37,016 nucleotides of DNA, from positions 1 through 37,016 of the forward strand of contig JAISTS010000113.1 in assembly GCA_031272455.1 (NCBI GenBank), read 5' to 3'. Shown in pieces: positions 1-37,016 of this stretch. The DNA comes from Tannerella sp. Its GTDB lineage: Bacteria; Bacteroidota; Bacteroidia; Bacteroidales; Tannerellaceae. How positions within the stretch are numbered: the stretch's first letter is position 1; each line of letters begins with the position of its first letter. Both the position numbers and the translations under genes were made by a program. Under the pieces are notes generated by a model, which did not search any database, was not told where the DNA came from, and saw only the letters and a list, made by a program, of their open reading frames with translations.

Positions 1-237
1 GTAACCCACATCGGCGGACTTGACGCTGTTGCCGAAGCGACAAAACATCTGCCCGAAATACCCGGAGGTAAAAAACTGATTTATACGCATATAGAAATGC
101 CGCTCACTCCGATTTCCGAGTTTGCCGAAAAAGGCAAAACCGACCCGCTATTTGCCGAACTCAATCGGCTTTGCAAGCAGCACAACGGACTTTGGAATGT
201 GGAGGCGGAAGAATATTTATTAAATAACAATATATGA
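1..237 (+). CDS. Zinc-type alcohol dehydrogenase, C-terminal fragment (partial at window edge)
   Basis: The first 78 codons are open from base 1 to a TGA at 235-237, so this is the end of a gene that starts before the window. The segment THIGGLDAV near its beginning, followed by a PGGKKLIY strand and an ending in GLWNVEAEEYLL, resembles the C-terminal part of medium-chain zinc dehydrogenases, in particular the Bacteroidales enzymes related to sorbose/sorbitol-phosphate reductases. The zinc and NAD-binding parts are off the window, so substrate cannot be judged. Its stop overlaps the start of the next gene by four bases (ATGA), which suggests translational coupling with the class II aldolase and a shared role in sugar or sugar-phosphate breakdown. 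That role is inference. Confidence 0.6.
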   Translation, partial: VTHIGGLDAVAEATKHLPEIPGGKKLIYTHIEMPLTPISEFAEKGKTDPLFAELNRLCKQHNGLWNVEAEEYLLNNNI

Positions 238-1535
238 AACAGTTAGATACAAAACTTATGCATCCGGCGGAGCAGATCCGTGTAGTTATCAGCCGGATAT
301 ACCGTAGTGGTTTGACTACGACTTCGGGCGGAAATATCTCAATACGAGACGATAACGGCGATATCTGGATAACGCCTGCGGGGATCGACAAAGGCTCGCT
401 GACGACGAACGATATTGTTTGCGTGAAAGCAGACGGGACGATAATCGGCTCACACAGACCGTCTTCCGAATATCCGTTCCATAAAGCGATTTACGAGATG
501 CGTCCGCAAATGACGGCTGTCATACACGCTCATCCGCCGGCGCTCGTGTCGTTCAGTATCACCAAACAGATACCGAACACGAACATCATCCCGCAAGCCA
601 AAAACATCTGTGGGACAATCGGTTTCGCGCCGTACGACGTGCCCGGAAGCGAAAATCTCGGCAAGAAAATCGCATCCGAATTTAAGAAACACAGTGATTA
701 CAAGGCTGTTATAATGGAAAATCACGGCGTTGTGCTATGTGGCGAAGATATGATGGATGCCTATCAGCGGTTTGAGACGCTCGAATTTTGCGCCCGCACA
801 CTGATCAACGCCAAAATTCTTGGCGAGCCGACATATCTCACCGACGCGCAGATTGACCAGCACGAACGCTCGATACCCGTTGATTTTCCGGTGTTTATGA
901 ACGTAACCTATCCGTCGGACGAGCGGGCAATCCGAACGGAAATTGTTAACATCGTCCGCCGAGCCTGCGACCAGGGGCTGATGATAAGTTCTTACGGAAC
1001 CGTGTCGGTACGCTGGCGTGGCAACGATTTCCTGATAACGCCGCCCGGAGTGCCGCGCTGGGACATCGAGCCGCACAACATCGTGCAGGTCAAAGACGGA
1101 ATGGTCGAAGCGGGCAAGGTGCCGAGCCGCTCGGTGGCGTTGCATCAGACTATCTATCAGAGCAATCCGAAAATCAATTCGATAATCCTGACGCAGCCGC
1201 CTCACCTGATGGGATTTTGTACGTCGGGCGAAAAATTCAACGTCCGCACCATTCCCGAAAGCTGGATTTTCCTGAAAGACGTGCCGACAGTGAAATTTGG
1301 AACGCAATATGAAGATAATGTGCGCATTGCGGAGATGTTAAAGCAAATTCCGGCGATACTGCTTGCCAACGATTCGGTTGTTGTTACGGGCGATAAGCTG
1401 TTGCAGACCTTCGACCGTCTCGAAGTGGCGGAGTTTAGCGCTAAATCGCTGATAATGGCTGCGTCGCTCGGCAAGTTAAGCCCGATTTCCGATGCCGAAG
1501 TGGAGGATTTGCGCGTCGCGTTCCATGTCGAATGA
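234..1535 (+). CDS. Two-domain class II aldolase/adducin-family protein
   Basis: 433 residues, about twice the usual length of a class II aldolase, built from two tandem copies of the domain. Copy one (about 1-210) has the expected site: GGN at 32-34, SSE with Glu80, the zinc motif HAHPP at 98-102 and NHG at 163-165, as in fuculose- or rhamnulose-phosphate aldolases, which cleave sugar phosphates to dihydroxyacetone phosphate and an aldehyde. Copy two (about 215-433) keeps the fold signature (ITPPGVPR, ALHQTIYQ) but has TQPPH where HAHPP should be and ANDS where NHG should be, so it probably binds no metal. The ATG overlaps the preceding dehydrogenase stop. Likely cytoplasmic sugar catabolism; the substrate is unknown. 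An isomerase or decarboxylase in the same superfamily is possible. Confidence 0.85.
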   Translation: MKQLDTKLMHPAEQIRVVISRIYRSGLTTTSGGNISIRDDNGDIWITPAGIDKGSLTTNDIVCVKADGTIIGSHRPSSEYPFHKAIYEMRPQMTAVIHAHPPALVSFSITKQIPNTNIIPQAKNICGTIGFAPYDVPGSENLGKKIASEFKKHSDYKAVIMENHGVVLCGEDMMDAYQRFETLEFCARTLINAKILGEPTYLTDAQIDQHERSIPVDFPVFMNVTYPSDERAIRTEIVNIVRRACDQGLMISSYGTVSVRWRGNDFLITPPGVPRWDIEPHNIVQVKDGMVEAGKVPSRSVALHQTIYQSNPKINSIILTQPPHLMGFCTSGEKFNVRTIPESWIFLKDVPTVKFGTQYEDNVRIAEMLKQIPAILLANDSVVVTGDKLLQTFDRLEVAEFSAKSLIMAASLGKLSPISDAEVEDLRVAFHVE

Positions 1536-1538
1536 GCG

Positions 1539-2171
1539 ATGAAAATCCTGCTAAGCAATTCGGACTCACCCGTTTATCATATTGAATGGGAAACGGAACT
1601 GCTGCGGGCACGGCGCGGGGAAGGGTTTCTGCTGCTGTATATCAATCGTCCGTCGGTCATCGTCGGTCGGCATCAACTGATTGAAAGTGAGGTGGATGTG
1701 GATTATTGCCGAAGTAACGGGATTGAGATTGCAAGGCGCATTTCGGGCGGAGGCGCTGTCTATCACGACTTTGGCAACATAAACTACGCTTTCGTTTACG
1801 ACCGAGGCGCAGAGGCAGCCTTGGATAGAGATTACACTCTGCCTGTCGTGCTGACATTGAGGCGATTAGGAATTGATGCCGTCGTTGGCGCGCGTCGCGA
1901 ACTGCTTGCAGGCGGGAAGAAAATTTCCGGTACAGCCTCGTTTGCGACACGTGATAAGGTGCTGTTTCACGGCACTTTACTGCATCGTGTCAATCTCGAA
2001 ACGATGGCGCTCGCACTGAACGGCGACAGCTCGAAACGCGGCAAACATATTGCATCGAAGCCGTCGGAAGTGATGAATATCGCGGAAATAACCGGCAAAG
2101 AGGAGACTACGAGCGATTTCTGTAAGCGATTGATGGCGCTTTTTGATGAATATATTAATAATAGCGTTTAA
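1539..2171 (+). CDS. lplA: Lipoate-protein ligase A family protein
   Basis: 210 residues. The biotin/lipoate ligase fold is shown by RRISGGGAVYHDFGN at 66-80 and by GGKKISGTA at 125-133, which carries the lysine (K127 or K128) that contacts the lipoyl-AMP carbonyl in LplA. HGTLL follows at about 144-148. Such enzymes activate lipoate with ATP and attach it to lysines of dehydrogenase E2 subunits and glycine cleavage H protein. It is shorter than the E. coli enzyme (about 337 residues) because it lacks the C-terminal accessory domain. That is common in Bacteroidota, but it leaves open whether this is a full ligase or an octanoyl/lipoyl transferase. It starts three bases after the aldolase stop and so probably shares its transcript; no functional link to the aldolase is obvious. 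Confidence 0.85.
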   Translation: MKILLSNSDSPVYHIEWETELLRARRGEGFLLLYINRPSVIVGRHQLIESEVDVDYCRSNGIEIARRISGGGAVYHDFGNINYAFVYDRGAEAALDRDYTLPVVLTLRRLGIDAVVGARRELLAGGKKISGTASFATRDKVLFHGTLLHRVNLETMALALNGDSSKRGKHIASKPSEVMNIAEITGKEETTSDFCKRLMALFDEYINNSV

Positions 2172-2207
2172 TATATAAATAAAAACTAAAAAATAATATA
2201 TAAAAAA

Positions 2208-5200
2208 ATGAAAAATGCAAAAAAAATTCTGGTAGCAGTCATTTTTATCGCTATTGCCTCTGTGGTTAACTTGTCGGCTCAACCCCCGATAGTTCCTTCT
2301 GCGCAGGATCTTAACCGCCCTTTTGGTGATTACGACTGCGAGATGTTTCGCTCGCCCTCGCCGGTTTATCATCCTGAAACATGGTTTCACTTCATCGGCG
2401 GCAATGTGGCTCGCAAGGGCGTTACTGCCGACCTCGAAGCAATAGCGGGCGCTGGCTTGTCGGGCGTCCAACTGTTTCACGGTCAGTTTGGCGGCAAGTG
2501 GCCCGGCGTGGATATGCAGATAGCCTGCCTTAGCGAGACGTGGGACGAACTTGTAAAGTTCTCCGCCGAAGAAAGCCGCCGTCTGGGATTGCGCTTTACT
2601 ATGCAGAACTGTCCCGGATGGGCAATGTCGGGCGGTCCGTGGATAACGCCGGAGAACGCTATGCGCCAACTTGTGTGGAGCCGCTCCGACATTAGCGGCG
2701 GCGGCAAGATAAGCCTTGAACTGCCCCGCCCGCAGCCAAGCAACGAAGACTGGCGCGATTACCGAGACCTCTTCGTGCTGGCATTCCCTACGCCTTTAGA
2801 CGACAGCAGCGAACCGCTACGCGCAGTCGCTGTCAAAAGCGACGCTGCCGACAGTGATTCTCTTTGGACAAAAATGCTTGTCGAAGGCGCAGGAAGTATT
2901 ACGCTTACGCCATCTGTTGGCGGTCAGCCGCATTATATAGAAGTAACTTTCCCTGAACCGGTTATGCTCCGCACCATAGAGTTTTCCGACGTGGAAGGCT
3001 ATAATCACGGCTGGTGCTACGAGCCGGGCGTTACAGTTGCTGTTCAGGCTCTTACATCTGACGGTGGGGCAACGGAAATACTGAAAACCGCTATGCCGCC
3101 GTCGAATTGGTCGGACGACCGCCCCATTTCTTTAGCCTGCAACGAAGCAGAGAAGACAGCCAAATATCGCATAACTATTGAAAATCAATACAGTATGCGC
3201 CTGTCTTCCCTGCGCTTTTGTACTGCTGCCCGCAAGAACAACTGGGAAGCAGAAGCCGCTTGGACCTTGCGCGGCATTGTTCGCGCCAACGAACAGCCGC
3301 AGCAGTCGCCCGAAACGTTTATCAGCGGCAGCAAGATTCTTGACATCACTGCCTCGATGGACCGTAACGGGCGTCTGACATGGAAAGCGCCGGCAGGTAA
3401 ATGGACAGTACTGCGCATAGGGCACGTCAATGCGGGGCGTAAGAACGCTCCGGCGCCGCCCGAAGCGACAGGCTGGGAATGTGATAAACTGTCGTTCAAC
3501 GGTCCGCAAGCGCATTTTGCCGGCTATATCGGTCGCCTTGCCAACGGCGCGCTCAATGGCGGACTGCTCAACGGGATGCTGCTCGACAGTTGGGAATGTG
3601 GCTCGCAGACCTGGACTAATGCTATGGAGAGCGAATTTGAACAGCGTACCGGCTATAAGTTACGCAAATGGTTGCCGGCAGTGTTTGGCTATGTCGTTGA
3701 CAGTCACGAGATTTCAGCACGTTTCCTGCGCGACTGGCGCGGCGTCATCGGCGATTTGTTCGCCAACAAGTTCTATGGCGGTATGGCGAAATTAGCCTCC
3801 GAAAACGGACTGGATATACAGTATGAGACCGCTGCAGGCGATATTTTCCCTGCCGACATTATGGAATATTTCAAGCATGCCGACGTGCCGATGGCGGAAT
3901 TTTGGCAGCCACACGCCAACAGTTACGTGGGGTCTATCAACTTCAAACCGATTAAGCCCACCGCCTCCGCCGCCCATATATACGGCAAGCCGCGTGTGGC
4001 GGCAGAAGCCTTCACCTCGTTCTCGCTCACTTGGGACGAGCATTGGAGCATGCTGAAAGAGGTTGCCAATCTGAACTTTGCCGAAGGCGTTACGCACCTC
4101 GTTTTCCACACCTATACGCATAATCCGCGCACCGATTGGTTGCCGCCCGGCACGTCCTTTGGTTCGGGTATAGGCACGCCCTTCCTGCGCGGGCAGACCT
4201 GGTGGCGCTATATGCCGGAGTTTACAGCCTGCCTGTCGAGACTTAACTATCTGTTAGAGAGAGGTAAACCTGTTTCGGATGTGCTTTGGTATCTTGGAGA
4301 CGAAATTCCTCATAAACCTGACCAAAAGTTTGAAATCAAGGGATATAAGTACGACTATTGCAATCCCGACGCTCTGCTTAACCGTCTGTCGGTGCGCAAC
4401 GGCAAAATCGTTACGCCGGAAGGCTTGTGTTACAGCGTTTTATGGCTGCCTGACAACGAGCGTATGCTGCCGGAGACGCTTGAGAAACTTGTCGCCTTAG
4501 TGCGCGACGGAGCAGTGATAGTCGGCAATGCTCCGACAAGCATAGCAACGCTGACGGGCGGCGACAGGGCGCAGCAACGCTTCGATAAGGCTGTCAGCGA
4601 GTTATGGGGCGACGGGTTATCGCCATCCGTGCGCAGTGTAGGCAAGGGGGTGGCGCTGTCAGGCTTTGAAATCAGCGACGCACTGAATTATCTTGATATT
4701 AAGGCGGATGTAACCGGCGGCGAGGCGCTGTGGCTGCACCGGCAAACCGACAATGCCGACTGGTACTTCGTATCGGCGCCCTACGGCAAAGGTTTCAATG
4801 GGATGATGACGTTCAAAAATACCGGCTTTGCTGAGATTTGGGACCCCGTAAGCGGCGAAATAACCAAAGCAGATGTGGTTTATGCAAAACAGGGCTATTC
4901 AGCCATTCGTTTTGCTCTCGAAAGAGCGGGTTCGTGTTTTGTCGTTTTCCGCAAGGACGCTCACAGCGAAGGCGTCAAAAGTGTGGCGCCCAAAAAATCT
5001 GTTTCTGCGCAAGAAATCCGTTCTGCATGGACATTGTCGTTCCCCGACGGTTGGGGCGCGCCGGAAAAATTGGAAATCAGCGCTCTGAAAGCATGGAAAG
5101 ACCTTGACCTTTCGCCCGAAGGCAAAGCCTTCTCCGGAACAGTAACCTACACTGCTACTTTCGACGCCGGACAACTGCAAAGCGACGCTACATATATGCT

Positions 5201-6233
5201 TGACTTGGGGCGGGTAGAGATGATTGCTTCCGTTACGCTCAATGGTCGGAAATTGAGAACTTTATGGACGCCGCCCTATCAACTTGACGTAAGCAGTGCA
5301 TTGCACAGCGGCGAGAACATGCTGCAGATTGAAGTTACCGGCACATGGTTCAATCGCCTCGTTTATGACGCCAATCAGCCTGAAAATGAGCGCAAAACAT
5401 GGATTATCTCCGGTCCTGCCAAAAACAGTGAATTGCGGGAAAGTGGACTTTTGGGTCCTGTCGTGCTGCAAGTGCGCAGCGATAAAGAGCCGTCCGACGT
5501 CGTTAAAATCCATTCGCATAACGATTACACCCGCACGACGCCGTTCTATCAGGCATATTCGCAGCAAGTGGCGTCCATCGAAGCCGATATCTATGCTACG
5601 GATAACGAAGGCGAACTGCTTGTGGCTCACGACCTGAAAGACCTGCCGCAAGCTCCGACGCTCGACGAGGCATATATCCTGCCGCTCGTCAACCTGTTCA
5701 ATCTCAACTACGGACGTGCGTGGCGCAACAGCAACAAACGGCTTGTGTTGCTAATCGATTTAAAAACATCGCCGACGCCGACGCTCGACCGGCTTGTCGA
5801 GAAACTGAAGCAATATCCCGAAGTGTTTGACAGCAGCGTTAATCCATTGGCTGTCAGTGTGGTGATTTCGGGTGATATGCCCGACGCCTCAAAATTCGAT
5901 GAATATCCGCAGTTTATTTCGTTCGACGGTCAGAAAACGGACTACACTCAAGCACAATTGGAGCGGATATATATGGTCAGCCGCAGTTTTGGCGAGTTTT
6001 CGCGCTGGAACGGTAGTGGCAAAATCGCTGACAGCGAGCTTGTTAAAATCAAACAGATGATAGAAACGGCTCACAGTCAAGGCAAACCGATGCGTTTCTG
6101 GGGATGTCCCGACAACGAAAACGCTTGGCAAACATTTCATCAACTGGGCGTTGACTATATCAATACCGACAGACCCGAAGCCTGTACGGAATTTTTCAGA
6201 AGACAGAGAGGGTCAGGTTTAAAACAAAAATAA
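2208..6233 (+). CDS. Secreted GH106-like glycoside hydrolase fused to a PI-PLC/GDPD-like phosphodiesterase
   Basis: 1341 residues. Residues 1-24 form a signal peptide ending in NLSAQ. The glycosidase part begins at W59 (WFHFIGGNVARKGVTADL) and includes NCPGWAMSGGPWITPENA and LLDSWECGSQTW, signatures I associate with GH106 alpha-L-rhamnosidases and relatives. A galactose-binding-like beta-sandwich follows (LNGRKLRTLWTPPYQLDV, then GENMLQIEVTGTW). From H1102 the protein becomes a PI-PLC/glycerophosphodiester-phosphodiesterase-like TIM barrel: HSHNDY at 1102-1107, E1125, D1127 and H1141 match the two catalytic histidines and the metal ligands of that superfamily. The protein probably acts in the periplasm or at the outer surface on a rhamnose-containing glycan, perhaps one with a phosphodiester. 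No SusC/SusD pair is next to it. The leader at 2172-2207 is almost pure A/T. The glycosidase call is firmer than the substrate. Confidence 0.82.
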   Translation: MKNAKKILVAVIFIAIASVVNLSAQPPIVPSAQDLNRPFGDYDCEMFRSPSPVYHPETWFHFIGGNVARKGVTADLEAIAGAGLSGVQLFHGQFGGKWPGVDMQIACLSETWDELVKFSAEESRRLGLRFTMQNCPGWAMSGGPWITPENAMRQLVWSRSDISGGGKISLELPRPQPSNEDWRDYRDLFVLAFPTPLDDSSEPLRAVAVKSDAADSDSLWTKMLVEGAGSITLTPSVGGQPHYIEVTFPEPVMLRTIEFSDVEGYNHGWCYEPGVTVAVQALTSDGGATEILKTAMPPSNWSDDRPISLACNEAEKTAKYRITIENQYSMRLSSLRFCTAARKNNWEAEAAWTLRGIVRANEQPQQSPETFISGSKILDITASMDRNGRLTWKAPAGKWTVLRIGHVNAGRKNAPAPPEATGWECDKLSFNGPQAHFAGYIGRLANGALNGGLLNGMLLDSWECGSQTWTNAMESEFEQRTGYKLRKWLPAVFGYVVDSHEISARFLRDWRGVIGDLFANKFYGGMAKLASENGLDIQYETAAGDIFPADIMEYFKHADVPMAEFWQPHANSYVGSINFKPIKPTASAAHIYGKPRVAAEAFTSFSLTWDEHWSMLKEVANLNFAEGVTHLVFHTYTHNPRTDWLPPGTSFGSGIGTPFLRGQTWWRYMPEFTACLSRLNYLLERGKPVSDVLWYLGDEIPHKPDQKFEIKGYKYDYCNPDALLNRLSVRNGKIVTPEGLCYSVLWLPDNERMLPETLEKLVALVRDGAVIVGNAPTSIATLTGGDRAQQRFDKAVSELWGDGLSPSVRSVGKGVALSGFEISDALNYLDIKADVTGGEALWLHRQTDNADWYFVSAPYGKGFNGMMTFKNTGFAEIWDPVSGEITKADVVYAKQGYSAIRFALERAGSCFVVFRKDAHSEGVKSVAPKKSVSAQEIRSAWTLSFPDGWGAPEKLEISALKAWKDLDLSPEGKAFSGTVTYTATFDAGQLQSDATYMLDLGRVEMIASVTLNGRKLRTLWTPPYQLDVSSALHSGENMLQIEVTGTWFNRLVYDANQPENERKTWIISGPAKNSELRESGLLGPVVLQVRSDKEPSDVVKIHSHNDYTRTTPFYQAYSQQVASIEADIYATDNEGELLVAHDLKDLPQAPTLDEAYILPLVNLFNLNYGRAWRNSNKRLVLLIDLKTSPTPTLDRLVEKLKQYPEVFDSSVNPLAVSVVISGDMPDASKFDEYPQFISFDGQKTDYTQAQLERIYMVSRSFGEFSRWNGSGKIADSELVKIKQMIETAHSQGKPMRFWGCPDNENAWQTFHQLGVDYINTDRPEACTEFFRRQRGSGLKQK

Positions 6234-6237
6234 TTAG

Positions 6238-6245
6238 TATCTTTG
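6238..6245 (+). promoter_or_regulatory. -7 promoter element TATCTTTG before the GH43-like fragment
   Basis: TATCTTTG matches the Bacteroidota -7 consensus TAnnTTTG exactly and lies just after the stop of the fusion glycosidase. No clear TTTG sits at the -33 distance. It would start transcription near 6251. Confidence 0.5.
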
Positions 6246-6277
6246 TCAAAAAAATCAAGACACTTAGAATTAAAGTA

Positions 6278-6889
6278 TTGATATTATGCGTATTGTCTGT
6301 AACGCTCGCAACACGGGCGCAGGAACACGTTGATTCCGTTTACATTAAAGGCTATGCCATAGACCGCAGCGGTCTTCGCATCGCTTATTGCCGCGACACC
6401 GCGACACTGCAGGCGACGACGGCTGACTGGACACCCATCGCCAACGGCTTCCTCTTTCTCCGGTCTGACTACGGTCCATGGGGCAGCGAAAAACGCCTCT
6501 CCAACCCGCACCTGCTGCGCGACGACAAAGGTCTCTGGATTTGCATTTTCGACGCCAACGAAAAAGACGGCGTCAAAGGCGTTGCCACCTCGCCAGACCT
6601 AATCCACTGGCTACCACAGAATTATTATATAGACAGAGACGGGCAACCGACCGACAGTATCTTCCGCGTGCCTTGGACTTTCGTCGAAAATCTTATAAAT
6701 CACACTAAAACAGTCGCTTACAACAACCTCCTCTACGCCGAAACTGCCGCTAATATGGAAGATGAGTTTCTGAAAGAGAAAGATGTGCAGGTAACTGTCA
6801 AGCCCGACTTCAACCTCTGGGGATACCATCAGACAAAAGGTCTTGGCTATTTCGAGATTTTTATGTACCTTTGTCGCTCAAAACAATAA
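6278..6889 (+). CDS. Secreted GH43-like N-terminal fragment, probably a truncated remnant
   Basis: 203 residues read from a TTG at 6278; the nearby ATG at 6286 is out of frame. The beginning ILCVLSVTLATRAQ looks like a signal-peptide core and cleavage site, and the frame stays open upstream through a lysine-rich stretch (VKKIKTLRIKV) that would make a good n-region but has no standard start. The body holds one or two blades of a five-bladed propeller as in GH43-like modules: DWTPIANGF, RSDYGPWGSEKRLSNPHLL, CIFDANEKDG, ATSPDLIHW. The last part (YAETAANMEDEF, VTVKPDF, LGYFEIF) resembles the junction where related Bacteroides proteins continue into an arabinofuranosidase domain, which is absent here. 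The frame ends inside the serS promoter. I infer a decayed glycosidase; a short functional protein is not excluded. Confidence 0.6.
   Translation: MILCVLSVTLATRAQEHVDSVYIKGYAIDRSGLRIAYCRDTATLQATTADWTPIANGFLFLRSDYGPWGSEKRLSNPHLLRDDKGLWICIFDANEKDGVKGVATSPDLIHWLPQNYYIDRDGQPTDSIFRVPWTFVENLINHTKTVAYNNLLYAETAANMEDEFLKEKDVQVTVKPDFNLWGYHQTKGLGYFEIFMYLCRSKQ
6866..6873 (+). promoter_or_regulatory. -7 promoter element TACCTTTG of serS
   Basis: TACCTTTG matches TAnnTTTG, with a weak -33 element (TTGG at 6843-6846) 19 bases upstream. It lies inside the last codons of the preceding fragment and 22 bases before the serS ATG. Confidence 0.65.
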
Positions 6890-6895
6890 TAATTT

Positions 6896-8167
6896 ATGCT
6901 GACAGTACCGTTTATTAATAAAAACCGCGAGGAAGTCCTGCGTCGCCTCAAGATAAAGAATTTCGATGGCACAGGTCCGATAGACAAAATCATCGGTTGC
7001 GACTTTGTGCGTCGCAACATACAGTCTCGATACGAAACCAATCAGGCGAAGCTGAAAAAGCTCTCGGACGAGATCGGCGCTCTGATGAAAGCCGGAAAAA
7101 AGGCTGAAGCCGAAGCCGTCAAAGCCGAAGTCGCCAAGCTGAAAGAGCTAAATAAAGCCGACGAAACGCTGAAAAAGGAAGCCGAAGCCGAGATGCTCGA
7201 AATGTTGCTGACCGTGCCCAATCTGCCTCACGAGTCGGTTCCCGAAGGGCATAGCGCCGATGATAATATCTGCGAACGTACAGGCGGCATTGTCCCCGAA
7301 CTGGCGGCAGACGCCTTGCCCCACTGGGATTTAGTGCGCAAATACGACCTGATAGATTTTGAAGCCGGCGTGAAGATTACAGGCGCGGGATTTCCCGTTT
7401 ACAAAGGTTACGGTGCACGACTGCAACGCGCGCTGATAAATTTCTTCCTCGACAATGCCCGCGAAGCCGGTTATCTCGAAATAGAACCGCCATACGTGGT
7501 CAACGCCGATTCCGGCTACGGCACCGGTCAGCTGCCCGACAAGGAAGGACAAATGTACCACGCCACTCTCGACGATTTCTACCTTATCCCGACAGCCGAA
7601 GTGCCGGTTACGAACCTCTACCGCGATGTCATACTCGAAGAAGCAGACCTGCCCGTGCGTAACGTGGCTTACTCCGCCTGTTTCCGGCGCGAAGCAGGCT
7701 CGTATGGCAAAGATGTACGCGGACTGAACCGCCTCCATCAGTTCAACAAAGTGGAAATTGTCTGCATCGACACGCCCGAACGCTCGTACCGGACGCTCAG
7801 CGGAATGGTTGACTATGTGCAGTCGTTGGTCGAAAAGCTCGAACTCCCTTGGCGCATACTGAGGCTATGTGGCGGCGATATGAGCTTCACCTCGGCGCTC
7901 ACGTTTGATTTTGAAGTGTTCTCTGCCGCTCAGCAACGATGGCTCGAAGTCAGCTCGGTATCGAATTTTGAAAGCTATCAGGCGAACCGTCTGAAATGCC
8001 GCTACCGTACCGCCGACAAGGACATTCGGCTCTGTCATACCCTCAACGGCAGCGCCCTCGCCCTGCCGCGTATAGTAGCCGCCCTGCTCGAAAACAACCA
8101 GACGCCCGACGGCATACGTATCCCCAAAGCACTCATACCCTATACGGGGTTTGAGCTGATTGCTTAA
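6896..8167 (+). CDS. serS: Seryl-tRNA synthetase
   Basis: 423 residues, the normal length. The N-terminal part is the long helical tRNA-binding arm (about 30-105, rich in Lys, Glu and Ala). The class II catalytic core follows, with TAEVPVTNLYRD, motif 2 in CFRREAGSYGKDVRGLNRLHQF, and motif 3 in NGSALALPRIVAALLE near the C-terminus. It charges tRNA-Ser and tRNA-Sec, if present, with serine in the cytoplasm. The ATG at 6896 lies 22 bases after a TACCTTTG element, so the gene probably has its own promoter. It ends convergently with the methyltransferase gene at 8238. Confidence 0.97.
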   Translation: MLTVPFINKNREEVLRRLKIKNFDGTGPIDKIIGCDFVRRNIQSRYETNQAKLKKLSDEIGALMKAGKKAEAEAVKAEVAKLKELNKADETLKKEAEAEMLEMLLTVPNLPHESVPEGHSADDNICERTGGIVPELAADALPHWDLVRKYDLIDFEAGVKITGAGFPVYKGYGARLQRALINFFLDNAREAGYLEIEPPYVVNADSGYGTGQLPDKEGQMYHATLDDFYLIPTAEVPVTNLYRDVILEEADLPVRNVAYSACFRREAGSYGKDVRGLNRLHQFNKVEIVCIDTPERSYRTLSGMVDYVQSLVEKLELPWRILRLCGGDMSFTSALTFDFEVFSAAQQRWLEVSSVSNFESYQANRLKCRYRTADKDIRLCHTLNGSALALPRIVAALLENNQTPDGIRIPKALIPYTGFELIA

Positions 8168-8203
8168 TGCGTATTCCTGTTTTTCTTGTTTCTACCGAGC
8201 GAG

Positions 8204-8221
8204 CCATTCCTGTCGGAATGG
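8204..8221. terminator. Possible bidirectional hairpin between serS and the methyltransferase gene
   Basis: CCATTCC (8204-8210), loop TGTC, GGAATGG (8215-8221) form a perfect seven-base stem in the 70-base gap between two convergent genes. Neither side is followed by a good T run, so it is a weak terminator candidate rather than a classical one. Confidence 0.35.
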
Positions 8222-8237
8222 AGACAGATCGTTCGTT

Positions 8238-9425
8238 CTATTCGACATACAGCACCAATCCTTTAAGGTATTCGCCTTCGGGATGATAGATATTGACGGG
8301 GTGGTCGGCGGGCTGGGTGAGTTGGTGGAGTATGCGGACGCGGCGGTGCGACTGGGCTGCGGCGCTGAATACTGCGAGTCGGAAGTCGTTTTTCGATACT
8401 ACCTGCGAGCAGGAGAAGGTGAAGAGTATGCCGCGCGGTGCGATTTTTTCGATAGCTAAGGCGTTGAGTTTGCGATAGCCTTGCAGGGCGTTACGCAGCA
8501 CATTCTTATGTTTGGCGAAGGCGGGCGGGTCGAGGACGATCAGGTCGTAGCTCTCGTCGGCGTTGCGGAGGAAATCGAAGGCGTCGGCGTCGAAGGCTTG
8601 GTGGCGCGTGTCGTCGGGGAAGTTGAGGGCGACGTTGCGCGAGGTCATATCTATGGCTTTCGACGAGCTGTCAACCGAATGAACCGTTGCTGCATTGCCT
8701 CGCAGGGCATAAACGGAGAAGCCGCCGGTGTAGCAGAACATATTCAGCACTCGCCGTTGGTTGGCATAGTGTTCAAGCAGGGCGCGGTTTTCGCGCTGGT
8801 CAACGAAGAAGCCTGTCTTTTGTCCGCGCTGCCAATCGACGTAGAATCGCAGTCCGCGCTCGGTAGCTATGGCGTCGCTCTGTCCGTCGCCGAGCAGGTA
8901 GCCGTTTTCTTCGCCGAGCGAGGCTTTGTAGGGCAGCGTACCTTCCGACTTATAATATATGTACGCGAGGGCGTCGCCCATCACCTCTTTGAGGGCGGCT
9001 GCGATGTCAGTTCGTGCGTAGTGCATACCGGCGGTATGTGCCTGAATGACGGCTGTCTGTCCGTAGATGTCGATAATCAGTCCCGACAGCATATCGCCTT
9101 CGCCATAGACAAGGCGGCAGGTGTCGTTGTCCGCTGTTATCAGTCTGAGCGAGCGGCGCAGCGCCAATGCCTCGTTCAGCCGCTGTGTCCAGAAAATGCG
9201 GTCGATAGCTGTCTGCTCGAACGAGAGGATGCGTACGGCTATGCTGCCAATCTGGAAATGTCCGACGCCGAGAAACCGGCGGTCTGCCGAATACACTTCG
9301 ACGACATCGCCTTCGCGGGGCTTGCCTTCGGTGCGTGCCACTGCGCCTGAGAATATCCAAGGATGATACCTCAGCAGCGAGTCTTCTTTGTTGGGCTTCA
9401 GGATTACGGATGGTATAGGCGACAT
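8238..9425 (-). CDS. rlmI: 23S rRNA (cytosine-C5)-methyltransferase, RlmI family
   Basis: 395 residues, the RlmI length. An N-terminal PUA domain (about 1-75, with HPWIFSGAV and GDVVEVYS) precedes a linker and a Rossmann methyltransferase domain. VLNMFCYTGGFSVYA at 226-240 is the SAM-binding loop, DPPAFAK at 299-305 is motif IV, and FTFSCSQ carries C339, the expected catalytic cysteine. E. coli RlmI makes m5C1962 in 23S rRNA; the same site is likely but not provable here. The gene is last in a minus-strand run that starts with fabD, and a short heptamer repeat lies in the gap before it. Confidence 0.9.
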   Translation of the reverse strand: MSPIPSVILKPNKEDSLLRYHPWIFSGAVARTEGKPREGDVVEVYSADRRFLGVGHFQIGSIAVRILSFEQTAIDRIFWTQRLNEALALRRSLRLITADNDTCRLVYGEGDMLSGLIIDIYGQTAVIQAHTAGMHYARTDIAAALKEVMGDALAYIYYKSEGTLPYKASLGEENGYLLGDGQSDAIATERGLRFYVDWQRGQKTGFFVDQRENRALLEHYANQRRVLNMFCYTGGFSVYALRGNAATVHSVDSSSKAIDMTSRNVALNFPDDTRHQAFDADAFDFLRNADESYDLIVLDPPAFAKHKNVLRNALQGYRKLNALAIEKIAPRGILFTFSCSQVVSKNDFRLAVFSAAAQSHRRVRILHQLTQPADHPVNIYHPEGEYLKGLVLYVE

Positions 9426-9443
9426 ATCTCTTAATTCTTAATT

Positions 9444-9476
9444 AGTAATCAGTAATCAGTTGTCAGCAGTCAGTAG
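9444..9476. repeat. Heptamer tandem repeat, consensus AGTARTC, at the end of the exonuclease gene
   Basis: Four consecutive heptamers read AGTAATC, AGTAATC, AGTTGTC, AGCAGTC (9444-9471), followed by a degenerate fifth. The array encodes the last residues of the exonuclease (LLTADN) and supplies its TGA at 9456-9458. A second copy lies at 28168-28192 in the same strand orientation. Confidence 0.8.
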
Positions 9477-10040
9477 GTGTTGATAGAGGTGGAGGCACGC
9501 CCAGGCGTCGAGGGCGGCGTACTGTTGCTGCGCGGGTGTCAGGCTGTCGGCATCCCAGTTGCTCAGTCGCGAGCGTTTGGATATTTTCTTGCCGAAAACG
9601 ATGGCATAAATCTTTTGCAGGCTCAGTTCTTCGATTCCGTAGTTATGCACGATGTCTTGCAAGTCGATAAAGTTGGCAGGCTCGACGGCGCATCGGCGGC
9701 GCATCGAATGGAAATCGTCCTGCAGCGACAGTCCCACTTTTTTCACCGTGCTGTCGTTGATAAACTCGGCAAGCTGAGGCGGGAACGCTCCGAGGCGGTT
9801 TATACGGAACAGGAAGCACACGTTTTGCGTGGCGAGCTGTATAAGTGCGATTTTATGATGCTGATAACGCGAGAAGTTGGGTCGCGTCTCGGTGTCGAAG
9901 CCAACCGTTTCGGCTGCCCGCAGTTGCCGAATGGCATCGGCGACGCCTTGTATATCATCGACTACGACAATACTTCCGTCGAAATTCTCGACCGGCATAC
10001 GCGCTATTTCCTCTTTTTCTATTGTTGGTTTAAAAGTCAT
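9456..10040 (-). CDS. DEDDy 3'-5' exonuclease domain protein (RNase D-like)
   Basis: 194 residues from the ATG at 10040. That start overlaps the stop of the upstream DUF5063 gene by four bases (ATGA) and was preferred over a longer frame that runs back into that gene. Exonuclease motif I is GFDTET (D49, E51), motif II is VGLSLQDDF (D108 or D109), and motif III is YAALDAW (Y174, D178), so the DEDDy catalytic set is complete. LSNWDADSLTPAQQQYAALDA is the usual RNase D-family surrounding. There is no HRDC domain, unlike RNase D proper (about 375 residues). Likely a 3'-to-5' exonuclease on RNA or DNA; the substrate is unknown. Coupling to DUF5063 is conserved-looking and may mean joint action. 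Confidence 0.85.
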   Translation of the reverse strand: MTFKPTIEKEEIARMPVENFDGSIVVVDDIQGVADAIRQLRAAETVGFDTETRPNFSRYQHHKIALIQLATQNVCFLFRINRLGAFPPQLAEFINDSTVKKVGLSLQDDFHSMRRRCAVEPANFIDLQDIVHNYGIEELSLQKIYAIVFGKKISKRSRLSNWDADSLTPAQQQYAALDAWACLHLYQHLLTADN

Positions 10041-10567
10041 TTTTCTTCTTTCAGGTTTAATTCTTCGTCGTATCTCACGGCGTGCATTGCTTTCAGGGCG
10101 TTCAGCAGCGACTGTCCCCAGTAGCGGCGGAAATTTTCGGTGCATCGTGCCAGCGCCAGCAGCATTGTCTCTTCGTAGCCTTGGCGAAACAGTCCGGCAA
10201 AGTCGCCGATGTCCTGATACAGGTCGGCGATATTTTCGGATATAAAGGCGATGACGGGCGTGTCGCTGTACTGCATATCGGGAGTGAAGGTTTCGAGGTA
10301 GCTGTCGTGCTCGCCCAGCAGGTCAGCCAGTCTTGTCCGCAGCGCTTCGTAAGCCTCTTCGGTGATGAAATGCTCGCAATCGTCTGCATCCTGCTGCTCT
10401 TCAACTTCGGGCAGCAGAGTGGCTTTGAGATAGAGCAGCGGCAGTATCTTCGTCTGATTATTGACGAAGGCGAAGAGGTCGTAGTCCTGCAGCCGTTCGA
10501 GCGACGAGCAAAATTCGAGCGCGACGGTTACAAACTCCAGCGTATTTTTTTCGTATATCGGGTTCAT
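10037..10567 (-). CDS. DUF5063 domain-containing protein
   Basis: 176 residues, acidic and mostly helical, without signal peptide or membrane segments. The N-terminal NPIYEKNTLEFVTVALEFC and the internal LYQDIGDF and CTENFRRYWGQSLLNALKAMH match what I recall of the Bacteroidota family DUF5063, which has no known activity and no visible catalytic motif. It ends in a four-base overlap with the DEDDy exonuclease gene and starts only three bases after fabD stops, so it sits in one transcript with both. Function unknown; an accessory role for the exonuclease is a guess from gene order. Confidence 0.8.
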   Translation of the reverse strand: MNPIYEKNTLEFVTVALEFCSSLERLQDYDLFAFVNNQTKILPLLYLKATLLPEVEEQQDADDCEHFITEEAYEALRTRLADLLGEHDSYLETFTPDMQYSDTPVIAFISENIADLYQDIGDFAGLFRQGYEETMLLALARCTENFRRYWGQSLLNALKAMHAVRYDEELNLKEEK

Positions 10568-10570
10568 AGC

Positions 10571-11452
10571 TTACTGTAAACCTTCGGTTACGACTTCGGC
10601 GTTAATCTTTTTCACCAATCCCTGCAGGACGCTGCCCGGTCCGAGTTCGATGAAATGTGTCGCTCCGGCGGCAATCATATTGTTGACCGTCTGTGTCCAT
10701 CGCACTGGCGAAGTCAGCTGCGCGATAAGGTTGGCGCGTATGATTTCGGGCTTGGTCTCTGCCGTTGCCGTAACGTTCTGATAAATTGGGCAGACAGGCT
10801 CGTCGAATGCTGATGTCTCAATGGCTGCAGCCAGCTCGACACGCGCCGGTTCCATCAGCGGCGAATGGAAAGCGCCGTTGACATTGAGCTTCAGCGCCCG
10901 TTTTGCACCGGCGGCAAGCAGCTGTTCGCAGGCTTGAGCTACGCCCGTTTCCGTTCCGGAGATGACGATCTGCCCCGGACAGTTGTAGTTGGCGCACACG
11001 ACGATGTCGTCCTTGATCGCGGCGCAGACTTTTTCGACCTCGGCATCGGGCAGAGCGAGCACGGCAGCCATCGTCGAAGGCGTCAGCTCGCAGGCTTTTT
11101 GCATTGCATTGGCACGTTTGGCAACTAATTTCAGCCCCTCGTCGAACGACAGCGCTCCGGCGGCGACTAAAGCCGAAAACTCGCCGAGCGAATGACCGGC
11201 GACCATATCGGGTCGGAACTCGGCGCCCAGCGTGAGCGCCAAAGCTACCGAATGAATAAAAATGGCAGGCTGGGTTACTTTCGTGCGCTTCAGGTCGTCG
11301 TCCGTGCCCGAAAACATCAGGTCGGTTATCCTGAAACGCAGAATCTCGTTAGCCTGTTCAAACAGTTCACGGGCGGCTGAATTGCTGTCGTACAGCTCTT
11401 TGCCCATACCCGGAAATTGAGCCCCCTGACCGGGGAAGATATATGCTTTCAT
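10571..11452 (-). CDS. fabD: Malonyl-CoA:ACP transacylase
   Basis: 293 residues from the ATG at 11452; two TTG codons upstream keep the frame open but are unlikely starts. FPGQGAQ near the N-terminus, GHSLGE with nucleophile S88, and GAFHSPLM with H196 form the FabD active site. The enzyme moves malonyl groups from CoA to acyl carrier protein for fatty acid synthesis. It is first of a four-gene minus-strand run (fabD, DUF5063, exonuclease, rlmI) behind a TACTTTTG promoter element, divergent from tatA. The other fab genes are not in the window. Confidence 0.96.
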   Translation of the reverse strand: MKAYIFPGQGAQFPGMGKELYDSNSAARELFEQANEILRFRITDLMFSGTDDDLKRTKVTQPAIFIHSVALALTLGAEFRPDMVAGHSLGEFSALVAAGALSFDEGLKLVAKRANAMQKACELTPSTMAAVLALPDAEVEKVCAAIKDDIVVCANYNCPGQIVISGTETGVAQACEQLLAAGAKRALKLNVNGAFHSPLMEPARVELAAAIETSAFDEPVCPIYQNVTATAETKPEIIRANLIAQLTSPVRWTQTVNNMIAAGATHFIELGPGSVLQGLVKKINAEVVTEGLQ

Positions 11453-11476
11453 CAACAAAAATATTTTTTAACGCCG

Positions 11477-11484
11477 CAAAAGTA
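11477..11484 (-). promoter_or_regulatory. -7 promoter element TACTTTTG of fabD
   Basis: On the minus strand TACTTTTG matches TAnnTTTG and lies 24 bases before the fabD ATG. I see no convincing -33 TTTG. Confidence 0.55.
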
Positions 11485-11526
11485 ATAATTTTGCGAAAAA
11501 AATTAGTCAGTCTCGATTTTAAATCG

Positions 11527-11534
11527 TAACTTTG
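11527..11534 (+). promoter_or_regulatory. -7 promoter element TAACTTTG of the tatA operon
   Basis: TAACTTTG matches the consensus, with TTAG (11503-11506) 20 bases upstream as a near -33 element. The leader to the tatA ATG is about 37 bases and AT-rich. Confidence 0.65.
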
Positions 11535-11571
11535 CACCCAATTATTTAGTTATTTTAAATTGTAGAAAGAT

Positions 11572-11760
11572 ATGAACCATTTACTTTTATTAGGTCCTCT
11601 GGGCACGAGTGAGATAATTATTATCGCGATAATCATACTGTTACTCTTCGGAGGCAAGAAAATTCCCGAACTGATGAAAGGTCTCGGCAAGGGAGTGAAA
11701 AATTTCAAGGAAGGCGTAAAAGGTATTGAGGACGACATTAAGTTAGAGGACGAAAAATAA
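11572..11760 (+). CDS. tatA: Twin-arginine translocase subunit TatA/TatE
   Basis: 62 residues: an N-terminal membrane helix ([20 protein letters not shown], about 15-34), the FG hinge, then an amphipathic helix ([15 protein letters not shown]) and an acidic tail. This is the standard TatA architecture. TatA oligomers form the pore through which TatC passes folded twin-arginine precursors. The tatC gene follows five bases later. No TatB is present, as in other Bacteroidota, so TatA probably does both jobs. Confidence 0.95.
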
Positions 11761-11765
11761 TTGCG

Positions 11766-12587
11766 ATGTCGCAGTCACAAGAAGAAATGTCCTTTTGGGA
11801 CCACCTCGAAGAGCTGCGCTGGACGTTGTTTCGCTGTATTTTTGCACTGCTGATATTCACGGTAGGCGGCTTTTTGGTTATGCGTTATCTGTTCGATCAG
11901 GTAATCATGGCTCCCTGTTCGTCTGATTTCGTAACGTATCGCTGGATGTGCAATCTGGCTGTCCATCTGCCCTTTTTTCCTGATTTCTGCGACGAGGCGT
12001 TCCATGTTGACGTTGTACAGATCAAGCTGGCGACGCAGTTTTTCACGCACATGTCGTCGTCGTTCTGGCTGGCGGTCGTGCTGACATTTCCTTATTTGAT
12101 GTACGAGGTATGGCGTTTTATCCGTCCTGCGCTCTACGATAACGAGCAGAAAAGCGTGCGTTGGGTGTTCAGCCTCGGCACGCTGATGTTTTTTATCGGC
12201 TGTTTTGTCGGCTATATGATTGTGTTCCCGATGACGCTGCGATTTCTTGCGACCTACGAATTGAGCAGCGCGATAACCGAACAGGTCTCGCTCGAATCGT
12301 ATATGGACACCTTCCTGATGATGATTTTCATTATGGGTGTCGTGTTCGAGATGCCGCTGCTGTCGTGGCTGCTCTCGCAGATAGGGCTGATCAACCGTTC
12401 GTTCTTCCGCAAATATCGGCGTTATGCCATTGTGGGACTGCTTATTGCGGCAGCATTTATCACTCCGAGCGGCGACCCGTTCACCCTCTCGGTCGTATTC
12501 CTGCCGTTGTATGCACTGTATGAGTTAAGCGCATTTTTCGTCAAACCTGCGCCGGTAGAAACCTTAGAAGAACTGCAAACAACGTAA
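11766..12587 (+). CDS. tatC: Sec-independent protein translocase TatC
   Basis: 273 residues. SFWDHLEELRWTLFRC at the N-terminus is the TatC signature for twin-arginine signal recognition. About six hydrophobic segments follow, including the helix MFFIGCFVGYMIVFPMTLRF and GVVFEMPLLSWLLSQIGLI, and the late FITPSGDPF motif. The first periplasmic loop (about 45-75, with CSSDFVTYRWMC and FCDEAFHVD) is longer than in E. coli, a feature I also recall from other Bacteroidota. It receives folded Tat precursors in the inner membrane and works with TatA. It is followed six bases later by the penicillin-binding protein gene. Confidence 0.95.
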   Translation: MSQSQEEMSFWDHLEELRWTLFRCIFALLIFTVGGFLVMRYLFDQVIMAPCSSDFVTYRWMCNLAVHLPFFPDFCDEAFHVDVVQIKLATQFFTHMSSSFWLAVVLTFPYLMYEVWRFIRPALYDNEQKSVRWVFSLGTLMFFIGCFVGYMIVFPMTLRFLATYELSSAITEQVSLESYMDTFLMMIFIMGVVFEMPLLSWLLSQIGLINRSFFRKYRRYAIVGLLIAAAFITPSGDPFTLSVVFLPLYALYELSAFFVKPAPVETLEELQTT

Positions 12588-12593
12588 AAAGCT

Positions 12594-14981
12594 ATGGATA
12601 AGCCCAGTCTGCCAAAACATGCCGAAAGCTGGATACACTACCGTATCCCATTGAAAGGACGTACTTATGTTATTTACGGCATCTGGGGACTGTTCCTGCT
12701 CGGAATAATATTAGCTATAGGCATTTTCACTGCAATATCTTCAGGCGCAATAGGTTATGTGCCGCCCATAGAGCAGCTCGAAAACCCGATTGATAAATAT
12801 GCTTCACAGATAATCTCGACCGACGGCAAGATGCTCGGCAGCTTCTCGTATGGCAAGGACAATCGTATCTATGTCAGCTACAACGAACTGTCGCCCGAAC
12901 TTGTCAAGGCGCTGATAGCCACTGAAGACCGCCGTTTTACGAAACACAGCGGGATAGACGTCAAAGGTCTGTTTCGCGCAATAGTGAAACGCGGGTTGCT
13001 CCGTCAACGCAGCGGCGGCGGTGGCAGCACTCTGACGCAGCAGCTCGCCAAACAGCTCTATTCGCCGCACGTCGAAACGCTGACCGAACGCTTCCTGCAA
13101 AAGCCGATAGAATGGGTCATCGCCGTCAGGCTCGAACGCTATTATACCAAAGAAGAGATTGTCAATCTGTATCTTAACAAGTTTGATTTTCTATATAACG
13201 CTGTCGGCATCCAGTCGGCGGCGCGGGTGTATTTCGATACTACGCCGATGAACCTGAAAATCGAAGAGGCAGCGACGCTCGTCGGAATGTGCAAAAACCC
13301 GTCGTACTATAATCCCGTCCGCTTCAACCAGCGCGCCACCGACAGGCGAAATGTTGTGTTGGATCAGATGTACAAGGCAAAATATCTGTCGCGTCAGGAG
13401 TGCGACTCGTTGAAAGAGTTGCCTTTGACGCTCAATTTCACACGATTAGACCATAAAGACGGACTTGCGCCCTATTTCCGCGAATATCTCCGTCAGGTAT
13501 TGACAGCCAAACGTCCGGTCAGAAGCGATTATGCCTCGTGGCAGTCGCAAAAATTCTCGGACGACTCGCTTGCGTGGGAGACCAACCCGCTCTACGGCTG
13601 GTGCAATAAGAACCGCAAAACCAACGGCGGCGCGTACAATATATATACCGACGGTCTGAAAATCTATACGACCATCGACGCGCACATGCAGCAATACGCC
13701 GAAGATGTTGTAACAGAGCATATAAGCAAAACCCTTCAGCCCGCCTTCACCAAAGAAAAGCAGGGACGCAAAAAAGCTCCTTTCGCCGCTACGGAATCGG
13801 ACGAGAATATCGAAACGATAATGACGCGGGCAATCCGCCAGAGCGACCGCTACCGTGCGCTGAAAAACTCCGGGATGAGCGACGCCGAGATAGATAAAAA
13901 CTTCAATACGCCGGTCGAGATGCAGATTTTCAGCTGGTCGGGCGTGCGCGACACCGTAATGACGCCGATTGATTCTATCCGCTGGTGCAAGAGCTTTTTG
14001 CGGACAGGATTTATGGCTATGGATCCCCGTACAGGGCATGTCAAGGCATACGTCGGAGGCATCGACTACAACTATTTCAAGTATGATATGGTAACGCTTG
14101 GACGGCGGCAGATAGGCTCGACGATGAAGCCTTTCCTCTATTCGCTCGCTATGATCGAAGGCTTTACGCCCTGCGACAAGATGAAACACGTAGCGCAGGA
14201 ACTGCTCGACGAAAACGGCAATGTCTGGTCGCCAAAAAATGCCGATGCCAAACGGGTAGGCGAGGACGTAACCATACAATGGGGGCTGCAGCAATCGTCA
14301 AACTGGGTTACGGCATACCTGATGAAGCATCTCTCGCCTTACACACTGACGCGGATGCTCCGTTCCTACGGCATCAAAAGTTTTATTGATCCCGTAGTGT
14401 CGATGTGTCTCGGTACGCCGGATATCTCTGTCAGCGAGATGGTTAGCGCATATACCGTATTTCCGAGTAAAGGCATCCGCATCGAGCCGCTCTACGTTAC
14501 GCGGATAGAAGATTCGTATGGCAACACGGTAGCGACATTCACCCCGTCGATGAACGAAGTGCTGACCGAAGACGCCGCCTACAAAATGCTGTATATGCTC
14601 AGAAGCGTAATCGACGGAGGCACAGGCAGTCGCGTTCGCTATCGCTATGGCATAAAGGCGCCGATGGGCGGCAAGACAGGCACCACGCAAGGCAATGCCG
14701 ACGGATGGTTTATGGGCTTCACCCCCAGCCTTGTCGCCGGATGCTGGGTAGGCGGCGAAGACCCGTCAATACACTTCGACCGGATGGCTGAAGGGCAGGG
14801 CGCAAGCATGGCGCTGCCAATATTCGCAATGTTTATGCAGAAAGTCTATGCCGACAAGACATTAGGCTATTCCGAAACCGAACAGTTTGAAATCCCCGAA
14901 GAATACGCCAACGTCTGCGGCGGAGCGACCGGCGAAGCCGTCGAACAAAAGAAAACAGGGCTTGACGAGTTCTTCAACTGA
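12594..14981 (+). CDS. Class A penicillin-binding protein 1A (glycosyltransferase and transpeptidase)
   Basis: 795 residues. A short cytoplasmic start and one membrane helix (about 26-50) lead into a GT51 transglycosylase domain with catalytic E111 in EDRRF and GGGGSTLTQQLAKQLY. The C-terminal transpeptidase has all three penicillin-binding motifs: S509-TMK-512, SSN at 568-570 and KTGTT at 694-698. It polymerises lipid II and cross-links peptidoglycan at the periplasmic face. It starts six bases after tatC, so the three genes probably form one operon. A mixed A/T hairpin after its stop may end the transcript. Symbol left open because mrcA and pbpC relatives cannot be told apart safely by eye. 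Confidence 0.95.
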   Translation: MDKPSLPKHAESWIHYRIPLKGRTYVIYGIWGLFLLGIILAIGIFTAISSGAIGYVPPIEQLENPIDKYASQIISTDGKMLGSFSYGKDNRIYVSYNELSPELVKALIATEDRRFTKHSGIDVKGLFRAIVKRGLLRQRSGGGGSTLTQQLAKQLYSPHVETLTERFLQKPIEWVIAVRLERYYTKEEIVNLYLNKFDFLYNAVGIQSAARVYFDTTPMNLKIEEAATLVGMCKNPSYYNPVRFNQRATDRRNVVLDQMYKAKYLSRQECDSLKELPLTLNFTRLDHKDGLAPYFREYLRQVLTAKRPVRSDYASWQSQKFSDDSLAWETNPLYGWCNKNRKTNGGAYNIYTDGLKIYTTIDAHMQQYAEDVVTEHISKTLQPAFTKEKQGRKKAPFAATESDENIETIMTRAIRQSDRYRALKNSGMSDAEIDKNFNTPVEMQIFSWSGVRDTVMTPIDSIRWCKSFLRTGFMAMDPRTGHVKAYVGGIDYNYFKYDMVTLGRRQIGSTMKPFLYSLAMIEGFTPCDKMKHVAQELLDENGNVWSPKNADAKRVGEDVTIQWGLQQSSNWVTAYLMKHLSPYTLTRMLRSYGIKSFIDPVVSMCLGTPDISVSEMVSAYTVFPSKGIRIEPLYVTRIEDSYGNTVATFTPSMNEVLTEDAAYKMLYMLRSVIDGGTGSRVRYRYGIKAPMGGKTGTTQGNADGWFMGFTPSLVAGCWVGGEDPSIHFDRMAEGQGASMALPIFAMFMQKVYADKTLGYSETEQFEIPEEYANVCGGATGEAVEQKKTGLDEFFN

Positions 14982-14987
14982 TACGCT

Positions 14988-15010
14988 AAAAAGTCGTTGA
15001 TAACTTTTTG
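14988..15010 (+). terminator. Candidate weak terminator after the PBP gene
   Basis: AAAAAGT (14988-14994) pairs with ACTTTTT (15003-15009) across an eight-base loop, seven bases after the PBP stop. The stem is short and nearly all A/T but ends in a T run. It separates the tat/PBP unit from the dnaB promoter. Confidence 0.35.
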
Positions 15011-15043
15011 TCCCGAACAATATCACGCTTGTCCGGAAAAGAC

Positions 15044-15051
15044 TATTTTTG
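15044..15051 (+). promoter_or_regulatory. -7 promoter element TATTTTTG of dnaB
   Basis: TATTTTTG matches TAnnTTTG and lies 18 bases before the ATG at 15070. A TTG that begins the longest frame (15049) falls inside this element, which argues against it as the start. No clear -33 TTTG. Confidence 0.55.
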
Positions 15052-15069
15052 TCGCATCAAAACAACAAA

Positions 15070-16617
15070 ATGGCAACACAGAAAAAAACAGTAGCAACAT
15101 CGAAGAAGCAACCCGTTGTCGTTCAGATACCTGACGACGGCAGAGTGCAACCGCAGGCGCGAGACCTCGAAGAAACAGTGCTTGGAGCTATTCTCCTTGA
15201 GAAAAATGCGTATTTCCTTGTACACGAGACACTTAAGCCCGATTCGTTTTACGAGAAACGGCACGAGCAGATCTATAAGGCGGTGTGCGACCTCGCGTCG
15301 TCGCAGCAGCCTATCGACCTGAAAACCGTCGCTTATCAGCTTCAGAAAAACGGCGTTCTCGAAGAAGCCGGCGGACCGGCTTACCTTGCCGAGCTGTCGA
15401 ACAAAGTGGTAAACTCGTCGCATCTCGAACATCACGCCAAAATCGTAGCCGAGAAATCGCTTGCCCGTCAGTTGATTAGTTATACCGGACTGATTCAGGG
15501 CAAAGCCTTCGACGAGTCGAACGACGTATCCGAGCTGATGAATGAAGCCGAAGCAAGTCTGTTTGAGCTTGCCCAGCGCAACATCAAGAACGAGGCGATG
15601 CAGATTAACCCGCTCATACGTCAAGCTATGGACCTTGTCAACAAAGCAGCGGCTCAAACGGGAACGAGAGGCATACCGAGTGGATTTACCGAAGTGGACA
15701 AAATCACGGCTGGCTGGCAAAAATCAGACCTGATAATCATCGCAGCGCGTCCGGCGATGGGCAAAACGGCTTTCGTGCTGTCGATGGCAAAAAATATGGC
15801 AGTTGACTTCAAGCGACCCGTTGCCATTTTTTCGCTCGAAATGAGCAATGTGCAGTTAGTTACCCGATTGATAGTCAACGTTTCGGAAATCGAAGCCGAG
15901 AAAATCAAAAGCGGACAGTTGCAGCCCTACGAATGGGAACAGCTTGATTTCAAAGTGAAAGACCTGTTCGATGCGCCGATTTATGTTGACGACACTCCCG
16001 GACTGTCGGTATTTGAACTGCGCTCCAAAGCCCGTCGCCTCGTCCGCGAACATAAGGTAGAGTGTATTTTCATTGATTATCTGCAACTTATGAACGCTTC
16101 GGGAATGATGTCTTATGGCAGCAACCGCGAAAACGAAGTCCGCGTCATATCGCAAAACCTGAAAAATCTGGCTAAAGAGCTGGATATTCCGGTCATAGCC
16201 CTTTCGCAGCTGAACCGTAACATCGAAACACGTATCAATCAGGCAAATCAGAAATCCGGTCAGGCGGCGCAGAAAGCTGAAGGCAAAAAACCGCAGCTGT
16301 CAGACCTGCGCGAATCAGGCGCTATCGAACAGGACGCCGACATCGTTTGCTTCATCCACCGTCCCGAATATTACAAAATCTATGCCGACGAAAAAGGCAA
16401 TTCGACGCAGGGAATAGCGGAATTTATCATTGCCAAACATCGTAACGGGCGTACAGACGAAGTCAGGCTCAGATTCCAGAGCGAGCTTGCACGGTTCAAA
16501 AATCTTGACGGCGCTCCCGTAAAAGTCGTACAATCAAGTATGAACAAAAAGAAAAAGGAAGAACCGAAACCACCTGAAATCATCAAAAATCCTAACGACG
16601 ACGACCCCTTAGATTAA
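15070..16617 (+). CDS. dnaB: Replicative DNA helicase DnaB
   Basis: 515 residues from the ATG at 15070. The N-terminal helical domain (ARDLEETVLGAILLEKNA to LVNKA) binds primase. The RecA-like motor has Walker A in ARPAMGKTAF with K232, Walker B in FIDYLQLM, and the late DLRESGAIEQDADIVCFIHR arginine-finger region. There is no intein in the Walker A or in the late motifs, where DnaB inteins often sit. The hexamer unwinds DNA ahead of the replisome. The C-terminus is a basic-acidic tail ending in NPNDDDPLD. It stands alone behind its own promoter. Confidence 0.97.
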   Translation: MATQKKTVATSKKQPVVVQIPDDGRVQPQARDLEETVLGAILLEKNAYFLVHETLKPDSFYEKRHEQIYKAVCDLASSQQPIDLKTVAYQLQKNGVLEEAGGPAYLAELSNKVVNSSHLEHHAKIVAEKSLARQLISYTGLIQGKAFDESNDVSELMNEAEASLFELAQRNIKNEAMQINPLIRQAMDLVNKAAAQTGTRGIPSGFTEVDKITAGWQKSDLIIIAARPAMGKTAFVLSMAKNMAVDFKRPVAIFSLEMSNVQLVTRLIVNVSEIEAEKIKSGQLQPYEWEQLDFKVKDLFDAPIYVDDTPGLSVFELRSKARRLVREHKVECIFIDYLQLMNASGMMSYGSNRENEVRVISQNLKNLAKELDIPVIALSQLNRNIETRINQANQKSGQAAQKAEGKKPQLSDLRESGAIEQDADIVCFIHRPEYYKIYADEKGNSTQGIAEFIIAKHRNGRTDEVRLRFQSELARFKNLDGAPVKVVQSSMNKKKKEEPKPPEIIKNPNDDDPLD

Positions 16618-16644
16618 AATTGTTGAAAAAAAAACTGCAAAAAG

Positions 16645-16675
16645 CTTGCAGAAAAAAAATTTCTCATTATCTTTG
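16645..16675 (+). promoter_or_regulatory. Promoter of the BY-kinase-like gene (CTTG-N19-TATCTTTG)
   Basis: TATCTTTG at 16668-16675 matches the -7 consensus and CTTG at 16645-16648 stands 19 bases upstream in place of TTTG. The ATG is 27 bases downstream. Confidence 0.65.
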
Positions 16676-16702
16676 CGGCGCTGATTTTGCAATTTACATA
16701 TC

Positions 16703-18478
16703 ATGGAATTTAAGCAACAAAAAGCGATAAAAAGTAAAGGTATTATATTTCAGGATCTTGTCTTAAAATATACCCGAAATTGGGGATGGTTTGTCGTCTC
16801 CATAGCCATTTTTATTGGCTTGGGCGTGGTGTATAACCTCTCGCGCGACGTCGAATATTCTGTTTCGCAAAGCGTCCGGATTGGCGGCAGGCAGGCTTCA
16901 TCGAATAGCAAACCTTCTACTTCGAGCGATAATATAGCCGATGCAATTCGCATACTGAAGTCGCCCGACCTGATGGCTCAGGCAGTCGAAAATCTGCGTC
17001 TTGACAAGTGCTATTACGAAAAAACCATGTTCGGCAGACGTGTGTATTTTTACGGCAACGCACCGTACAGTGTCGGTTTGACTCCACTTAATGGCAAGGA
17101 AATCAGTAAAATGCAGCTGTCGATACGAAATATAAATAACGCATTTATTTTTTACGGGATGTACTTCGTTGGCGGCTTGGAGAAGCCTTTCCACGAAGAT
17201 GCGCGACGATTGCCCGTTACGATTATCCTGCCCGCCGAAGACGGACAGCTGGAAATCAACGCTTCAGGCGCAACTTTTCCACCGCGTTGCTTTGTCGCCT
17301 TCGATAACGTGAGAAATGTGGCGGCGAAGCTGTCGAAAGGGCTTGAAATAATTAAGCCCGCTTCGGGTCAAATCATCAGTATGAATTTGCGCACCTGCAA
17401 CAGCAGTATGGGCGCCGCCGTGCTGAACGAACTTGTCCGGCTGTATAACAACGCCTCGTCGAACGACGTTATCTCTCTGGATGACAATGTGATACTGCTG
17501 CACGATGATGACTATTACAACGACGACGGGATATTCCGTTTGCCCGGCGATGATGATTACGACGACGAAGCAACCGACTCCGTTGACCCGGACGAGACGC
17601 CCCAAACGACAGCTGTTGCGCAGCCGGTCGTCAGTCGCGGAAAAGCCGAAATTATTTCTGCGCCATCCGAAGGCGAGCAGGTCTATCCCTCTGATGCGAT
17701 AACTCTCCCGCTGTTTGCGCTGCTCGGACTGCTCTTTCCGGCATTTATCATCTTTATCAGCGAATGTCTGCGGACGGTCGTAGGCAATGTCAAAGAAGTC
17801 AGCCGCCTGACCGACATCAAGATTATCGGTGAAGTGAGCTACGATGGCAATCCGCTGGTTATCAATAACGAAAACTCCAAACTTATTGCCGAAAATTTCC
17901 GTCAGCTGCGCAACACCATCGACGTGCGTTTCCATCGCGCAACGCACAAACTTGTTCTCGTAACCTCGTCAATACACGGCGAAGGTAAAACCTTCGTCAG
18001 CATCAATTTAGCTATGGCATTCACTCTGCTCAACAAGCGCGTCCTGCTGGTTGACGCCGACTTGCGCAAACCTAATATGAGCAAGTATCTGCTCTCGCAA
18101 TCGGAATCGGGACTGACTGATTTATTGGCAAATAAAACCCTGAAACGCGAAAAATTCTTCGAGTATATTGATGAGTTTCCCAACCTGCACATACTTCAAG
18201 CCGGACAACTGCCCGATAGTCCCGACGAACTGCTTATGAGCGAGCGCTTTAAGCAATTTATCGAAAGCGTCAAAGCCGATTACGACTACGTGATTGTCGA
18301 TACTCCGCCCATCAGGACAACCCACGACGCTTATGCCGTCGCCCAGTATGCCGATATGACGCTATATGTTGTAAGAGAGAAACTTACACCGAAACGACTG
18401 CTGCCTCGCGTCGGCGACATAACATACGAACAACTGAACAATATGTATCTGGTTTTCAATGCAACGAAAAAGAAATAA
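16703..18478 (+). CDS. Wzc-like polysaccharide co-polymerase with BY-kinase domain
   Basis: 591 residues. The first membrane helix is about 27-47 (WGWFVVSIAIFIGLGVV) and the second about 332-355; between them lies the periplasmic part. A cytoplasmic P-loop kinase domain follows: Walker A SSIHGEGKT with K429, Walker A' LLVDADLRKP with D451 and D453, and Walker B YDYVIVDTPP. Such proteins set the chain length of exported polysaccharides. Three things are unusual. The periplasmic part is short, without long coiled coils that I can see. An Asp-rich stretch (about 259-301) precedes the second helix. The C-terminus ends in NATKKK without a tyrosine cluster for autophosphorylation. No wza, wzx, wzy or glycosyltransferase gene is nearby. 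folA follows seven bases later. Confidence 0.82.
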   Translation: MEFKQQKAIKSKGIIFQDLVLKYTRNWGWFVVSIAIFIGLGVVYNLSRDVEYSVSQSVRIGGRQASSNSKPSTSSDNIADAIRILKSPDLMAQAVENLRLDKCYYEKTMFGRRVYFYGNAPYSVGLTPLNGKEISKMQLSIRNINNAFIFYGMYFVGGLEKPFHEDARRLPVTIILPAEDGQLEINASGATFPPRCFVAFDNVRNVAAKLSKGLEIIKPASGQIISMNLRTCNSSMGAAVLNELVRLYNNASSNDVISLDDNVILLHDDDYYNDDGIFRLPGDDDYDDEATDSVDPDETPQTTAVAQPVVSRGKAEIISAPSEGEQVYPSDAITLPLFALLGLLFPAFIIFISECLRTVVGNVKEVSRLTDIKIIGEVSYDGNPLVINNENSKLIAENFRQLRNTIDVRFHRATHKLVLVTSSIHGEGKTFVSINLAMAFTLLNKRVLLVDADLRKPNMSKYLLSQSESGLTDLLANKTLKREKFFEYIDEFPNLHILQAGQLPDSPDELLMSERFKQFIESVKADYDYVIVDTPPIRTTHDAYAVAQYADMTLYVVREKLTPKRLLPRVGDITYEQLNNMYLVFNATKKK

Positions 18479-18484
18479 TTGATT

Positions 18485-18982
18485 ATGAGCATAATATCCA
18501 TCATCGTCGCAGTTGACGACAACAATGCAATCGGGAAGGACGGAGGTCTGCTCTGCCACCTTCCGGCTGATATGAAATATTTTCGCGAACACACTATGGG
18601 TCATACGATTATAATGGGTCGTAAGACCTTCGCATCCCTGAGGAACGGCGCTCTGCCAGGGCGTCGCAACATCGTTATTAGCGGCAATCCGGCGCTCACT
18701 TACGACGGCGCGCTTGTATGTGGCAGTCTTGCAGAGGCTTTGCAACAGTGCGACGACGAATATGAAGTCTTTATTATCGGAGGCGCGAGCGTCTATCGTC
18801 AGGCTTTGCCCCTCGCTACGAAAATTTATTTGACCCGTATCCGGCATAAATTTGATGACGCCGACACGTTTTTTCCGGAAATCAACCCCGATGAGTGGAC
18901 GGAAATATCGCGAAAAGACTGTAAAAAAGACGAAAAAAATACATTTGATTACAGTTTTTTGATATATTTAAGAAAAAATTAA
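18485..18982 (+). CDS. folA: Dihydrofolate reductase
   Basis: 165 residues from the ATG at 18485, preferred over a TTG at 18479. IIVAVDDNNAIGKDGGLLCHLPADMKYF contains the substrate-binding loop and the acidic residue (in ADMKYF) that protonates dihydrofolate; MGRKTFASL is the NADPH-binding motif and FIIGGASVYRQAL the second. It reduces dihydrofolate to tetrahydrofolate with NADPH for thymidylate and purine synthesis. Only six bases separate it from the BY-kinase gene, so it is probably co-transcribed with it. thyA, the usual partner, is not in the window. Confidence 0.96.
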   Translation: MSIISIIVAVDDNNAIGKDGGLLCHLPADMKYFREHTMGHTIIMGRKTFASLRNGALPGRRNIVISGNPALTYDGALVCGSLAEALQQCDDEYEVFIIGGASVYRQALPLATKIYLTRIRHKFDDADTFFPEINPDEWTEISRKDCKKDEKNTFDYSFLIYLRKN

Positions 18983-19015
18983 ACATTTTGCGGTACAACG
19001 AAACGGAATAAGCCG

Positions 19016-19023
19016 TAACTTTG
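19016..19023 (+). promoter_or_regulatory. -7 promoter element TAACTTTG of the DUF1573-meaB unit
   Basis: TAACTTTG matches TAnnTTTG and lies 30 bases before the ATG at 19054. The nearest TTTG (18987-18990) is 25 bases upstream, longer than the usual 19-21. Confidence 0.6.
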
Positions 19024-19053
19024 CAGCGTCTTTTAACTAAAATTTTTTTTGCA

Positions 19054-19440
19054 ATGAAACGTATTTTATTAGTTTTATCGGTCATTTTACTGACAGCCGG
19101 AATGGCTTCGGCGCAGCAATTGGAAGCAGCAATCAACGTTACCGACAGTGCGTCGTACGATTTCGGCGAGATTCTTGAAGCCGACGGACCCGCTTCGCAC
19201 GTGTTCACGGTTGTCAACGAGGGCGAGAAGCCGTTGGTTATCTCTCGCGTAGTGCCGTCGTGCGGCTGTACTACTCCCGAATGGACAAAAGAGCCTATCG
19301 CACCGGGCAAAACCGGCGAGATCAAGGTAACGTACAATCCTGCAGGACGCCCCGGTAAATTCATTAAGACAATCAATGTTTACAGCAACGGCAAAGCGAA
19401 TGGCAGTTTTCTGCTGACTATACGCGGCAGCGTCAAATAG
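19054..19440 (+). CDS. Secreted DUF1573 protein (single domain)
   Basis: 128 residues from the ATG at 19054; the longer frame would begin inside the -7 element. A signal peptide (KRILLVLSVILLTAGMASAQ) is followed by one DUF1573 immunoglobulin-like domain: YDFGEI, HVFTVVNEGEKPL, SCGCTTPEWTKEPIAPGKTG and KTINVYSNG. The CGC pair is a family hallmark and its role is unknown. The protein should be periplasmic or surface-attached. It is a paralogue of the next gene, 26 bases downstream, with nearly the same SCGCT..W..EPI.PGKTG block, so the pair probably arose by duplication. Confidence 0.88.
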   Translation: MKRILLVLSVILLTAGMASAQQLEAAINVTDSASYDFGEILEADGPASHVFTVVNEGEKPLVISRVVPSCGCTTPEWTKEPIAPGKTGEIKVTYNPAGRPGKFIKTINVYSNGKANGSFLLTIRGSVK

Positions 19441-19466
19441 CAAACGCCAACTAACTGAACGGTACG

Positions 19467-20621
19467 ATGTCGAAGAAAATCCGTTTTCTGATACCTGTTT
19501 TGCTCGGTGTAAGCATTGCGGCGTGGTCGCAAAATGCCAATGTCGCCCCGCAAACCAACGGCAGCGCCTCAAAAGGTCCGATCTTTACGCCCGATGAGAC
19601 GACGCACGACTACGGGTATATCTATGAAGACGACGGCGATGCTATGCACATCTTCACGATTACAAACACCGGCGATGAGCCACTTATCATCGACCACGTG
19701 CAGTCGTCGTGCGGATGTACCGAGCCTTTGTGGACAGAGGAGCCGATAGAGCCGGGTAAAACGGGCGATGTCGTAATCACTTATGCAGCAAAAAGTCGCC
19801 CAGGTCCGTTCACTAAAACCGTTACTGTTTACACCAACGAGAAGAAACGCCGCCAGCGGCTGACAATCAAGGGCGATGTTATCCCGCGAGCTGCTATGCT
19901 CGCCCGTTTGCTCACCGACACGCTCGGCACGGTAGCCTCCGAACGCAAAGATTTTAATTTCGCGGAGCTTGCCGATGGCGAGAAATCAACAATCACTACA
20001 TGGCTGAAAAATACTTCGGACGAAGACCTTGCGATAGAAATCAGCAATATTCCCGAATATATCAGCGTCGCAGCGCCCGAAAAATTGGAAGGCAACAAGA
20101 TGAGTCGTCTGAGCGTAACTATCGACAACACAGGCATTAATCGCAAAGGGCGTTTGCTCAATGCGATGAAATGGAAAGCCGTCTCGTCGTCGGGCAAAAC
20201 CTTCACCGCCGATATTCCCGTTTCTGCAAATCTGGTTCAAAATTTCAAGAAAATGACAGCGGCAGAGAAAGAAAACAGTCCGGCGCTGAAAATTCAGGAA
20301 CCGGCAGAATTTGAGTTCGGCAAGGTGAAGAAAAGCGGTGGATTTCTCGGCATTGGCGGTAATAAAGCCGTAACGCGCACACTGACAGTCTCGAACAACG
20401 GCAAATCGCCGCTTGAGTTGCACAGCGTCTCGTGCGACGACGAGATTTTGAAAACAGCAATTTCGGCTACGACCCTGCAGCCGGGTGAATCGGCTACGCT
20501 GACCGTTTCGCTCCGTCCGGGCGATTTTGAAGGCGTGTTCATATCTAACGTAATAATTGTCAGCAACGACTACCGCGCTCCCGTCCGCGAAATTTATGTC
20601 CGCGCCGAAAGAGCGAAGTAA
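19467..20621 (+). CDS. Secreted DUF1573 protein (multi-domain)
   Basis: 384 residues. A signal peptide (about 1-22, ending AAWSQ) precedes an N-terminal DUF1573 domain with HDYGYI, HIFTITNTGDEPLII, SCGCTEPLWTEEPIEPGKTG and KTVTVYTNE. Two further immunoglobulin-like segments follow; the last (about 275-384) has FEFGKVK, LTVSNNGKSPLELHSV, LQPGESATLTVSLRPG and NVIIVSNDYRAPV, typical of the wider Hydin/ASPM-like beta-sandwich group. There is no catalytic motif. It probably acts as an extracytoplasmic binding or assembly protein. It lies between its shorter paralogue and meaB in one transcript, but no link to MeaB is apparent from sequence. Confidence 0.85.
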   Translation: MSKKIRFLIPVLLGVSIAAWSQNANVAPQTNGSASKGPIFTPDETTHDYGYIYEDDGDAMHIFTITNTGDEPLIIDHVQSSCGCTEPLWTEEPIEPGKTGDVVITYAAKSRPGPFTKTVTVYTNEKKRRQRLTIKGDVIPRAAMLARLLTDTLGTVASERKDFNFAELADGEKSTITTWLKNTSDEDLAIEISNIPEYISVAAPEKLEGNKMSRLSVTIDNTGINRKGRLLNAMKWKAVSSSGKTFTADIPVSANLVQNFKKMTAAEKENSPALKIQEPAEFEFGKVKKSGGFLGIGGNKAVTRTLTVSNNGKSPLELHSVSCDDEILKTAISATTLQPGESATLTVSLRPGDFEGVFISNVIIVSNDYRAPVREIYVRAERAK

Positions 20622-20629
20622 CAGCCCGT

Positions 20630-21727
20630 ATGGAACATCCCGAAAATGACGAGCAATACAAGGGCTTGAAAGTGAACAAGGGCGTCGGCAACGTCCCTGT
20701 TATCAATCCGTATATCAAAAAGATACAGCGTATCCGTCCATACACCACTCAGGAGTTTGTTGATGGCATTTTGCAAGGCGACATAGCTGTGCTCAGCCGC
20801 GCCGTAACCCTCGTCGAGAGTTCGCTGCGCGAGCATCAGGATCAGGCTCAGGAAATCATAGAAAAATGCCTCCCCTACGCCGGAAAGTCTGTGCGTGTGG
20901 GGATTACGGGCGTGCCGGGAGCAGGTAAAAGCACTTCGATCGACGCTTTCGGGATGTATATCATTCAGCGCGGTCATAAACTTGCTGTGCTTGCAATCGA
21001 CCCCAGCAGCGAGCGTTCAAAAGGCAGTATTCTTGGCGACAAGACGCGGATGGAAGCGCTGTCGAGAGAGAAAAACGCCTTCATACGTCCTTCGCCTACA
21101 GCCGGTTCGCTTGGCGGCGTGGCGCGTAAGACCCGCGAAACCATAGTGTTGTGCGAGGCGGCAGGCTTCGATACAGTGTTCGTCGAGACAGTCGGGGTGG
21201 GGCAGAGCGAAACGGCAGTCCATTCGATGGTCGATTTTTTTCTGCTCATTCAGCTGGCAGGCGCCGGCGACGAGTTGCAGGGCATCAAACGCGGTATAAT
21301 GGAAATGGCTGACGGTATTGTGATTAACAAAGCCGATGGCGACAATATCGACCGTGCCAACCTTGCTGCGTCGCACTTTCGCAATGCGCTGCAGCTTTTC
21401 CCGCCTACCGACTCGGGCTGGAAACCTCAAGTGCTGACTTATTCGGGATATTATCATCTCGGTATCAAGAAAATATGGGATATGATAGACAGCTACGTCT
21501 CGTTTACGAAAGCTAATGGCTATTTCGAATGCAAACGCAACGAGCAGTCGCGCTACTGGATGTACGAGACGATCAACGCCATGCTGCGAAGTGCGTTTTA
21601 TTCACATCCCGATATGGAAAATATGCTGGCTGAAGCCGAGCGCCGTGTCCTGAACAGTGAACTCAGCTCTTTTGTTGCCGCCAAACAGCTGATAGATAAG
21701 TTCCTGTCAGACCGAAACAATCTTTAA
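20630..21727 (+). CDS. meaB: Methylmalonyl-CoA mutase-associated GTPase MeaB
   Basis: 365 residues, G3E-family GTPase. Walker A is GVPGAGKST with K100; [20 protein letters not shown] is the MeaB/ArgK signature; [11 protein letters not shown] is switch II; and NKADGDN gives guanine specificity. The C-terminal helices mediate dimerisation. MeaB loads and protects the B12 cofactor of methylmalonyl-CoA mutase, which Bacteroidota use to make propionate from succinate. The mutase genes are not in the window. The gene starts eight bases after the DUF1573 gene, and its 3' end overlaps the convergent pfkA gene by 21 bases. Confidence 0.94.
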
Positions 21728-22684
21728 CATATTCAGCAGGTCGCGATTTATCGGCTTGTCGTTCTTGATAGCTTTCGAGAACGGCACGTGTACGATTTCG
21801 TCGTTTTGTATGCCAATCATCACGTTGCGCTGGTCGTCGAGCAGGGCGTCGATTGCTGCTGCACCCATCCGCGTCGCAAGGATACGGTCTTGAGCTGTCG
21901 GCGAGCCGCCACGCTGAAGGTGTCCGAGTATGGAAACGCGCACGTCGAACTGCGGATATTCGTTTTTGACCCTTTCGGCTACTCCCATCGCGCCGCCCGT
22001 TACTTCGCTTTCAGCGACGAGTACTATGCTGCTGTTCTTCGACTTGCGAAAACCTGTCTCGATCATTTCCGCCAACTGGTCTTTTTCGAGCGAGATTTCC
22101 GGTATGATAGCTGCTTCGGCGCCCGATGCTATAGCTCCGTTGAGGGCGAGAAAACCGGCATCGCGACCCATCACTTCGATAAAAAACAGACGGTCGTGCG
22201 ACGAGGCAGTGTCGCGAATCTTATCCACGCAGTCCATCACGGTGTTGAGCGCCGTGTCGTAGCCGATAGTTATATCCGTGCCATACAGGTCGTTATCTAT
22301 TGTGCCGGGCAGTCCGACGATAGGGAAATTATATTCCTGAGCGAAGAGGCGTGCCCCTGTCAGGCTGCCGTCACCGCCGATGACAACTAAGGCGTCAATT
22401 CCGAGTTCACATATTGTGTTATAAGCGCGGCTGCGACCTTCGGGCGTCTTAAATTCTTCCGAACGGGCGCTCTTGAGGATAGTCCCGCCACGCTGTATGA
22501 TATTGCTGACATTTTCTGTCTTAAAATCAATGATTTCGTTTGAAATCAAACCCTTATATCCGCGGTAGATGCCTTTGACGGCAATCCCGTTGTAAATAGC
22601 CGTACGCGTAACCGAGCGTATGGCGGCATTCATTCCCGGTGCGTCGCCCCCTGAGGTTAAGACGCCAATACATTTTACTGACAT
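21707..22684 (-). CDS. pfkA: ATP-dependent 6-phosphofructokinase
   Basis: 325 residues. [15 protein letters not shown] is the N-terminal nucleotide-binding loop, GGDGSLTGA the phosphate loop, PGTIDND the catalytic Asp region, and [11 protein letters not shown] and [10 protein letters not shown] bind fructose 6-phosphate. Gly in GGDGS and in PGTIDND (rather than Asp and Lys) indicates use of ATP, not pyrophosphate. It makes fructose 1,6-bisphosphate in glycolysis. It has its own promoter downstream of xseAB, and its leader carries an exact 14-base tandem repeat. Its last seven codons overlap the end of meaB on the other strand. Confidence 0.96.
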
Positions 22685-22692
22685 AACGTTTC

Positions 22693-22720
22693 AATTTTGT
22701 TGTTAAAATTTTGTTGTTAA
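22693..22720. repeat. Exact 14-base tandem duplication in the pfkA leader
   Basis: AATTTTGTTGTTAA occurs twice with no spacer (22693-22706 and 22707-22720). It lies between the pfkA start and its -7 element, so the two copies would be transcribed in the 5' untranslated leader as TTAACAACAAAATT twice. Confidence 0.85.
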
Positions 22721-22727
22721 TCCGCCG

Positions 22728-22735
22728 CAAAGGTA
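22728..22735 (-). promoter_or_regulatory. -7 promoter element TACCTTTG of pfkA
   Basis: On the minus strand TACCTTTG matches TAnnTTTG, 43 bases before the pfkA ATG. No clear -33 box. Confidence 0.6.
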
Positions 22736-22783
22736 AGCATTATTTACGATTGCGATGCTGTTATAGAGTTAAATATTCTCAAT

Positions 22784-23002
22784 TCAGGCTTCTTGCTCTA
22801 CAGCGCTCTCGTCGATTTCTTTCAGTATCTGATGCACTTTCTCGCCCGTTTCGCTCAGTTTTGCCTTGCAGATTTTTATCAGCAGCGAGGCGCGTTCGAC
22901 CTTTTCCGACAACTCGTCAACCGACACATTTCCCTGTTCCAGCGAAGCGACAATCTTTTTCAGCTCTTCAAACGCTTCGGCATAATTTGTTTTTTCGCTC
23001 AT
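22784..23002 (-). CDS. xseB: Exodeoxyribonuclease VII small subunit
   Basis: 72 residues, the usual XseB size. NYAEAFEELKKIVASLEQGNVSVDELSEKV is the characteristic helical hairpin (about 6-35), followed by SLLIKICKAKLSETGEKV. It binds XseA as several copies per large subunit and helps degrade single-stranded DNA in the cytoplasm. Its ATG overlaps the xseA stop by four bases (ATGA), so the two are translationally coupled. Confidence 0.93.
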   Translation of the reverse strand: MSEKTNYAEAFEELKKIVASLEQGNVSVDELSEKVERASLLIKICKAKLSETGEKVHQILKEIDESAVEQEA

Positions 23003-24267
23003 AATTTTTCCTTATTAATGGTTTGTATTGTGCTTATTATATTTCCCTCATACAGAATGGTTTGCAGTGTGTCGTCAGCTTTCAGCCCGCTTACTTTCCT
23101 GACAGCTTTGCCATTATGGATGGTGATGCTGTATCCGCGTCGCATCACTTCCTTAGGGTCGAGATTGGCAACATTTTTTTCGATGCTGTCAAGTCGCAGT
23201 CGTTCTTCGCGTAGTACGCCGGCAGATTTGTCCGCCAACTTGTCGGCTATCAGCGTAATATGATTTTGATGCTTGAGAATGACAGTCTCGATGCCCGAAC
23301 GGAACAGCTTGGTTTCTGCGTTGAATTTTGTATTTGCGCTGTTCAGCATACGGTTGACGATGTTCGACAGTCGCTGTCCCGCCTGACGTACAGGAACGGC
23401 GAAATTATGAAACTGTTGCAGGAAGAAATCAGCCAAGTCGGTGGGTGTTATCAGGTTACGATATGCCACCATCTCTGTGATTGTTTCGTTAGTGATATGC
23501 CCGATACCGGTGAGCACGGGCAGGGGGAAAAGCGCAATCTCGCGTGCCAGTTCGTAATTGTTGTACGACGCCAGCCCCGTTTCGCCGCCACCGCCACGCA
23601 CTATCGCCACAGCATCAAAATGTTGCTTGACGCTGCGAATACGCCTGAGCTGGGCTGTGATAGACTTGATGATGCCATCGCCCTGAAGCACAGATGGAAA
23701 AAGGAAGTGGAAAAACACGTATCCCCACGGATTGTTGTCTATCTTGCCGAGAAAATCCTTGTATCCCTTGCTCGTTTCGACCGAGATAATGGCTATTCGC
23801 TTAGGCAGCACAGTCATCTGTAGCGATTTGTTGTTTGCGAAAATCCCTTCGTCGCGCAGCTTGCGGATGGTTTCCTGCTTCTCTTTTTCGAGGTCGCCAA
23901 GGGTGTAGTCGGGATCGATGTCGAAAATGCGCAAAGTCAGTCCGTGCGATGCGTCGAACGCGATTTTTGCCAGAAAAAGTATTTTGATGCCGTCTTTCAG
24001 CGGTTCGTTGAGGGTTTTGCGGAAGAGGTCGTCAATACGGCGATAGTCGTCGCCCCACAAAATAGCCCGTATCTGGGCGACGATTTTCCCGTTTTGTTTC
24101 TCGATAAGGTCGGGGTAGCAATGACCCGAATGTTTGTAATAATTCAGTTTGTTCATTTCCGCTTTGACCCAGAAAGCGCTCTTATACCGTTCCGTGAGCG
24201 TGTTCTGAACACTTTTCATCACCTCTGTCAGCGAGAATACAGTTTTGTCTTTTATCTTTTCCGACAT
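22999..24267 (-). CDS. xseA: Exodeoxyribonuclease VII large subunit
   Basis: 422 residues from the ATG at 24267 (MSEKIKDK). A longer frame back to a TTG at 24342 runs through the promoter and is rejected. An OB-fold (FWVKAEMNKLNYYKHSGHCY) is followed by the catalytic core with AIVRGGGGE, TGIGHITNETITEMVAYR and LITPTDLADFF, then a helical C-terminal region and a short terminal domain with RGYSITIHNGKAV. With XseB it digests single-stranded DNA to oligonucleotides and takes part in repair. The promoter TTTG-N19-TAGATTTG is the best match in the window. Confidence 0.95.
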   Translation of the reverse strand: MSEKIKDKTVFSLTEVMKSVQNTLTERYKSAFWVKAEMNKLNYYKHSGHCYPDLIEKQNGKIVAQIRAILWGDDYRRIDDLFRKTLNEPLKDGIKILFLAKIAFDASHGLTLRIFDIDPDYTLGDLEKEKQETIRKLRDEGIFANNKSLQMTVLPKRIAIISVETSKGYKDFLGKIDNNPWGYVFFHFLFPSVLQGDGIIKSITAQLRRIRSVKQHFDAVAIVRGGGGETGLASYNNYELAREIALFPLPVLTGIGHITNETITEMVAYRNLITPTDLADFFLQQFHNFAVPVRQAGQRLSNIVNRMLNSANTKFNAETKLFRSGIETVILKHQNHITLIADKLADKSAGVLREERLRLDSIEKNVANLDPKEVMRRGYSITIHNGKAVRKVSGLKADDTLQTILYEGNIISTIQTINKEKL

Positions 24268-24312
24268 ATCGACCGAATTATTTAGGATATCTGTTGACTG
24301 ATATTTCCGTTG

Positions 24313-24343
24313 CAAATCTATGTAAAATAAATTATCCGGCAAA
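24313..24343 (-). promoter_or_regulatory. Promoter of xseA (TTTG-N19-TAGATTTG)
   Basis: On the minus strand TTTG (24340-24343) and TAGATTTG (24313-24320) are separated by 19 bases, a full match to the Bacteroidota -33/-7 consensus. The ATG is 45 bases downstream of the -7 box. Confidence 0.8.
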
Positions 24344-24415
24344 GTTTTTCCGAAAAATTATCAACAATTCGCAAGATTTTTGCTATTCGAGGCGTCGTTT
24401 TTCGCAAAAAGTCCG

Positions 24416-24423
24416 TTCCTTTG
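24416..24423 (+). promoter_or_regulatory. Candidate -7 element TTCCTTTG of the radical SAM gene
   Basis: TTCCTTTG differs from TAnnTTTG at one fixed position. Only six bases lie between its end and the ATG at 24430, so a transcript from it would start at or next to the start codon. Confidence 0.45.
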
Positions 24424-24429
24424 TGCGAT

Positions 24430-25704
24430 ATGAACGAAGCTGTATTGGAAAAACTCAAAGTTCTGGCGGAGTCGGCGAAATATGATGTCTCGTGTGCCTC
24501 CAGCGGCACTGTCAGGGCTAATAAATCCGGCGGATTGGGCAACACAGTCGGCGGACTGGGTATTTGCCATAGCTTTGCTGACGACGGGCGGTGCGTGTCG
24601 CTGCTTAAAATTATGCTGACTAACAACTGTATATACGACTGTGCCTACTGCATCAACCGTCGAAGTAACGACATTCGCCGTGCGACATTCTCGGTCAGCG
24701 AGCTTGTCGAACTGACGATAGAGTTTTACCGCCGTAACTATATCGAGGGGCTGTTTTTGAGTTCGGGCGTCGTTCGCAATCCCGACTATACGATGGAGCG
24801 GATGGTGCGCGTTGTCAAGGATTTGCGCACTGTGCATCGTTTCAACGGCTATATCCACCTGAAAAGCATCCCCGGATGCAGTCAGGATTTGGTTAACGAG
24901 GGCGGACGCTATGCCGACCGTATGAGCGTGAATCTTGAAATCCCGACCGAACAGAATCTGATGCTGCTCGCGCCCGAAAAGAATTTCAGCAGCGTATTTA
25001 CGCCGATGCGCTATATTCAGCAAGGTATGTTACAGAGCCTCGAAGACCGCCGCAAGTTTCGCCACGCACCGCGTTTCGTTCCCGCCGGACAGAGCACACA
25101 GGTGATAGTTGGTGCTACGCCCGAAAGCGACCGCGACATACTGCGCATCTCGTCGGCGCTATACAAACGTCCGAGTATGAAACGGGTATATTATTCCGGA
25201 TATATCCCCGTCAACACCTACGACACTCGCTTGCCTGCGCTGCCATGTGCGCCCCTTGTGCGCGAAAACCGCCTGTATCAGGCTGACTGGCTGATGCGTT
25301 TCTATGAGTTTCGCGCCGAAGAGCTGACCGACGACCAACATCCAGACCTCGAAATGGAAATCGACCCCAAGCTGTCGTGGGCGCTGCGTCATCCCGAATT
25401 TTTTCCCGTTGACGTCAACAAAGCCGATTATGCTATGCTGCTGCGTATTCCCGGCGTCGGCGTCAAGTCTGCCAAACTGATTATCGCTTCGAGGCGTTAC
25501 GGGCGGCTGTCGTCCGAACAGCTGAAGAAAATCGGCGTCGTGATGAAGAAAGCGCAGTATTTCATCACCTGCCGCGAACTGCCTGTGCACGCCATTCAGG
25601 ACGTCTCACCAGAATATGTACGCAAAGCCCTTACCGAGCCTAAGAAACGGAAAATGCTAATAGACCGCAGTCAGCTGTCGTTAGTCTTTGCGGATAATTG
25701 TTAA
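24430..25704 (+). CDS. Putative DNA modification/repair radical SAM protein (UDG-linked family, TIGR03916-like)
   Basis: 424 residues from the ATG at 24430. A conserved N-terminal block (LKVLAESAKYDVSCASSGT) precedes the radical SAM motif CxxxCxxC at C67, C71 and C74 (NNCIYDCAYC), which holds a 4Fe-4S cluster and SAM. GYIHLKSIPGCSQDLV and YADRMSVNLEIPTE belong to the barrel. The C-terminal part (about 326-380: VDVNKADYAMLLRIPGVG) is a helix-hairpin-helix DNA-binding module. The family is known to occur paired with DUF4130 proteins that in many genomes are fused to a uracil-DNA glycosylase-like domain, hence the link to DNA repair or modification; the reaction is not known. The partner follows 82 bases downstream. 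The start may be leaderless. Confidence 0.9.
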   Translation: MNEAVLEKLKVLAESAKYDVSCASSGTVRANKSGGLGNTVGGLGICHSFADDGRCVSLLKIMLTNNCIYDCAYCINRRSNDIRRATFSVSELVELTIEFYRRNYIEGLFLSSGVVRNPDYTMERMVRVVKDLRTVHRFNGYIHLKSIPGCSQDLVNEGGRYADRMSVNLEIPTEQNLMLLAPEKNFSSVFTPMRYIQQGMLQSLEDRRKFRHAPRFVPAGQSTQVIVGATPESDRDILRISSALYKRPSMKRVYYSGYIPVNTYDTRLPALPCAPLVRENRLYQADWLMRFYEFRAEELTDDQHPDLEMEIDPKLSWALRHPEFFPVDVNKADYAMLLRIPGVGVKSAKLIIASRRYGRLSSEQLKKIGVVMKKAQYFITCRELPVHAIQDVSPEYVRKALTEPKKRKMLIDRSQLSLVFADNC

Positions 25705-25731
25705 AAGATGGTTAAGCAAATGCGAATTACG

Positions 25732-25739
25732 TATTTTTG
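25732..25739 (+). promoter_or_regulatory. Upstream -7 element TATTTTTG for the DUF4130 gene
   Basis: TATTTTTG matches TAnnTTTG in the gap after the radical SAM gene and would give a leader of about 40 bases. A second, weaker box lies downstream at 25773-25780. Confidence 0.5.
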
Positions 25740-25772
25740 CAAAAATTTAGTCTCGCTTTAATGAAAAAGTCG

Positions 25773-25780
25773 TTACTTTG
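25773..25780 (+). promoter_or_regulatory. Downstream -7-like element TTACTTTG for the DUF4130 gene
   Basis: TTACTTTG differs from the consensus at one position and ends six bases before the ATG at 25787, the same spacing as in front of the radical SAM gene. Use of this box would give a leaderless transcript. Confidence 0.4.
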
Positions 25781-25786
25781 CAGGTG

Positions 25787-26557
25787 ATGAACGATACGGT
25801 GTTTTTTTACGATAAGACATTCGATGGGCTGCTCTCGGCGGTATTCGATGCTTACAGTCGCAAGATGTTCCCCGGCAGGTTGCTGAAAACGGGCGATGTG
25901 GCGCCGCTGTTTGCCGACAGCTGTCATACGGTCGCTACGGACGTCGAACATTCGTCGCGTGTGATGACGGCATTGCGCTCTAAGCTCGGTCGCGAGGTCT
26001 GTAATATGCTGCTTTATGCATGGCTGTCGGAGGTTGAGGGCAGCGACGAAATGTTGTTCAGGTATATCTGTAAGGCGTTTGACCGCGAGCAGACGATAGT
26101 CTGGAATTTTGGCGACAGCGATGTGCTCGAAGTGATGCGTCTTGCCCGCAAGACCGCTCGCGAGGAACAGATGCTCAAGCAGTTTGTCCGTTTCCAGAAG
26201 GCGGCTGACGACATTTTCTTTGCGCCTGTGCGTCCGCTTTGCAATGCTTTGCCGTTGGTTATCAACCACTTCGCCGACCGTTTCGCCGACCAGCAATGGG
26301 TGATTTACGATGTGGCGCGTCATTACGGCTATCATTACGACCTCAAGGATGCGCGCGAAATCACTTTTGCCGACGACGACCATCTCTTGAGCGGCAAACT
26401 CGACGAATCGCTGATGGCTGATGACGAAAAACTGTTTCAAGACCTCTGGAAAGGCTATTTCAAAGCCATAGCTATCAAAGAACGCATCAATCCCCGCAAA
26501 CAAAAACAGGATATGCCCGTGCGATTTTGGGAATATCTTACAGAGAAACAAACCTGA
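25787..26557 (+). CDS. DUF4130/TIGR03915-type protein, partner of the radical SAM protein
   Basis: 256 residues from the ATG at 25787; the longer frame would begin with a TTG inside the promoter-like box. The N-terminal FFYDKTFDGLLSAVFDAYSR, the middle FVRFQKAADDIFFAPVRPLCNALPLV and HFADRFADQQWVIYDVARHYG, and the C-terminal LWKGYFKAIAIKERINPRKQ with MPVRFWEYLTE match the family that always accompanies the radical SAM protein upstream. In many bacteria this domain is fused to a uracil-DNA glycosylase-like domain; here it stands alone. There is no signal peptide. Its activity is unknown; DNA repair or base modification together with its neighbour is inferred from the association. Confidence 0.88.
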   Translation: MNDTVFFYDKTFDGLLSAVFDAYSRKMFPGRLLKTGDVAPLFADSCHTVATDVEHSSRVMTALRSKLGREVCNMLLYAWLSEVEGSDEMLFRYICKAFDREQTIVWNFGDSDVLEVMRLARKTAREEQMLKQFVRFQKAADDIFFAPVRPLCNALPLVINHFADRFADQQWVIYDVARHYGYHYDLKDAREITFADDDHLLSGKLDESLMADDEKLFQDLWKGYFKAIAIKERINPRKQKQDMPVRFWEYLTEKQT

Positions 26558-26617
26558 CGGCAACGTTAAAATAATGTTAAAGGAGACAAAAAAGTATTAC
26601 TTAAACGGCATTTTTGC

Positions 26618-26625
26618 TATTTTTG
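26618..26625 (+). promoter_or_regulatory. -7 promoter element TATTTTTG of the DUF4301 gene
   Basis: TATTTTTG matches TAnnTTTG and ends 14 bases before the ATG at 26640. No -33 TTTG at the usual distance. Confidence 0.5.
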
Positions 26626-26639
26626 CAACAAAAAATATT

Positions 26640-28169
26640 ATGCTTACACCAGAAGACAACGATTTATTGGCGCGGAAACAGATATCTGAAGCGCAGTTAA
26701 ACAAGCAGTTAAAGCAGTTTGCCGACGGTTTTCCGTATCTTGGAATATCGGCATCGGCATCGGTTGAGCGGGGCATCCGCGCGGTTACGTCCGACGAGCA
26801 GGAAAAGTATATCCGCATTTGGGACAGCTATCCGGCTGCGGGGCAGCGTATCGTCAAGTTTGTGCCGGCTTCGGGCGCGGCAAGTCGTATGTTCAAGGCT
26901 CTGTTTGAGTTTCTTGATGCGCCGTACGACACGCCCTCGACGGAGTTTGAAAAGACATTTTTTGACAATATAACGAAGTTCGCTTTTTTCGCTGCTTTAG
27001 ACGAGCGGCTGAAACAGAGTGCGGGCAAAAGTGCGGCTGAGTTGATCGCCGAAGGGCGGTACAAGACCGTCGTATCGCATCTGCTTCGGTCTGAAGGTCT
27101 TAACTATGGTTCGCTGCCGAAGGGCGTGTTGCTGTTTCATCGCTATCCCGATATGGCGCGAACGGCTCTTGGCGAGCATCTGGCTGAGGGGGCGCTCTAT
27201 GCCCTTAACGGCGACAATATGGTGCATATCCATCTCACCGTCTCGCCCGAACACAGGACGCTGTTTGAGCAGCTTGTCGCTGAGCGCAAACCGTATTACG
27301 AGCGGACAACGGGTGCAGGTTACGATGTAACGTTCAGTACGCAATCGCCTTCGACCGACACCATTGCCGTTGATGCTGCAAACCAGCCGCTGCGCGATGC
27401 GTCGGGAGCGCTTGAGTTTCGTCCGGGCGGGCACGGAGCGCTTATCGGCAATCTTAATGATATCGACGCCGACGTTATCTTTATTAAAAATATCGACAAC
27501 GTGGTACCCGACCATCTCAAGCCGACTACCGTGCGTTACAAGAAGGTTTTGGCGGGCATACTCGTTGATACTCAGCGGCGTATGTTCGACTATGTGCGGT
27601 TGATTGACAGCGGCGACTATACCCACGAGCAGATGGTCGAGATGATATATTTCCTGCAAAACGACCTTTGCATCAAAAATCTCGACACCAAATATCTCGA
27701 AGATGCCGAGCTGATGCTGTACATCAAGCGTAAACTGCTGCGCCCGTTGCGTGTCTGCGGGATGGTGCGCAACGTTGGCGAGCCGGGCGGCGGACCGTTC
27801 TTTGCCTTCAATTCCGACGGCACCATATCGCTGCAAATCCTCGAAAGTTCGCAGATAGATATGACCGATCCGGCGAAAAAGGCGCTCTTTGAACGCGGCA
27901 CGCATTTCAATCCCGTTGACCTTGTATGTGCAACGAAAGATCCTGACGGACAGAAATATAACCTGCACAATTTTGTGGACGAGAACACCGGTTTTATCTC
28001 GCAGAAGAGCAAGAACGGACGCGAACTCAAGGCGCTCGAACTGCCCGGACTGTGGAACGGCGCGATGAGCGACTGGAATACTATCTTCGTCGAAGTGCCG
28101 ATTGAGACCTTTAATCCCGTCAAGACCGTGAACGACCTTTTGCGGGCGCAACATCAACCTTGGGGTTAG
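26640..28169 (+). CDS. DUF4301 family protein, nucleotidyltransferase-like
   Basis: 509 residues from the ATG at 26640 (MLTPEDND), which follows the promoter; an earlier ATG at 26574 would place the -7 box inside the gene. I recognise the Bacteroidota family DUF4301 from FPYLGISASASVERGI, FVPASGAASRMFKALFEFL, GALIGNLNDIDADVIFIKNIDN and MVRNVGEPGGGPFFA. The VPASGAASRMFK loop near the N-terminus and the later HGALIGNL and KNIDNVVPD resemble nucleotide-sugar pyrophosphorylases (GGxGxR loop and NxDN near the metal site). Sugar-nucleotide synthesis is therefore possible, but this is inference. It is cytoplasmic by sequence. The heptamer repeat at 28168 supplies its TAG stop. Confidence 0.82.
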   Translation: MLTPEDNDLLARKQISEAQLNKQLKQFADGFPYLGISASASVERGIRAVTSDEQEKYIRIWDSYPAAGQRIVKFVPASGAASRMFKALFEFLDAPYDTPSTEFEKTFFDNITKFAFFAALDERLKQSAGKSAAELIAEGRYKTVVSHLLRSEGLNYGSLPKGVLLFHRYPDMARTALGEHLAEGALYALNGDNMVHIHLTVSPEHRTLFEQLVAERKPYYERTTGAGYDVTFSTQSPSTDTIAVDAANQPLRDASGALEFRPGGHGALIGNLNDIDADVIFIKNIDNVVPDHLKPTTVRYKKVLAGILVDTQRRMFDYVRLIDSGDYTHEQMVEMIYFLQNDLCIKNLDTKYLEDAELMLYIKRKLLRPLRVCGMVRNVGEPGGGPFFAFNSDGTISLQILESSQIDMTDPAKKALFERGTHFNPVDLVCATKDPDGQKYNLHNFVDENTGFISQKSKNGRELKALELPGLWNGAMSDWNTIFVEVPIETFNPVKTVNDLLRAQHQPWG

Positions 28170-28192
28170 TAGTCAGTAATCAGTAGTCAGTG
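28168..28192. repeat. Heptamer tandem repeat, consensus AGTARTC, at the end of the DUF4301 gene
   Basis: AGTAGTC, AGTAATC and AGTAGTC follow one another (28168-28188), with a partial fourth unit. The stop codon TAG of the DUF4301 gene (28167-28169) is formed by its first bases. It is the second copy of the array at 9444-9476. Confidence 0.8.
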
Positions 28193-28218
28193 AATTTGTT
28201 AACTAAAAATAAATAACG

Positions 28219-29019
28219 ATGAGTACATTTAAACAGAAAACGGTATTAATAACCGGTGGAGCTTCGGGTATCGGCAGGATAATGAGCCGTCTGGCGCTTG
28301 AACGAGGAGCCGAGGTCGTCATCCTTGATGTCAACGCAGCGGGAATAGAGCAGACCGTCGGCGAATTTTCGGCTATTGGTAAAATTGCGGGTTATGCGGT
28401 GGATGTGTCTGATTATGAACAAGTTGAACAGACGCTTGGACGTGTGCGCAGCGAAGTCGGCGCGATAGATATACTGATAAATAACGCAGGCGTCGTTACG
28501 GGCAATTTCTTTCATCTGCATACACGTAAAGATATCGACCGTAATATGTGCATCAATGCTATGGCGCCGATGTATATCACTAACCTGCTGCTTGGCGAAA
28601 TGCTGGAACGCGACAGCGGGCATATCTGCAATATCGCGTCGATGGCGGGGATGATTTCCAATCCGCGAATGTCGGTTTATGCTGCAAGCAAATGGGCTGT
28701 CGTAGGCTGGTCCGACAGTCTGCGGCTCGAAATGAAACAGCTGCGCAAACAGGTGAAAATCACCACCATATTACCATATTATATTGATACCGGGATGTTT
28801 GCCGGCGTCAAGTCGTTAGTGCCGATACTTAAGCCTGAACGCACTGCGCGGCAAATCATACGTGCGATAGAGCGCAATCGCATATTTTTCGGTATGCCGT
28901 GGACATATAATTTTGTGCGATCGATGGAGGGCTTGCTGCCTGTACGACTTTTTGACCTGATCGTCGGCAAATGGATGGGTATCTACGGCGCTATGGAACA
29001 TTTTACAGGGCGAAAATAA
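28219..29019 (+). CDS. Short-chain dehydrogenase/reductase
   Basis: 266 residues. TGGASGIG at 12-19 is the NAD(P)-binding loop, NNAG at 88-91 the structural motif, and S141 with Y154 and K158 (YAASK) form the catalytic set. The central and C-terminal parts (SIASMAG-like ASMAGMISNPRM, then TTILPYYIDTGMFAGVKS and the hydrophobic-basic tail) resemble retinol/17-beta-hydroxysteroid-type SDRs that act on lipophilic alcohols. The gene lies seven bases before an aldehyde dehydrogenase gene, so the pair could oxidise an alcohol to an aldehyde and on to an acid. The substrate cannot be read from sequence. Confidence 0.92.
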   Translation: MSTFKQKTVLITGGASGIGRIMSRLALERGAEVVILDVNAAGIEQTVGEFSAIGKIAGYAVDVSDYEQVEQTLGRVRSEVGAIDILINNAGVVTGNFFHLHTRKDIDRNMCINAMAPMYITNLLLGEMLERDSGHICNIASMAGMISNPRMSVYAASKWAVVGWSDSLRLEMKQLRKQVKITTILPYYIDTGMFAGVKSLVPILKPERTARQIIRAIERNRIFFGMPWTYNFVRSMEGLLPVRLFDLIVGKWMGIYGAMEHFTGRK

Positions 29020-29026
29020 TACTGAT

Positions 29027-30400
29027 ATGCAAACACTAAACGAACAGATAATCAATCTATTACAGTTGCAACAGCGTTTTTTCGCAAGTAATACTACGAA
29101 AGATACGAATTATCGCTTGCGACAGCTTAAACGCCTGAAAGCCGCCATCTTGCGCTATGAGGACAAAATATCGGAGGCGCTGTGGGAAGACCTGCACAAA
29201 TCAGCCGAAGAAGCTTTTCTGACTGAGATAAGCCTTGTCATTCAGGAGATTGACAATCATATAAGGCATCTGCGCCGTTGGGCGAAACCCCAAAAAGTAG
29301 CCTCGACGCTTGCCATACTGCCATCTAAATGCCGTATTATCAGTGAGCCGTTGGGTTTGGCGTTGATTATCGCACCATGGAATTATCCTTTTCAGCTTGT
29401 GTTCAATCCCCTTGTTGGAGCGATTTCGGCGGGATGCTGCGCAGTGGTGAAATGCTCGCCGTATATTCCGGCTACGGCGGCGGTGATGGAAGAACTTATA
29501 ACAGAGTGCTTTCCGCGCGAATATGTTGCCTTTATGAATGGCAATCGCGACGTTAACCGCGCTTTGCTGGAACAGAAATTTGATGTCATATTTTTTACCG
29601 GCAGTCCCGAACTTGGAAAAATTGTGATGCGTGCGGCAGCCGAACATCTGACGCCCGTCGTCCTCGAGCTTGGCGGCAAAAGTCCATGTATAGTTGACCG
29701 GAGCGCCGATGTTGAGATAGCGGCTCGGCGCGTCGCCTGGGGCAAATGCACTAATGCCGGTCAGACCTGCATCGCGCCCGATTATCTGTTTTTGCACAGG
29801 GATGTGCGGGATGAATTTGTCGAAAAATACCGTCAGGCGATTGTGCAGATGTATGGCGACGACCCGAAACAAAGCCCGAATTATCCGCGCATAGTGTCGG
29901 ATAAGGCGTTTGCGAGGCTGACGGAATTGCTTCAAAAAGGCAGGATAGTTGTTGGCGGCGAGACCGATGCCGATGAACAATATATCGCGCCGACGCTGAT
30001 CGAAGGCGTTGTTCCCGGCACTCCGATTATGGATGAAGAGATATTCGGTCCGATACTGCCCGTCATTCCGTTTAGCAATATTTCGGATGTGATTGATACT
30101 GTAAATCTTCGCCCCAAGCCGCTGGCGCTGTACTATTTCGGGGATAAGAAAACTGCCCGTCGGGTGCTGAACTCGACATCGTCGGGCGGCGCCTGCATCA
30201 ACGACACCCTGTTGCATATTGCCAATCATCGCCTGCCGTTTGGCGGAGTGGGTAACAGCGGTATGGGCAAATATCATGGTCGCGACAGTTTCCTTGCGTT
30301 CAGCAATCGCCGTGCGCTTGTAGTGTCGCGCAACCGTCCCGACCTGCCGTTCCGCTATTCGCCATTCAAGATGTTCGGTTTGGTGAAGAAAATTTTGTGA
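29027..30400 (+). CDS. NAD(P)-dependent aldehyde dehydrogenase
   Basis: 457 residues, the short class 3 (fatty aldehyde-like) form. APWNYPFQL contains the catalytic Asn119 region, FFTGSPELGK the cofactor loop, LELGGKSP has general base E214, and GQTCIAPDY has nucleophile C248; EEIFGPILPV and FGGVGNSGMGKYHG follow. It oxidises aldehydes to acids in the cytoplasm. It is probably in one operon with the SDR gene upstream. Its last 35 bases overlap the convergent CYTH gene. The substrate is unknown; long-chain or aromatic aldehydes are typical for this class. Confidence 0.94.
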   Translation: MQTLNEQIINLLQLQQRFFASNTTKDTNYRLRQLKRLKAAILRYEDKISEALWEDLHKSAEEAFLTEISLVIQEIDNHIRHLRRWAKPQKVASTLAILPSKCRIISEPLGLALIIAPWNYPFQLVFNPLVGAISAGCCAVVKCSPYIPATAAVMEELITECFPREYVAFMNGNRDVNRALLEQKFDVIFFTGSPELGKIVMRAAAEHLTPVVLELGGKSPCIVDRSADVEIAARRVAWGKCTNAGQTCIAPDYLFLHRDVRDEFVEKYRQAIVQMYGDDPKQSPNYPRIVSDKAFARLTELLQKGRIVVGGETDADEQYIAPTLIEGVVPGTPIMDEEIFGPILPVIPFSNISDVIDTVNLRPKPLALYYFGDKKTARRVLNSTSSGGACINDTLLHIANHRLPFGGVGNSGMGKYHGRDSFLAFSNRRALVVSRNRPDLPFRYSPFKMFGLVKKIL

Positions 30401-30854
30401 ATGGCAGTTGCGCCAGCGCAGAATTGTAATATCGCGGGTCGTGGGTAACTTCATCGCCAACCCAGTCGGGCTTTGCAAACGCTTCGTCTTCTGATTCAAG
30501 TTCGATTTCGGCAACGACAAGTCCTTCGTTGTCGCCGTGGAAAACATCGACTTCCCAAGTATGCTTGCCCGCCTCTATCCAGTGACGGTGTTTGTCGATG
30601 ACGCCGGGCAGACATAGCTTGAGCATCTCTTCGGCGTCGGCTGTCGGGATGGGCGTTTCAAATTCGTAGCGGCTCCAACTGCCTGCTACAGTGGCGCTTT
30701 TGACGGTCAGAAAAGCCTTGTCGCCGCATATTCTGACGCGCACTGTCCGTTCGGCATCGGCGCAGAGATAGCCCTGTACGATGCGTTCGCGACGCGTAAC
30801 GAAGGGGCTGAAATCGCCGCTGACCAAAAACTTGCGTTCAATCTCCTGTGCCAT
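30366..30854 (-). CDS. CYTH domain protein (inorganic triphosphatase/adenylate cyclase-like)
   Basis: 162 residues. EIERK at 4-8 is the ExExK triphosphate-binding signature; RTVRVRICGDKAFLTVKS supplies the basic strands, RYEFETPIP and WEVDVFHGDNEGLVVAEIEL the later acidic and basic tunnel residues, and YYNSALA the end. The tunnel fold hydrolyses triphosphate compounds in most bacteria. Single-domain members like this one (as in the NE1496/ygiF-like group) are mostly inorganic triphosphatases, so cyclase activity is less likely. It starts five bases after the DUF2027-Smr gene stops. Its final 35 bases lie antisense to the end of the aldehyde dehydrogenase gene. Confidence 0.9.
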   Translation of the reverse strand: MAQEIERKFLVSGDFSPFVTRRERIVQGYLCADAERTVRVRICGDKAFLTVKSATVAGSWSRYEFETPIPTADAEEMLKLCLPGVIDKHRHWIEAGKHTWEVDVFHGDNEGLVVAEIELESEDEAFAKPDWVGDEVTHDPRYYNSALAQLPFTKFSSPNRTS

Positions 30855-30859
30855 AGCGG

Positions 30860-31921
30860 TTAATGTATAGTTACGAGAGTGGCGCCAAAGCCGTATTCGC
30901 GAAACGAGGCATCTTGATAAGTGTGTGATTTATAGCGTGTTTTCAGCTCTTTTTCGATAGCTGAACGCAGCACGCCTTCGCCCTTGCCGTGTATAAAAAC
31001 TATTCGGCAGCCTTTGTTTTTGGCATTTTCGCGCAGCGTTTCGCGAAACTTGTCAAGCTGGCAGTTGAGCATTTCCGCATTACTCAATCCTGCTGTATTG
31101 TCGAGCAGCTGATTGATATGCAAATCGACCTCAAGCGGCTTATTTTCAGGCTTTTTGTGTGTTGAAGGCTGTTGCGATTTGTGTTCGTCGGCGCCTTTTT
31201 TGCGCATCATAGCCTCCTGCAATTCTTCGGCGGAAATATGGATCTGTTTTTCGGCTAAATCGTTGACTATGACGGGCAATATCAGTGCGTTTTCGTCGAA
31301 ATAGTCGTTGGCTGTGAAGCAGTGCAGTTTATAGAATTTTACCGTGTCGATGCGCAGATCGACGGAATAAGCATTTTTAGGGGCGAATGGTTTGTCTTTT
31401 TTGAACGCAATCATCTGAAAGCGAACACGTTCCATACGGTTGATGTCTTCTTTGGGAAACTCTTCGAGGAATAATTTCGTGTTCGGTTCAATCAGCCCGC
31501 TGTAACGGATTGTGCAGCTGCTGTTTTCGCGCAGCATATAGTTGAAATACAGGAAATAATTGCTTTCGTTAATGAAATATGCTTCGTAGCTGCTCTGCAT
31601 CAGCGCTTTGGGGTCAACGGGCAGGAAGGCAAGAAAGGCGTTTATCCGCTCGCCTTCGGGCGTTTCCTCGAATACGAAATCGCGTTTTTCGGGCTTTTCC
31701 GGCTGTCGTGGCTTTTCCGGTTGCTGCTCAACGGGTGCAGGGCGGCTGTTCCTGAGCGCTTCATCGCCCGAAGGGATGACAACACATTCCGCTGCCTGGA
31801 TGGGAAAATCAAACCCGTTCTCATCTTCTACCAGTACTACATTTTTGCCCTGAAAAGCCTTGACGACGCCTCCGCCGGTGCTGTTCAGGAATCGCACTTT
31901 GTCTCCAATCTGAAGTTTCAT
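30860..31921 (-). CDS. DUF2027 and Smr domain protein
   Basis: 353 residues from the ATG at 31921 (MKLQIGDK); the longer frame would include the promoter. The N-terminal part (GDKVRFLNSTGGGVVKAFQGKNVVLVEDENGF) is a KOW/Tudor-like beta domain within DUF2027. A Pro/Lys/Glu-rich linker, a second beta-domain with NESNYFLYFNYMLRE, and another Lys-rich linker follow. The C-terminal Smr domain begins at about 270 (VDLHINQLL) and contains FIHGKGEGVLRSAIEKEL and FGATLVTIH. Smr domains, first seen in MutS2, are endonucleases on nicked DNA or RNA. There is no MutS ATPase part. The role is unknown; nucleic acid or ribosome quality control is a guess. Confidence 0.9.
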   Translation of the reverse strand: MKLQIGDKVRFLNSTGGGVVKAFQGKNVVLVEDENGFDFPIQAAECVVIPSGDEALRNSRPAPVEQQPEKPRQPEKPEKRDFVFEETPEGERINAFLAFLPVDPKALMQSSYEAYFINESNYFLYFNYMLRENSSCTIRYSGLIEPNTKLFLEEFPKEDINRMERVRFQMIAFKKDKPFAPKNAYSVDLRIDTVKFYKLHCFTANDYFDENALILPVIVNDLAEKQIHISAEELQEAMMRKKGADEHKSQQPSTHKKPENKPLEVDLHINQLLDNTAGLSNAEMLNCQLDKFRETLRENAKNKGCRIVFIHGKGEGVLRSAIEKELKTRYKSHTYQDASFREYGFGATLVTIH

Positions 31922-31937
31922 CCTCTTTTTTTGAGCG

Positions 31938-31945
31938 CAAATATA
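31938..31945 (-). promoter_or_regulatory. -7 promoter element TATATTTG of the DUF2027-Smr gene
   Basis: On the minus strand TATATTTG matches TAnnTTTG, 16 bases before the ATG at 31921. It faces the gntP-side promoter 22 bases away. Confidence 0.6.
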
Positions 31946-31967
31946 ATGAATTTTTGCGGGAAACACT

Positions 31968-31975
31968 TATCTTTG
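31968..31975 (+). promoter_or_regulatory. -7 promoter element TATCTTTG of the GntP-type permease gene
   Basis: TATCTTTG matches the consensus and ends 20 bases before the ATG at 31996. Divergent from the promoter at 31938-31945; each would use the other's -7 region as part of its upstream DNA. Confidence 0.6.
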
Positions 31976-31995
31976 CCTGTTCAAAAACTGAAATT

Positions 31996-33345
31996 ATGCC
32001 GGATTATTTGCTTATCTTGATTTTGGCTGCCGGTGTCGGTTTGCTGCTGTTGATGGTGTTGAAGCTTAAGGTTCAGGCTTTTATCGCCTTGCTTATCACG
32101 GCTGTTTTCCTTGGTTTGGCTGCCGGAATGTCTCCGTCGTCGGTGATAAAAAGCATCACCGACGGGATGGGTTCGACGCTGGGTTTTGTGGCTACGGTAG
32201 TCGGCATTGGCGCTATTTTCGGGCAGTTGCTTGAGTCGTCGGGCGGCGCCGAGTCGCTGGCGCGTTATCTGACACGCAAATTCGGCAAGGATAATGCCCC
32301 TTATGCGCTGGCGCTCAGTGGTTTTGTTGTAGCCATACCGGTGTTTCTCGATGTGGGCTTCATCATACTCGTGCCGATTATTTATGCTTTAGCGCGAGAC
32401 ACACGTAAGTCGCTGCTCTACTATGCCTTACCGCTGCTGGCAGGCTTGGCTGTAACTCACGCATTTATCCCGCCGACGCCCGGACCGATAGCCGTTTCCG
32501 AGCTGCTCAATGCCGACCTCGGATGGGTCATCCTCTTTGGCTTCGCGATAGGACTGCCTGTAACGCTGATTGCCGGTCCGATGTTTGGAAAATATATCAG
32601 CAAACGCATTTATGCGCCTGTGCCTGAGAATTTTGAGCATACCGTAACGGATATGAAATCGCTGCCGCCTTTCGGTCAGGTTATCGCTATCATAGCTGTT
32701 CCGTTAGTGCTGATTTTAGCCAATACCGTAACGTCTGCCTGGGCTGCTGCACAGCATCTCGAAGGCAATATCCTCGTCGAAACAGTCAGTTTCATCGGGC
32801 ATCCGTTTATTGCGCTGCTCATAGCTACTTTGCTGGCAATCTGGTTTATGGGCATCCGTCGCGGTTTTTCGCGCGACACGATTTTGCAGTTGAGCACCAA
32901 AGCGCTGGCGCCTGCCGGATTGATAATTCTCGTAACCGGAGCCGGAGGTGTGTTCAAGCAAGTGCTGATTGACAGCGGTATAGGTGTGATGCTTGCCGAA
33001 CAAATGACAGGGATGGCGATGCCGCCCATCCTTCTGGCGTGGGTGCTGGCTGCCATTATCCGCGTAACGCAGGGTTCGGCAACTGTGGCTATGATAACAT
33101 CTGCCGGACTGATGTCGCCGCTGCTTGAGCCATTGCAATTGTCGGCGCCGCATACTGCGCTGACAGTCATCGCTATAGCTGCCGGTTCAACTGTGCTGTC
33201 GCACGTCAACGACAGCGGGTTCTGGCTGGTAGGCAAGTATCTCGGATTGAGCGAGAAACAAACCCTCCGCTCGTGGACGATAATGGAAACGATTATCGGG
33301 ATAACGGGCGGTGCGCTTGCGGTGGGATTGAGCTTTTTCTTCTGA
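31996..33345 (+). CDS. GntP-family permease (gluconate or related organic acid:H+ symporter)
   Basis: 449 residues from the ATG at 31996, strongly hydrophobic with about a dozen membrane segments. LGFVATVVGIGAIFGQLLESSGGAE, ALSGFVVAIPVFLDVGFIIL, HAFIPPTPGPIA and TQGSATVAMITSAGL are GntP signatures; HVNDSGFWLVGKYLGLSEKQTLRSW is the conserved end. The family imports gluconate, hydroxybutyrate, glycerate or similar acids with protons. No gluconate kinase or regulator lies next to it, so the substrate is open. The tgt start lies 21 bases after its stop but has its own promoter. Confidence 0.93.
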   Translation: MPDYLLILILAAGVGLLLLMVLKLKVQAFIALLITAVFLGLAAGMSPSSVIKSITDGMGSTLGFVATVVGIGAIFGQLLESSGGAESLARYLTRKFGKDNAPYALALSGFVVAIPVFLDVGFIILVPIIYALARDTRKSLLYYALPLLAGLAVTHAFIPPTPGPIAVSELLNADLGWVILFGFAIGLPVTLIAGPMFGKYISKRIYAPVPENFEHTVTDMKSLPPFGQVIAIIAVPLVLILANTVTSAWAAAQHLEGNILVETVSFIGHPFIALLIATLLAIWFMGIRRGFSRDTILQLSTKALAPAGLIILVTGAGGVFKQVLIDSGIGVMLAEQMTGMAMPPILLAWVLAAIIRVTQGSATVAMITSAGLMSPLLEPLQLSAPHTALTVIAIAAGSTVLSHVNDSGFWLVGKYLGLSEKQTLRSWTIMETIIGITGGALAVGLSFFF

Positions 33346-33353
33346 AAAAATAC

Positions 33354-33361
33354 TACCTTTG
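33354..33361 (+). promoter_or_regulatory. -7 promoter element TACCTTTG immediately before the tgt start
   Basis: TACCTTTG matches TAnnTTTG exactly and ends four bases before the GTG at 33366. The expected transcription start therefore coincides with the start codon. Confidence 0.65.
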
Positions 33362-33365
33362 CAGC

Positions 33366-34496
33366 GTGAAATTTGAAATACAACATAAAGACGCACAGAC
33401 GAAAGCGCGGGCGGGACTTATCACAACCGACCACGGAACGATTGCTACGCCCATTTTTATGCCCGTAGGGACGCAGGGAACAGTGAAGGCTGTGCAGCAA
33501 TATGAGTTGACGGACGATATTGATGCGTCCATTATTCTCGGCAACACTTATCATCTCTACCTTCGTCCGACGACGGCTATCCTCGAACAGGCGGGCGGGC
33601 TGCACCGTTTCATCGGATGGCAGCGACCTATCCTGACCGACAGTGGTGGTTTTCAGGTCTTTTCGCTTGCCGAAAACAGGAAATTGAGCAACGAAGGCGC
33701 CGAGTTTCGTTCGCATATCGACGGAAGCACACATTTTTTCTCTCCCGAAAAAGTCGTTGATATTCAGCGCTCTATCGGAGCCGATATTATTATGGCGTTC
33801 GATGAGTGTACGCCGGGCGACGCCGACTATGATTATGCCCGTAAGTCGTTGGATATGACCGAGCTGTGGCTCGACCGCTGCATAAGCCGTTTCGCTGCTA
33901 CGGAACCGAAATACGGATATTCGCAGTCGCTGTTCCCGATAGTGCAGGGCTGCGTCTATCGCGATTTGCGTACGCGCTCAGCTGAAAATGTGGCTGAAAA
34001 ACAGGCAGATGGAAACGCGATCGGAGGGCTGGCTGTAGGCGAGCCTGTGGACACGATGTACGAAATGATTGAGCTTGTCAATGCCATACTGCCCGACGAT
34101 AAACCGCGCTACCTGATGGGTGTCGGCACGCCTGTCAACCTGCTCGAAGCCATCGAACGGGGCGTTGATATGTTCGACTGCATTATGCCGACGCGCAACG
34201 GGCGCAATGGACAACTATTTACAGGTCAGGGGATTATCAATATCCGTAACAGGAAATGGGAGGACGATTTTTCGCCGGTTGACGCCGACGGTCATTCGCC
34301 CGTTGACACGATGTACAGCCGCGCCTATCTGCATCATCTTTTCAAGGCTAACGAGATTCTGGGGCTACAGATAGCTTCGGTGCATAATTTAGCGTTCTAT
34401 CTGTCGCTGATGCGTGAAGCCCGCAAACATATTGCGACGGGCGATTTTGCTGCTTGGAAAGGTGTTATGGTCAAACAATTAGCTGAACGGTTATGA
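33366..34496 (+). CDS. tgt: Queuine/preQ1 tRNA-ribosyltransferase
   Basis: 376 residues from a GTG at 33366 (read as MKFEIQHKDA), the usual N-terminus and length for Bacteroidota Tgt; the longer frame from 33273 lies inside the permease gene. D92 in TDSGGFQ is the acid/base residue and D271 in MFDCIMPTRNGRNG the nucleophile that replaces guanine-34 by preQ1 in GUN-anticodon tRNAs. The C-terminal zinc site is lost: the three cysteines of the Zymomonas enzyme (318, 320, 323) correspond to G309, S311 and D314, while the histidine (349) remains as H340. A -7 box ends four bases before the GTG. The stop overlaps the next gene's start by four bases. Confidence 0.95.
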   Translation: MKFEIQHKDAQTKARAGLITTDHGTIATPIFMPVGTQGTVKAVQQYELTDDIDASIILGNTYHLYLRPTTAILEQAGGLHRFIGWQRPILTDSGGFQVFSLAENRKLSNEGAEFRSHIDGSTHFFSPEKVVDIQRSIGADIIMAFDECTPGDADYDYARKSLDMTELWLDRCISRFAATEPKYGYSQSLFPIVQGCVYRDLRTRSAENVAEKQADGNAIGGLAVGEPVDTMYEMIELVNAILPDDKPRYLMGVGTPVNLLEAIERGVDMFDCIMPTRNGRNGQLFTGQGIINIRNRKWEDDFSPVDADGHSPVDTMYSRAYLHHLFKANEILGLQIASVHNLAFYLSLMREARKHIATGDFAAWKGVMVKQLAERL

Positions 34497-35584
34497 GCAG
34501 ATTTTCAGGGCTTAAGAAGATAGATTACTATATTATCAGACAGTTTCTCGGAACGTTTGTGTTCTCTATTTTGCTGATGATAGTCATTACGGTTGTCTTC
34601 GATGCCAACGAAAAACTTGACTATTTTCTCAAGCCCGAAGTGTCGCTTCACGCCATTATTTTTGATTATTATTTCAATTTTATTCCCTATTTTATAAGTC
34701 TTTTCAGTCCGCTTTTTACGTTTATCTCGGTCATTCTTTTCACATCGAAATTAGCTGACCGTTCGGAGATTATCGCTATTCTATCTAATGGCATCAGTTT
34801 CAAGCGGTTGATGCTTCCGTATATGATTTCGGCGACCATCATTGCCGTTTGCAATTTTGTGTTGACGGCATTCGTTATCCCGCCTGCAAGCATCACGAGG
34901 ATAGATTTTCAGAACACTTACATCAAAAACAAGAAAGTGGATTACGGCAATAATATCCAGTTGGAGGCTCAGCCGGGCGTTTTTGCCTATTTCGACAACT
35001 ATCGCGACGCCTCGCGGATGGGCTACCGTTTTTCGCTCGACCATTTTGTTGACAAGACGCTCGTTTCGCGACTTACAGCGTCGTCAATCAAGTATGACTC
35101 TCTGTATCAGTGGACTATCATTGATTATGTCATCCGCGATTTCGACGGGATGTATGAACGTATCACGACCGGTTCGCGCAAAGATACTACGCTGACATTC
35201 GCGCCTTCGGACTTCCTGATTTCGGAAAACGACTGCGAGACGATGACCACTCCTCAGCTTGCACGACATATCAGCCGCCAGAAACAGCGCGGTATCGGGA
35301 ATGTGCAACTGTTTGAGATTGAGTATCATCAGCGATTTGCGACCATCTTTTCGTTTTTTATCCTGACACTCATCGGCGTGTCGCTCTCGTCGCGCAAGAT
35401 CAAGGGCGGAATGGGTGTGAACATCGGCATCGGCATAGGCTTGAGTTTCTCGTATATCCTGTTCTCGAAAATCACATCCACATTCGCAATCAGTGGCTTT
35501 GTAAGCCCGTTTGTTGCCGTCTGGATACCGAATTTACTGTATGCCGCGATAACGGTTTATCTATATCGCAAAGCTCCAAATTAA
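34493..35584 (+). CDS. LptF/LptG-family permease (YjgP/YjgQ)
   Basis: 363 residues. The N-terminal DYYIIRQFLGTFVFSILLMIVI is the first membrane helix and contains the conserved helix entry of LptF/G. About three helices precede a periplasmic beta-jellyroll (about 130-270, with NNIQLEAQPGVFAYFDNY and YQWTIIDYVIRDF), and three helices close the protein. LptF and LptG form the membrane part of the Lpt transporter, which lifts lipopolysaccharide out of the inner membrane. Which of the two this is cannot be told. It is coupled to tgt by an ATGA overlap, a gene order I associate with Bacteroidales. Confidence 0.92.
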   Translation: MSRFSGLKKIDYYIIRQFLGTFVFSILLMIVITVVFDANEKLDYFLKPEVSLHAIIFDYYFNFIPYFISLFSPLFTFISVILFTSKLADRSEIIAILSNGISFKRLMLPYMISATIIAVCNFVLTAFVIPPASITRIDFQNTYIKNKKVDYGNNIQLEAQPGVFAYFDNYRDASRMGYRFSLDHFVDKTLVSRLTASSIKYDSLYQWTIIDYVIRDFDGMYERITTGSRKDTTLTFAPSDFLISENDCETMTTPQLARHISRQKQRGIGNVQLFEIEYHQRFATIFSFFILTLIGVSLSSRKIKGGMGVNIGIGIGLSFSYILFSKITSTFAISGFVSPFVAVWIPNLLYAAITVYLYRKAPN

Positions 35585-35606
35585 CTGACTGTCTGAATAT
35601 TACAGA

Positions 35607-36632
35607 TCATCCGGCAGCAGTGCTTCTTTCGTCAAGATATTCTTTCTTTAAAATGCTGATTAGCAGGAAGAAAAGCGACAACAGCAAGGGTCCGAAGATT
35701 ATTCCCCAAAAACCGAAAACGCTGATGCCGAGAATTACGCCGAAAACCGTGATAAGCGGATGAGTATCAGCCATATATTTTTGCAGGAGAAAGCGTATCA
35801 GGTTGTCGATATTGATAAGGATAATCAGGCAGAATGCCGACAGTCCGATGGCGCTCATCCAGTTGCCTGTCAGCGCCATATACACCGCCACAGGCACCCA
35901 TACAATGCCGGTGCCGACAAGCGGAACTATCGACACAAAACACGTCAGAAAAGCCATCAGGAATGCGTTGGGGACACCAAAAATAACATAGCCGACATAG
36001 GCTATAATGCCTTGAATGACAGCAAGTAGCGGTATGCCTATCGCATTTGAGCGGACAAGGCGGTATATCTCGTTGGCTACGTTTTTCTTGTTTTTCTCGT
36101 TAAATGGCAGTAATTCATATATATAGCTTTCGATTTCGCGATGTTCGACTAACATAAAATAGAGCAGGAAAATGATGACGGCAGTGGTAACGATAAGTCC
36201 ACTTATCTGGCTGATAATGATTTGAATACCCTTACTGATATAGTTGGTTGCCGTTTGGATATTTTCGGCTGACAGCAGGGTATAGCCCAATTTTTCGCGT
36301 ACAAGTTCATCGAAGTGGCGAACGGTTTCCGACAGTCCCGGAATGTCGATGTTGATACCCTGCACTTTACCGAGTAAAATCCAGAAAATGAAATACACAG
36401 GCACGATAATGCAGGTCGCTGCTTCGAGCAAGATCAGAGTGGCGGCGAGCTGTTTTTTCATTCGCGCCTTTTCCGTCAGGTGGATCATTTGCCGCCGTAG
36501 CAGCACAAAAAGCGTGAAAGCGCCGAGCAGTCCGTTGACGAAAGTCCACAGTTTCACGGTAATCAATATGCCCAGCAGCAGTATCAGCGCAATGAGCGAA
36601 TATTTCCAGTAATGTTCTTTTGTCGTTGCCAT
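35607..36632 (-). CDS. AI-2E family transporter (membrane protein, PF01594)
   Basis: 341 residues with about eight membrane helices. Two at the start (SLIALILLLGILITVKLW, then GAFTLFVLLRRQMIHL), one at about 62-85, a soluble segment (about 95-130), and a C-terminal group with GIPLLAVIQGIIAYVGYVIFGV, LVGTGIVWVPVAVYMALTG and FGVILGISVFGFWGIIFGPLLL. The last is the family signature. The name comes from one member proposed to export autoinducer 2; other members are Na+/H+ or cation exporters, so quorum sensing should not be assumed. It lies three bases downstream of the prephenate dehydrogenase gene and is probably co-transcribed. Confidence 0.92.
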   Translation of the reverse strand: MATTKEHYWKYSLIALILLLGILITVKLWTFVNGLLGAFTLFVLLRRQMIHLTEKARMKKQLAATLILLEAATCIIVPVYFIFWILLGKVQGINIDIPGLSETVRHFDELVREKLGYTLLSAENIQTATNYISKGIQIIISQISGLIVTTAVIIFLLYFMLVEHREIESYIYELLPFNEKNKKNVANEIYRLVRSNAIGIPLLAVIQGIIAYVGYVIFGVPNAFLMAFLTCFVSIVPLVGTGIVWVPVAVYMALTGNWMSAIGLSAFCLIILINIDNLIRFLLQKYMADTHPLITVFGVILGISVFGFWGIIFGPLLLSLFFLLISILKKEYLDERSTAAG

Positions 36633-36635
36633 AAT

Positions 36636-37016
36636 TTATCCGATTTTTTTACGCAGTTTTTCGAGATACAGTTTCATTCCGTCCGAATCCCGCCTCTCAA
36701 TCATCTCTTGCAGGGCGTTGAGTTCGTCGCGGATACGTGCTATTTGACGCGGCGTACGGGGGTTAAACAGGATTTCGGTCAGCAGGTAATCGTCTTCCGA
36801 CATCAATCCGTGCGCTATGTTCATGTGGCGTTTGAATGTCGTTCCGGGCGCATCCTGATGCTCCATCGTGGCGATGAAAACGAGCGTCGAGGCGAATGGG
36901 ATGCCGAGCGAATAAGCCACCACCTTGTCGTGCTCATCAAAAGTGTATTCAAAAATATTCAGTTTCAGCCTGTCGTACAGGTCTTTGAAGAATATTTTCC
37001 CCAGATGGTCGCCCTC
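36636..37016 (-). CDS. tyrA: Prephenate dehydrogenase, C-terminal fragment (partial at window edge)
   Basis: The frame is open through the right edge, giving 126 codons before the TAA. FDEHDKVVAYSLGIPFASTLVF, with HDKVVAYS as the conserved element, APGTTFKRHMNIAHGLMSEDD and LLTEILFNP match the helical dimerisation domain of Bacteroidota prephenate dehydrogenases. These make 4-hydroxyphenylpyruvate for tyrosine synthesis. The NAD-binding domain lies outside the window. The ATG at 36923 is internal, not the start. Confidence 0.88.
   Translation of the reverse strand, partial: EGDHLGKIFFKDLYDRLKLNIFEYTFDEHDKVVAYSLGIPFASTLVFIATMEHQDAPGTTFKRHMNIAHGLMSEDDYLLTEILFNPRTPRQIARIRDELNALQEMIERRDSDGMKLYLEKLRKKIG

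Follow-up and report, generated by a model that had tools for sequence, protein, structure and literature searches.

What does a radical-SAM protein do together with a DUF4130 protein encoded beside it? The question is raised by two adjacent genes in a 37,016-nucleotide stretch of Tannerella sp. DNA, referred to below as the window. A first-pass annotation had placed this pair at 24430..26557 and pointed to DNA repair or base modification as its function. NCBIfam already defines this pair, which has also been mentioned in print. The locus is an ordinary member of this known, apparently uncharacterised kind, and no reaction was found for the pair in the literature searched. SOS boxes upstream of the pair in several other bacteria indicate that it is probably a DNA-repair tool.

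The two genes and their neighbors

Both open reading frames (ORFs) were recovered at the annotated positions. The first gene (24430..25704, plus strand, ATG at 24430) encodes a 424-aa radical-SAM protein with a C-terminal helix-hairpin-helix (HhH) module, as identified by profile matches and an AlphaFold2 model. It matched the NCBIfam profile TIGR03916 with 647.3 bits (cut-off 343.5) over profile positions 2-413 of 415, and the Pfam model Radical_SAM with 30.1 bits (cut-off 29.5). The second gene (25787..26557, plus strand, ATG at 25787) encodes a stand-alone DUF4130 protein of 256 aa, supported by its own model and by matches to TIGR03915 (NCBIfam; 242.1 bits, cut-off 112.25) and DUF4130 (Pfam; 168.8 bits, cut-off 27). 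The TIGR03916 and TIGR03915 profiles cover the two proteins nearly end to end, confirming the presence of the pair.

Divergent from the pair, on the minus strand, lie xseA (22999-24342; PF02601 match), an ORF that starts with TTG and has an ATG inside it at 24267, and, at 22784-23002, an ORF of 72 aa taken for XseB by size and position. A DUF4301 gene (Pfam) is located downstream of the pair. The divergent xseAB genes had been pointed out previously, and they are indeed present here, but they are not a conserved neighbor. Clustering of 891 ORFs from the loci of the best 80 of 590 relatives recovered the radical-SAM family at 77 loci and DUF4130 at 71, while the next commonest family reached only 6. 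The pair is therefore the unit and xseAB falls outside it, its position beside the pair being incidental.

Pairing of the two families

Profile searches of 148 genomes of the phylum (Bacteroidota) found both genes in 41 genomes, the radical-SAM gene only in 2, the DUF4130 gene only in 2 (G033 and G134) and neither in 103 (Fisher p 1.3e-31 for co-occurrence, with kinship between genomes ignored). The 43 genomes counted for TIGR03916 comprise 41 above the cut-off, one with a split gene (G052) and one with a fragment (G060), the last two being retained; TIGR03915 was likewise present in 43. At E 0.001, TIGR03916 matched 79 genomes, 36 of which were dropped because none of their matches reached the cut-off and all were short or weak, most of them falling in the HhH region. 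In both genomes with the radical-SAM gene only (G024 and G121), this gene lies at a contig edge, on the side expected for the partner. The co-occurrence claimed for the two families was thus borne out genome-wide, 41 of the 43 TIGR03916 carriers having both, and the profile searches placed neither protein in a characterised family.

The two genes are also close neighbors. DUF4130 was present within the retrieved stretch in 73 of the best 80 of 590 relatives. Of the remaining seven, one (L073) has an incomplete stretch and five of the other six have DUF4130 elsewhere in the genome; a whole-genome check found none in L072. In 128/128 pairs, the radical-SAM gene precedes DUF4130 and the two share a strand; the gap between them has a median of 4 nt and is at most 100 nt in 105 pairs. 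The window DUF4130 gene may have its own promoter, judging from a match to the Bacteroidota -7 element. The consensus of this element is TAnnTTTG, and TTACTTTG (25773..25780, plus strand), located before the gene, differs from it by one mismatch.

Searches of viral collections indicated that the pair is mostly cellular. Two peptide patterns identified 2 relatives in the 2.9 million viral contigs of IMG/VR, and one of these (L153) carries an alphaproteobacterial SOS box, at -35, suggesting that it is perhaps cellular. The PHROG and PADLOC libraries gave no match for the pair. Ten matching records were found in a phage collection: eight are unannotated fecal records and two are labelled 'Acinetobacter phage', and the one of these two that was opened carries glyS, glyQ and aroE and looks like a bacterial chromosome. 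We accordingly rejected a phage origin for the family at large.

UdgX fusions and stand-alone partners

The DUF4130 protein had been described as often fused elsewhere to a uracil-DNA glycosylase (UDG)-like domain. Such a fusion exists, and its domain can be specified as UdgX. We read 14 alphaproteobacterial and 2 betaproteobacterial plasmid loci, picked from 158 matching records so as to cover a range of genera, and the partner was a UdgX fusion in all 16. The four partners scanned (477-494 aa) all exceeded the cut-offs of both TIGR03915 and TIGR03914 (UdgX), and the C-terminal part of one searched fusion partner aligned with the solved Mycobacterium smegmatis UdgX. Motif A is GEQPG in 14 of the 16 and GEAPG in the other 2. 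In the R-loop, 14 have K-x-R-x-H, L149 has RRRLH and L201 has RKRLH; R-x-H is thus common to 16/16, and the crosslinking histidine is kept in every alpha/beta partner read. This R-loop histidine bonds to C1' of the abasic site, according to the text available from PMC10359453.

Partners from other groups stand alone. This was the case for three gammaproteobacterial partners (L100, L111 and L151, from Acinetobacter and Moraxella) and the delta-labelled L080, all of 259-265 aa, as well as for the clostridial and fusobacterial partners read. Within the phylum, 0/148 genomes had a TIGR03914 match above the cut-off; weaker matches occurred in 106, none of them listed in the window's class. The suggestion that this genome holds a minimal form of the system is therefore misleading, as the stand-alone partner is the norm in the phylum and the normal form here. 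The absence of the glycosylase-like part was itself confirmed: TIGR03914 had no match at E 1e-10 in the window genome, which is 85.5% complete. A separate UDG-like gene was found in this genome, a 220-aa ORF with a GQDPYH motif that is its sole UDG-superfamily match and that we read, from this motif, as a putative canonical Ung.

A TIGR04274-related glycosylase, with matches below the cut-off, was considered separately as a partner and rejected as a general one. It is present in 4/80 loci (best 80 of 590). Among 118 genomes of the window's family, 75 had a match; when positions were compared by eye, G176 was the only one in which it was no more than 5 kb from DUF4130. No match was obtained in the window genome.

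SOS boxes upstream of the pair

SOS boxes were first noticed in three alpha loci and one beta locus, and then in 11/11 and 1/1 loci retrieved later. In total, the alpha box GTTC-N7-GTTC is present upstream of the radical-SAM gene in 14/14 loci, at -17 to -43 relative to the start as annotated or matched; elsewhere in these loci, 109 kb of sequence contains it 2 more times. Both beta loci (2/2) have the beta box CTGT-N8-ACAG, and GAAC-N4-GTTC was found upstream of the gene in 1/4 clostridial or fusobacterial loci.

For Bacteroidota, we scanned the 104 members of L002-L112 whose upstream sequence is 150 nt or longer; L080, L094, L100, L104 and L111, which belong to other phyla, were scanned separately. 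The Bacteroidetes box CTAA-N5-TTAG occurred in 18/104 loci against 0.24 expected. GGA-N5-TCC showed no excess (3/104, 3.3 expected), and TTAC-N5-GTAA was absent upstream of the radical-SAM gene in all 104. With groups assigned from record titles, CTAA-N5-TTAG was present in 15/19 loci of Sphingobacteriia, Cytophagia or Chitinophagia type, in 0/7 Flavobacteriia loci and in 0/46 of the Bacteroidales-like set L033-L078, the nearest relatives of the window. No SOS box was detected in the gamma (0/3) and delta (0/1) loci, Spirosoma L148, the fecal scaffold L150 or Fibrobacter L104, and Fibrimonadaceae L094 has one GAAC-N4-GTTC at -6. The window copy belongs with the boxless loci: none of six SOS-box patterns was found in 24230-24440, an interval that includes the upstream region common to the radical-SAM gene and xseA (24268..24429, plus strand). 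The LexA DNA-binding domain PF01726 had no match in the window genome (G000), a search that covered canonical LexA as distinct from the non-canonical Bacteroidetes LexA of PMC8565304.

A link to SOS is already in print for the COG1573-COG4277 operon and is to that extent not novel; added here is the survey of SOS boxes across groups, with counts. We take COG4277 to be the TIGR03916 radical-SAM family. In the accessible portion of PMC8565304, SOS control is predicted for this operon in Bacteroidetes and cited for Verrucomicrobia and Alphaproteobacteria, and the Bacteroidetes SOS operon is inferred to be UDG-based. On this last point bears our Pfam scan of the DUF4130 partners themselves, as distinct from the intervening genes in L087 and L093: none of the 10 partners scanned from the 18 SOS-boxed Bacteroidota loci has a UDG domain. 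In Clostridium acetobutylicum, CAC3343-CAC3344, a radical-SAM protein with the family name and an unknown protein, are predicted to be under LexA control, on the basis of footprinting analysis and expression data, in the excerpt available of PMC3828012. Partial texts of other papers mention a gene bearing the radical-SAM family name whose expression in Acinetobacter Tol 5 rises at 8% humidity (PMC13130816), a Fusobacterium gene bearing that name with a value of 1.585 in coculture (PMC9848294) and a listed family gene (PMC9611098). The radical-SAM gene in the part seen of PMC5554334 is NirJ, outside the TIGR03916 family, and was set aside. The literature searched contained nothing that links UdgX to radical SAM, and nothing on radical-SAM with cisplatin or transposon fitness.

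Features of the two proteins

The radical-SAM cysteines previously claimed, C67, C71 and C74, form the CX3CX2C motif of the [4Fe-4S] cluster (24628..24651, plus strand) and are invariant in 55/55 alignment rows (the script alignments left out L001 and L013, the window itself). C22, C46, H47 and C55 are equally invariant in all 55 rows and are present in 11 further loci. The segment carrying them (24493..24594, plus strand) is modelled with a confidence below 50, and from their invariance C22, C46 and C55 are perhaps ligands of a second Fe-S cluster. The HhH DNA-binding module (residues 327-374; 25408..25551, plus strand) is a candidate assignment from a PF12836 (HHH_3) match of 26.4 bits, narrowly below the cut-off of 27, with E 7.8e-6. 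The AlphaFold2 model as a whole has a mean pLDDT of 78, and its structural neighbors are radical-SAM enzymes.

The model of the DUF4130 protein has a mean pLDDT of 93 and weakly resembles DHH/DHHA1 proteins. The 50 structural matches listed are DHH or DHHA1 proteins, some classed by title, others presumably so by family and one (5ghs) by its alignment range only; they cover residues 1-214 with low scores. None of the columns conserved at 93% in 129 DUF4130 sequences contains the catalytic DxD or DHH motifs, and Pfam at E 0.1 gave no DHH match for the window protein. Conserved residues of DUF4130 include R135, R165, D175, R178, W221, R233 and W248. Comparison by hhalign of DUF4130 with NrnA and RecJ gave no signal and is uninformative, since the control comparison of NrnA with RecJ gave none either. 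Departures at the near-invariant H128, R129 and D151 in a first alignment raised the suspicion that the window protein was a degenerate copy. This was rejected: the three positions vary among Bacteroidales relatives, and the window protein retains every column conserved at 93% or above.

Discussion

We consider it rather probable that the radical-SAM and DUF4130 proteins form a two-subunit module for the repair of DNA damage, taking any lesion together; our confidence in any single specific lesion is lower. In the proposed complex, the radical-SAM subunit would bind DNA via its HhH module and a 5'-deoxyadenosyl radical would process the damaged nucleotide in place, a second Fe-S cluster at C22/C46/C55 perhaps assisting this chemistry. 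The second subunit, DUF4130, would be required and probably non-catalytic, holding the DNA with a DHH/DHHA1-like fold. Where UdgX is fused to it, in Alpha- and Betaproteobacteria, this domain would trap uracil or abasic positions through a covalent bond. Its presence there suggests such positions as the target, and our leading guess for the lesion is a deaminated or abasic pyrimidine position. Expression of the module in the window organism would be either constitutive or under control other than canonical LexA. Taken at its fullest, the proposal would place a new class of DNA repair by radical chemistry beside spore photoproduct lyase. An SOS-induced complex, made up of a radical-SAM enzyme with two clusters and a DNA clamp that has the DHH/DHHA1 fold without its catalytic activity, would act on uracil-derived or abasic sites, and in Alpha- and Betaproteobacteria a fused covalent UdgX trap would deliver these sites; we advance this version tentatively and regard it as doubtful.

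Programmed base modification would have the radical-SAM enzyme install a modified base in genomic DNA while DUF4130 positions the target base. Radical-SAM chemistry is suited to such a task, the NCBIfam name of TIGR03916 includes 'putative DNA modification/repair' and an SOS box is missing from the window copy. However, the SOS boxes in other groups, the scarcity of viral relatives (one of the two being perhaps cellular), the lack of PADLOC and PHROG matches and the absence of any further family beside the pair in more than 6/80 loci (best 80 of 590) make modification decidedly unlikely. Of the two directions first envisaged, repair is the one favored. Another possibility is that the pair processes abasic or UdgX-crosslinked sites: fused UdgX, or Ung in the window organism, would make the site, and the radical-SAM enzyme would abstract a sugar hydrogen and release the crosslink or convert the site. 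This idea overlaps with the repair module proposed above. The UdgX fusions at all 16 alpha/beta loci with their conserved R-x-H, the bond of the histidine to C1' given in the part available of PMC10359453 and the Ung-like ORF of the window genome all favor it. Against this, the stand-alone partners of Bacteroidota, Clostridia, Fusobacteria and Gammaproteobacteria have no UdgX to release, so this cannot be the sole role. We also know of no radical enzyme that acts on abasic sites, and we judge this possibility unlikely.

To our knowledge, spore photoproduct lyase (SplB) is the only DNA-repair radical-SAM enzyme with an established reaction. The window enzyme could resemble it and directly reverse a pyrimidine photoproduct. 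Aravind and colleagues associate DUF4130 with 'SplB-like radical SAM photolyases' in the passage available from PMC3765255, and SOS control is compatible with UV damage. Yet searches of Pfam at E up to 0.1 and of NCBIfam at E up to 0.01 found no spore photoproduct lyase model, SplB is COG1533 and is listed apart from the COG1573-COG4277 operon in the text seen of PMC8565304, and record titles identify many carriers among the best 80 of 590 relatives as gut bacteria, for which UV exposure should be small. The lyase was also absent from the structural neighbors listed for the radical-SAM model, a listing that cannot show true absence. Direct photoproduct reversal thus appears very improbable.

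The window pair differs in distinct ways from its closest known systems, among which we also count lipoyl synthase (LIAS). The TIGR03916/TIGR03915 pair and the COG1573-COG4277 SOS operon are like the window locus in families, order and pairing, but the operon is predicted to be SOS-controlled and is called UDG-based in the available part of PMC8565304, whereas the window copy lacks an SOS box. UdgX of M. smegmatis has motif A and the R-loop histidine in common with the alpha/beta fusion partners; it is not in the window protein and was not found in the 85.5% complete window genome, and its solved chains (205-229 residues) are without DUF4130. RecJ, Cdc45 and NrnA represent the DHH-DHHA1 superfamily to which the listed neighbors of the DUF4130 model over residues 1-214 belong, but DUF4130 lacks their DHH or DxD signature and a DHH profile match, and the structural scores are low. 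SplB is a radical-SAM enzyme that acts on DNA, as stated in the text seen of PMC8307549 and as proposed for the pair; it shows no profile match with the window enzyme, whose family has the extra N-terminal cysteines, the HhH module and a regular partner.

The pair occurs widely, its two genes are tightly coupled, and in several groups it has a link to SOS. The identification of UdgX with its motif check, the survey of SOS boxes, the fold lead for DUF4130 and the extra cysteines are added here and render the question of its function testable. In particular, the identity of UdgX and the SOS boxes point to concrete substrates, namely uracil-containing, abasic or UdgX-trapped DNA, and to a condition, SOS induction, under which the pair may act.

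Sequence variation in the DUF4130 protein

Two DUF4130 motifs, REKHRM and PD, were variable among Bacteroidales, as observed at 26159-26239 of the window and in the Bacteroidales-like loci L033-L078, the nearest relatives of the window. Most other aligned loci retained both motifs. The Bacteroidales, with their variable motifs, are also the group lacking SOS boxes upstream of the radical SAM gene.

Arrangement and neighbors of the pair

In seven Hymenobacter and Chryseobacterium loci (L083, L084, L087, L093, L099, L102 and L112), the radical SAM and DUF4130 genes were separated by 0.2-4.5 kb. Their order and orientation were nevertheless the usual ones, the two genes sharing a strand and DUF4130 coming second. 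No CTAA-N5-TTAG or GGA-N5-TCC box was present within 150 nt upstream of DUF4130 in any of them.

In the window, a DUF4301 gene (26640-28169; 746.7 bits) lies directly downstream of the pair on the same strand. Glycosylases related to TIGR04274, scoring below its cut-off, directly adjoined the pair in L051 (5259-5843, minus strand) and L092 (8119-8709, plus strand); in L042 and L073 the distance to the pair was 4-5 kb. A TIGR04274-related glycosylase was rejected as a general partner of the pair.

Records labelled as phage or virus, and a distant relative

The pair in L151 (CAKLQH020000003.1), named Acinetobacter phage, is surrounded by glyS, glyQ and aroE, and this record looks like bacterial chromosome. 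On L153, an IMG/VR contig labelled 'viral', the radical SAM gene carries an alphaproteobacterial SOS box (GTTC-N7-GTTC) at -35, and DUF4130 was not found in the 0.8 kb downstream. In L150 (11085 onward), an unverified scaffold of fecal origin labelled 'phage', a large ORF comes after the pair; it contains a P-loop-like GVGKT motif and may encode a helicase.

Finally, a distant radical SAM relative from Gemmatirosa (34% identity; L204, around 5001-6008) lacks the three N-terminal cysteines, and DUF4130 was absent from the fetched stretch around it. This relative may therefore represent a separate subfamily.
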